Shown here: positions 1-53,071 of the stretch, piece after piece
How the letters are laid out: each line of letters opens with the position of its first letter
Position numbering within the stretch: position 1 is the first letter of the stretch
NCBI GenBank assembly: GCA_016218345.1
Contig: JACREH010000116.1
Location: forward strand, 1 to 53,071
Direction of reading: 5' to 3'
DNA: 53,071 nt
DNA from: Gammaproteobacteria bacterium
GTDB lineage: Bacteria; Pseudomonadota; Gammaproteobacteria; Acidiferrobacterales; UBA6901
Made by a program: the position numbers and the translations under genes
Notes under the pieces: model-generated
Database searches by the model: none
The model's input: the letters and a program-made list of their open reading frames with translations, nothing else
Told to the model about the DNA's origin: nothing

Positions 1-519
1 GTGCGCACCTACAGCGCGCGCTTCCAGCAGGTCGTGCTCGATGAAAACCGGCGCCCGGTGCAGGAGTCGTCCGGCACGCTCTGGATCGAGCGCCCCGGCA
101 AGTTCCGCTGGGACTACGGCAAGCCGTCCAATCAGCAGATCGTCGGCACCGGTAAAAAGCTGTGGATATACGATCCCGACCTGAAGCAGGCGAGCGTGCG
201 CGACCTGACCGGCGCGGTCGGCGATACCCCGGCGCAGTTGCTGGCCGGGCAGGGTGCCTGGCAACAGCATTTCACTATTAAGGAGTTGGGCAAGGACGGT
301 GCGCTCGATTGGATCCAGATGTTGCCCCGGAAAAAAGACAGCGGCTTCGAGTCCGTCCGCCTGGGCTTCGCCGGTCGTTCGCTGCACACCCTGGAGTTGA
401 TCGACGGCCTCGGCCAGACCACGCGCATCACCCTGAGCGAGGCGCGCGAGAATGCCAAGATCGATGCCGCCAAGTTCCGGTTCACGCCGCCAGCCGGCGT
501 GGATGTGATCGGTGAATGA
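1..519 (+). CDS. lolA: Outer-membrane lipoprotein carrier LolA, 5' end outside window
   Basis: LolA is the periplasmic chaperone that takes lipoproteins from the LolCDE complex at the inner membrane to LolB at the outer membrane. The 172 residues visible open with the family's YSARFQQ segment and then a [12 protein letters not shown] block, both typical of the LolA beta-barrel. They lack a signal peptide, so the true start lies upstream of the window; the GTG at base 1 is just the first codon visible. The end overlaps the rarA start by an ATGA, the usual lolA-rarA arrangement in Gammaproteobacteria. Identification rests on sequence character plus gene order. Confidence 0.9.
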
Positions 520-1862
520 GCAAGGCGGTTAAGAACAGCCTGTTGCCGGAAAAGGGCGCGGTCAGCGTGCCGCTCGCCGATCGCATGCGCCCGACGCGAC
601 TCGAACATGTGGTCGGGCAGGGACATTTGCTCGGACCGGACAAGGCGCTCAAGCGCGCCCTGGAAAGCGGCGTGCCGCATTCCATGATCTTCTGGGGACC
701 GCCCGGCAGCGGCAAGACCACGCTGGCGCGCATCGTCGCGACCGCGAGCGGCGCCGAGTTCATCGCTATCTCGGCGGTGTTCAGCGGCGTCAAGGAAATC
801 CGCAGCGCGGTCGAGGCGGCGCGCCAGGCGCAGGCCGAGGGCAAGCCAACGGTGTTGTTCGTCGACGAGGTGCACCGCTTCAACAAGGCCCAGCAGGACG
901 GCTTCCTGCCGTACGTCGAGGACGGCACGCTCACCTTCATCGGCGCCACCACCGAGAACCCGTCGTTCGAATTGAACAAGGCGTTGCTGTCGCGCGCCCG
1001 TGTGTACGTGCTGAAGGCGCTCACCGCCGCCGATATCCGCGGCGTGATCGATCGTGCGCTCGCCGACCGCGATCTTGGGCTGGGCGCGCTCGGCCTGGAC
1101 GTTCCCGAGCCGTTGCGCGAGCTACTGGCTCAGGCCGCCGACGGCGATGCCCGGCGCGCGCTCAATCTGTTCGAACTCGCCGCCGATCTGGCCGAAATAC
1201 AAAACGGCAAGCCGGTCGTGACCGAGGCGATCGTGCAGGAACTCATCACCGGCGGCGTGCGCCGTTTCGACAAGGGCGGCGAGGTGTTCTACGACCAGAT
1301 CTCGGCGCTGCACAAGGCGGTGCGCGGCTCCGCGCCGGATGCCGCGCTCTACTGGCTGGCGCGCATGCTGGACGGCGGTTGCGATGCGCTCTATATCGCC
1401 CGGCGGGTGGCGCGCATGGCCAGCGAGGACATCGGCAACGCCGACCCGCGCGCCCTGCAACTCGCGCTCAACGCCTGGGACGTGCAGGAACGTCTCGGCA
1501 GCCCGGAAGGGGAGCTGGCCGTCGCCCAGGCGGTGGTGTACATGGCGTGCGCACCCAAGAGCAACGCCGTGTATACCGCGTTCGTTGCCGCCATGCGCGA
1601 CGCGAAAACCCGGGGCTCGCTCGAAGTGCCGCTGCATCTGCGCAACGCCCCGACCGCGCTCATGAAGGAGATCGGGTACGGCAAGGATTACCGCTACGCG
1701 CACGACGAGGCCGGCGGGTTTGCCGCCGGCGAGAACTATTTCCCGGAAGAACTCGGGCGGCCGCAATATTATTACCCCACGGACCGCGGTTTGGAGGGTA
1801 AAATCGCCGAGAAGCTCGCGCAACTGCGCGCGCTCGACAAACTGGTCAAGAAGAAAGAATAG
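516..1862 (+). CDS. rarA: Replication-associated recombination protein RarA (MgsA), AAA+ ATPase
   Basis: RarA is a clamp-loader-like AAA+ ATPase that acts at stalled replication forks. The 448-residue protein matches the family's usual length. Walker A (GPPGSGKTT) lies at about residues 61-69 and Walker B (LFVDEVHRF) near 114-122, followed by the ATTENPSFE sensor-1 region. The C-terminal helical tetramerisation domain contains the conserved [15 protein letters not shown] stretch. The ATG overlaps the lolA stop, so translation is probably coupled. It leads into crcB, DUF190 and serS on the same strand. Nothing looks broken. Confidence 0.96.
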
Positions 1863-1867
1863 TCACC

Positions 1868-2242
1868 ATGGGTCAGGTTCTGGCCATCGGCATCGGCGGC
1901 GCCATCGGAAGCCTGTTGCGTTTCTGGATGTCGACCTGGGTGCACACGTTCGCCGGGCGCGGATTTCCCTACGGCACGCTCGCGGTCAACGTCCTGGGTT
2001 GTCTGGTCATGGGCGCGCTGTTCGTGTTGTTCACCGAGCGCCTGAGCGACAACAGCGTGCTGCGCGCCGGCGTGCTCATCGGCGTGCTCGGCGGCTTCAC
2101 GACGTTTTCGTCGTTCTCCATCGAAACCTTCAACCTTTTCGATCAGGGCGAGCACCTCAAGGCCGTCGCCAACATGGCCGCCAGTCTGGCGCTCTGCGTC
2201 GGCGGCACCTGGCTCGGGGTGATCATCGGGAGGCAAATCTAA
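1868..2242 (+). CDS. crcB: Fluoride exporter CrcB/Fluc
   Basis: CrcB (Fluc) is a small dual-topology membrane channel that exports fluoride. The 124-residue protein has four hydrophobic segments and the family hallmarks: GGAIGSLLRF near the N terminus, the N-V-L-G-C region of the second segment, and GGFTTFSSFS, which carries the Phe-box and Na+-site residues. It starts six bases after the rarA stop and ends two bases before the DUF190 start. I see no fluoride-riboswitch-like leader; the short gap to rarA leaves no room, so expression probably follows the upstream operon. Confidence 0.95.
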   Translation: MGQVLAIGIGGAIGSLLRFWMSTWVHTFAGRGFPYGTLAVNVLGCLVMGALFVLFTERLSDNSVLRAGVLIGVLGGFTTFSSFSIETFNLFDQGEHLKAVANMAASLALCVGGTWLGVIIGRQI

Positions 2243-2244
2243 TT

Positions 2245-2553
2245 ATGAAGCAGAGCGAAGTAGTCGTTGTGCGTATTTATCTTACCGAAGCGGAAGGCAC
2301 GCTGAAAACGCTGCTCGCCAAGCTGCACGACGAGGAGAAGGTGCGCGGCGTGACGGTGTTCCGTGGCATCAGCGGCTTCGGCCGCTCCGGCAAGGTGCAT
2401 TCATCGACGCTGCTCGATCTGTCGCTCGACCTGCCGGTGGTGATCGAATTCTTCGACACCCCCGACAAGGTGCGTCGCATCCTCGGCCACCTCAAGGACC
2501 TGTTGCCGCCCGGGCATGTGCTCTCCTGGCCGGCGCAGGTGAATGAGACTTAA
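2245..2553 (+). CDS. DUF190 family protein
   Basis: A 102-residue DUF190 (PII-like fold) protein. The sequence has the family's VVVRIYLTE opening, the GVTVFRGISGFGRSG loop and the LPVVIEFFD strand. The ATG at 2245 is two bases after the crcB stop, inside the sequence ATTATG. A longer in-frame upstream extension overlaps rarA/crcB and is not credible. DUF190 genes often sit beside crcB, which suggests a role connected with fluoride or anion efflux, but the biochemical function is unknown. The loop resembles PII T-loops, so nucleotide binding is plausible. Confidence 0.88.
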   Translation: MKQSEVVVVRIYLTEAEGTLKTLLAKLHDEEKVRGVTVFRGISGFGRSGKVHSSTLLDLSLDLPVVIEFFDTPDKVRRILGHLKDLLPPGHVLSWPAQVNET

Positions 2554-2562
2554 GATTTTTTA

Positions 2563-2629
2563 GCCGCAGATGAACGCAGATCAACGCGGAGAAATCAGGA
2601 ATCTGCTTTTATCTGCGTTCATCTGCGGC
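2563..2629. repeat. Intergenic inverted repeat, family R1, copy 1 (upstream of serS)
   Basis: Perfect 19-bp inverted repeat: left arm GCCGCAGATGAACGCAGAT at 2563-2581, exact complement at 2611-2629, with a 29-nt spacer. It lies between DUF190 and serS and ends 28 nt before the serS ATG. Two further copies with the same arms occur at 11336-11423 and 20976-21029. The fourth position of the arm is G here and A in the other two, with the opposite arm changed to match, so pairing is conserved. Confidence 0.93.
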
Positions 2630-2639
2630 AAAACAATAA

Positions 2640-3980
<1,341 letters not shown>

Positions 3981-4008
3981 AGCGCTATCGCCTGCGGTGA
4001 CGCGAAAT

Positions 4009-4037
4009 AAAAAAGGCCCGTCACCGGGCCTCTTTTT
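4009..4037. terminator. Bidirectional rho-independent terminator between serS and the BI-1 gene
   Basis: A 6-bp stem GGCCCG/CGGGCC with a TCAC loop, preceded by six A's (4009-4014) and followed by TCTTTTT. It lies between two convergent genes and can terminate transcription in both directions. Confidence 0.88.
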
Positions 4038-4057
4038 GTTTCAACAGGGCAGGGCGG

Positions 4058-4729
4058 TTACTCGTCGCCGAGCACTCCGAACAAGTGCAGCAGGCTGGTG
4101 AACAGATTGTAGATCGTCACGTACAGCGTCACGGTCGCGAGGATGTAATTGGTCTCGCCGCCGTGCACGATGGCGCTGGTTTCGTACAGGATCATCCCGG
4201 CCATCAACAGCACGAACAGCGACGACACCGTGAGCGCCAGCGCCGGGATGGCGAGGAAGATGTTGGCGATGCCGGCGATGAACGCCAGCAGGATGCCGAT
4301 CATCAGGAACCCGCCCATGAAGCTGAAGTCCTTGCGGGTGGTGAGCACGTAGGCCGACAACCCCAGGAAGATCGCGCCGGTCGCGCCCAGCGCATAGGCG
4401 ATCAACTGGCTGCCGTTGGCGACGTGGGTCACGTAGATATTCAGGATCGGTCCGAGCGTGTAGCCCATGAAGCCGGTGAGCGCGAACACCGCGGCGATGC
4501 CCCAGGCGCTGTTGCGCAGCTTGTGGGTCACGAATAGCAGACCGAAATAACCGATCAGCACCACCCACACGTTCAGCATCGATGCATTGGTCGCCATCGC
4601 CACCATCGCCAGGGCGGCGCTGAACAGCAGCGTCATGGACAGCAGCAGGTAGGTGTTGCGCAGGACGCTGTTGGTGGCAACCCCTGCGGTACGGGTCTGG
4701 GCGGTTTGCGGAATGGATTCAATGCTCAT
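4058..4729 (-). CDS. Bax inhibitor-1 (BI-1/YccA) family membrane protein
   Basis: A 223-residue integral membrane protein with about seven hydrophobic segments. It belongs to the TMBIM/BI-1 family that includes E. coli YccA (an FtsH modulator) and YbhL. The family features seen are the NTYLLLSMTLLFSA first segment, GFMGYTLGPIL in the middle, and the ETNYILATVTLYVTIYNLF ending with Asp/Glu in the C-terminal tail. The start chosen is the ATG at 4729, which has a GGAGGA ribosome binding site nine bases upstream; a longer in-frame extension to 4795 lacks this. It is divergent from tRNA-Ser. Role inferred: membrane protein quality control or ion leak. Confidence 0.92.
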   Translation of the reverse strand: MSIESIPQTAQTRTAGVATNSVLRNTYLLLSMTLLFSAALAMVAMATNASMLNVWVVLIGYFGLLFVTHKLRNSAWGIAAVFALTGFMGYTLGPILNIYVTHVANGSQLIAYALGATGAIFLGLSAYVLTTRKDFSFMGGFLMIGILLAFIAGIANIFLAIPALALTVSSLFVLLMAGMILYETSAIVHGGETNYILATVTLYVTIYNLFTSLLHLFGVLGDE

Positions 4730-4797
4730 CGTGGTTTTTCCTCCAGAGGATATGGATACCCGGGGCACTCTACTGAGATGCGTCCGGCGCGTCAATG

Positions 4798-4824
4798 TTC
4801 AACTTTCGGGGGCTCAGGTATGCT
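4798..4824 (+). promoter_or_regulatory. Possible tRNA-Ser promoter
   Basis: A TATGCT -10-like hexamer at 4819-4824 with a weak TTCAAC -35-like hexamer at 4798-4803 (15-nt spacing). It lies 11 nt before the mature tRNA 5' end. The match is modest, so this is a candidate only. Confidence 0.3.
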
Positions 4825-4834
4825 TGACACGTAC

Positions 4835-4924
4835 GGAGGGGTGGCCGAGCGGTTGAAGGCACCGGTCTTGAAAACCGGCAGGGGCTTACGCTCCTCGTGG
4901 GTTCGAATCCCACCCCCTCCGCCA
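4835..4924 (+). tRNA. tRNA-Ser (anticodon UGA)
   Basis: A class II tRNA with the long variable arm expected of serine tRNAs. The acceptor GGAGGGG (4835-4841) pairs with CCCCTCC (4914-4920), followed by discriminator G and an encoded CCA (4922-4924). The anticodon stem CCGGT/ACCGG encloses the loop CTTGAAA, giving anticodon TGA at 4869-4871. The T arm carries GTTCGAATCC. It reads UCA and wobble codons. Confidence 0.97.
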
Positions 4925-4965
4925 ATTTCTGCGTAGCGGGAAATGGCATATTCATAGACATGAGA

Positions 4966-5103
4966 ACCTGGAGGGTGAGAATCCCGCCGTGCAGGATGCA
5001 CAAGTGCCGTGAAGTACAGGATGTACGGGAGTGGCCTCCCTCTCCACCAATTATCTCCAAGGACGGAGTGTATGCCGCGGGAGCGCTGGACGCGCGGCGC
5101 TCC
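4966..5103 (+). ncRNA. Array of GGA-loop hairpins, candidate CsrA/RsmA-binding RNA
   Basis: Five short hairpins, each exposing GGA in the loop, follow the tRNA: ACC-TGGAG-GGT (4966-4976), GTGC-AGGAT-GCAC (4989-5001), GTAC-AGGAT-GTAC (5014-5026), CTCC-AAGGAC-GGAG (5055-5068) and GCGC-TGGAC-GCGC (5083-5095, nested in a longer GGAGCGC/GCGCTCC stem to 5103). The second and third contain CAGGATG, the repeat element of CsrB-type RNAs that bind CsrA. I see no convincing promoter or terminator, and no protein-coding pattern. It may be co-transcribed with the tRNA. It could also be a repeat element without RNA function. Confidence 0.35.
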
Positions 5104-5128
5104 GTGCATGCGACGGTACGAAAAATCC

Positions 5129-5154
5129 TGTCATTTCGACCGAAGGGAGAAATC
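5129..5154 (+). repeat. Left hairpin of the GIY-YIG cassette
   Basis: Folds as a 5-bp stem ATTTC/GAAAT, tandem G-A mismatches (GA/GA), a 2-bp stem CC/GG and a GAA loop. The 3' side contains GGGAG (5145-5149), well placed (7-nt gap) as ribosome binding site for the ATG at 5157, so folding would hide the ribosome site. Confidence 0.85.
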
Positions 5155-5156
5155 CG

Positions 5157-5448
5157 ATGTTTTCAGAAAAGTGTTACTACGTGTATCTGCTGACGAATCA
5201 GAACAACCGGGTAATGTACGTCGGAATCACAAATGACCTTGCGCGACGGGTTTATGAGCATAAAAACAAACTAGTGAAGGGGTTTACCGAAAAAATACAA
5301 CGTAAACAAGCTTGTCTATTTCGAGGAAACGAATGACGTGCAGGCCGCGATTACGAGGGAGAAGCAGATCAAAAAATGGCGCCGGGGGAAAAAGAACAAC
5401 CTGGTTGTGAGCGTCAATCCTGAATGGAGGGACCTGAACATTGAGTAA
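5157..5448 (+). pseudogene. GIY-YIG domain nuclease, frameshifted
   Basis: A single-domain GIY-YIG protein (about 96 residues if repaired) of the UvrC-like/YhbQ-like small family. The first frame reads MFSEKCYYVYLLTN...MYVGITNDLARRVYEH, giving the YVYLL (for GIY) and YVGIT (for YIG) strands and the catalytic Arg of LARRVYEH. Frame is lost in a run of six A's at 5290-5295. With five A's it continues as EKYNVNKLVYFEE and then REKQIKKWRRGKK, carrying the catalytic Glu and the basic KQIKKWRR helix, to the TAA at 5448. As written the first frame stops at 5336. This could be decay, a sequencing error, or slippage-controlled expression. Confidence 0.82.
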
Positions 5449-5453
5449 TTCTA

Positions 5454-5479
5454 GATTTCTCGCTTCGCTCGAAATGACA
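5454..5479 (-). repeat. Right hairpin of the GIY-YIG cassette
   Basis: Inverted copy of the left hairpin. Read on the minus strand it has GC/GC in place of the left copy's CC/GG inner stem: the only two differences form one compensated base pair. The change removes the GGGAG that serves as ribosome site in the left copy. Confidence 0.85.
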
Positions 5480-5544
5480 AATCGCTCTTTCGAGGTATCT
5501 ATCCAATACATAGATTGAATTGTAATCCGCGAATCAGGCAGGCA

Positions 5545-6393
5545 ATGGCATACCGCACGTTAGTCGAACCCGAACAATTAGCAGCACACCTGGACGACCC
5601 CAGTTGGGTGACGGTCGATTGCCGTTTCGATTTGCACGAGCCCGACAGCGGGGGCTATGCCTATGGAGCCCGGCACATTCCCGGCGCGCGTTATGCGCAT
5701 TTGGACAACGATCTGTCCGGCCGCAGGCGTGCCACCACCGGCCGCCATCCCTTGCCCGATCCGGGCGCGCTCTCCGAGACGCTCGGGCGCTGGGGCATCG
5801 ATAATGCCACCCAGGTGGTGGTTTACGACGACGTGAAGGGCGCGATCGCCGCGCGCCTGTGGTGGTTGCTGCGCTGGCTGGGGCATGAGCCGGTGGCGGT
5901 GCTGAACGGCGGACTGACGGCGTGGTTGCGTGCCGGCCTGCCGATGACCGATGAACTTCCACGCGTGCACGCCATGCGCTTCGAGCCGCACCCGGACGAT
6001 GCGCGCTGGGTCGATACGCGCTTCATCGAAGAGCGCCTCGGCGCGGACGTCTGCCGGCTGATCGACGCGCGCAGCGCGGTGCGGTTTCGCGGTGAACAAG
6101 AGCCGTTCGATCCGGTTGCCGGGCATATCCCCGGCGCGCTGAACCGGCCGCTCGACCGAAATTTCGGGCCGGACGGCAAGTTTCTGCCGGCCGCGCAGTT
6201 GCGCGCCGAATTTCAGGAACTCGCCCGGGGGAAAGGCACCGCCGACATGATTCATATGTGCGGTTCGGGCGTGACCGCCTGCCACAATCTGCTGGCCATG
6301 GAGGTCGCCGGTCTCGGCGAGGGGCGTCTGTATGTGGACTCGTGGAGTGGGTGGATCACCCACCGCACCCGGCCGGTCGCGACCGGCGAGTAA
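5545..6393 (+). CDS. sseA: Thiosulfate/3-mercaptopyruvate sulfurtransferase (double rhodanese)
   Basis: A 282-residue protein with tandem rhodanese domains (about 1-140 inactive, 160-280 catalytic). It transfers sulfane sulfur from 3-mercaptopyruvate or thiosulfate to thiols or cyanide. The active-site loop reads CGSGVTAC, which is the mercaptopyruvate-sulfurtransferase type rather than the CRKGVT of thiosulfate rhodanese. The start ATG at 5545 (MAYRTLVEP) has an AGG upstream; a 10-residue upstream extension lacks support. It begins a plus-strand run of redox genes, although a 65-nt gap separates it from the thioredoxin gene, so operon membership is not certain. Substrate preference is inferred. 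Confidence 0.88.
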   Translation: MAYRTLVEPEQLAAHLDDPSWVTVDCRFDLHEPDSGGYAYGARHIPGARYAHLDNDLSGRRRATTGRHPLPDPGALSETLGRWGIDNATQVVVYDDVKGAIAARLWWLLRWLGHEPVAVLNGGLTAWLRAGLPMTDELPRVHAMRFEPHPDDARWVDTRFIEERLGADVCRLIDARSAVRFRGEQEPFDPVAGHIPGALNRPLDRNFGPDGKFLPAAQLRAEFQELARGKGTADMIHMCGSGVTACHNLLAMEVAGLGEGRLYVDSWSGWITHRTRPVATGE

Positions 6394-6458
6394 CCGGCAG
6401 GAGCGTTATCGACTAGAATTATTTCATGGTCCATGGATGCGAACGGAGATTCAATCTT

Positions 6459-6956
6459 ATGACGATGCGCGTCCTTTCATTACTAGTGGCTGTGTTGTTG
6501 AGCATCGTGCCCGCTGCGTACGCCGATGCGCCGGCGGGTTACGATTTTTTATCTTTCGATGACGGCCTGCGCCAGGCTCGCCAGCACGAAAAGAAGCTGT
6601 TCGTCTACTTCGGGCGTCACGGTTGCGGCTGGTGCGAGAAGATGAACCGCGAGGTATTCAGCGCGGACGAGATAAAAAAACGTTACAGCGCCCACTACGT
6701 GCTGGTGTATGTGGATACCGAAAGCGGCCGCCGGCTGACGTTGCCGAACGGCGAACGCGTCACCGAAATGGAATTCGCCGCGCGCCAGCGCATTATCGCC
6801 ACGCCCATGTTCGCGTTTTTCGAGCCGGACGGGACGTTCATCTTCAAGATCAGCGGCCTGCAAAGCATCGGTGATTTCAAAGAGTACGATCGCTACGTCC
6901 AGGACGGCCATTACCGTCGCCAGGGCCTGCGCGATTTCCTCGCGGCGCCGCCGTGA
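6459..6956 (+). CDS. Periplasmic thioredoxin-fold protein (SoxW-like)
   Basis: A 165-residue exported thioredoxin-like protein. The signal peptide ends at about residue 22 (AAYA-DAP), followed by the active-site motif HGCGWCEKM at about 48-56. The cis-proline comes in ATPMFAFFE. The layout resembles the SoxW/DsbD-partner group that reduces or repairs periplasmic disulfides. The start ATG at 6459 has GGAG ten bases upstream; an alternative ATG at 6426 would place charged residues before the signal peptide. The stop overlaps the GTG start of the next gene, implying translational coupling with the beta-propeller protein. Confidence 0.85.
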   Translation: MTMRVLSLLVAVLLSIVPAAYADAPAGYDFLSFDDGLRQARQHEKKLFVYFGRHGCGWCEKMNREVFSADEIKKRYSAHYVLVYVDTESGRRLTLPNGERVTEMEFAARQRIIATPMFAFFEPDGTFIFKISGLQSIGDFKEYDRYVQDGHYRRQGLRDFLAAPP

Positions 6957-8188
6957 AACGCATTACCGCTTGGACGGTACTGTGGCTCAGTACCGCGGCA
7001 TCGGCCCAACCCTGGGAATTTTCCCCGCCGCTGCCGGTAACCGCGGTCCACGGCGCGGGCATTTATCATCATCTGGATTCCTCCGGACGCAAGAATATCG
7101 CGGCCTCGGGCGAGACCGTGGCAATCGCCTGGGCAGACAATCGCTCCGGCAGCTCGCAGGTCTATTTCACTTTCAAATCGAAAGCGGATTCGTCGTTCGC
7201 ACGCGAGCAGCGCGTGAGCGACGGCAAGAACGCCTACGAACCGGTCATCGCCGCGCTCGCTAACGGCCGCTTTGCGATCGGCTGGGAGCAGGACGGCCAG
7301 GTATGGATGCGGCCTGTTCAGGCCGGGACCCTGGGCCGCGCGCAACTGCTGGCCGACGACGGCAGCCAGATCAATATGGCGCTCAATGTCCGGGGCCAAG
7401 GCTATGCCGTCTGGGTACAACGGGTCGGACGCCTCAACCGCGCGATGCTGGCGCGTTTCGAGATTTCCGCGGAGCAGGTGGCGCGCGTGCACGCCGCTCA
7501 GCCGGTGGATGCGCAACCGCCTGCGGCCGATCAGTTCTATCCTGGTGTGACGCTGACCGAAGCGGGGGTGATGGTGGTGTGGGAAGACCGCCGCCACGGC
7601 CACAGCGTGCTGTATTACAGTCACAGCGCCGACGGCCGGCGCTTCAGCGCCCCGAAACGCCTGAACGAGCGCGGCCCGAGCCGTTCCGGCGGTGGGTACG
7701 GCAAGGGCACGGGCGTGGCGCGCGCGGCGCTGGCCGCGCACGGCAAGAACGCCGTCACCGCGGTGTGGCTGGACAAGCGCGACTTCGAGGGCGGCTACGA
7801 CGTTTATGGTGCGGTCAGCCACGACGGCGGGCGCAGTTTCGGCAAAAATCAGAAGATCCAGGATCAGTTCGGAGACATCTATGGACAATGGCACGCGGCC
7901 ATCGCCGGCCATGCCTCCGGCCTGCGCGCGGCGGTGTGGGACGATGACCGCGACGACACCGCCGATGTCTGGCTGGCCTGGCCGGTGCAGAACGGCTGGA
8001 GTGAAAACCTGGCGGTGCCGGGCGCCAGCGGTCTCGGCGAACAGACCCAGCCGAGTGTCGCGCTCGACGCCGCCGGCGATCTGCATCTCGCCTGGATCGA
8101 GCGCGACGCGCCGGACGCGCCGACCCGGCTGCGTTATCTGCACGCCAAACGGTCGACGCCGGACGCGCCGACCGTTCAAGATAAATAA
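6953..8188 (+). CDS. Secreted sialidase-like beta-propeller protein
   Basis: A 411-residue exported protein with a short signal peptide (cleavage near ASA-QPW, residue 18) followed by repeated blades of the sialidase/neuraminidase propeller fold. Asp-box-like turns are visible as SADGRRFS (about 222) and SHDGGRSFG (about 288), plus repeated AxxWxD and VWEDRR strands. I do not see the arginine triad and catalytic set of true sialidases, so it is more likely a binding or scaffold propeller than a glycosidase. It starts with GTG overlapping the thioredoxin stop. The last 25 residues carry a small DAPT duplication. Function unknown. Confidence 0.72.
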   Translation: MKRITAWTVLWLSTAASAQPWEFSPPLPVTAVHGAGIYHHLDSSGRKNIAASGETVAIAWADNRSGSSQVYFTFKSKADSSFAREQRVSDGKNAYEPVIAALANGRFAIGWEQDGQVWMRPVQAGTLGRAQLLADDGSQINMALNVRGQGYAVWVQRVGRLNRAMLARFEISAEQVARVHAAQPVDAQPPAADQFYPGVTLTEAGVMVVWEDRRHGHSVLYYSHSADGRRFSAPKRLNERGPSRSGGGYGKGTGVARAALAAHGKNAVTAVWLDKRDFEGGYDVYGAVSHDGGRSFGKNQKIQDQFGDIYGQWHAAIAGHASGLRAAVWDDDRDDTADVWLAWPVQNGWSENLAVPGASGLGEQTQPSVALDAAGDLHLAWIERDAPDAPTRLRYLHAKRSTPDAPTVQDK

Positions 8189-8212
8189 CAACTAATCAAG
8201 GACACTGTCTGG

Positions 8213-9547
8213 ATGACGCCGGCGACGGGACGGGCAACCACGCTACTCCGCGGCAGCCTCTGGGTCGGGTTATACCTGGCGCTGGTGCTGCTGCCGTTGG
8301 CGGTGTTGCTGCTCGGCGAGCGGCCGCCGGGCTCGGGTTTCGCCTGGGATTTTTCGGTGGCCCTCGGGTTCGGGGCGCTTTCGCTGCTGGGCTCGATGTT
8401 CGTGCTCACCGCGCGCTTCCGGTGGATGGCGCCGGCCTTCGGCATCGACATCGTTTACTATTTCCATCGCTGGGTGGCGGTGCTCGCGTTCGGGCTGGTG
8501 CTGGCCCACCCGCTGCTGCTGATCGGCGTCGAACCGTTGCTGGTCGAGTATCTCAAGCCCGGCGCACCCTGGTACATGCTCGCCGGCGTCGGCGCGCTGA
8601 TCGCGCTCGGCACATTGGTCGTCAGTTCACTGTGGCGCAAGCGCCTGCGCCTGCATTACGACGCCTGGCGCCGTCTGCACGCGCTGCTGGCGGTGTTGGC
8701 TGTGGGGCTGGCGATCGCGCATGTGATCGGCGTGGACTACTACGTCGGCACGCCGGGGAAGCGCGCGCTCTGGACGGTCTTGGCGGTTTCCTGGCTGGTG
8801 TTGCTGTTGCATGTGCGGCTCGTCCGGCCGGTCCGGTTGCTGCGCCGTCCGTATCGTGTGGTCGGCGTGCAGGCCGAGCGCGGCGATGCCTGGACCCTGA
8901 CCCTGGAACCCTCCGGCCACGACGGACTGCGTTTTCAGCCCGGGCAATTCGTCTGGCTGTCGCTCGGGCGCTCGCCGTTCGCCATGCAGGAGCACCCGTT
9001 TTCGATTGCCACCAGCGCCGAGCGGCCGGCGCGGCTCGGGTTGACTATCAAGTGCCTGGGGGATTTTACCGCGCGCATCAAGGACGTGTTGCCCGGCCAG
9101 CGGGCGTATGTCGACGGACCGTTCGGCGCGTTCTCGGTCGATCTTCATCCGGCGCCGGGTTACGTGTTCATCGCCGGCGGCATCGGCGTCGCGCCGATTC
9201 TGGGCACGTTGCGCACGCTCGCCGACCGTAACGATCACCGCCCGTTGGTGCTGTTCTATGCCTATAAAAATCTGGAGCGCCTGACCGCCTATGAATACCT
9301 GGAGGCGCTACGCGCCCGGCTAGATCTGCGGATCGTGTATATCCTGTTCGAACCGCCGCCCGCATGGTCGGGCGAGAGCGGCTGCCTGACGAAAACCATC
9401 GTGCAACGCCACCTGCCGGCCGGTTACCGCGAGCAGATGTTTTTTATCTGCGGGCCGACGGCCATGACCGATGTGACCGAGAAGATCCTCGCGGAGATCG
9501 GCGTGCCGATCGGCCGGGTCCATACCGAACTGTTCGATTTGGTATGA
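8213..9547 (+). CDS. Ferric-reductase-like membrane flavocytochrome
   Basis: A 444-residue protein with an N-terminal six-helix ferric reductase-like heme domain (about 10-205) and a cytosolic FAD/NAD(P)H-binding ferredoxin-NADP-reductase module (210-444). Candidate heme-ligand histidines sit at about H85, H99, H156 and H170. HPFSI (261-265) is the FAD-binding motif, GGIGVAP (322-328) the NAD(P)H site, and FICGP the C-terminal nucleotide motif. By family it moves electrons from cytosolic NAD(P)H across the membrane. The tetraheme cytochrome encoded next could be the periplasmic acceptor. The final acceptor is unknown. Confidence 0.88.
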   Translation: MTPATGRATTLLRGSLWVGLYLALVLLPLAVLLLGERPPGSGFAWDFSVALGFGALSLLGSMFVLTARFRWMAPAFGIDIVYYFHRWVAVLAFGLVLAHPLLLIGVEPLLVEYLKPGAPWYMLAGVGALIALGTLVVSSLWRKRLRLHYDAWRRLHALLAVLAVGLAIAHVIGVDYYVGTPGKRALWTVLAVSWLVLLLHVRLVRPVRLLRRPYRVVGVQAERGDAWTLTLEPSGHDGLRFQPGQFVWLSLGRSPFAMQEHPFSIATSAERPARLGLTIKCLGDFTARIKDVLPGQRAYVDGPFGAFSVDLHPAPGYVFIAGGIGVAPILGTLRTLADRNDHRPLVLFYAYKNLERLTAYEYLEALRARLDLRIVYILFEPPPAWSGESGCLTKTIVQRHLPAGYREQMFFICGPTAMTDVTEKILAEIGVPIGRVHTELFDLV

Positions 9548-9555
9548 TCTGAACC

Positions 9556-9648
9556 ATGCGAATCTGGCTGGCGCGCGCCTTGGCGATAGTCACCGGTCTG
9601 ATACTGGTGGCGGTGTCGGCGGTCTTCGCGCTGCTGCAGAACCCGTGA
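9556..9648 (+). CDS. 30-residue single-pass membrane peptide
   Basis: A short open frame between the flavocytochrome and the tetraheme cytochrome. It encodes MRIWLARALA, about 17 hydrophobic residues, and ends LLQNP. The positive N terminus and single membrane span are those of small subunits of respiratory complexes. It starts nine bases after the flavocytochrome stop, and its TGA overlaps the GTG of the cytochrome gene (GTGA), which favours real translation. The upstream ribosome site is weak. No family recognised. Confidence 0.5.
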   Translation: MRIWLARALAIVTGLILVAVSAVFALLQNP

Positions 9649-10004
9649 GCGCCGCCTTTTCCGTGAAGCGGCGCGCGCTGGCGTTGCTGGCGGCGGCCTG
9701 GTGCGCGGCCGCGGCCGGTGCCGGCGTACCGGCGGTCGTGGACATTCCCTCTCGCGCGGGGGCGGTGACCTTCGCGCACGCGCCCCATGCGCAGATCGGC
9801 TGCACGGACTGCCATCACACCGGCGTGGAGCAGGGCTGCCGCGCCTGCCACACTGCGACTTCGACGGCCGCGCGCACCGGCCGGGAGGCGTTCCACGCGT
9901 CCTGTATCGGTTGCCATCTAAAGGACCTGAAGGCCGGCGCTAAGACCGGTCCGGCCAAGCGCTGCAGCGCCTGTCATGTCCAGCCGCAGCGCCCCTCTCC
10001 GTGA
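9645..10004 (+). CDS. Periplasmic tetraheme c-type cytochrome (class III/c7-like)
   Basis: A 119-residue exported protein with a signal peptide (about 1-27) and four CxxCH heme motifs: CTDCH (53-57), CRACH (65-69), CIGCH (87-91) and CSACH (107-111). Extra histidines at 45, 48, 58 and 84 can serve as distal ligands, giving bis-His low-potential hemes as in cytochrome c3/c7 proteins. The GTG start overlaps the stop of the 30-aa peptide. With the upstream flavocytochrome it forms a plausible NAD(P)H-to-periplasm electron path. Partner and substrate are inferred from position only. Confidence 0.88.
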   Translation: MSAAFSVKRRALALLAAAWCAAAAGAGVPAVVDIPSRAGAVTFAHAPHAQIGCTDCHHTGVEQGCRACHTATSTAARTGREAFHASCIGCHLKDLKAGAKTGPAKRCSACHVQPQRPSP

Positions 10005-10011
10005 CCGGCGC

Positions 10012-10111
10012 CCGCCATGGATGGCGGCCGCTTCGGGCTCCTGCCCTTACGCGGCATTACTCCGTCCATGGAGGGCAGAAGTGCGGAATCCGCAAACGCG
10101 CCATCCCTGGC
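10012..10111. repeat. Cluster of short palindromes between the cytochrome gene and prfB
   Basis: Four inverted repeats: CCGCCA-TGGA-TGGCGG (10012-10027), CTCC-GTCCAT-GGAG (10060-10073, nested inside CTGCCC...GGGCAG 10041-10078), TGCGG-AAT-CCGCA (10082-10094) and GCCA-TCCC-TGGC (10100-10111). The first exposes GGA on the plus strand; the second and fourth expose ATGGAC and AGGGAT on the minus strand. It resembles the arrays at 4966 and 52936 but is less regular. Confidence 0.4.
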
Positions 10112-10173
10112 CCGCGGCCCTCGTCTCGATCCCATCGGCGAAAACGCAGGAGCAGTTTTTCCGCCCGTCTCGA

Positions 10174-10202
10174 TTGTCGCGCGGTCCGCACACCTGTTAT
10201 CC
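10174..10202 (+). promoter_or_regulatory. Possible prfB promoter
   Basis: TTGTCG (10174-10179) and TTATCC (10197-10202), spaced by 17 nt, lie 26 nt before the prfB ATG. Both are partial matches to the sigma-70 consensus. The rest of the 224-nt gap holds the palindromes at 10012-10111. Confidence 0.3.
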
Positions 10203-10228
10203 TTCGGGTTTTGCAAGGCTCGGCCGCG

Positions 10229-11327
10229 ATGGAAGAACTCAACCCGCTGTTCACCAAGCTCAAAGACCTGACGGCGCGTTCGGCGACGTTACGGGGGTAT
10301 CTTTGACTTCGACGCCAAGCAGGAACGGCTCGCCGAGGTGCGGCGTGAACTGGAACAGCCGGATGTCTGGAACAATCCGGCGCGCGCCCAGGAATTAGGC
10401 CGCGAGCGCGCCCGCCTCGAGGCGCAGGTCGAAGTCCTCATGCGACTGGATACGCACCTCGGCGAGGCCGGCGATTTATTGGAACTGGCGCGTGCCGAGA
10501 GCGACGCCGACCTGATTCCACCGATCACGAAGGACATCGAGGCACTCGAGACCGAATTGGCCGCGCTCGAATTCCGGCGCATGTTCGCGGGCGAGATGGA
10601 CGCCAATAACGCCTTCCTCGATATTCAATCCGGCTCGGGCGGCACCGAGGCGCAGGATTGGGCGGCGATGCTGCTGCGCATGTACCTGCGCTGGGGCGAG
10701 GCGCACGGCTACAAGACCGAAGTAGTCGAGGAGTCGCCGGCCGAGGTGGCCGGCATCAAGAGCGCCACCGTCAAGTTCGAGGGGCCGTACGCCTACGGCT
10801 GGCTGCGCACCGAGACCGGCGTGCACCGGCTGGTGCGCAAGTCGCCGTTCGATTCCGGCAACCGCCGCCATACCTCGTTCGCGTCGGTGTTCGTCTACCC
10901 GGAGGTCGACGAGGACGTCGACATCGAGATCAACCCGGCCGATCTGCGCGTCGACACCTATCGGGCGAGCGGCGCCGGCGGCCAGCACGTCAATCGCACC
11001 GAGTCGGCGATCCGCATCACCCACGTCCCGACCGGCATCGTGGTGCAATGTCAGAACGACCGCTCGCAGCACAAGAACCGCTCGGCGGCGATGAACATGT
11101 TGAAGGCGCGCCTGTACGAGGCCGAGATGCGCAAGAAGCGCGAGACCCAGCAGAAGCTCGAGGCCTCGAAGTCGGACATCACCTGGGGCAGCCAGATCCG
11201 CTCGTACGTGCTCGACCAGTCGCGCATCAAGGACCTGCGCACCGGCATCGAGACCGCCAACACCCAGGCGGTGCTGGATGGCGATCTCGATAAATTCATG
11301 GAAGCGAGTTTGAAGAGTGGATTGTAA
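10229..11327 (+). CDS. prfB: Peptide chain release factor 2 (programmed +1 frameshift)
   Basis: RF2 terminates translation at UGA and UAA. The gene is read as 25 codons from the ATG at 10229 (MEELNPLF...LRGYL), then an in-frame TGA at 10304-10306 is bypassed by a +1 shift, continuing [12 protein letters not shown] to 11327. The total of 365 residues equals E. coli RF2. The SPF anticodon-like motif (KSPFDSG) and the GGQ catalytic loop ([13 protein letters not shown]) are present. This is autoregulation: low RF2 lets the ribosome pause and shift. Followed by lysS, the usual neighbour. Confidence 0.97.
10292..10307 (+). other. RF2 programmed +1 frameshift signal
   Basis: The sequence CGGGGG-TAT-CTT-TGA-C contains the canonical parts: an internal Shine-Dalgarno-like G run three bases before the CTT slip codon, then UGA followed by C, the weak termination context. 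The T at 10304 is skipped. Confidence 0.96.
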
Positions 11328-11335
11328 TATTTTTA

Positions 11336-11423
11336 GCCACAGATGAACGCAGATAATCTCAAGAGATTCAATATGCGCACAGGTCCGCCTTTCCATCCAT
11401 ATCCATCTGCGTTCATCTGTGGC
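11336..11423. repeat. Intergenic inverted repeat, family R1, copy 2 (upstream of lysS)
   Basis: Perfect 19-bp arms: GCCACAGATGAACGCAGAT at 11336-11354 and its complement at 11405-11423, with a 50-nt spacer. It ends 18 nt before the lysS ATG. The spacer sequence is unrelated to those of copies 1 and 3; only the arms are conserved. Confidence 0.93.
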
Positions 11424-11441
11424 CGAAATAGATAAAATTAT

Positions 11442-12956
11442 ATGACCGACAACGACAAACCCGAACAGCAGGACGAAAACACCATCATCGCGCTGCGCCG
11501 CGAGAAGCTGGCGGCGCTGCGCGAGCGCGGCCAGGCGTTTCCGAACGATTTCCGGCGCAACGTCATGGCCGGCGAGTTGCACGCCGAGTACGGCGCCAAG
11601 GAAGCGGCCGCGCTTGACGCCGAACCGCGGCGCGTCAAGGTCGGCGGGCGCATCATGACCCGGCGGGTCATGGGCAAGGCCAGCTTCACCCACATCCAGG
11701 ACATGTCCGGGCAGATTCAGTTGTATGTCCAGCGGGAGGGCGTCGGCGAACACGCCTACGAGGAATTCAAGGCCTGGGACATCGGCGATATCGTCGGTGC
11801 CGAGGGCGTGCTGTTCAAGACCAAGACCGGCGAGCTGTCGGTGAAGGTCGACGCGCTGCGCCTGCTCACCAAGGCGCTGCGCCCGCTGCCGGAGAAGTAT
11901 CACGGCCTGGCCGATCAAGAGACCAAGTACCGGCAGCGTTATCTCGACCTGATAATGAGCGAGGTCACGCGCAAAACCTTCCGCATGCGCTCGGACGTGG
12001 TGAATTTCATTCGCCAATTCCTGGTCACGCGCGGATTCCTGGAGGTGGAGACGCCGATGATGCAGGCGATCCCGGGCGGCGCCACCGCGCGGCCGTTCGT
12101 TACCCATCATCACACCCTCGACATGCAGATGTTCCTGCGCATCGCGCCGGAACTGTATCTCAAGCGCCTGGTGGTCGGCGGCTTCGAGAAGGTGTTCGAG
12201 ATCAACCGCAACTTTCGCAACGAAGGTCTGTCGACCCGCCACAACCCCGAGTTCACCATGCTCGAATTCTACGAGGCCTACGCCGATTACCGCGACCTCA
12301 TGAACCTCACCGAGGAAATGCTGCGGGCGCTGGCGCAGACGGTAGTGGGCGCAACCCTGATTTCCTATCAAGGCGAGACCTATGATTTTGGCAAGCCGTT
12401 CGCGCGCCTGACCGTGAAGGAATCCATTCTACGTTTCAATCCGGACTTGAAGGCCGCCGACATCGAGACGCTGGACGCGGCGCGCGCCTGCGCCGCACGG
12501 CTGAAGATTCCCGTGAAGGACAGCTACGGCCTGGGCAAGATTCAGATCGAACTCTTCGAGAAGACCGTCGAGTCGCGCCTCAAGGACCCGACCTTCATCA
12601 CCGCCTATCCGACCGAGGTGTCGCCGCTGGCACGGCGCAACGACCATGACCCGTTCGTCACCGACCGCTTCGAGTTCTTCGTCGGTGGGCGCGAGATCGC
12701 CAACGGCTTCTCGGAGTTGAACGATGCCGAGGACCAGGCCGAGCGCTTTCGCCAACAGGTGCAGGACAAGGAGGCCGGCGACGAGGAGGCCATGCACTTC
12801 GACGCCGATTACATTCGTGCCCTCGAACACGGCATGCCGCCGACCGCCGGCGAGGGCATCGGCATCGACCGGCTGGTGATGCTGTTCACCGACGCGCCCA
12901 GCATCCGCGACGTCATTCTGTTCCCGCACATGCGCCCGGAGGCGGGCGGGGATTGA
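11442..12956 (+). CDS. lysS: Lysyl-tRNA synthetase, class II
   Basis: A 504-residue class IIb LysRS. An N-terminal OB fold for anticodon binding (about 60-170) contains [17 protein letters not shown]. The catalytic core carries motif 1, motif 2 ([23 protein letters not shown]) and motif 3 ([11 protein letters not shown]). The length matches E. coli LysRS. The usual prfB-lysS order is kept. No Shine-Dalgarno is visible: between the R1 hairpin and the ATG lies only the AT-rich CGAAATAGATAAAATTAT. Confidence 0.97.
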
Positions 12957-12971
12957 AGCCCTTGCACTGTC

Positions 12972-13409
12972 TCAACGCACGGCCTGATCGAGGATCGCAC
13001 GTACGTCCTTTTCCCAGCGCCGGAAATAGTTCGATAATTCCGGGTCCTTGAAGAACGTCGCGAACACAGCCGGGTTGTTGGTGACCACCAAGCTGGTCTC
13101 GCCCTCGGCGAAGATCGTGATCTTGAGCGGCAGGTAGGCCAGCAGTTCGGGGTGGCGGTCGGGCAGGGCGAGCAGTTCCTCGGGTTTGCCGAAGAACACC
13201 ACGCGGTACTCGGCGGTCTTGTAGCCGCTCGAGGTGAGGCCGATGTCGACGCGCTGCACGCGCGCCACCTTGTAGCCGTGGTCCTGGATGGACTGCTGCA
13301 GGGCGTTCATGGCCTCGGGGAACGGCCGCTCGATGCGCGCCATCAGCAGCTCGTCGGCGTTCGCCGCGACGGCGGACAGCAGCAGCACGACCAGCAGCAG
13401 ACGTTTCAT
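12972..13409 (-). CDS. Exported DUF302 protein
   Basis: A 145-residue protein with a signal peptide (about 1-18, ANA-DEL) and a single DUF302 domain, recognised from the pattern IERPFPEAMNALQQSIQDHGY, then a central strand YRVVFFGKPEELLALPDRHPE and LPLKITIFAE. DUF302 proteins are small alpha-beta folds of uncertain role that often accompany cytochromes in sulfur-metabolising bacteria. The gene starts one base after the stop of the cytochrome-DUF302 fusion, so the two are almost certainly co-translated. Confidence 0.82.
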   Translation of the reverse strand: MKRLLLVVLLLSAVAANADELLMARIERPFPEAMNALQQSIQDHGYKVARVQRVDIGLTSSGYKTAEYRVVFFGKPEELLALPDRHPELLAYLPLKITIFAEGETSLVVTNNPAVFATFFKDPELSNYFRRWEKDVRAILDQAVR

Positions 13410-13410
13410 G

Positions 13411-14478
13411 CTAGAGCACCGTCTCCTCGATGATGTCGGTGTAGAGTTTCTGCATCTGCTCGCACAGCTCGTTCAGCTCGGCGTTGTTGAAGATCGCGCT
13501 CAGGCGCTTGGGGTTGATGGTGAGCACCAGCACCTTGCCCTGGTGCTCGGCCACGGTCACGCGACACGGCAGGAACAACCCGACGCGCGGGTCCACGGCC
13601 AGCGCCTTGTTGAGAAAATTGAAGTCGCAGGCGTCGACGATGTAACGCTTGCGGTTCTCGCGGCCCTTTTCGACGACGCCCTCGTCGTACGGCACGGCGC
13701 GGATGACGCGCAGGTTGGCGCCGCTGAACGCGGTCTTGAGTTTGTCCACGGTCTGCTCGACGTCGTACGGCGATTCGCGCACGATCACCGCCGATTCGCT
13801 TTCCAGCAGTTTGGCGCCGGCTGGCGCGGGCTGGACCGCAAAACCACGCACGTATGCCACGATATCGTCGATGTCGCGTTCCTGGAGCCCTTGTTTCAGG
13901 AACGAGCTCATCGGTGTGCCCTGACGGCCACGCATCAATACGGTTTTGATGAAATCGTCGCTCGCGGACTTGAGGAAGCCGGGATTGTTGAGCGCCGGCG
14001 CCAGCACCGGCAGATCGCGCGGCCGCGAGAAGGTCACGCCGGTGCCGTGCCCGCCTTCGCCGTGCGCGCCATGACAACTCGCGCAGCGCTTTTCATACAG
14101 CTCGGCGCCGCGTGCGGCGTTTCCGGGTTTGGCCTTGACCGCGACCGGTTTGGCGCCGGCCGGGGCCAGCGCCCGCAGATAGCCGACCACGGCGTCGACC
14201 TCGGCGTCGGAAAGTTGCGCGAAGGCCGGCATCACCCGACCGGGACGCCCGAGGCGAATGGTCTTGCGCAGATAGTCGTCGTCGGCCTGGGCGAGAAAAT
14301 CCGGCAGCGCCAGCGGCACGCCGACCCCGCCCTTGCCCTCGGCGCCGTGACAGGCGGCACAGTGCTGGGTGTAGAGGCGCGCGCCGTCGGCGGCGTGCGC
14401 CCACGGCGCCAGCCCGAGGCCGAGCGCGAGCAGCGCGCCGATAACGAGACGCCACGAGGAGATTGACGGATGCGTCAT
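13411..14478 (-). CDS. Diheme cytochrome c fused to DUF302 domain
   Basis: A 355-residue exported protein: signal peptide (1-29), two class I cytochrome c domains with CAACH (40-44) and CASCH (132-136) and candidate methionine ligands in VMPAF and TPMSSF, then a DUF302 domain from about 225 to the end. The fusion places DUF302 directly next to electron-carrying hemes. The downstream gene encodes a second, free DUF302 protein. Substrate unknown; the periplasmic location is clear. It is divergent from miaA. Confidence 0.85.
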   Translation of the reverse strand: MTHPSISSWRLVIGALLALGLGLAPWAHAADGARLYTQHCAACHGAEGKGGVGVPLALPDFLAQADDDYLRKTIRLGRPGRVMPAFAQLSDAEVDAVVGYLRALAPAGAKPVAVKAKPGNAARGAELYEKRCASCHGAHGEGGHGTGVTFSRPRDLPVLAPALNNPGFLKSASDDFIKTVLMRGRQGTPMSSFLKQGLQERDIDDIVAYVRGFAVQPAPAGAKLLESESAVIVRESPYDVEQTVDKLKTAFSGANLRVIRAVPYDEGVVEKGRENRKRYIVDACDFNFLNKALAVDPRVGLFLPCRVTVAEHQGKVLVLTINPKRLSAIFNNAELNELCEQMQKLYTDIIEETVL

Positions 14479-14593
14479 GTTACGGAGTGTAGCACTATTG
14501 CCTCGCGGCCTGGGCGCCCCGAGCGTGTCCGAGCGAGCAAGTTCCCGACAACGAACGATTGAGAACCGCGCCCGTCATCCCCATAATTCCGAC

Positions 14594-15532
14594 ATGAACC
14601 GTTCGCCGCCGCCGGTGGTTTTTCTGATGGGTCCGACCGCCGCCGGCAAGTCCGGTCTGGCGCTCGCGCTGCACGCGCGTCTGCCGGTCGAGATCGTGAG
14701 CGTCGATTCCTCGCAGGTCTATCGCGGCTTAGACATCGGAACCGCCAAGCCGACTCCGGAAGAGCAGGCGCGTGCGCCGCACCGGTTGATCGATATCCGC
14801 GATCCTACCGAGGTCTATTCGGCCGCGCACTTTTGCGACGACGCGCGCCGCGAGATTGCCGCGATCGTCCGCGCCGGGCGCATCCCGTTGCTGGTCGGCG
14901 GCACGATGTTTTATTTCCGCGCGCTCGAATACGGCCTCGCACCCTTGCCCTCGGCCGACCCGGCGGTGCGCGCGCGACTGACGCAACAGGCGCTGACGCA
15001 GGGCTGGCCGGCGCTGCACGCCCGGCTCGCGGCGCACGATCCCGCGAGCGCGACGCGCATCGATCCGAACGACGCGCAACGCATCCAGCGCGCCCTGGAG
15101 ATCATCGAGCTCAGCGGCCTGACCCCGAGCGCCTTGAACCGCGCGCACCGCGCGGATTTCCCGTACCACGCCATCAAGCTCGCGCTCGCTCCGGCCGGGC
15201 GTGCGCGCCTGCATGAGCAGATCGACCGGCGCTTCGAGCAGATGCTGGAACGCGGCTTGGTCGCCGAGGTCGAAGACTTGCGCCGGCGCGGCGATTTGAA
15301 CCTGCAATTACCGTCTATTCGCACCGTCGGCTACCGGCAGATCTGGCGATACTTGACTGGCGAGCTCAACTATTCTGAAATGATCGCTCAGGCACAGGCC
15401 GCCACCCGCCAACTGGCCAAGCGCCAGTTCACCTGGTTGCGCCGCTATCCGGAAGTTACCTGGCTGGACAGCGATGCCGCCGACCGGGTCGATCAGGCGG
15501 TCGAGACGCTGCGCGACCGATTGGCCGGTTAG
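14594..15532 (+). CDS. miaA: tRNA dimethylallyltransferase
   Basis: MiaA adds a dimethylallyl group to A37 of tRNAs reading UNN codons. The 312-residue protein has the P-loop GPTAAGKSGLA at about 12-22, DSSQVYRGLDIGTAKP, LVGGTMFYFRAL and the C-terminal QLAKRQFTWLRR, all hallmarks of the family. The ATG at 14594 is chosen because it places the P-loop at the usual position; an upstream in-frame extension overlaps the divergent cytochrome promoter region. It is followed by hfq, the widespread miaA-hfq order. Confidence 0.96.
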   Translation: MNRSPPPVVFLMGPTAAGKSGLALALHARLPVEIVSVDSSQVYRGLDIGTAKPTPEEQARAPHRLIDIRDPTEVYSAAHFCDDARREIAAIVRAGRIPLLVGGTMFYFRALEYGLAPLPSADPAVRARLTQQALTQGWPALHARLAAHDPASATRIDPNDAQRIQRALEIIELSGLTPSALNRAHRADFPYHAIKLALAPAGRARLHEQIDRRFEQMLERGLVAEVEDLRRRGDLNLQLPSIRTVGYRQIWRYLTGELNYSEMIAQAQAATRQLAKRQFTWLRRYPEVTWLDSDAADRVDQAVETLRDRLAG

Positions 15533-15727
15533 CGGGGGTGGTTGAAAACGGCGTTTTCGAGGGCATGCTATGGTTATACTGTGATTGGCCGCGCGGTCGG
15601 CGGCGGTCCGAAGCCCCTGGAAGCGGGCTGGGTAGAATGCAAGCCTGTCTGGACTTGCAAGCCCCCGGGCGACCGGGGTTTATAAACGCCGCCAACGGCG
15701 GAACACGATAAGAACAGGAGCACTGTC
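15533..15727 (+). promoter_or_regulatory. hfq leader with possible promoter and three tandem hairpins
   Basis: A TATACT -10-like hexamer lies at 15575-15580 with no strong -35. Downstream are three hairpins: TGCAAG...CTTGCA (15638-15659, GGA in its loop), CCCCGG-GCGA-CCGGGG (15663-15678, a GNRA-type tetraloop) and CCGCC-AAC-GGCGG (15689-15701). AACAGGAG precedes the ATG. In E. coli hfq is controlled by CsrA and by Hfq itself; whether this leader does either here is not known. Confidence 0.4.
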
Positions 15728-15991
15728 ATGAGTCAGCAAAGAGGGCAAGCGCTACAAGACCCTTACTTGAACACACTGCGAAAGGAACATGTCCCGGTGT
15801 CGATCTTCCTGGTTAACGGCATCAAGCTGCAGGGACAAATCGAATCGTTCGATCAGTTCGTGGTGCTGCTCAAGAATTCCGTCAGCCAGATGATCTACAA
15901 ACATGCCATCAGCACGGTCGTACCCAGCCGACCGGTGAAATTCTCGTTTGAGCACGGCGACGACTCCGACAAGCAACCCGGAAACGACTAA
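15728..15991 (+). CDS. hfq: RNA chaperone Hfq
   Basis: An 87-residue Sm-like protein forming hexamers that match small RNAs with mRNAs. Sm1 and Sm2 motifs are intact: [37 protein letters not shown], and [14 protein letters not shown], which includes the YKHAI proximal-face motif. The C-terminal tail is short and acidic ([12 protein letters not shown]) compared with E. coli's 102-residue Hfq. The ribosome site AGGAG lies eight bases before the ATG. The 3' end overlaps the probable hflX start. Confidence 0.97.
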
Positions 15992-17321
15992 CCCGGCGGC
16001 CGGCCCGCCACGGTCGGCGCGCGCCCCCGAGCGCGCGCTGCTCGTGCACGTGCGTTTCGGCGTGCACGCCGATCAGGACGACCTCGACGAATTCCGATTC
16101 CTGGCTGAGTCGGCCGGCGTCGCGGTGTGCGCGGTCGTCACCGGCCGGCGCGAGCGCCCGGATGCCGCCACCTATATCGGCAAGGGCAAGGCCGAGGAAC
16201 TGCGCGCGGCGGTGCTCGCGCACCAAGCCGAGGTGGTGCTGGTGAACCACACGCTCTCGCCGGTGCAGGAACGCAACCTCGAGAAGATCGTCAACTGCCG
16301 GGTGCTCGACCGCACCGGCGTGATTCTCGATATCTTCGCGCAGCGCGCCCGCAGCCACGAAGGCAAGCTGCAAGTCGAACTGGCGCAGCTCGAGCACCTG
16401 GCCACGCGCCTGGTGCGCGGCTGGACCCACTTGGAGCGGCAAAAGGGCGGTATCGGCCTGCGCGGTCCGGGCGAAACCCAGCTCGAGACCGACCGGCGCC
16501 TGCTGCGCGAGCGCGTGAAGCACCTCAACCGCCGCCTGGAAAAGCTCCGCGTTCAGCGCCACAGCCGGCGCAAGGCGCGCAACAAGATTCCGATCCCGAC
16601 CGTGTCCCTGGTCGGCTACACCAACGCCGGCAAGTCGACGCTGTTCAACCGCCTGAGCGGCGCCACGGCGTACGCCGCCGATCAACTGTTCGCGACCCTC
16701 GACCCGACCGCGCGGCGCGTGCACCTGCCGGGCAACATCGACATCGTGCTGGCCGACACCGTGGGTTTCATCCGTCATCTGCCGCACAGCCTGGTGGAGG
16801 CGTTCAAGTCGACGCTCGAGGAAGTGGCGCTGGCCGATTTGCTGTTGCACGTGGTCGACGCCGCCAGCGACGTCCGCCGCGAGCAGATCGAACAGGTGAA
16901 TCTGGTGTTGGCCGAAATCGAGGCGCAACACGTGCCGCAGATATTGATCTTCAACAAGATCGATCTCAGCGGCGAGCCGGCGCGTCTCGAGCGCGACGCC
17001 AGCGGCGCGATCGTCAAGGTATGGTTGTCGGCCAGGACCGGTGCGGGTCTGGAACTGTTGCAACAGGCGCTGTCCGAGCACTACCGCCGCCACCGGCTGT
17101 ACCGGCAACTGCGCCTGCCGCCGCAGGCCGGGCGGCTGCGCGCGCGCATCTACCAGCGTCTCCAGGTGTTGCGCGAACGCAGCCTGGAAACCGGCGAGTG
17201 GCTGCTCGACATCGAGCTCGACCCGGTGGATCTCGATTGGCTGGTCCACCAAGAGGGCTTTAGTTCCAATCTTATCGTGCCGGAACCGGCGGCCGCCGTG
17301 CTCGCCCCGACCGGTTCCTAA
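15948..17321 (+). CDS. hflX: GTPase HflX
   Basis: HflX is a ribosome-splitting GTPase that rescues stalled ribosomes under heat stress. The N-terminal domain includes [14 protein letters not shown]; the glycine-rich segment [14 protein letters not shown] is the HflX signature; the G domain follows with [10 protein letters not shown] (about 222-231), DTVGFI and NKID. There is no ATG or GTG in a sensible place. The first usable start is TTG at 15948, 44 bases inside hfq, giving 457 residues. Initiation is therefore uncertain; a start a few codons further in is possible. Confidence 0.93.
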
Positions 17322-17402
17322 GACCGCCCGGCTACTATAAAATACCTCGCCCTCGTGGGATCGGGTTGAGCGTTTCCTTACCAATCAAGAGGATTACACA
17401 GC

Positions 17403-18602
17403 GTGGCATGGAATGAACCGGGTCCCGGCGGCAAAGAGCCGTGGGGGCAGCGTAAAAAACCCCAAGGTCCTCCCGACTTGGACCAGATTCTCAAGAACCT
17501 CCAAGAGCGCGCGCGCGGTCTGTTCGGCGGCAAGGGGCGTGGTGGCGGCGGTGAGGGCGGCGCCAACAAGGTGAGCGGCTTCGGCGCCGGCTTGATCGCC
17601 ATGGTCGCCGTGATCCTATGGCTGGCGAGCGGCTTCTATATCGTGAACGAAGGCCAGCGCGGCGTGGTGTTGCAATTCGGCGCCAAGACCGAGATCACCG
17701 ACGCCGGTCTGCACTGGCGCTGGCCGTTTCCGCTCGAGACGGTCGAGAAGGTGAACGTCTCGCAGGTCTCGACCATCGAGATCGGCTACCGCAAGAGCGA
17801 CAAGACCGGCGGCACCAGCAAGGTTCCGAAAGAGGCCTTGATGCTCACCCAGGACGAGAACATCCTCGACATCGAGTTCGCGGTCCAATACAAGATCAAG
17901 GACGCGGCCGATTACCTGTTCAATGTGCGCGACATCCAGACCACGCTGATGTCCGCCACCGAATCGGCGGTGCGCGAGGTGGTCGGCAAGAGCGATCTGG
18001 ACTTCATCATCACCGAGGGCCGCGACCAGGTCGGGCAAAATACCCGCGTGCTGTTGCAGGAGATCATGGATCGCTATAAATCCGGCATACAGATCGTGAC
18101 CGTGCAGATGCAAAAGGCCCTGCCGCCGGAAGAGGTCAAGGCGGCGTTCGACGACGCCGTGAAGGCGCGCGAGGACGAGCAGCGCCTGAAGAACGAGGCC
18201 GAGGCGTTCGCCAACGACATGATCCCGCGCGCTCGCGGTAACGCCGCGCGCATGTTGCAGGAGGCCGAGGGTTACAAGGCCAGCGTCATCGCCCGCGCCG
18301 AGGGCGACGCCAAGCGCTTCAGCCAGATCGTCGCCGAGTACGCCAAGGCGCCGGGCGTGACTCGCGATCGCCTGTATATCGAGACGATGGAGCGGGTGTT
18401 CTCGAATACCACCAAGATCCTGGTCGATCAAAAGGCCGGCAACAACATTCTGTATCTGCCGTTGGACAAGCTGGTGGCACAGGGCGCGACCCGGACCGCC
18501 GGTCCGGTCAACACCTTGCAGCCGTTGCCGGAACCGGACAGCCCGGCGCCGGCCGCACGCGACCGCACCCGCGACAGCCAGCGCACGCGGGGGACGCCGT
18601 AA
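17403..18602 (+). CDS. hflK: FtsH protease modulator HflK
   Basis: HflK, with HflC, forms the SPFH/prohibitin-type cage around the FtsH protease at the inner membrane. The 399-residue protein opens MAWNEPGPGG, close to E. coli HflK, has a Gly-rich cytosolic stretch, one membrane segment at about residues 60-80, and an SPFH domain (IVNEGQRGVVLQFG onward) with a long coiled coil. The GTG start at 17403 is supported by AGAGGA nine bases upstream and by the N-terminal match. A TATAAA element at 17334-17339 might be a separate promoter. Confidence 0.96.
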   Translation: MAWNEPGPGGKEPWGQRKKPQGPPDLDQILKNLQERARGLFGGKGRGGGGEGGANKVSGFGAGLIAMVAVILWLASGFYIVNEGQRGVVLQFGAKTEITDAGLHWRWPFPLETVEKVNVSQVSTIEIGYRKSDKTGGTSKVPKEALMLTQDENILDIEFAVQYKIKDAADYLFNVRDIQTTLMSATESAVREVVGKSDLDFIITEGRDQVGQNTRVLLQEIMDRYKSGIQIVTVQMQKALPPEEVKAAFDDAVKAREDEQRLKNEAEAFANDMIPRARGNAARMLQEAEGYKASVIARAEGDAKRFSQIVAEYAKAPGVTRDRLYIETMERVFSNTTKILVDQKAGNNILYLPLDKLVAQGATRTAGPVNTLQPLPEPDSPAPAARDRTRDSQRTRGTP

Positions 18603-19471
18603 TGAATCAAACAAAATTTCTGGCCATCGCCGGGTTGGTGCTGATCGCGCTGTTGATCGTGAGCGGCACGGTTTACACCATCGACGAGCGCGAAAAGGCC
18701 GTAGTGGTGCGCTTCGGTCAGGTGATCCGCTACGACGACACCCCGGGCATCCACGTTAAGACGCCGTTCCTGGAAACGGTGAAGGTATACGACGCGCGCA
18801 TCCTGACCATGGACGCCGATCCACAGCCGTTCCTGACCAAGGAAAAGAAGAGCGTGATCGTCGATTCCTACGTGAAGTGGCGGATCGTCGACCTGCTCAA
18901 GTATTACGTCTCGGTGGGCGGCGACGAGCAAAAGGCCAAGGACCGTCTGGCGCAGCTCATCAACAGCGGCCTGCGCGACGAGTTCGGCAAGCGCAACCTG
19001 CGCGACGTGGTGTCCGGCGATCGCCGCAAGATCATGGAAATCCTGAGCGCGAACACCGACAAGGAAGCGGGCGAGTATGGCATCGAGGTGGTGGACGTGC
19101 GCATTCAGCGCGTCGACCTGCCGGCCGAGGTGAGCCAGTCGGTGTACCGGCGCATGGAGGCCGAGCGCGCGCGTATCGCCAAGGAGCTGCGCGCCCAGGG
19201 CGCCGAGGAGGCCGAGAAGATTCGCGCCAAGGCCGAACGCCAGCGCGAAGTCCTGCTGGCCGAGGCCTACCGCGACGCCGAGCGCCTGCGCGGCGAGGGG
19301 GACGCGCGCGCCACCGCCACCTACGGCCGGGCGTTCGGCGCCAATCCGGAGTTTTATTCCCTGTATCGCAGTCTCAACGCCTACAAGGAGAGCTTCAAGG
19401 ATAAAGACGATATCCTGATCGTCGATCCGAGCGCCGATTTCTTCCGCTACTTCAAGAATCCGCGGCGCTAG
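18602..19471 (+). CDS. hflC: FtsH protease modulator HflC
   Basis: The 289-residue partner of HflK. It has an N-terminal membrane anchor (about 5-25), the SPFH opening VYTIDEREKAVVVRFGQV, the YVKWRIVDLLKYY strand and a long Arg/Glu/Ala-rich coiled coil (RMEAERARIAKELRAQGAEEAEK). The ATG shares its first base with the hflK TAA (TAATG), indicating tight coupling, in keeping with the fixed ratio of the two proteins in the cage. Confidence 0.97.
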   Translation: MNQTKFLAIAGLVLIALLIVSGTVYTIDEREKAVVVRFGQVIRYDDTPGIHVKTPFLETVKVYDARILTMDADPQPFLTKEKKSVIVDSYVKWRIVDLLKYYVSVGGDEQKAKDRLAQLINSGLRDEFGKRNLRDVVSGDRRKIMEILSANTDKEAGEYGIEVVDVRIQRVDLPAEVSQSVYRRMEAERARIAKELRAQGAEEAEKIRAKAERQREVLLAEAYRDAERLRGEGDARATATYGRAFGANPEFYSLYRSLNAYKESFKDKDDILIVDPSADFFRYFKNPRR

Positions 19472-19490
19472 TTACTCCGGCAGGATACCC

Positions 19491-19682
19491 ATGGGCTGGC
19501 ACGATTTTTGGGGAGCGCTCGCGCTGCTGCTGGTGCTCGAGGGGATCCTGCCGTTTCTCAATCCCGCCGGGTTGCGCCGCGTGTTGCTGGCGGTATGCGA
19601 CCTGACCGACGCGCAACTGCGGTTCGCCGGCATCACCAGCATGTTGCTGGGACTGGTATTGTTGTACGTCGTGCGCAATTGA
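19491..19682 (+). CDS. DUF2065 (YjeT-like) small membrane protein
   Basis: A 63-residue protein with two hydrophobic segments separated by NPAGLRRVLLAVCDLTDAQLR. The pattern, with LALLLVLEGILPFLNP in segment one and GLVLLYVVRN at the end, is DUF2065, typically found between hflC and hisZ or purA. Function unknown; the position suggests a link to HflKC or membrane proteostasis. Confidence 0.88.
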   Translation: MGWHDFWGALALLLVLEGILPFLNPAGLRRVLLAVCDLTDAQLRFAGITSMLLGLVLLYVVRN

Positions 19683-19745
19683 GCCGGTGCAACTGTTTTA
19701 ACGAAGCCATTAACCGGCCGCGCCGCGGCCCTGTGAACCGAGATC

Positions 19746-20936
19746 ATGTTCGAGAAAGACCGCTGGTTGTTGCCGGAAGGCGTTGACGAGATCCTGCCGC
19801 CCGAGGCGCGCCGGCTCGAAGCCATGCGCCGGCGCCTGCTCGACCTGTTCGATTTGTGGGGCTACGAGCTGGTGATGCCGCCGCTGGTCGAGTACCTCGA
19901 ATCGCTGCTGACCGGCAGCGGCCGCGATCTCGATCTGCAGACCTTCAAACTCACCGATCAGCTGACCGGCCGGCTCATGGGTATCCGCGCCGACATGACG
20001 CCGCAGGCGGCGCGCATCGACGCGCATTACTTGAAACGCCAGGCGCCGGTGCGCCTGTGTTATGTCGGCAGCGTGCTGCGCACCCGCCCCGACGAATTCG
20101 CCGGCTCGCGCGAGCTGCTGCAACTCGGCGCAGAACTGTACGGCCACCCCGGCCCGGCGAGCGACATCGAAGTGCTGCGACTCATGCTCGAGACCCTGGC
20201 GACCGTCGGCCTGACCGATCTGCATCTCGATCTCGGCCAAGTCGGGGTATTCCGCGGACTGGCCAAGGACGCCGGCTTGGCGCCGGAACTGGAGGCGGCG
20301 TTGTTCGATGCGCTGCAACGCAAGGCGCGCCCCGAGGTCGAGGCGCTGCTGGCCGGCGGCGACTTGGCCACCACGAAAAAACAGGCGCTCGCGGCGCTGC
20401 TCGATTTGAACGGCGCCGGCGACGTGCTTCCGCGGGCGCGCGCGTTATTGAAGTCCGCGCCCTCTGAAGTCGTCCAGGCGCTGGCCAATCTGCAAACCGT
20501 GGCCGAGGCGGTGCAACGCGCCTATCCGAAACTGCCGGTCTATTTCGATCTGGCCGAGCTGCGTGGCTATCGTTACTACACCGGCGTGCTGTTTTCGGCG
20601 CTGGTCCCCGGCCGGGGGCAGGCGGTCGCCCAGGGCGGCCGCTACGACGGCATCGGCAAGGCCTTCGGGCGGGCGCGCGCCGCCACCGGCTTCAGCGCCG
20701 ACCTGCGCCAGCTGTTGAAAATCGCCCCGGCGGTCGACGTCCCGCCCGGCGCGATCCTGGCGCCGGCCGGCGACGAGCCGGAGTTACAGCAGGCGATCGC
20801 GCGCCTGCGCGCCGCCGGCGAACGGGTCGTGTCGGCCCTGCCGGGCGCGACCGCGGCCGCCGCCGAACTGGGTTGCGACCGCGAGCTGGTCAAGCAGGGC
20901 GGGGCGTGGGCTGTCAACAAACTCGCTGGTCGTTGA
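19746..20936 (+). CDS. hisZ: ATP phosphoribosyltransferase regulatory subunit HisZ
   Basis: HisZ is a paralogue of histidyl-tRNA synthetase that lost aminoacylation and acts as the regulatory partner of short-form HisG in the first step of histidine synthesis. The 396-residue protein keeps the HisRS-like core (LFDLWGYELVMPPLVEYLESLL; DMTPQAARIDA; YTGVLFSALVPG) but ends without an anticodon-binding domain. Its presence implies a short-form HisG elsewhere in the genome. The hisZ-purA order after hflC is common in Pseudomonas-like and betaproteobacterial genomes. Confidence 0.94.
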   Translation: MFEKDRWLLPEGVDEILPPEARRLEAMRRRLLDLFDLWGYELVMPPLVEYLESLLTGSGRDLDLQTFKLTDQLTGRLMGIRADMTPQAARIDAHYLKRQAPVRLCYVGSVLRTRPDEFAGSRELLQLGAELYGHPGPASDIEVLRLMLETLATVGLTDLHLDLGQVGVFRGLAKDAGLAPELEAALFDALQRKARPEVEALLAGGDLATTKKQALAALLDLNGAGDVLPRARALLKSAPSEVVQALANLQTVAEAVQRAYPKLPVYFDLAELRGYRYYTGVLFSALVPGRGQAVAQGGRYDGIGKAFGRARAATGFSADLRQLLKIAPAVDVPPGAILAPAGDEPELQQAIARLRAAGERVVSALPGATAAAAELGCDRELVKQGGAWAVNKLAGR

Positions 20937-20975
20937 GCTAATAATTTTTTACGCAAAGGCGCAAAAAATACCTCA

Positions 20976-21029
20976 GCCACAGATGAACGCAGATAAAGAT
21001 TGAATTATTTATCTGTGTTCATCTGTGGC
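20976..21029. repeat. Intergenic inverted repeat, family R1, copy 3 (upstream of purA)
   Basis: Arms GCCACAGATGAACGCAGAT (20976-20994) and ATCTGTGTTCATCTGTGGC (21011-21029), with a 16-nt spacer. The single mismatch becomes a G-U pair in RNA. Just before it, 20951-20967 carries ACGCAAAGGCGCAAAAA, a fragment of the second repeat family (R2). The copy ends 38 nt before the purA ATG. Confidence 0.92.
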
Positions 21030-21058
21030 TAATTTAAATTAGTTTTCCTAAAGTTTAA

Positions 21059-22360
<1,302 letters not shown>

Positions 22361-22380
22361 CATCAGCATGGTAAACACCC

Positions 22381-22461
22381 GACGTAAAGCCGCCAAGACG
22401 CAAAGAAAAGCATGATAAAGGATTAAATCGATATCCCTTTGCGCCTTCGCGCCTCTGCGTC
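22381..22461. repeat. Intergenic inverted repeat, family R2 (upstream of ygfZ)
   Basis: Imperfect 25-nt arms at 22381-22405 and 22437-22461 (20 of 25 positions match in inverted orientation), built from GACGCAAAG and CTTTGCG elements. Most mismatches are purine swaps, several of which become G-U pairs in RNA. It ends 16 nt before the ygfZ ATG. Confidence 0.78.
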
Positions 22462-22477
22462 GAAAGTTAATATAGCC

Positions 22478-23530
22478 ATGATCGACTGGAACAATCGCTG
22501 GAAGGAATTTCTCATTGAGCAGGGCGCGGCCACCGACGACGATGGCGTGCGCCATTTCGCCGAAGCCGATCAGCATGTCCAGAGCCGGCTGGCGGCCGAG
22601 GGCGATATTCTCGCCGATCTTTCCCATCTCGGTCTGATCCGGGTCGACGGCCCGGACGCCGCCGCCTTCCTGCAGGGCCAGCTGAGCAACGACATCCGCC
22701 AAGTCGACGCCGACCATGGCCAGCTGAGCGCCTACTGCCTTCCGAACGGCCGCATGCTGGCGCTGTTCCGCGTGTTTCTGCGCGCTGGCGCCTATTACCT
22801 GCAACTGCCGTCAACCATCCAACCGGCCACGCTCACGCGTCTGAAGATGTTCGTGCTGCGCGCGAAGGTTGCGCTGGCCAGCGCCGATCGGGAACTGATT
22901 CGCCTCGGGCTGTCCGGGCCGAACGCGTTGCACTTGCTGCGCGCCACGGGAATGACGCCACCCGCGCGTACCGACGAAGCGGCCGAACAGGACGGCATGA
23001 CGTTGCTGCGCCTGCCCGGCCGGCACCCGCGTTTTGAAATCATCGCCGGACTGGAGGCCGGGCAGCGGCTGTGGACGACGTTCGCCGGCCAAGCGGTCGC
23101 AGTCGGCGCCTCGGCCTGGTCATGGCTGGATATCGCCGCCGGGATTCCCACGTTGCAGCCGGGTGCGATCGACGAATTTATCCCGCAGATGGTCAATCTC
23201 GATTTGCTGGGCGGCGTGAGTTTTCAAAAGGGCTGTTATCCGGGCCAGGAGATCGTGGCGCGCGTGCATCACCTCGGGCGCGTCAAGCAACGTCTGTTTC
23301 TCGGCCATGTCGCGACCGGTGCGCGACCGGCGGTCGGCGCTCCGATTCACGCCACCGGTTCGGAGCAGGGTATCGGTTGGGTCGTGGACGCCCAGCCCGC
23401 GCCGGCCGGTGGCTACGATCTGACCGCGGTGCTCACTCTGGAACAGGTCGAGGCACCGCTGCGTCTGGGCGGTTTGCAGGGACCGCGCTTGACATTGCAA
23501 AAACCGCCGTATTCTACCGGCGATTTCTGA
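22478..23530 (+). CDS. ygfZ: Folate-dependent Fe-S maintenance protein YgfZ
   Basis: YgfZ belongs to the glycine-cleavage T-protein fold and helps assemble or repair certain [4Fe-4S] enzymes such as MiaB. The 350-residue protein has the diagnostic signature KGCYPGQEIVARVHHLG, with the conserved Cys, and the N-terminal DLSHLGLIRVDGPDAAAFLQGQ region. The ATG at 22478 is chosen over an upstream frame that runs through the R2 repeat. No Shine-Dalgarno is visible in the AT-rich bases before the start. Confidence 0.93.
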   Translation: MIDWNNRWKEFLIEQGAATDDDGVRHFAEADQHVQSRLAAEGDILADLSHLGLIRVDGPDAAAFLQGQLSNDIRQVDADHGQLSAYCLPNGRMLALFRVFLRAGAYYLQLPSTIQPATLTRLKMFVLRAKVALASADRELIRLGLSGPNALHLLRATGMTPPARTDEAAEQDGMTLLRLPGRHPRFEIIAGLEAGQRLWTTFAGQAVAVGASAWSWLDIAAGIPTLQPGAIDEFIPQMVNLDLLGGVSFQKGCYPGQEIVARVHHLGRVKQRLFLGHVATGARPAVGAPIHATGSEQGIGWVVDAQPAPAGGYDLTAVLTLEQVEAPLRLGGLQGPRLTLQKPPYSTGDF

Positions 23531-23730
23531 ACGGCGCGCCGCTGGCCGCGATGCTTGTCAACGGTCGCCTACCTGTGCTTGAATGACCCGGGTTCGAGAG
23601 AGTGTATATTAGGAAATAATAATATAGGCCTGGACGGCCGGGCGTAAGAAGAGCAGTGGTTCTACCGAGAGGGGGAGTCGCTGCATCAATAACTAAATGT
23701 TTGCCGTCAACCAACCTTCGGAGGAGCCAG
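23531..23730 (+). promoter_or_regulatory. Leader of the YeiH-type transporter gene
   Basis: A 200-nt gap. TATATT (23605-23610) and the AT-rich run after it could be a -10 region; TTGAAT (23579-23584) is a poorly spaced -35 (20 nt). A short hairpin GCC-TGGAC-GGC lies near 23628-23638, with GGA in the loop. A strong ribosome site, GGAGGA, precedes the ATG at 23731. No open frame of note. Confidence 0.3.
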
Positions 23731-25317
23731 ATGATTTACACCAAAAAAACTCCCTGGACGCTGATTATGGGCATTATCATGGTGGCGTACGCCTACCTGG
23801 TAAAGTCCGGCGTCCTGGAACCGTTAATCAAATACCTGGGTACCGGAAAGCTCACCGGCGAAATGGTCACGCTGGGCTACGTGTTCGGCGGTATCGCGAT
23901 CGTCGTCGGCCTGTTGCAGCTGGCCGTCAAATTCAAGGAAGGCCATGCCGACTATTATCTTTCCACCATCGGCGGCCTGACCTTTATCATGCTGGTCGCG
24001 TTCGTGGTCAAGTGGGGCCTCGATCCGCAGATGAGCGCCTGGGGCAAGGCCGCCCAACCCGCGCTCGGCTTCAACTTCGCCAGCATCATGAACCTGAACT
24101 ACGTGGTGATGGGCATCATCGCCGGTATTATCGTGGTGAACGTGTTCAAGATCCCGTCCTGGGCGGAAAACGGCGTGCGCCTGTCGCGCCTCGGCCTGAA
24201 GACCGGCGTCATTCTGCTGGGTACCCTGTACAGCTTGGCGGAGCTGGCGCAACTCGGACGCCTGTCGGTGGTGTTGATCGGCTTCTTCGTGCTGGGTTCG
24301 GTCGGCATGGTGCTGTGGATGGGCTCGCGCCGCAAAATCCCGAATTCCATGGGCGGCGTGCTGTCCGCCGGCCTCGGCGTCTGCGGCGTGTCGGCCTCGG
24401 TGGCCGCGGCCCCGGTCGTGCAGGCCAAGTCCACGGAAATCGCCTACACCATTGGCACGATTCTGCTCTGGGGCGTGCTGATGATGTTCATCTTCCCGAT
24501 TGTCGGCAAGGCGCTCGGCATGGGCTACATCCAGTTCGGCGCCTGGGCCGGTACCGGCATCCTGAATTCCGCGCAGGTGGCGGGCGCGGCGTTGGCCTTC
24601 CAGCCGGACGGCATCGAGACCCTCAAGGTCGCCGAGATCTTCAACATCACCCGCGTGCTGTTCCTGCCGATCATCGTGCTGTGGCTGGCGGTGTGGTACG
24701 TGAAGCGCGAGCAGACCGGCATCAAGGTCAACCTCGGTCAGGTGATCGTCGGCAAGTTCCCGCTGTTCGTGATCGGCTTCATCCTGATGTTCGCCCTGTC
24801 CTCGACCGGCGTGTTCGCCCCGGCCCAGCATTACCAGGGCAAGTTCTTCGACAACAGCGAAGCCAAGCTGGTCAAGACCGACAAGGAAGGCAAGGTCACC
24901 AGCAAGCTGCTGAAGGATGAAGAGGTCGCACTCCTGTGGAAGGAAGCCGACAAGATCCAGCGCGAGGACCAGAAGAAAGCCCTGAGCGGTCTGGTCGAAA
25001 ACAAGAAGCTCATGTCGATCGACGACGACAACGCCCTGCGCGGTGTGGCCAACGCCAAGATCCTCTCCAAGGAAGCCAACGCCATCCTGAAGAAGGCGCA
25101 CGGTGCGGTTTATCATACCGCGGCCAAGATCGGGATGTTCCGCGATCTCATCGCCTGGTTCTTCACCTTCGGTCTGGTGGGCCTGGGCATGCAGATCACC
25201 ATGTCCTCGATCAAGCAGGCCGGTGGCCAGCCGCTCGTTATCGGCTCGGTGGTCGGCACGGTCAAGGCGGTTGGCTCCCTCATTGTGGTCATGATGTTCG
25301 TGCACGAAACCATCTAA
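23731..25317 (+). CDS. Enlarged YeiH/UPF0324 family putative sulfate exporter
   Basis: A 528-residue integral membrane protein of the UPF0324/YeiH family (putative sulfate or sulfonate efflux). The core motifs are LSRLGLKTGVILLGTLYS, GVLSAGLGVCGVSASVAAAPVV and GAWAGTGILNSAQVAGAAL, with GLGMQITMSSIKQAGG near the C terminus. Ordinary members are about 330-350 residues. This one has an extra N-terminal block (about 1-105, three hydrophobic segments) and a highly charged soluble insertion at about 367-463. It starts after GGAGGA. A 41-aa membrane peptide, UspA and an anchored protein follow. The substrate is inferred from family naming only. Confidence 0.85.
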   Translation: MIYTKKTPWTLIMGIIMVAYAYLVKSGVLEPLIKYLGTGKLTGEMVTLGYVFGGIAIVVGLLQLAVKFKEGHADYYLSTIGGLTFIMLVAFVVKWGLDPQMSAWGKAAQPALGFNFASIMNLNYVVMGIIAGIIVVNVFKIPSWAENGVRLSRLGLKTGVILLGTLYSLAELAQLGRLSVVLIGFFVLGSVGMVLWMGSRRKIPNSMGGVLSAGLGVCGVSASVAAAPVVQAKSTEIAYTIGTILLWGVLMMFIFPIVGKALGMGYIQFGAWAGTGILNSAQVAGAALAFQPDGIETLKVAEIFNITRVLFLPIIVLWLAVWYVKREQTGIKVNLGQVIVGKFPLFVIGFILMFALSSTGVFAPAQHYQGKFFDNSEAKLVKTDKEGKVTSKLLKDEEVALLWKEADKIQREDQKKALSGLVENKKLMSIDDDNALRGVANAKILSKEANAILKKAHGAVYHTAAKIGMFRDLIAWFFTFGLVGLGMQITMSSIKQAGGQPLVIGSVVGTVKAVGSLIVVMMFVHETI

Positions 25318-25332
25318 GCGGAGGAATTCTTC

Positions 25333-25458
25333 ATGTCTAAAGAGAAATTTGATCGCGGGACCGCGCTCACCATCTTCAAGAACGATCGCGTCGAGGACCT
25401 GTCCGCGCTTGTCATATCGCTGGTCATCGCGTTCCTGGTCTATGTCTACATAAAATAG
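25333..25458 (+). CDS. 41-residue single-pass membrane peptide
   Basis: Starts MSKEKFDRGT, has a charged N-terminal half, a hydrophobic span of about 17 residues (SALVISLVIAFLVYVYI) and a final Lys. It is preceded by a strong GGAGG ribosome site nine bases before the ATG, and begins 15 bases after the transporter stop. A terminator follows at 25474-25513, so transporter and peptide form one transcription unit. Likely a small subunit or regulator of the transporter, as KdpF or CydX are for theirs. No family recognised. Confidence 0.75.
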   Translation: MSKEKFDRGTALTIFKNDRVEDLSALVISLVIAFLVYVYIK

Positions 25459-25473
25459 TCGTAACTCCAACCG

Positions 25474-25513
25474 CCCCGGTGGTGTGCCTCGTGCCATCAC
25501 CGGGGTTTTTTTT
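25474..25513 (+). terminator. Rho-independent terminator after the transporter/small-peptide unit
   Basis: The 8-bp stem CCCCGGTG (25474-25481)/CACCGGGG (25498-25505) is followed by eight T's (25506-25513). The uspA ATG is only 15 bases beyond, so uspA needs read-through or its own start within this short region. Confidence 0.9.
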
Positions 25514-25528
25514 GACGAAGTGAAACCC

Positions 25529-25993
25529 ATGCTGAGAGCAAAACACGTACTGCTGGCGAGCCACGGCACGCAAGGCGCGCGCGCCGCCGAGAAGCTGGCG
25601 TTCTCGCTGTGCGCCCCCGGGGCCAGCCTGCATCATCTGATCGTGGTCCCGGATTTTTGGAAGGGCATGATGGGCGACGACTGGCTGAACAACGCCGCCA
25701 CCCGCGAGATCTACGGCGACTATGTGGAAACCCAGCTGGAAAACGAGGTTCGAACGCATATTCGGCGCCTGCGCAAGCAAGCCGCCAAACGCAGAATTCG
25801 CTACGATTTCACCATGGTGCAGGGCAAGCCGACCGAGTGCCTGGCGGCGCGCGCCGCCAAGGGGCCGGTGGACATCGTGGTGCTGGGTTCGCCGCGTCCG
25901 CGCGGCAAGACCGGCTACCGGTCCGGAATCGAACTGGACAAGCTCGCGCGCCGCGTGCGCCGGCCGATCCTGATCGCGCCGTTTCCGAAATGA
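25529..25993 (+). CDS. Universal stress protein (UspA family)
   Basis: A 154-residue single-domain Usp with the alpha/beta ATP-binding fold. It opens MLRAKHVLLASHGTQGARAAEKLA and has VDIVVLGSPRPRGKTGYRSG, which resembles but does not exactly match the ATP-binding G-2x-G-9x-G(S/T) signature, and ends RRPILIAPFPK. The ATG at 25529 replaces a longer frame running back through the terminator. It overlaps the next gene by ATGA. Co-location with the transporter suggests a linked stress or anion response, by inference. Confidence 0.82.
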   Translation: MLRAKHVLLASHGTQGARAAEKLAFSLCAPGASLHHLIVVPDFWKGMMGDDWLNNAATREIYGDYVETQLENEVRTHIRRLRKQAAKRRIRYDFTMVQGKPTECLAARAAKGPVDIVVLGSPRPRGKTGYRSGIELDKLARRVRRPILIAPFPK

Positions 25994-26595
25994 ACCGGGA
26001 TCCGGCCACGACCGCCGAGGACAAGGTCTGGGTGGAGATCGCCACGCCGCTCGCCCTCGACGCGCTGCGCCGGTTCTGCGACGATCTGGAACGCCTGTAC
26101 CGCATCAACCCCTATCTGGATTTCACGGTCTGGCGCAACACCGGCCCCGACCGGTATCACATCGAGTTCCATAACAACAGCAACGAGCAGGACGTTGCGC
26201 TCGATCTCACCCGCCGGCGCGAGTCCGATCTGGCGTTCATCGTCGAGTACGCCCGGGGCATCAAGGCCGCCACGCGCTTCGAACTCGCCGCCACCGAGCG
26301 CGGCAGCAAACTCACGATCACCGACGATTACAGCCGTCTGCCGCCGGCCGAACGCGAACAGCGTCTGCACGAGGTCGACAAGAGCCTGACGGCCTGGGGG
26401 CAGGGGGTGTTCGACTACCTGCGGCACCTTCGGCGCTGGGGCTGGTTCGCGCCATGGCGCTGGTACATGCGCCGGGTGTGGACGCCGATGCGGCCGATGA
26501 CGCGGCGCATTACCTGGATGGTGATCCTGGTCGATGTCGCGTTCTTCGCGCTGTTTTTATTTGTGATGCTTATCTATTGGGTGGAGTACGGCTGA
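25990..26595 (+). CDS. Hypothetical SRPBCC-like protein with C-terminal membrane anchor
   Basis: A 201-residue protein. The first about 140 residues look like a START/SRPBCC ligand-binding domain (VWVEIATPLALDALRRF, DRYHIEFHNNSNEQDV, AATRFELAATERGSKLTITDDY). A basic, Trp-rich stretch (WGWFAPWRWYMRRVW) precedes one membrane span at about 172-195. The start overlaps the uspA stop by ATGA, so the two are co-translated. The fold assignment is by pattern only; ligand and role unknown. Confidence 0.6.
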   Translation: MNRDPATTAEDKVWVEIATPLALDALRRFCDDLERLYRINPYLDFTVWRNTGPDRYHIEFHNNSNEQDVALDLTRRRESDLAFIVEYARGIKAATRFELAATERGSKLTITDDYSRLPPAEREQRLHEVDKSLTAWGQGVFDYLRHLRRWGWFAPWRWYMRRVWTPMRPMTRRITWMVILVDVAFFALFLFVMLIYWVEYG

Positions 26596-26625
26596 CAACA
26601 CGCATGCAGCGGCGGGTTTGAAACT

Positions 26626-26654
26626 GTAGGGGCGGGTTTGAAACCCGCCCCTAC
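26626..26654. repeat. GC-rich palindrome R3 between two converging genes
   Basis: A perfect palindrome: GTAGGGGCGGGTTT (26626-26639), G, then the exact complement (26641-26654). A partial direct copy, GCGGGTTTGAAAC, lies 20 bp upstream at 26612-26624. The right end overlaps the ftsB stop codon (CTA, 26651-26653). It may act as a terminator for both flanking genes, though it has no U run. Confidence 0.9.
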
Positions 26655-26944
26655 TTCCGTGTCGGTTCGATGATCTGGTAGAAGGTCTCGCCCTTCTTGA
26701 CCATCCCGAGCTCGTTGCGGGCGCGTTCTTCGATCGCCTCCAGGCCCTGTTTCAGGTCCAGCACCTCGGCCTCGAGCGCGCGGTTGCGCGCGCGCAGCTG
26801 GGCGATTTCGGTCTGGTGCGCGGCGACCTCGCGTTGCAGCTGCCAGAGCGCGAGGACCCCCCCGTTGCCGACCCACAGCGGATATTGCAGCGCCAGCAGC
26901 AGCCCGAGCAAGGTGTAACGGATGATCTGCACGCGCGCAATCAT
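26651..26944 (-). CDS. ftsB: Cell-division protein FtsB
   Basis: FtsB is a small bitopic divisome protein that forms a coiled-coil complex with FtsL and FtsQ and activates septal wall synthesis. The 97-residue protein has a membrane span at about 8-26 followed by a leucine-zipper-like coiled coil (LQREVAAHQTEIAQLRARN), and the conserved ERARNELGMVKKGETFY motif. The start at 26944 (MIARVQ) gives a normal topology. It lies 25 nt downstream of eno. Its TAG lies in the R3 palindrome. Confidence 0.93.
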   Translation of the reverse strand: MIARVQIIRYTLLGLLLALQYPLWVGNGGVLALWQLQREVAAHQTEIAQLRARNRALEAEVLDLKQGLEAIEERARNELGMVKKGETFYQIIEPTRK

Positions 26945-26969
26945 GGACTGGACGGCGAGCGGGCCGGGG

Positions 26970-28280
<1,311 letters not shown>

Positions 28281-28297
28281 TTAAGTTTCTGGGTATT

Positions 28298-28392
28298 CAC
28301 GCGGAGCGGGCAGCGGCGCGGAGAACGTGGAGTTCAGGGGTTATTCGCAAAAAGCTTCTTTGCCTTCTCTGCCTTCTCTGCGTCTCTGCGTT
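28298..28392. repeat. R2-like repeat between kdsA and eno
   Basis: The right half (about 28356-28392) is a run of CTTCTTTGCC, TTCTCTGCC and TTCTCTGCG elements ending CTCTGCGTTG; the left half starts CACGCGGAGCGGGCAG and is a degenerate inverted partner. It occupies most of the 163-nt gap between kdsA and eno. Confidence 0.55.
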
Positions 28393-28428
28393 GAAAATTA
28401 ATACAAACTCTCTCTTCTTGCTCGCTTC

Positions 28429-31135
<2,707 letters not shown>

Positions 31136-32500
31136 TTACAGCGGTTGTAGAACAAGCCGCACGCCCGGCTCGTCGGCGCGCGCCGCATACGGTTCGCACA
31201 CCCACAGATCGGCGACTGCGGCGAGCGCGCCGTCGGCGTAGAGCAGCGGCAGGCGCCCGCGCCGCCACGGGGCGACATGGCTGGCCTGGAGCAATTTCTT
31301 GAGTTTGTGCCGGTGGCGGCGCCCAGGCAGGCGACAGACCTCGCCGCCGTGACGCAGGCGCACGCGCAGCGGCGCGGCCGGCAGGCGCGCGCGTGCCAGG
31401 CCTTGACCGTCGGCCGGCACCGCCAGCAGCCGCCAGCCGAGTTGCGGAAGCTCCAGCGGGCCGCTCAGGTCCCACGGCAGGTCGAGCGTCGATACCGGCG
31501 CGGCCAGGGGCGCGGCCGCCTGCAGGCCGTCGCGGTAACGCCAGACCTCCACGCCCGGCCAGGCGAGCCGCGCCCGCCGGCTGGCGGGCTCGTGGTCGAC
31601 CAGCGCGGTCAGGTCCTCGAGTTGCTGGGTGGTCGGCGCCGGCAGGCCTTGATGACGCAGCCAATAGCGCAGCAGATTGGCCAGACGGGCGTGCGGCAGA
31701 GCGCGCAGCGCGCCGATCGAGAGCGTGGCGCGCTCGCCCGCCGGACCCGGGCAGCGGCCCAGGTCGTCGGCGGCGAGCGCGTCCAACAGCGCCGCCGCCG
31801 CGGCCGCGTGGCGGGCGCTGCGCGCCAGCAATTCACCGGCCTGCGGCCAGTGACGCCGCACCACCGGCAGGACCTCGTGGCGAATGACATTGCGCCGGTG
31901 CTTGAGGTTTAGATTGCTTTCGTCGTCGATCCAGTCGAGGCGGTGATGCTCGGCGTAGGCGCGCAAGTCGGCGCGCGTGAAATCGAGCAACGGCCGGGCC
32001 AGCCGGCCGGGGCCGAAGGTCTTGATCGGGGCGATCGCCGCCAGGCCGTGCATGCCGGCGCCGCGCAGCAGTTGCAACAACACGGTTTCGGCCTGATCGT
32101 CTTGATGGTGCGCGGTGAGCAGCACCTGGTCCGGCGCCAGAGCGCGTTTGAGCGCGTCATACCGGGCTCGGCGCGCCGCGGCCTCCAGGCCGTCGCCGGC
32201 GGCGGAATCGACCCGGACCCGCACGGACTCGAACGCGACAGCGAGTTGCGCGCAAATCTGCCGGCAGTGGTGCGCCCACTCGGCCGAATCGGGATGGAGG
32301 CCGTGGTCGATGTGCATGGCGCGCAACGCGAAGGCCGGCCGGCGTCGGCCGCGCAGCCCGGCCAGGGCGTGCAGTAACACGTGGGAATCGAGTCCGCCGC
32401 TGAAGGCGACCGTGAACGAGGCGGTGGGGGACAACGCCAGGCGCTCGAACAGACTGGCCTCAAGCGCCGCTACCGAGAAACCGGGGTCAGATTTCCTCAA
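31136..32500 (-). CDS. tilS: tRNA(Ile)-lysidine synthase
   Basis: TilS converts C34 of tRNA-Ile(CAU) to lysidine so it reads AUA. The 454-residue protein has the N-type ATPase P-loop [13 protein letters not shown] at about 35-47, the HIDHGL motif, [19 protein letters not shown], and C-terminal TilS substrate-binding domains. The start is uncertain: the open frame begins at TTG 32500, inside the accA 3' end (14-base overlap). It follows accA, a common pairing. Confidence 0.93.
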
Positions 32501-33446
32501 ATTGGCCGTAGTGCATGAGGCGGGCGTAGCGTGCCGCGACCAGTTGATCGACAGACAGGGAATTGAGCGTGGCGAGATGCGCGAGCAGGCTGGCCTTGAG
32601 GGTCGCGGCCATGGCGTCGATGTCGCGGTGCGCGCCGCCCATGGGTTCGGGGATCACCGCGTCGACCAGGCCGAGCTTGAGTAGGCGTTCGGCGGTGATG
32701 CCCATGGCCTCGGCCGCGGTCGGGGCCATGTCGGCGCTTTTCCACAGAATCGAGGCGCATCCTTCCGGCGAGATCACCGCGTAGGTGGCGTATTGCAACA
32801 TCAGCATGCGGTCGCAGACGCCGATCGCGAGTGCGCCGCCCGAGCCGCCCTCGCCGATCACGGTACTCAGGATCGGTGTCTTGAGCGCGGCCATGACGTA
32901 CAGATTGCGCGCGATCGCTTCGCTTTGGCCGCGTTCCTCGGCGCCCACCCCGGGGTAGGCGCCGGGCGTGTCGATGAAGGTCAGCACCGGCAGATGAAAG
33001 CGTTCGGCGGTGTGCATGAGCCGCAGCGCCTTGCGGTAGCCCTCCGGGCGCGGCATGCCGAAATTGCGCCGCACCTTTTCGCGGGTATCGCGCCCCTTTT
33101 GATGGCCGATCACCACCACCGGCTGGCCGTCGAGACGCGCCAGCCCGCTGACGATCGCCGGGTCGTCGGCGAACGCGCGATCGCCGTGCAGTTCTTCAAA
33201 ATCGGTGAAGATGCGCTGTAGGTAGTCGAGGGTGTAGGGGCGTTGCGGGTGGCGGGCGAGCTGGGCGATTTGCCAGGGGGTGAGGGCGGTGAAGATCGAT
33301 TCGGTGAGTTTGCGGCTCTTGGCGCGCAGGCGCTTGATCTCATCGTCGATATTGACCTCGCCGTCCTTGCCGCTATTGCGCAGGGCCTCGATCTTCGCCT
33401 CCAGGTCGGCGATCGATTGCTCGAAATCGAGATAGTTCTGATTCAT
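32487..33446 (-). CDS. accA: Acetyl-CoA carboxylase carboxyltransferase subunit alpha
   Basis: AccA, with AccD, transfers CO2 from carboxybiotin to acetyl-CoA, making malonyl-CoA for fatty acids. The 319-residue protein matches the family length. It starts [20 protein letters not shown], then has [42 protein letters not shown] and [13 protein letters not shown], the carboxyltransferase oxyanion-hole region. It is divergent from sdhC. Confidence 0.97.
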
Positions 33447-33632
33447 GTCTCGGTCCGCGGTGGTTGGGGGTATTGTAAACCCCGGGCCCGCCGGGGTGGC
33501 AAGTATCGATTTTACACCGGCGCGCCGGGGAAATCCCGGCGAAATCCCCGGATTTGGCGTGGTCGTGACGGGGCTGGGCTTTTGGCATAGGCTTGTATCG
33601 TTCCGGACGAAACAGGCTCAAGGCGTGTCGCG
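33447..33632. promoter_or_regulatory. Divergent accA/sdhC intergenic region
   Basis: A 186-nt gap that must hold promoters for accA (minus) and sdhC (plus). A 7-bp hairpin CGCCGGG-GAAAT-CCCGGCG lies at 33523-33541. Candidate -10 elements such as TATTGT near 33471 are weak. I could not assign either promoter with confidence. Confidence 0.3.
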
Positions 33633-34013
33633 ATGCAGAACAATAAACACCGGCCGGTTTATCTCAATCTACTTGCCATCCATTTGCCGATCACCGGCCT
33701 GGTATCGGTCCTGCACCGCGTCACCGGCGTGCTGGCGCTGCTGCTCGTGCCGGCGGCGCTGGCGTTATTGCAGCGTTCGTTCGAGGGCGAGAGCGGCTAT
33801 GCACAGGCGCGCGCGCTCCTCGCCAGTCCGGCGGGACGCCTGGCGGCGGTCGTGGCGATCTGGCTCATGACCCAGCATTTCTTTTCCGGTCTGCGGCATT
33901 TGCTGCTCGATCTCGATATCGGTGTGGCGCTCGCCGGCGCCCGGCGCAGCGCCGCCGCGGTGTTTCTGGCGAGCGCGGCGGTGACGCTGCTGGCGGCGTG
34001 GCGGCTGTTATGA
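33633..34013 (+). CDS. sdhC: Succinate dehydrogenase cytochrome b556 subunit
   Basis: A membrane anchor of complex II. The 126-residue protein has three hydrophobic spans and the SdhC signature SVLHRVTGV at about 25-33 (quinone-site Ser and Arg), plus the heme b ligand His in HFFSGLRHLLLDL. It starts at the ATG at 33633 and overlaps sdhD by ATGA. Confidence 0.94.
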   Translation: MQNNKHRPVYLNLLAIHLPITGLVSVLHRVTGVLALLLVPAALALLQRSFEGESGYAQARALLASPAGRLAAVVAIWLMTQHFFSGLRHLLLDLDIGVALAGARRSAAAVFLASAAVTLLAAWRLL

Positions 34014-34366
34014 GCGCGCGCGATCTCGGCAGCGCCCGCGCCGGACTGAACGGCTGGCTGGCGCAACGCATCACCGCCCTGTACCTGGCCGGGTTTTCGC
34101 TGTTTGCGACCCTGCGCCTGCTGCTCGATCCGATCACGGATTACCCGGCGTGGCGGGCCTGGCTGAGCGGCGGTGCCATGCGGCTGGCGCTGGCGGTCTT
34201 CCTGCTGACGGCGATCGTGCACGGCTGGCTGGGAGTGCGCAGCGTCTTGATGGATTACCTCCATCCGGGCGGCTGGCGGTTTTCGGCGAGCGTCGCCGTC
34301 GGTTTGGGTTTGCTGGCGCTGGCACTGTGGTCGGTGCAGATCGTATTCTGGGATCTGCGTCCATGA
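34010..34366 (+). CDS. sdhD: Succinate dehydrogenase membrane anchor subunit SdhD
   Basis: A 118-residue protein with three spans; GLNGWLAQRITALYLAGF precedes span one and HGWLGVRSVLMDYL holds the second heme ligand His and the quinone-site Asp-Tyr pair. The ATG at 34010 overlaps the sdhC stop; an upstream four-residue extension is unnecessary. It overlaps sdhA by ATGA. All four genes are thus translationally linked except sdhA-sdhB, which are 11 nt apart. Confidence 0.93.
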   Translation: MSARDLGSARAGLNGWLAQRITALYLAGFSLFATLRLLLDPITDYPAWRAWLSGGAMRLALAVFLLTAIVHGWLGVRSVLMDYLHPGGWRFSASVAVGLGLLALALWSVQIVFWDLRP

Positions 34367-36138
34367 ATGCGATCGATGCGCTGCCGCGGCGGCGGTTCGA
34401 TTGTCTGGTCATCGGCGCCGGCGGCGGCGGGCTGCGCGCCGCGCTGCAACTCGCTCAGGCCGACGTGCATGTGGCAGTGGTGTCCAAGGTGTTTCCGACG
34501 CGCTCGCACACGGTCGCCGCCCAGGGCGGCATCAACGCCGCGCTCGGCAACGTGCTGCCGGACGATTGGCATTGGCACATGTACGACACCGTCAAGGGCG
34601 GCGATTATCTGGGCGACCAGGACGCCATCGAGTACATGTGCCGTGTCGCCCCGGGACTGGTGATCGAGCTCGAACACTACGGCGTGCCGTTCACGCGCCT
34701 CGAGAACGGCCGCATCTATCAACGCATGTTCGGCGGCCAGAGCCAGAATTTCGGCGGCGCCCAGGCGGCCCGCACCTGCGCCGCCGCCGACCGCACCGGC
34801 CATGCCATCCTGCACGCCCTGTATCAACAGAATCTGCGCGCCAAAACCCATTTTTTCGACGAGTTCTTCGCGATCGATCTGCTGCGCGACGCCGCCGGCA
34901 ATGTGTTCGGGGCGCTGGTGCTGGAGATCGAGACCGGCGAACCGCTGGTGATCGAGGCCAAGACCACGCTCCTGGCGACCGGCGGCGCCGGGCGCATGTA
35001 CCGCACCACCACCAACGCCCTGATCAACACCGGCGACGGCCTGGGGATGGCGTTGCGCGCCGGCATTCCGCTGCAGGACATGGAGTTCATCCAGTTTCAC
35101 CCGACCGGCATCGCCGGGCTCGGGATTCTCATCACCGAGGGCGCGCGCGGCGAGGGCGGTTATCTGGTCAACAATGGCGGCGAGCGTTTCATGGAACGCT
35201 ATGCCCCGCAGGCGCGCGACCTGGCGAGCCGCGATGTCGTCAGCCGCGCGATCGCCGTCGAGGTGCGCGAAGGCCGCGGTTGCGGGCCGAACCGGGATCA
35301 CGTGCTGCTCAGGCTCGACCATCTGGGCGCCGAACTCATCAAAAGCCGTCTGCCCGGCATCCGCGAAAACGCCATGCGCTTCGCGCATGTCGATCCGATC
35401 GACCGGCCGATCCCGGTCTATCCGACCGCGCACTATATTATGGGCGGCATCCCCACCAACCGTTTCGGCCAGGTGGTGGTGCCGGAGCACCATGGGCCGG
35501 AGGAGCCGGTACCCGGCCTGTACGCGGTCGGCGAGTGCGCATGCGCCTCGATCCACGGCGCCAACCGCCTGGGCGGCAACTCGATACTCGATATCGTGGT
35601 GTTCGGCCGGGCCGCGGCCGATCATATCCTCGAGTACCTGGCCGACAACCCGCATGCCCGGCCGTTTCCGCCGGCTGCCGCCGAGCCGGCACTGGCGCGG
35701 CTCAGGCGCTGGGACCGGACCGGCGAGGGCGAATCGGTCGACGGTCTGGGCGAGGAATTGCGACGCGCGATGGAGGAGTATTGCGGGGTGTTTCGCACCC
35801 AGGAGGTGCTCGATCAGGGGGTCGCCAAGGTCGTGGCCCTGCGTGAACGGTTGGCGGACGCACGCCTCACGGATCACAGCCGGGTGTTCAACACCGCGCG
35901 GATCGAGGCCCTGGAACTGGAGAACCTCATGGAGATCGCGCTGGCCACGGTGGTCTCGGCTGCCGCCCGCCGCGAGAGCCGCGGCGCCCATTCGCGCGTC
36001 GATTACCCGGCGCGCGACGATATCAAGTGGCTAAAACACAGCCTTTTTTTCCGGGAAGGCCGACGGCTCGACTACAAGCCGGTGCGCATGAAACCGCTCA
36101 GCGTCGACAGCTTTCCGCCCCAGGCGCGGGTCTACTGA
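34363..36138 (+). CDS. sdhA: Succinate dehydrogenase flavoprotein subunit
   Basis: Oxidises succinate to fumarate with covalently bound FAD. The 591-residue protein has the Rossmann motif VIGAGGGGLRAAL, the flavinylated His segment TRSHTVAAQGGINAALGN, substrate-site residues in HPTGI...ITEGARGEGG, and ECACASIHGANRLGGNS. It ends with the conserved DDIKWLKHSLFF region. The start at 34363 overlaps the sdhD stop; a 71-residue upstream extension in this frame runs through sdhD and is rejected. Confidence 0.97.
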   Translation: MNAIDALPRRRFDCLVIGAGGGGLRAALQLAQADVHVAVVSKVFPTRSHTVAAQGGINAALGNVLPDDWHWHMYDTVKGGDYLGDQDAIEYMCRVAPGLVIELEHYGVPFTRLENGRIYQRMFGGQSQNFGGAQAARTCAAADRTGHAILHALYQQNLRAKTHFFDEFFAIDLLRDAAGNVFGALVLEIETGEPLVIEAKTTLLATGGAGRMYRTTTNALINTGDGLGMALRAGIPLQDMEFIQFHPTGIAGLGILITEGARGEGGYLVNNGGERFMERYAPQARDLASRDVVSRAIAVEVREGRGCGPNRDHVLLRLDHLGAELIKSRLPGIRENAMRFAHVDPIDRPIPVYPTAHYIMGGIPTNRFGQVVVPEHHGPEEPVPGLYAVGECACASIHGANRLGGNSILDIVVFGRAAADHILEYLADNPHARPFPPAAAEPALARLRRWDRTGEGESVDGLGEELRRAMEEYCGVFRTQEVLDQGVAKVVALRERLADARLTDHSRVFNTARIEALELENLMEIALATVVSAAARRESRGAHSRVDYPARDDIKWLKHSLFFREGRRLDYKPVRMKPLSVDSFPPQARVY

Positions 36139-36149
36139 CGCGGACCCCC

Positions 36150-36851
36150 ATGCCGATCGCATTTTCGATTTATCGTTTCGATCCGGAATCCGGCGACCCG
36201 CCGCATATGCAGGCGGTCGAACTGGACGCCGACAGCGGCACGGTTATGGTGCTGGATGCGCTGCTGCTGCTCAAGCGCCGCGACGACAGCCTGAGCTTCC
36301 GGCGCGCCTGCCGCGAGGGGGTGTGCGGCTCGGACGCCATGAATATCAACGGCCGCAATCGCCTGGCCTGCATCACTCCGATCAAGGGGCTGACACAGCC
36401 GATCGCACTTCGGCCGTTGCCGGGTCTGCCGGTGATCCGCGATTTGATTGTGGACCAGAGCCAGTTTTTCACCCAATACCGGGCGGTTAAACCCTGGCTG
36501 ATCAATCACGATCCGGTACCGGAGATCGAACGCTTGCAGGCGCCCGCGGATCGCGCCGCGCTGGACGGCCTGTACGAGTGCATACTTTGCGCTTGTTGTA
36601 CAACGGCTTGCCCGTCGTTCTGGTGGAATCCCGATAAGTTTCTGGGGCCGGCGGCGCTGCTGCAGGCCTGGCGGTTCCTGGCCGACAGCCGCGACCAGGC
36701 GAGCGGCGAGCGCCTGGACGGTCTGGAGGATCCCTACAAACTGTTTCGCTGCCACACCATCATGAACTGTGTCGATGTCTGCCCGAAGGGGCTCAACCCA
36801 ACCGCCGCCATCGGCCGGATCCGTCAATTGCTCGTCAAGCGCATCCTGTGA
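36150..36851 (+). CDS. sdhB: Succinate dehydrogenase iron-sulfur subunit
   Basis: A 233-residue subunit that carries electrons from FAD to the quinone. The [2Fe-2S] motif is seen in SFRRACREGVCGSDAMNI...RLAC, the [4Fe-4S] ligands in CILCACCTTACPSFWW, and the [3Fe-4S] ligands in CHTIMNCVDVCPKGLNP. The ATG at 36150 gives the canonical MPIAFSIYRFDPESG start. The stop overlaps the GTG of sdhE. Confidence 0.97.
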   Translation: MPIAFSIYRFDPESGDPPHMQAVELDADSGTVMVLDALLLLKRRDDSLSFRRACREGVCGSDAMNINGRNRLACITPIKGLTQPIALRPLPGLPVIRDLIVDQSQFFTQYRAVKPWLINHDPVPEIERLQAPADRAALDGLYECILCACCTTACPSFWWNPDKFLGPAALLQAWRFLADSRDQASGERLDGLEDPYKLFRCHTIMNCVDVCPKGLNPTAAIGRIRQLLVKRIL

Positions 36852-37084
36852 CTGCTCACGGGGAGTTGCCACGTGTGCGCTGGAGGTGCCGGCGGGGGCT
36901 GTTGGAACTCGATCTGGCGCTGCGGGCCTTTCTGGACCGGGGGTACACGACGCTCACCCGGCCCGAGCAGGCCGCGTTTCAGCGGCTTTTGGAAGCGCCC
37001 GATACGCAGTTGCAGGCCTGGCTGCTGGGGCAGGAGGAATGTCCGGATCATGAATTCAGGGAACTTATCAAAAAGATTCGATAG
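36848..37084 (+). CDS. sdhE: FAD assembly factor SdhE
   Basis: SdhE (YgfY) promotes covalent flavinylation of SdhA. The 78-residue protein has the diagnostic RRGLLELDLALRAFL motif and LTRPEQAAFQRLLE. It starts with GTG overlapping the sdhB stop (GTGA). Its location directly after the complex II genes fits its role. Its last 35 bases overlap the next gene. Confidence 0.93.
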   Translation: MTAHGELPRVRWRCRRGLLELDLALRAFLDRGYTTLTRPEQAAFQRLLEAPDTQLQAWLLGQEECPDHEFRELIKKIR

Positions 37085-37514
37085 TCCGTTAATAATAAAC
37101 ATAAAAGTTTCCAAGCTGCTCGGCGGGGCGCTGACCGCCGTGCACCTGGGAGCGGCGGTGCTGACGGTGCTGCTACCGGTTCCGGTCTGGTGGCAGGTGC
37201 TGCTGGCCGGCGGCATCGCGGCGAGCGCGGCCCATGTACTGCGGCGGCATGCCTGGCGACGCGCCCGCGGGGCGGCGATCGCGCTCGAGATCGACAGCGG
37301 CGGCGACTATGCCGTGCGGCGGGTTGCGGGCGATTGGCTGCCGTGCCGGTATGTCGAGAGCTTCGTGTCGCCGTGGCTGGTGATCGTGCGACTCGTCCCC
37401 GAGGGCCGGCGCCGGCCGGTCAGCGTGCTGGTGGCGGCGGACGCCGTGGCGACGGAGGAGTTTCGCGAACTGCGCGCGCGCCTGTACTTTCAAACCCCGA
37501 CAACGGCGCCTTAA
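37050..37514 (+). CDS. YgfX/CptA-like membrane protein
   Basis: A 154-residue protein with two hydrophobic spans at about 24-60 followed by a cytosolic beta-rich domain ([34 protein letters not shown]). The layout and the position after sdhE match YgfX (CptA), annotated in E. coli as a toxin that targets cytoskeletal proteins but more often seen as an SdhE-linked membrane protein. The ATG at 37050 follows GGAGG by 12 bases and lies inside sdhE. It converges on nadB, sharing TTAA at 37511-37514 as both stops. Confidence 0.72.
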
Positions 37515-39139
37515 ATTGCGGGCGGGTAATTTTCCGGAACCAGGACGGTGTCGTGGGGCGGGTGGCGGGTATCCGGCGCCGGGTAGTCGCGCGAGAAATG
37601 CAGGCCGCGGCTTTCCTTGCGCGCCAGCGCCGAGCGGATAATGAGTTCGGCCACCAGCGCCAGGTTGCGCAGCTCGACCAGGTCGTTGGTGACCCGGAAA
37701 TTGCTGTAATACTCCCGGATTTCGTCCTGCAATAATTCCACCCGATGGCGGGCGCGTTCCAGGCGCTTGGTGGTGCGTACGATGCCGACATAGTCCCACA
37801 TGAAGCGGCGCAGCTCACCCCAGTTGTGCGATACCACCACCATTTCATCGGCGTCCGACACCCGGCTTTCGTCCCAAGCCGGGAGGGCCGCGTCCGGGCC
37901 GGGCACGGCGGCGAGTTGCGCGCCGATCGCCAAGGCGCAGGCCTCGGCGAATACCAGGCATTCCAGCAACGAGTTGCTGGCCAGGCGATTGGCGCCGTGC
38001 AGGCCGGTGAAGGCGCATTCGCCGAGCGCGTACAGGCCGTCGATATCGGTGCGGCCGTTGTGGTCGGTCATCACCCCGCCGCAGGTATAGTGGGCGGCCG
38101 GCACCACCGGGATCGGCTGACGGGTGATGTCATAACCGAAGCTCAGGCAGCGCTTATATATGGTGGGGAAGTGCGCCACGATGAACTCGGCCGGTTTGTG
38201 GCTGATATCGAGATACACGCAATCGATGCCGCGGCGCTTCATTTCATAGTCGATAGCGCGCGCCACCACGTCGCGCGGCGCCAGTTCGGCGCGCGCGTCA
38301 TGCGCCTTCATGAACGGCGTGCCGTCCGGCAACAACAGCCGCCCGCCCTCGCCGCGCACCGCTTCGGTGATCAGGAACGACTTGGCCTGGGGATGATACA
38401 GGCAGGTCGGATGGAACTGCACGAACTCCATGTTGGCCGCGCGGCAGCCGGCCCGCCAGGCCATGGCGATGCCGTCGCCGGTCGAGGTGTCGGGATTGCT
38501 GGTGTAGAGATAGACCTTGGAGGCCCCGCCGGTGGCGAGCACGATGTGCTTGGCCGCGAACATCCGCACCCGGCCGGCGGTCTTGTCCAGCGCATACGCT
38601 CCGAGACAGCGGTTCGGTTCGCGCTGGCCGAGCTTGTGACGGGTGATGAGATCGATGGCGATGTGGTGTTCGAACAGCGCGATCCCCGGGTGCCGGCGGG
38701 CGCGGTCTTCGAGCGTGGTTTCGATCGCCTGGCCGGTGGCATCGGCGGCGTGGATCACGCGTCGCCGGCTGTGGCCACCCTCGCGCGTCAGATGATAGGC
38801 GGGCTCGTGGTTGTCTTCGTGAGTGAACGCCACGCCCTGATCGATCAACCAGCGTATCGCCGCCGGCCCGTGCCGGACCACGTAGTCGACGGTGTCGGGG
38901 TGGCACAGACCGGCGCCGGCCTCGAGGGTGTCGCGCACGTGCGCCTCGAACGAGTCGGCGGCGTCGAGCACCGCCGCCACGCCGCCCTGGGCGTAGAGGC
39001 TCGCACCCTGCGACAACTCCGCTTTGGCCAGCACCGCCACGCGCGCCCGGTCGGCCAGGCGTAATGCCAGGCTCAGGCCGGCGGCGCCGCTGCCGATGAC
39101 CAGGACATCAAAATGCCGATCGGGGGTCGGGGGCGGCAT
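37511..39139 (-). CDS. nadB: L-aspartate oxidase
   Basis: NadB oxidises L-aspartate to iminoaspartate, the first step of de novo NAD synthesis. The 542-residue flavoprotein is a homologue of Sdh[55 protein letters not shown] and [20 protein letters not shown]. It has the NadB-type Thr/Ser context instead of the flavinylated His, so FAD is non-covalent. It ends in an overlap with ygfX. Divergent from rpoE. Confidence 0.95.
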
Positions 39140-39286
39140 AGTCGGGCAAGGGCGGCGATTTTACGCTATTATTCAAGGCTATTCGCGTCATGTAACGAGC
39201 TTTTCCGGCGGTCTCGAGGGGTCCTCGCGCGGGAGGGTGTTCACCGGCCGTTCGGCCAACTATACCCACGATTGGCGCGGCAAGGC

Positions 39287-39313
39287 GAACTTATTTTTCC
39301 AGGTACGGTCTAC
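39287..39313 (+). promoter_or_regulatory. Sigma-E (AlgU/RpoE)-type promoter of rpoE
   Basis: GAACTT (39287-39292), 16 nt, then TCTAC (39309-39313): a close match to the AlgU/RpoE consensus GAACTT-N16/17-TCTGA. It lies 47 nt upstream of the rpoE ATG, as expected for autoregulation. The remaining 147 nt back to nadB show no other clear element. Confidence 0.82.
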
Positions 39314-39360
39314 GCAGATGACGCACTGCGTAACCGACAGGAGCGAGGGAAGTTTCCCAA

Positions 39361-39942
39361 ATGGTCGAGCGCAGTGTCGATCAAGAATTGGTAGTGCGGG
39401 TCCAGCGCGGCGACAAGGCCGCCTTCGATCTGCTGGTGCGCAAGTATCAGCACAAGATCGCCAAGCTGGTGTCGCGCTACGTGCGCGACCGTGCCGAGGT
39501 CGAGGACGTCACCCAGGAGGCGTTCATCAAGGCCTATCGCGCGCTGCGCGGATTTCGGGGCGATAGCGCGTTTTATACCTGGCTGTACCGCATCGCCATC
39601 AACACCGCCAAGAATTATCTGGTCGCGCAAGGACGGCGACCGCTGAGCGCGGACGTCGAGCCGGAAGAGGCCGAGGCCATGGCCAGTGAGCATGGCAACG
39701 TCAGCGATCTGTTGACGCCGGAACGCAGCATGCTGACCGACGAGATCGCGCGCACCGTGGAGCGGGCAATTGCGGCGCTACCGCAGGATTTGCGCACCGC
39801 CATCACGCTGCGCGAGATCGACGGAATGAGTTACGACGACATTGCGGTCGCCATGGATTGCCCGATCGGCACGGTGCGCTCGCGCATCTTCCGGGCGCGC
39901 GAGGCGATCGACAACGAATTGCGGCCGCTGTTGAGTGCTTGA
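39361..39942 (+). CDS. rpoE: RNA polymerase sigma factor RpoE (AlgU)
   Basis: An ECF sigma factor for envelope stress. The 193-residue protein has region 2 (DLLVRKYQHKIAKLV...DVTQEAFIKAYRALRGFRGDSAFYTWLYRIAINTAKN) and region 4 (LREIDGMSYDDIAVAMDCPIGTVRSRIFRARE). It is very like Pseudomonas AlgU and E. coli RpoE. It heads the rpoE-rseA-rseB-degP operon, behind a sigma-E-type promoter. Confidence 0.97.
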   Translation: MVERSVDQELVVRVQRGDKAAFDLLVRKYQHKIAKLVSRYVRDRAEVEDVTQEAFIKAYRALRGFRGDSAFYTWLYRIAINTAKNYLVAQGRRPLSADVEPEEAEAMASEHGNVSDLLTPERSMLTDEIARTVERAIAALPQDLRTAITLREIDGMSYDDIAVAMDCPIGTVRSRIFRAREAIDNELRPLLSA

Positions 39943-40000
39943 ACGTGGACAAACCGGGCAGTTTAGCGCAGGATTATCGGGATAATCGGGTGGACAGACC

Positions 40001-40531
40001 ATGAACGAAAAGATATCGGCATTGTTGGACGACGAACTGAGCGCGCGCGACCGCGATCGGCTGCTGCAGGAGGTGGGTAACGACCCCATGTTGCGCGTCG
40101 CCTGGGAGCGCTACCATCTGATCCGCGCGGCGCTCCATAAGGATATCGGCCTGGTGATGAATTCCGATCTGGCTGCGCGCATCCTCAGCCGCATCGAGCA
40201 TGACCCGGCGCCGTCGGTCCTGCCGTTCGGCCGTCCGTCGATGCGGCACTTCACCCGGTTGACCGCCGGACTGGCGATCGCCGCCTCGGTCGCGGTCGTC
40301 GCGGTCGTCAGTTTCAAGACCACGCTCCTGCCGGACACCAATTCCGTTTCTCCGGTCGCCACCGCGCCCGCCGCCAACCCGCCGCCCGCACCGCAAACCC
40401 AGGTCGCCCAGACATCGCCGGACAACTCGCTCAATGCCTTGCTGGTCAAGCACAATGAATTCAGCCGGGCGACGAACATGAGCGGCATGATTTCGTATGT
40501 GCGCGTCGTCAGTCAGAACGGCGATCAGTAA
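40001..40531 (+). CDS. rseA: Anti-sigma-E factor RseA/MucA
   Basis: A 176-residue bitopic protein. The cytoplasmic anti-sigma domain opens MNEKISALLDDELS...RDRLLQEVGNDPMLRVAWERYHLIRAALH, one membrane span lies at about 88-106 (LAIAASVAVVAVVSF), and the periplasmic part is Pro/Ala-rich. It holds RpoE inactive until site-1 and site-2 proteases cleave it; RseB protects it. The ribosome site GGTGG is modest. The C-terminal tail does not end in the YxF-type motif sensed by DegS; it ends NGDQ. Confidence 0.92.
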   Translation: MNEKISALLDDELSARDRDRLLQEVGNDPMLRVAWERYHLIRAALHKDIGLVMNSDLAARILSRIEHDPAPSVLPFGRPSMRHFTRLTAGLAIAASVAVVAVVSFKTTLLPDTNSVSPVATAPAANPPPAPQTQVAQTSPDNSLNALLVKHNEFSRATNMSGMISYVRVVSQNGDQ

Positions 40532-40549
40532 GCGTTTCTCCCCCTGCGA

Positions 40550-41554
40550 ATGACCTCAAGCCGGTTGTCCAAGCTTTCCCTCCCGCTCGTCCTGATCCTG
40601 CTCAGTCCCGCGGTATTGGCCGCGGACACGGCGCACGACTGGCTGGTAAAAATGAATCGCGCCGCCGGTACGCTCAATTACGACGGCGTGTTCGTCTACC
40701 AGCACGCCGATCAACTGCAGAGCATGCGCATCATCCACCGTGCCGACGGTAATTCGCGCCGCGAGCGGCTGGTGGCGCTGAGCGGCGTGGGACGAGAAGT
40801 GATCCGCACCGACAGCGAGGTGCGCTGTTATCTGCCGGACGAAAACGCCGTGCTGGTCGAACATCGCAAGGCCGACGCCAAGGGGTTTCCCAACCTGGCG
40901 CCGCGCTCGCCCGGCGAGCTCGACGAGAATTACGACATTCGCCTCGGCAAAACCGGGCGGGTGGCCAACCGCAAGGTGCAATCGGTGGCCATTCGTCCCA
41001 AGGACGCCTATCGTTACGGCTATCACCTGTGGGCCGATATCGACACCGGGCTGTTGCTCAAGGCCTACCTGATCGACCATCAGGGATCGATTCTCGAACA
41101 ATTCATGTTCACGCAAGTAACCATCGGCGGCAAGATTCCCGACTCCGACCTGGAACCGCAGAACAAGGGCAGCGGTTACGTCTGGTATCGCGAGCCGGCG
41201 CCGGCCGACACGCCCGCGCAGGGCGCGGCCGCCTGGACGGTGACGCAGTTGCCGAAGGGCTTCAGTCTTTCCACGCACATGCTGCGCACGCTGGCGAATC
41301 GCCAACTCCCGGTCGAGCAGATGGTCTATTCCGACGGCCTGGCGGTGATATCGGTGTTCGTCGAGCGGCTTGACGCCGGCGGCTCCGGCCGCGCCAAGGG
41401 GGTCAGCGGGCTTATCGCGAAAGGCGCGGTGAATGCCTACGGCAGCCGCGTCGGCACGCATCAGGTGACGGTGGTGGGCGAGGTGCCGGTGACGACCATT
41501 CGCCTGATCGGCGGCTCGGTTGTTCCGTCACGCGCGGTTCCCGGCGACAAATAA
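40550..41554 (+). CDS. rseB: Sigma-E regulatory protein RseB/MucB
   Basis: A periplasmic sensor that binds RseA and mislocalised lipoproteins or LPS. The 334-residue protein has a signal peptide (about 1-24), the LolA-like N-terminal domain (WLVKMNRAAGTLNYDGVFVYQHADQLQSMRIIHRADG) and the C-terminal MucB domain (VTQLPKGFSLSTHMLR...QMVYSDGLAVISVFVE). The order rpoE-rseA-rseB-degP matches the Pseudomonas algU-mucA-mucB-mucD operon. Confidence 0.94.
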   Translation: MTSSRLSKLSLPLVLILLSPAVLAADTAHDWLVKMNRAAGTLNYDGVFVYQHADQLQSMRIIHRADGNSRRERLVALSGVGREVIRTDSEVRCYLPDENAVLVEHRKADAKGFPNLAPRSPGELDENYDIRLGKTGRVANRKVQSVAIRPKDAYRYGYHLWADIDTGLLLKAYLIDHQGSILEQFMFTQVTIGGKIPDSDLEPQNKGSGYVWYREPAPADTPAQGAAAWTVTQLPKGFSLSTHMLRTLANRQLPVEQMVYSDGLAVISVFVERLDAGGSGRAKGVSGLIAKGAVNAYGSRVGTHQVTVVGEVPVTTIRLIGGSVVPSRAVPGDK

Positions 41555-41587
41555 TTTAGTGATTCCATTCATTTGCGAGGATGTTCG

Positions 41588-43006
41588 ATGAACTTGACGT
41601 ATAAGACCGCCGTCGCGGTAGGCCTGTGGTGGTTCGCGCTCGTGAGTCAGGCGGCCGTGCCGGCCGGCGGCTTGCCGGATTTCGCCGCACTGGTCGACTC
41701 CAACGGACCGGCGGTGGTGAATATCAGCACCACCCAGAGCATAAAGCGCAGCGGATTTCCGGGCCTCGACGCCCCCGATGCCCCCGATGCGCCCGGCGGC
41801 AAGGGCTTTGACGAATTGCTGCGGCGCTATTTCGGCGAGGAAGGCGCACCGCAATATTTCGACAGCAAGTCGCTCGGTTCCGGTTTTATCATCTCGGCCG
41901 ACGGCTACATCCTGACCTGCGCGCACGTGGTCGAAAACGCCAAGGAGATCATCGTCAAACTCACCGACCGGCGCGAGTTCGTCGCCAAGCTGATCGGCTC
42001 CGACCGGCGCAGCGACGTGGCGGTGCTGAAGATCGACGCCAAGGCGCTGCCGACGGTGGCGATCGGCGATCCGGACAGGCTCAAGGTCGGCGATTGGGTG
42101 TTGGCGATCGGCTCGCCGTTCGGCTTCGAAAGTTCCGCCACCGCCGGCATCGTTTCGGCCAAGGGCCGCAGCCTGCCGCGCGAAAATTATGTGCCGTTCA
42201 TCCAGACCGACGTCGCCATCAACCCCGGCAATTCCGGCGGCCCGCTGTTCAACCTCAAGGGCGAAGTGGTTGGTATCAACTCACAGATCTACAGCCGCAC
42301 CGGCGGGTTCATGGGGCTGTCGTTCGCGGTGCCGATCAACATGGCCATGCAGATCGGCAAACAGCTGCAGGACGGCGGGCGCGTCAAGCGCGGCTGGCTG
42401 GGCGTGCTGATTCAGGACGTCACCCGCGAGCTGGCCGAATCGTTCGACATGAAGAAGCCGCATGGCGCGCTGATTTCCGACGTACTGGCGGACGGTCCGG
42501 CCGCCAAGACCGGCCTCAAGGCCGGCGACGTGGTAATCGAGTTCGCCGGCCAGCGCATCGACGCGTCGGCCGATCTGCCGCCGCTCGTGGGTCAAACCGC
42601 GCCCGGCACCCCGGCCAAGCTCGTGCTCCTGCGCGGCGGACAGCCGAAGAGTTTCACCGTCACCATCGAACAGCTGCCGGAGGAAAACGTCGCCGGGCGA
42701 ACGCGCGAGCCGGCCGGCGGCGAGAAGAAGGGCCAGCTCGGACTGGCGCTCAGCGATCTCGGCCCCCAGCAGCGCAAGCAGCACGGCGTGGAAGAGGGCG
42801 TGCTGGTCGAGCGCGTCGGTGAGGGTCCGGCGCAGCGCGCCGGCATCCGCCCGGGCGATGTGATTCAGCAGGTCGACGGCAAGCCGGTAAAGAATGTCGC
42901 CGGTTTCCGGCAATTGATCGCCGCCGCGCCCAAGGACCGCTCGATACCGGTGTTGGTGCGACGCGGCAGCGGCGCGCTGTTTCTGGCGTTAAAGATCGCG
43001 GATTGA
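41588..43006 (+). CDS. degP: Periplasmic serine protease/chaperone DegP (MucD)
   Basis: A 472-residue HtrA-family protease. Signal peptide (about 1-20), trypsin-like domain with triad His in TCAHVVENA, Asp in RRSDVAVLKID and Ser in NPGNSGGPL, then two PDZ domains (RGWLGVLIQDVT... and LGLALSDLGP...). The ATG at 41588 follows GAGGA by six bases; an in-frame TTG slightly upstream is less likely. It degrades misfolded envelope proteins and completes the sigma-E operon. Confidence 0.95.
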   Translation: MNLTYKTAVAVGLWWFALVSQAAVPAGGLPDFAALVDSNGPAVVNISTTQSIKRSGFPGLDAPDAPDAPGGKGFDELLRRYFGEEGAPQYFDSKSLGSGFIISADGYILTCAHVVENAKEIIVKLTDRREFVAKLIGSDRRSDVAVLKIDAKALPTVAIGDPDRLKVGDWVLAIGSPFGFESSATAGIVSAKGRSLPRENYVPFIQTDVAINPGNSGGPLFNLKGEVVGINSQIYSRTGGFMGLSFAVPINMAMQIGKQLQDGGRVKRGWLGVLIQDVTRELAESFDMKKPHGALISDVLADGPAAKTGLKAGDVVIEFAGQRIDASADLPPLVGQTAPGTPAKLVLLRGGQPKSFTVTIEQLPEENVAGRTREPAGGEKKGQLGLALSDLGPQQRKQHGVEEGVLVERVGEGPAQRAGIRPGDVIQQVDGKPVKNVAGFRQLIAAAPKDRSIPVLVRRGSGALFLALKIAD

Positions 43007-43122
43007 TGGCGCTCGATCGCTCGCGCATTTAAGTCGGCACCGAAACCCGGTATGATGGAGGCGTGGCTATCGATGGAAGTGGCGTAGTTCATCATATGTG
43101 TGCCGTGTATTGTCCAGATTCC

Positions 43123-43151
43123 GCAAAAGGGCGCCGTCGGCGCCCTTTTGC
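43123..43151. terminator. Terminator-like hairpin between degP and lepA
   Basis: A perfect 13-bp stem, GCAAAAGGGCGCC/GGCGCCCTTTTGC, with a GTC loop. The A/T tracts are inside the stem, so it can act in either direction. The rest of the 175-nt gap contains a TATGAT near 43052 that might be a -10 element; nothing firm. Confidence 0.8.
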
Positions 43152-43181
43152 TATTGCGTGCTCGACCGCACGGAGACCGGC

Positions 43182-44990
<1,809 letters not shown>

Positions 44991-44993
44991 ACC

Positions 44994-45812
44994 ATGGATT
45001 TCGCACTGATCATGTTGTTGGCGCTGGGCGTGACCGGATTCGTCTGGGGGCTGGACCGGGCCTGGTGGGCGCCGGCGCGCGCGCGCCGGGCGGCGAAACT
45101 CCAGGCGGCCGGTGAGTCCCCAGCGGCCGTTCAACAGGCCGCGGCCGAGCCGGTATGGGTGGAATACGCGCGCGCTTTTTTCCCGGTTATTCTGGTGGTG
45201 TTTCTGCTGCGCTCGTTCCTGGTCGAGCCGTTCCGGATTCCGTCGGGCTCGATGCTGCCGAGCCTGCTGATCGGCGATTTCATCCTGGTCAACAAATACG
45301 CCTACGGCGTCCGCATCCCGGTGTTGAACAAAAAGATCGTCGAGGTCGGCAGCCCGCGACGCGGCGATGTCATGGTGTTCCGTTACCCCGGCGACCCGTC
45401 GGTCAATTACATCAAGCGCGTGGCCGGCCTGCCCGGCGATCACATCGTCTATAATGACAAGAAGTTGTACATCAATGGAAAGGCGATGGATCAGGCCGAG
45501 AACGGCGACTATTCCTACAGCGAATCCGGCGAGCGCCACGTCAGCGCCCGGCAATTGAAGGAAAGCCTGGACGGCGTCGACCATCGGATTCTGCTGATCG
45601 ACAATTCACCGCGCATGTTCCTGGAGTACACTGTGCCCGCCGGCCAGTATTTCGTGGTCGGCGACAACCGCGATCGCAGCAACGACAGCCGGTTCTGGGG
45701 GTCGGTGCCGGAAACAAACGTGGTCGGCAAGGCATTTATGATCTGGTTCAGTTGGGACGCCGTCAACGGCGGCGGCATCGTCTGGAATCGGATCGGAAGT
45801 TTTATTGAATAA
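44994..45812 (+). CDS. lepB: Signal peptidase I
   Basis: Cleaves signal peptides from exported proteins. The 272-residue protein has two N-terminal membrane spans (about 2-20 and 58-76), the catalytic Ser in FRIPSGSMLPSLL, the catalytic Lys in NYIKRVAGLPGD, and the conserved GDNRDRSNDSRFWG. It starts three bases after the lepA stop. Confidence 0.96.
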   Translation: MDFALIMLLALGVTGFVWGLDRAWWAPARARRAAKLQAAGESPAAVQQAAAEPVWVEYARAFFPVILVVFLLRSFLVEPFRIPSGSMLPSLLIGDFILVNKYAYGVRIPVLNKKIVEVGSPRRGDVMVFRYPGDPSVNYIKRVAGLPGDHIVYNDKKLYINGKAMDQAENGDYSYSESGERHVSARQLKESLDGVDHRILLIDNSPRMFLEYTVPAGQYFVVGDNRDRSNDSRFWGSVPETNVVGKAFMIWFSWDAVNGGGIVWNRIGSFIE

Positions 45813-45838
45813 CCTGGATTATTGACGGAGGTCGTTCG

Positions 45839-46219
45839 ATGCATACGCTGGCTGCGCAACGCGGAATGACGTTCTGGGGCGTGCTCATGATCATGGCCCT
45901 GATCGGGTTCTTTACCCTGCTCACGCTCAAGCTGGCGCCTCCGTACATGGAGCACGGCAAGATCCTTACCGCGCTTAAGGCCATCGAAAAACAACCGCCG
46001 TCCGGATCGTTCTCGAAGGACGAGGTGAGAAGGGCGCTGGATCGGCGCTTTACCATCGACGATGTCAGACGCGTCGACCTGCGAAAGGATCTGTATTTCG
46101 AGAAGAAGCCCGGCGGCATGGTGGCCGTGCGCATCGCCTACGAGGTGCGGGTGCCGATGGCCTATAACATCACCGCCCTGATCGAATTCGACGAAAGCGT
46201 GGAGATCAAGGGCAATTGA
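45839..46219 (+). CDS. DUF4845 family membrane-anchored protein
   Basis: A 126-residue protein with a pilin-like N terminus (QRGMTFWGVLMIMALIGFFTLLTLKLAPPYME), one membrane span, and a periplasmic domain ending NITALIEFDESVEIKG. This matches DUF4845, routinely found between lepB and rnc in gamma- and betaproteobacteria. Function unknown. The stop overlaps the rnc TTG start. Confidence 0.88.
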   Translation: MHTLAAQRGMTFWGVLMIMALIGFFTLLTLKLAPPYMEHGKILTALKAIEKQPPSGSFSKDEVRRALDRRFTIDDVRRVDLRKDLYFEKKPGGMVAVRIAYEVRVPMAYNITALIEFDESVEIKGN

Positions 46220-46893
46220 GCGCGGCGCTGACCGATCTCGGCCGCCGGCTGAATTATGCGTTCCACGATCCGGCGCTGCTCAGACGCGCCGTTACCCACC
46301 GCAGCAAGGGCGCCGACAACAACGAGCGCCTGGAATTTCTCGGCGACAGCGTGCTCAATTTCATCGTCGCCGCCGAACTCTACGAACGTTTCCCCCGTCT
46401 GACCGAAGGCGAGTTGACCCGGCTGCGCGCCCGTCTGGTCAAACAGGAAACCCTGGCGCGCCTGGCGCGTGCCGTGCATCTGGGCGAGTGCCTGGAGTTG
46501 GGCGGAGGCGAATTCAAGAGTGGCGGACACGATCGCGATTCGATCCTGGCGGACGCCCTGGAGGCGGTGTTCGGCGCGATCCTCAAGGACGGCGGGAACG
46601 ACGCCGCACGGCACGTCATTCTGACCCTGTACCAGCCGTTGTTGGCTGCGGTCGACGCCGGCGCGATCGACAAGGACCCCAAGACCCAGTTGCAGGAGTT
46701 TCTGCAAAAGCGCCTGGCCGTCACCCCGGTGTACCACGTGCTCGAGGTGACCGGCGAGGCCCACCACCAGAGCTTTCTGGTCGAATGCCAGGTGCCCGGC
46801 CTGGACGTACCGGTTCAGGGGCGCGGCGCCAGCCGCCGCGCCGCCGAACAGGCGGCCGCCGCCAAGGCCCTGGAGCGGCTGGTGACCGGCTAA
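46216..46893 (+). CDS. rnc: Ribonuclease III
   Basis: Cuts double-stranded RNA, including rRNA precursors. The 225-residue protein has the signature NERLEFLGDSVLNF at about 35-48, the second catalytic acidic cluster in ADALEAVFGAIL, and a C-terminal dsRNA-binding domain (DPKTQLQEFLQKR...GASRRAAEQAAAAKALE). It appears to start with TTG overlapping the DUF4845 stop (TTGA), which would keep expression low and coupled. Confidence 0.95.
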   Translation: MSAALTDLGRRLNYAFHDPALLRRAVTHRSKGADNNERLEFLGDSVLNFIVAAELYERFPRLTEGELTRLRARLVKQETLARLARAVHLGECLELGGGEFKSGGHDRDSILADALEAVFGAILKDGGNDAARHVILTLYQPLLAAVDAGAIDKDPKTQLQEFLQKRLAVTPVYHVLEVTGEAHHQSFLVECQVPGLDVPVQGRGASRRAAEQAAAAKALERLVTG

Positions 46894-46898
46894 CCCGC

Positions 46899-47798
46899 AT
46901 GTCCGCCGGCGAACGCAGCGGTTTCGTGGCCCTGATCGGCCGGCCGAACGTCGGCAAGTCCACGCTGCTCAATCGCCTGGTCGGTCAAAAACTCAGTATC
47001 ACCTCGCGCCGCCCGCAAACCACGCGCCATCGCATTCTCGGCATCAAAACCACCGACGCCGGCCAGACGATCTACGTCGATACCCCGGGCATTCACGACG
47101 GTCGTGCCACGCTCATGAACCGCGCCCTCAACCGCGCCGCGCGCGCCAGCCTCGCCGGGGTCGATTGCGTCGTGCTGGTGATCGCCGCGCCGCGCTGGAC
47201 CGACGACGACGAGCGGGTGCTGGCAATCCTCAAGGATTTCACTTGCCCCGTCATTCTGGCGATCAACAAGATCGACAAACTGAAAGACCGCGAGCGGCTG
47301 CTGACGCTGATCGATGCGTTGCGCGCGAAACGGAATTTTGCCGCGATCGTGCCGCTCGCGGCGCGCAGCGGACGGAATGTCGCCGATCTGGAGGCCGGCA
47401 TCGCGCGACATCTGCCGGCGCACCCGGCGTATTTTCCCGCCGATCAAGTCAGCGACCGCGGCGAGCGGTTTCAGGCCGCGGAATTGGTGCGCGAGCAGAT
47501 CTTTCGCGGTTTCGGCGAGGAGCTGCCCTATGCCACGGCGGTCGAGATCGAACAATTCAAGCGCGAACCCAAACTGATCCGCATCGACGCCGTCATCTGG
47601 GTCGAGAAGCCCGGCCAGAAGGCGATCGTCATCGGCAAGGGCGGGGAGCGGCTGAAGGAGGTCGGACGGCACGCGCGCCTGGAGATGCAGAAACTGTTCG
47701 GCTCGAAGGTTTACCTGGCGCTGTGGGTCAAGGTGCGCGCCGGCTGGTCGGACGACGCGCGCGCCTTGCGCAGCCTGGGTTATACTGACGAACACTAA
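46899..47798 (+). CDS. era: Ribosome-assembly GTPase Era
   Basis: Era binds 16S rRNA during 30S maturation. The 299-residue protein has GRPNVGKSTLLN (G1) at about 14-25, QTTRHRILG (G2), DTPGIH (G3), NKIDK (G4), and a C-terminal KH domain with VIGKGGERLKEVGRHARLEM. The ATG at 46899 is five bases after the rnc stop. The rnc-era pair is near universal. Confidence 0.97.
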   Translation: MSAGERSGFVALIGRPNVGKSTLLNRLVGQKLSITSRRPQTTRHRILGIKTTDAGQTIYVDTPGIHDGRATLMNRALNRAARASLAGVDCVVLVIAAPRWTDDDERVLAILKDFTCPVILAINKIDKLKDRERLLTLIDALRAKRNFAAIVPLAARSGRNVADLEAGIARHLPAHPAYFPADQVSDRGERFQAAELVREQIFRGFGEELPYATAVEIEQFKREPKLIRIDAVIWVEKPGQKAIVIGKGGERLKEVGRHARLEMQKLFGSKVYLALWVKVRAGWSDDARALRSLGYTDEH

Positions 47799-47828
47799 AC
47801 TTTGATCGGACGAATGTAGCACGGCTTC

Positions 47829-48560
47829 ATGCGCGTCTTTCAACAACCGGCATTTGTACTGCACACCAGCGACTATCGCGAGACCAGCCTGCTGGTCGAG
47901 GCCTATAGCCGCAACCACGGGCGCATCGGCCTGATCGCCAAGGGCGCGCGCCGCCCCAAGACCGGCCTGCGCGCGGTGCTCAACCCGTTCCAGCCGCTGT
48001 TGCTGAGCTGGAGCGGCAAGAGCGATCTGGCGACGCTCACCGCCGCCGAGCCCGATCGATCGGCGCCGATCCTGAGCGGCGAGGCGCTGTACTGCGGGTT
48101 TTACCTGAACGAGTTGCTGATGCGGCTGCTGCATCGCCACGATCCGCACGAGCGGCTATTCGACGCCTATCGGGACGCGCTCGGGCGGTTGCAAACCGGC
48201 GACGAGCAGGACGTGGCGCTGCGCATCTTCGAAAAGCATTTGTTGCAGGAGTTGGGTTACGGGCTAGTGCTGGATCACGAGGTCGGCGCAACGACCCCGA
48301 TCGCGCCGGATCGGATCTATGAATATCTCCCGGAACGTGGCCCGGTGCCGGCCGCCGCCGGCCCGGCCGACGGCGTGAGAATCCATGGCCGCAGTCTGCT
48401 GGCGCTCGCGGACGAGCGGTTCAGCGACGCCCAGGAACTGCGCGAGGCCAAACGGCTGATGCGCTGCATGCTGGCACAACACCTGGGCGAACGGCCGATA
48501 TACAGCCGTGAATTGTTCCAGCGTCTGAAAATCCCGGCGCCGCTCGACAAGGCGGGGTAG
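47829..48560 (+). CDS. recO: DNA repair protein RecO
   Basis: RecO loads RecA onto SSB-coated DNA with RecR. The 243-residue protein has the N-terminal OB fold ([36 protein letters not shown]) and a helical C-terminal domain with [28 protein letters not shown]. It ends four bases before pdxJ. No zinc-finger cysteines are obvious, as in E. coli RecO. Confidence 0.94.
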
Positions 48561-48564
48561 GGCG

Positions 48565-49287
48565 ATGATCAGGCTCGGCGTCAACATCGACCACGTCGCC
48601 ACCCTGCGGCAGGCGCGCCGCACGCGCTATCCTGACCCGGTACAGGCGGCACTGGCCGCCGAGCAGGCCGGTGCCGATGCCATCACCCTGCATCTGCGCG
48701 AGGACCGCCGCCACGTCCAGGAGCAGGACGTCGAGACCCTAAGAAAGCTGCTGCAGACGCGCATGAATCTGGAGATGGCGGTGACCGACGCCATGGTCGA
48801 GTTCGCGGTGCGCATACGGCCGGAGGATTGCTGCCTGGTTCCGGAGCGGCGCGAGGAGCTCACCACCGAGGGCGGACTGGACGTGGTCGCGCATCAGGCG
48901 ACGATCACCGCCGCCTGCCGCCGTCTGGCCGCGGCCGGCGTGCGGGTCTCGTTGTTCATCGACGCCGAGCCGGCGCAGGTCGAGGCCGCGGCCGCGGCCG
49001 GTGCGCCGCTGATCGAGTTGCATACCGGCCCGTATGCCGACGCCGCGGATCCGGTGGCGGAACTGGCGCGTATCGAACTGGCCGTACAGGCGGCGCGCGA
49101 ACTGGGTCTGCGCGTCAACGCCGGTCACGGCCTCAATTATCACAACGTTCAAGCGGTCGCCGCCATCCCCGGGATCGACGAACTCAACATCGGCCATGCC
49201 ATCGTCGCACGCGCGGTGTTCAGCGGAATCGCCGAGGCGGTGCGTGAGATGAAGCGTTTGATGACCGCGGCCCGGACGGCGCCATGA
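48565..49287 (+). CDS. pdxJ: Pyridoxine 5'-phosphate synthase
   Basis: PdxJ condenses 1-deoxyxylulose-5-phosphate with 3-amino-2-oxopropyl phosphate to form PNP. The 240-residue TIM barrel opens [22 protein letters not shown], has [29 protein letters not shown], and the C-terminal [10 protein letters not shown] and [13 protein letters not shown]. It overlaps acpS by ATGA. pdxJ-acpS is a conserved pair. Confidence 0.97.
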
Positions 49288-49664
49288 TCTACGGAATCGG
49301 CACCGACATCGTGCGTGTGGCGCGCATGCAGAAGAATATCGACGAATACGGCGACAAATTCGCCGAGCGCATCCTGACGCCCGACGAACTTCAGGACTAT
49401 TGGAAAGAGACCCGCAAGGCGCATTTTCTGGCCAAGCGGTTCGCCGCCAAGGAGGCCGCCGCCAAGGCCATGGGCATAGGGTTCAGCGACGGGCTGATGC
49501 TGCGCCACATCGGCGTCAGTCACGACGCCGCCGGCAAACCGCAGCTGGAATTCACCGATCACGCCGCAGAATTCATCGTCAAACACGGAATCAAGACCGC
49601 GTACGTGAGCCTGGCCGACGAACAGGATCACGCGGTAGCGTTCGTGACGCTGACGGTCGCCTAG
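49284..49664 (+). CDS. acpS: Holo-[acyl-carrier-protein] synthase
   Basis: Transfers 4'-phosphopantetheine from CoA to apo-ACP. The 126-residue protein has [12 protein letters not shown] (metal-binding Asp) and [16 protein letters not shown] (Glu), the two AcpS signatures. It ends four bases from the converging yggX stop. It closes the lepA-to-acpS run. Confidence 0.96.
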
Positions 49665-49668
49665 GCGG

Positions 49669-49953
49669 TTATTTCTTGCTACCGGCCGGGCGATACCCGG
49701 CCGGTAGCTGACCCTGCTCGCCCTCGCCGAACAGAAAACCGAGCATGTGCTGCTCGATGATCGCCAGGCTGGCCGGATCGGCGGTGCTGAGACTGTTCTC
49801 GTTGATGATCAGCGCCAGGCGTTGCAGCCACAGCTTCCAGCCTTCCTGCGAGACGTTCTCGAGAATCCGTTGACCCAACGCCCCGGGGTGCGGCGGGCGG
49901 TCGAAGCCTTCGGCTTCGCGTTTTAATACCACGCAATAAACGATTCGTGCCAT
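49669..49953 (-). CDS. yggX: Fe(2+)-trafficking protein YggX
   Basis: A 94-residue protein that protects Fe-S enzymes from oxidation and may carry Fe(II). It begins MARIVYCVVLKREAEGFDRPPHPG, which includes the conserved Cys7 and the YggX start pattern, followed by WKLWLQRLALIINENSL. The ATG at 49953 is the family-standard start; an in-frame extension of five codons is not needed. It lies next to an IscA-like gene, consistent with iron metabolism. Confidence 0.93.
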   Translation of the reverse strand: MARIVYCVVLKREAEGFDRPPHPGALGQRILENVSQEGWKLWLQRLALIINENSLSTADPASLAIIEQHMLGFLFGEGEQGQLPAGYRPAGSKK

Positions 49954-50122
49954 GTAGTTCGCCCGCAATAAAATGAATTTCGCCGGCGATTATACCGCCG
50001 CTGGCCGTTATCGCAGGCCATTGGCGCAAAAAAATTGGGTGATTCACGGTCGGCGGTTTCTTGAAACGCGGCAAGTTGGTACCATCAGTATCCAATTAGA
50101 TCTTTGTATGAGGACAAATGTC

Positions 50123-50512
50123 ATGTCGGCAATACCAGCGGTCGAATATTCCACCCGCATCCATGAATCCGAGATGCGCCTCACCCCGACGGCCCAAGCC
50201 AAGATCGCCGAACTGCTGGCGGAGGCCGAGGACGACGTCGCCGGTATCCGCGTGTTCGTGTCTGGCGGCGGATGCGGTGGCATGACCTACGGCATGACCT
50301 ACGCCGACCGCGCCGCGGACGATTACGACGGTGTCATCGAGGGCCCGGGTTTCCGGGTTTTTGTCGATCCGGTGGCGCTCAATTATCTGCAAGGCTGCGA
50401 GATCGATTTCCGCGTCGACGGCCCGTCTCCCAGCTTCGTGTTTAACAAGGTATTCCAGGCGGTCGGCGGCAGCGGACGCTGCGGTGGTTGTGGTGGCGGT
50501 TGCGGCGCCTGA
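50123..50512 (+). CDS. IscA/ErpA-like iron-sulfur assembly protein with Cys/Gly-rich tail
   Basis: An A-type carrier that would pass Fe-S clusters to target proteins. The 129-residue protein has the HesB fold (MRLTPTAQAKIAELLAEAEDD, GIRVFVSGGGCGGMTYGMTYA) with the first conserved Cys. The usual C-terminal CGC is replaced by a tail GRCGGCGGGCGA with three cysteines. The ATG at 50123 follows GAGGA by eight bases. Its last 20 bases probably overlap the next gene. It is divergent from yggX. Confidence 0.83.
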   Translation: MSAIPAVEYSTRIHESEMRLTPTAQAKIAELLAEAEDDVAGIRVFVSGGGCGGMTYGMTYADRAADDYDGVIEGPGFRVFVDPVALNYLQGCEIDFRVDGPSPSFVFNKVFQAVGGSGRCGGCGGGCGA

Positions 50513-51788
50513 CCGCATAGTCCGATCCGCACCGGATGCGGCGGGACGCCGCATCCTGTTAATCGCTCCGCACGGCAGTTACCGGACCGCGCCGTTCCTG
50601 GCGGCCGCCGCCAGGAACGGCATCGAACTGTTGATCGCGTCCGAGGCGAGACATTCCCTGGTCGGCGCCTACGCCCGGGGGCTGCATGTCGATCTCGCCG
50701 ACCCCGCGGTCTCCCTGCAAACCATTCTGCGCGAGGCGCAACAGCGGCCGTTCGCGGCCGTGCTCGGCAGCGACGATGCCGGCACCGAACTCGCCGCGCT
50801 CGCGGCGGACGCCTTGGGATTGCCCCACAATCCCGTGGCCGCCGTGCGGCTGGCGCGCCGCAAGGACCTGGCGCGCGCCCGGCTCGCCAGGGTCGGCGTG
50901 CCGGTGCCGCGCCACTGGCTTCTCGATGTCACCCGCCCGCTGGCGGCGCAGACCGAGGACATCCGTTTCCCGTGCGTGCTCAAGCCGCTGGCGCTGTCGG
51001 CCAGCCGCGGGGTGATACGCGCCGATAACCGCGCCCAGCTGCTGGCCGCGGCGGCGCGCATTCAGGTGTTGCTGGCGAACGCCGGGTTGGCCGAACCGCA
51101 TGAGCGCGAAACGATCCTGGTCGAGGAATTCATTCCCGGCACGGAGGTCGCGGTCGAAGGGTTGTTGACGCGCGGCCGACTGGATATTCTCGCAGTCTTC
51201 GACAAGCCAGACCCGCTCGACGGTCCGTATTTCGAGGAGACCTATTACATCACGCCGTCGCGCCTGAATGCGGACACGCTGCAGGCGTTGTGCGATGTCG
51301 TATCCGCGGCGTGTGCGGCCTACGGACTGCGTCATGGGCCGATTCACGCCGAGTGCCGGATCAATCCTCAGGGTGTCTGGATAGTGGAAGTGGCCGCGCG
51401 CACCATCGGCGGCTCGTGCGGACGATTGCTGCGTTTCGGCGCCGGTCTTGGATTGGAGGAATTGGTGCTCTTGCACGCCCTCGGCGGACGTCTTGAGTTA
51501 CGAACCGGGACCGGCGGCGCCGGCGTGCTGATGATCCCCATTCCGCAGGCCGGCATCCTGCGGCGGGTCGAGGGGGTGTTGGCCGCACAGCAGGTACGGT
51601 ATGTCGAGGAGGTGATCGTCGACGTGCGCGAGGGCCACGAATTGGTGCCGCTGCCGGAAGGCGCCAGCTATCTCGGATTTATTTTTGCGCGCGCACCGAG
51701 CGCCGCACAGGCCGAGGCGGCGTTGCGCGCCGCCTACGCCCGCCTGCGCGTGGTGGTGACGCCGCTGTGGAAGGCGGTCGCCGGATAG
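50493..51788 (+). CDS. ATP-grasp ligase family protein
   Basis: A protein of about 431 residues with the ATP-grasp fold seen in carbamoyl-phosphate synthase-like and L-amino-acid ligases. FPCVLKPLALSASRGV is the ATP-binding Lys/Gly loop, then ILVEEFIPGTEVAVEGLL, HAECRINPQGVWIVEVAART with Mg2+-binding Glu residues, and a C-terminal LAL-type domain. The substrate cannot be told. The start is unsure: GTG codons at 50484, 50490 and 50493 all lie within the iscA-like 3' end. I chose the last; the gene clearly is coupled to the IscA-like gene. Confidence 0.75.
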   Translation: MAVAAPDRIVRSAPDAAGRRILLIAPHGSYRTAPFLAAAARNGIELLIASEARHSLVGAYARGLHVDLADPAVSLQTILREAQQRPFAAVLGSDDAGTELAALAADALGLPHNPVAAVRLARRKDLARARLARVGVPVPRHWLLDVTRPLAAQTEDIRFPCVLKPLALSASRGVIRADNRAQLLAAAARIQVLLANAGLAEPHERETILVEEFIPGTEVAVEGLLTRGRLDILAVFDKPDPLDGPYFEETYYITPSRLNADTLQALCDVVSAACAAYGLRHGPIHAECRINPQGVWIVEVAARTIGGSCGRLLRFGAGLGLEELVLLHALGGRLELRTGTGGAGVLMIPIPQAGILRRVEGVLAAQQVRYVEEVIVDVREGHELVPLPEGASYLGFIFARAPSAAQAEAALRAAYARLRVVVTPLWKAVAG

Positions 51789-51830
51789 GCCGCCCCGACG
51801 TCGCGTTTTTCTGGGGTACCGCCGGGGATT

Positions 51831-51871
51831 TTGACTTATATCAACAAAACCGGGTGCAGGCCGGGTAGAAT
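51831..51871 (+). promoter_or_regulatory. FNR/ANR-type promoter upstream of DUF883 operon
   Basis: TTGAC-TTAT-ATCAA (51831-51844) is a complete FNR-family box (TTGAY-N4-ATCAA), followed by a TAGAAT -10 hexamer at 51866-51871. If transcription starts about seven bases after the -10 (near 51879), the box is centred at about -41, the class II activator position. No separate -35 is present, as expected of an activator-dependent promoter. Confidence 0.75.
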
Positions 51872-51920
51872 TCAGCTTAGAAAACAACGCAATGGTCGTC
51901 CCATGCAAAGGAGCAAGATC

Positions 51921-52238
51921 ATGAATGCCGCAAGCCAAACCGAAGTCGCCAAAGAAAGATTGATCAAGGATTTCAAGAACGTCGTTGCCGACACCGAGGA
52001 CTTGCTCAGGGCCACCGCCAGTCAAACCGGCGAGAAGGTGGCAAATGTCCGCGCCCGGGTCGAAGAGGGCCTGGCGGTGACCAAGAAGCAGTTGGCCGAC
52101 TTGGAGGAAGGGTTGGTCGAAAAATCCAAGGCCGCGGCGCGCGCAACCGATGAGTTGGTGCAGGAGCACCCGTGGAAGGCGGTCGGTGTCGCCGCCGCCG
52201 TCGGTTTTCTGCTCGGCATGTTGACCAGTCGCCGCTGA
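51921..52238 (+). CDS. DUF883 (YqjD/ElaB-like) membrane-anchored protein
   Basis: A 105-residue protein: helical amphipathic body (LIKDFKNVVADTEDLLRATAS...VRARVEEGLAVTKKQLADLEEG) followed by a C-terminal span with HPWKAVGVAAAVGFLLGMLTSRR, the DUF883 hallmark GxxxGxLLGxLxxRR. In E. coli YqjD anchors ribosomes to the inner membrane in stationary phase. The ATG at 51921 has AAAGGAG seven bases upstream. First gene of the FNR-box operon. Confidence 0.9.
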   Translation: MNAASQTEVAKERLIKDFKNVVADTEDLLRATASQTGEKVANVRARVEEGLAVTKKQLADLEEGLVEKSKAAARATDELVQEHPWKAVGVAAAVGFLLGMLTSRR

Positions 52239-52241
52239 CGC

Positions 52242-52625
52242 ATGAGCGATAGCGAAAGCGGCGCCACCGGCCTGTTGGCGTCGTTACAGCGGTTGCTGGC
52301 GACCCTGCTCGAGATACTGCAAACGCGGGTGGAGATCGTCGCCACCGAGTTTGAGGAAGAGCGCGAACGTATCCGCGAGTTGGTGATCTTCAGCTTTCTG
52401 GCGCTGTTCTTCGTCAGTCTCGGGCTGGTGCTGTTGACGCTGTTCGTCGTGATGCTTTTCTGGGAAACCCATCGGCTGTATGTGTTAGGCGGTTTCACGC
52501 TGCTGTACCTGACGCTGGGCATGGTCGCCGCCGGCGTGCTTCGCCAGCGACTCAAGGGGCGGCCGCGGTTGTTCGCCACGACCGTGGCGGAGCTTGCCAA
52601 AGACCGCGAACGACTGAACCCGTGA
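52242..52625 (+). CDS. YqjE/phage-holin-like membrane protein
   Basis: A 127-residue protein with an N-terminal amphipathic helix (LLASLQRLLATLLEILQTRVEIVATEFEEERER) and two membrane spans at about 45-70 and 78-100. The pattern is that of the YqjE/Actinobacterial holin-X family that follows yqjD. Three bases separate it from DUF883. Its role is unknown; it likely works with YqjD. Confidence 0.85.
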   Translation: MSDSESGATGLLASLQRLLATLLEILQTRVEIVATEFEEERERIRELVIFSFLALFFVSLGLVLLTLFVVMLFWETHRLYVLGGFTLLYLTLGMVAAGVLRQRLKGRPRLFATTVAELAKDRERLNP

Positions 52626-52930
52626 CCGCCATGAACGCGCGATTGACAGCCATTGCCAGACGTCGGTCACAGCTGCTTGCGCGTACCGCGGCACAGCGCG
52701 ACGAGGTCGGTCAACTGGTCGGTCGCTGGCATATGCCGTTGGCCTATGTGGACCGGGTGGTGACGCTGGCACGCAGCCTTCGTGCGCATCCGCTTGTCCT
52801 GGCGCTCGGCTTGGCGGTACTCGCGCGCACGCTGCCGGGTGGCCGGCTTACGCTCTGGAGCGGGCGCCTCTGGAGCGGTTGGCGGTTATATCAGTCGCTC
52901 CATGAACAATGGACGAAAGACCACGCTTAA
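52622..52930 (+). CDS. YqjK-like protein
   Basis: A 102-residue basic protein (RLTAIARRRSQLLARTAAQRDEVGQLV at the N terminus; LRAHPLVLALGLAVLARTL as a short hydrophobic stretch) that completes a yqjD-yqjE-yqjK set. It may start with the GTG overlapping the yqjE stop or the ATG at 52631. Assignment is mainly by position and size. Confidence 0.68.
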   Translation: MTAMNARLTAIARRRSQLLARTAAQRDEVGQLVGRWHMPLAYVDRVVTLARSLRAHPLVLALGLAVLARTLPGGRLTLWSGRLWSGWRLYQSLHEQWTKDHA

Positions 52931-52935
52931 GGAAG

Positions 52936-53053
52936 GTCTGAACAAGTCCATCCCTGGCTTGTTCAGACACGCAAAACGAAAAACGTGGTTTTCGTTTTGC
53001 TTCATTTTTCAAACACAGTGCGTGTTTGAAAAATGCCCGGCCCTCCTGGCCGG
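52936..53053. repeat. Array of four perfect hairpins at the window's right end
   Basis: Back-to-back inverted repeats: an 11-bp stem GTCTGAACAAG/CTTGTTCAGAC (52936-52968), a 12-bp stem GCAAAACGAAAA/TTTTCGTTTTGC (52971-53000), a 14-bp stem CATTTTTCAAACAC/GTGTTTGAAAAATG (53003-53035) and a 6-bp stem CCGGCC/GGCCGG (53037-53053). On the minus strand the loops of the first and last read CCAGGGATGGA and AGGAG. The final 18 bases of the window contain nothing recognisable. Confidence 0.7.
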
Positions 53054-53071
53054 ACGGGAACCTCTGACTTA

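Follow-up and report, generated by a model that had tools for sequence, protein, structure and literature searches.

A covarying two-hairpin repeat with invariant GGA loops at a tRNA-Ser gene and across Gammaproteobacteria

Does the string of GGA-loop hairpins 3' of a tRNA-Ser(TGA) gene specify an RNA that sequesters CsrA/RsmA, or did it arrive there by another route? The hairpins lie at positions 4966-5103 of the window, the whole 53,071-nt stretch analysed here; it corresponds to contig C82 in a MAG estimated at 80.6% completeness (1.85 Mb, 122 contigs; G000). The first-pass annotation had counted five such hairpins in these 138 nt; three perfect A(N)GGAN hairpins and one variant were recovered, and the fifth was not found (Table 1). 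The two CAGGATG loops that it had placed in perfect 4-bp stems, GTGC/GCAC and GTAC/GTAC, are both present, and two copies of this motif within 42 nt occur at just two places in the assembly, this locus being one. Dinucleotide-preserving shuffles of the 138-nt stretch contained a mean of 0.0045 perfect A(N)GGAN hairpins and never two or more in 2000 trials, indicating that the three observed did not arise by chance. The window as a whole contains 12, against 3.4 expected. The stability of the folded 138-nt RNA was unremarkable (z = -1.8 and -1.2), and in a longer context other pairings displaced hairpin 1 or hairpin 2 of unit 1; folded alone, unit 1 gave exactly the expected two-hairpin structure (-13.7 kcal/mol).

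Table 1. Positions of the tRNA gene, the repeat units and their hairpins in the window
Feature	Position	Strand	Details
tRNA-Ser, anticodon TGA	4835-4924	+	ARAGORN; Rfam tRNA 62 bits
Degenerate copy of a tRNA-Ser 3' end (GGGTGAGAATCCCGCC ... CCTCCCTCTCCACCA); contains unit 1	4960-5051	+	
Unit 1 of the dispersed repeat	4989-5036	+	R1 69.2 bits; alignment A2, pair counts
Hairpin 1 of unit 1	4989-5001	+	GTGC-AGGAT-GCAC
Hairpin 2 of unit 1	5014-5026	+	GTAC-AGGAT-GTAC
Unit 2, type B, diverged	5055-5102	+	Alignment A1 with L014, L020, L026, L028; only 7.7 bits to R1
First hairpin of unit 2	5055-5068	+	CTCC-AAGGAC-GGAG
Second hairpin of unit 2, variant	5083-5095	+	GCGC-TGGAC-GCGC
Third unit copy in the window	10026-10073	-	R1 34.3 bits, E 2.4e-6

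A DNA search of 41 genomes found homologues of the locus in other genera and elsewhere in its own genome. The homologues define a unit of ~49 nt, in which hairpin 1 is followed by a linker of ~4 nt and an outer stem (consensus GYCGC/GCGRC; GCCGC/GCGGC in unit 1) that encloses GRAG, hairpin 2 and RRGA. The locus contains two copies of a dispersed, non-coding palindromic repeat that is widespread in Gammaproteobacteria. To count copies, a covariance model, R1, was built from 13 sequences; 22-150 candidates were scored per genome, so that all copy numbers are lower bounds. R1 matched at least 93 sites in G007, at least 52 in G034 and at least 52 in G000 itself. Matches were found in 54 of 274 gammaproteobacterial genomes sampled over the class, and among the candidates scored there were none in family f4 and genus g3. 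In the complete genome G180, at least 63 copies, most with the same score, are spread around the chromosome. The third copy in the window lies between co-directional genes and is antisense to both, and some units elsewhere carry another unit inserted within them. G007 also has tandem arrays of four to six units with a period of ~53 (L219:9150-9700 and L220:4950-5500), which sit inside a larger repeat with GTGTTGAAAAAC / CTTTTTCAACATCC ends. The consensus unit had no match in plasmid and phage collections, the unit matched no Rfam 15 family at threshold, and a literature search with unit-like sequence strings returned only unrelated papers among the matches listed.

We examined the conservation of the structure in three sets of sequences. 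Paired positions held pairing bases in 98.2% of cases in the 13 seed sequences, in 98.7% in 50 distinct G000 copies and in 98.8% in 73 distinct class-wide copies, the last with 176 double changes. The observed covariation score was reached by 0 of 500 shuffles in each set, and pairing fell below 60% when partners were slid along; model-fitted alignments lean towards the model structure and the shuffles ignore relatedness, and the structure is secure because it is formed by many different stem sequences. The absence of covariation in relatives, which would have counted against the first-pass proposal, is contradicted by these double changes. The loops behave in the opposite manner to the stems. 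GGA was kept in 73 of 73 loop-2 and 72 of 72 loop-1 sequences read, and the loop follows the code C-A(N)GGAX-G. In it the first A and the C-G closing pair hardly vary, A and GGA may be separated by one base of any kind, and any base can follow GGA, with a preference for T. The internal loop of the unit (G25 R26 / G45 A46) could form tandem G-A pairs. The constant loop on a changing stem noted in the first pass is real, and this organisation is under strong structural constraint throughout the class. GGA is also the commonest loop trinucleotide among the long-stemmed intergenic hairpins of G000 (24.7%, versus 8.8% in genes).

If an RNA were the selected product, most copies would be expected in the sense orientation, and sense copies would be expected to be better kept; neither was seen. 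Between co-directional genes, called by a simple codon model in draft genomes, G000 had 13 sense units against 16 antisense and G007 had 6 against 8, giving 19 versus 24 in this sample of 43 units (p = 0.54), in which copies of one tandem array are not independent. The scores of antisense copies were not below those of sense copies. Units avoided divergent regions, with 21 units in convergent and 6 in divergent regions (p = 0.006). All intergenic GGA hairpins of G000 behaved similarly (123 sense and 114 antisense; 88 convergent versus 41 divergent, p = 4e-5). Random orientation, avoidance of divergent regions, nesting and tandem arrays are together the behaviour of a dispersed DNA repeat. We consider it probable, at roughly 60%, that the units are a palindromic repeat that spreads at the DNA level and that came to lie in a duplicate of the tRNA-Ser 3' end by chance or through site preference.

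Such a repeat would spread in both orientations, and its copies would survive where they do least harm, at gene ends and not in divergent promoter regions. It would most likely be a non-autonomous element that is recognised as folded single-stranded DNA, by way of its loops and the adjacent GRAG and RGA bases; conserved loops with variable stems are what a loop-reading single-strand DNA enzyme could select. Transposases of the TnpA-REP and IS608 types are documented to make contacts with loops (PMC8266576). Against this reading, the units of G180 show no replichore strand bias, though some single-strand transposons do show one. REP elements of the GTAG and CGTC super-families (PMC3733652) resemble the unit in being dispersed, intergenic, palindromic and plentiful between convergent genes, and the unit is likewise a high-copy extragenic palindrome. 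It differs from them in having two unequal hairpins, invariant GGA loops on freely changing stems, and no unpaired GTAG or CGTC end tag, the consensus having GRAG next to hairpin 2. Mobilisation as a REP element by a RAYT (TnpA-REP) transposase would suit the short, high-copy intergenic palindromes, the GRAG tetranucleotide 5' of hairpin 2, the single Y1_Tnp gene in the own genome and the importance of loop contacts for some TnpA-REP proteins (PMC8266576). We nevertheless regard it as improbable, since the GTAG tag is missing and no unit lies within ~1.5 kb of any of 15 Y1_Tnp genes, which mostly belong to the longer, RAYT-like type; GTAG-REPs flank their RAYT gene. Moreover, the unit-rich genomes G034, G024 and G055, all incomplete, gave no Y1_Tnp match, and units were absent from G013, which has four Y1_Tnp genes. 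The mobilising enzyme was not found in this search around Y1_Tnp genes. In G141, identical inverted units flank 0.6-1.5 kb. The possibility that the units are terminal inverted repeats of a transposon was rejected on the basis of the one such segment read, L278, which consists of short ORFs and other hairpins and has no transposase-like ORF.

The invariant loops also raise the question of CsrA binding. In the solved RsmE complexes the best ligand is an ANGGAX hexaloop placed directly on a stem, with weaker binding when N is absent (PMC4005645); PMC6692469 quotes RUACARGGAUGU as the E. coli CsrA SELEX consensus and (A/U)CANGGANG(U/A) as the RsmE consensus. The unit loops match this code position by position. 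A transcript across a sense unit would likely bind CsrA, judging from its sequence, and such binding would be incidental or secondary for an element that spreads as DNA. A different view is that the units are dispersed CsrA-binding RNA elements. Selection on CsrA/RsmA binding would preserve their A(N)GGAX loops and let the stems drift with compensatory changes, and the units would act in transcripts as decoys, as UTR sites or as part of the life cycle of the element itself. Each loop position agrees with the CsrA/RsmE code, a dimeric protein would be well served by the two sites in a unit, and the same argument has been made for TwoAYGGAY and the reverse complement of Bacillaceae-1 (PMC4333381). 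GGA hairpins also lie just 3' of csrA and tRNA-Ser(GCT) in several genera. The csrA gene is present in 49 of 54 unit-bearing genomes, but also in 185 of 220 unit-free ones, so that the association is not significant (p = 0.28), and csrA-bearing relatives without any units occur. Our search did not find csrA in the 80.6%-complete MAG; it was present in all six family-mates searched. With neither a sense bias nor better-kept sense copies, selection on CsrA binding is a possibility that we hold only tentatively. It accounts for the loop code better than a DNA repeat does, and for the orientation data worse; a DNA repeat leaves it a coincidence or a side effect that the loops match the CsrA code exactly.

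We compared the locus with dedicated sponge RNAs, because the first-pass annotation had likened its organisation to that of CsrB/RsmZ. The likeness holds for the fixed GGA loops on changing stems and for the repeated CAGGAUG-type loop hairpins, but it does not extend to a dedicated sponge RNA at the locus: CsrB and RsmZ are single dedicated sRNA genes, whereas the unit is a dispersed repeat that occurs in both orientations and has no terminator. The Rfam models of CsrB and RsmX/Y/Z gave no match at the gathering threshold or up to E = 5. As noted in the first pass, a scan of the region found no terminator-like site. One weak promoter-like match was found at 4955-4982 on the + strand, and the region has two such matches when both strands are counted together, against 0.7 in shuffles. 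A CsrB/RsmZ-like sponge co-transcribed with tRNA-Ser would draw on the four GGA- or TGGA-loop hairpins that lie within 115 nt and on the six unit-bearing tRNA-Ser loci, all of which are in the tRNA sense. These six loci are not independent, however, because a shared junction explains their orientation. Most homologous loci have, between the tRNA and the hairpins, a terminator-like hairpin that carries a T-run, and this locus has only two intact units, the second diverged, without a convincing promoter. Copy number, random orientation and the lack of a link to csrA argue against a dedicated sponge as the main reading, and we consider it very unlikely.

Two other Rfam families share the loop pattern, and both were proposed by Gardner and Eldai to bind CsrA on the grounds of their loops (PMC4333381). 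The reverse complement of Bacillaceae-1 RNA (RF01690) shares the layout of the unit, a first hairpin and then an outer stem around the second, with AGGAY in the loops of both; it comes from Bacillaceae rather than Gammaproteobacteria, its stems and internal loops differ, and the minus strand of unit 1 scored 20 bits against it, below the threshold of 35. TwoAYGGAY RNA (RF01731), reported from Gammaproteobacteria among others (PMC2864571), has two AYGGAY-loop hairpins with reported tandem G-A pairs (PMC4333381), such as the unit may form. No R1 unit scored as TwoAYGGAY (threshold 43 bits), the model had no match in the own genome or in six unit-bearing ones, and the best match in G180 (34.4 bits) fell at a different dispersed repeat. 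Five sub-threshold matches in G180, at 2466211, 1946964, 1613978, 451215 and 1612910 (L288-L292), are one dispersed two-hairpin repeat within a longer conserved repeat, which suggests that TwoAYGGAY relatives may be mobile.

We then considered the tRNA-Ser setting. The duplicate at 4960-5051 has 83% identity to the stretch 3' of tRNA-Ser(CGA) in L012; the similarity of the duplicate to the window's own tRNA end is weak. At the L012 locus, by contrast, the 3' copy reproduces the end of the local tRNA and its flank without a mismatch. The window is a degenerate case of a tRNA-Ser 3' duplicate, recognised mainly through its homologues, and the same layout occurs in records named Acidiferrobacterales, Candidatus Muproteobacteria and Gammaproteobacteria. 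Units lie 3' of tRNA-Ser in L012 (Ser-CGA), in L013 and L021 (Ser-GCT, next to csrA), in L016 (Ser-GGA) and, in another family, in L254, where the tRNA-Ser is cut by the contig end. At these five loci the tRNA 3' end is duplicated, and one or two units lie next to the duplicate or within it; in L012 and L021 the duplicate also includes the tRNA's own 3' flank. Unit 1 of the window likewise lies in a decayed tRNA-Ser 3'-end duplicate, a site of hairpin arrays in many lineages.

A wider arrangement, which we call the tRNA-Ser echo, consists of tRNA-Ser, a terminator-like hairpin, a reverse-complement copy of the tRNA 3' end, a hairpin array and a direct 3' copy. It was observed in L239, L240, L245, L249, L250, L251 and L021, and at 4960-5051 of the window, in several unrelated gammaproteobacterial families and with several anticodons. 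The arrays of L239, L240, L249, L250 and L251 often have GNA loops and sometimes GGA. At the csrA loci L005, L010, L013 and L021 (G030, G024, G034 and G016), of several genera, tRNA-Ser(GCT) follows csrA and GGA-loop hairpins, some of them decayed, lie just 3' of it. In the sX4 sRNA (RF02223), a part resembling tRNA-Ser precedes a stretch of ~65 nt whose last letters are GGGUGAGA, a sequence that also stands just before unit 1; the sX4 model has no GGA hairpins. It matched 4828-4980 at 42.4 bits against a threshold of 70, mostly over the tRNA part, and was rejected as an explanation, there being no R1 unit at the loci of sX4 relatives. The 3' part of the Rfam sX4 model may be the start of the tRNA-Ser echo. 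A pseudo-tRNA, based on an acceptor-like TGGAGGG/CTCTCCA pairing in the window, was rejected because the pairing is not conserved in homologues. The rtT RNA of the E. coli tyrT operon was considered as a precedent for repeated tRNA 3' ends, and a literature search for it in that role yielded nothing useful.

The array had been described as running into a GIY-YIG cassette. The analysis confirmed the cassette but showed a disrupted reading frame: the ORF at 5129-5479 (Pfam PF01541, E 4e-11) is frame-shifted mid-way. It is flanked by 26-nt inverted repeats, TGTCATTTCGACCGAAGGGAGAAATC, that look like REPs of the CGTC type, a type said to be without a dedicated enzyme (PMC3733652).

The proposal of a dedicated CsrA/RsmA sponge thus gives way to a covarying repeat with invariant loops, randomly oriented and dispersed, with no terminator and no association with csrA, which is found in about a fifth of the sampled gammaproteobacterial genomes, outside the Rfam 15 thresholds and without REP tags. 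The surprise is that freely changing stems and loops that keep the CsrA recognition pattern occur together in a DNA repeat present in both orientations. The finding is a warning that some two-hairpin GGA-loop "RNA families" may in fact be DNA repeats of the dispersed kind, for which the orientation of copies with respect to genes offers an inexpensive test. It is conceivable, at well under even odds, that the units are a class-wide family of mobile CsrA-binding elements, selfish or domesticated, whose two hairpins are near-optimal CsrA/RsmA ligands, which would place tens of potential decoy or regulatory sites in each genome, with tRNA-Ser 3' ends as a favoured home and TwoAYGGAY and Bacillaceae-1 possibly of the same kind. 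Mobile repeats would supply new CsrA sites, provided that CsrA does bind the units.
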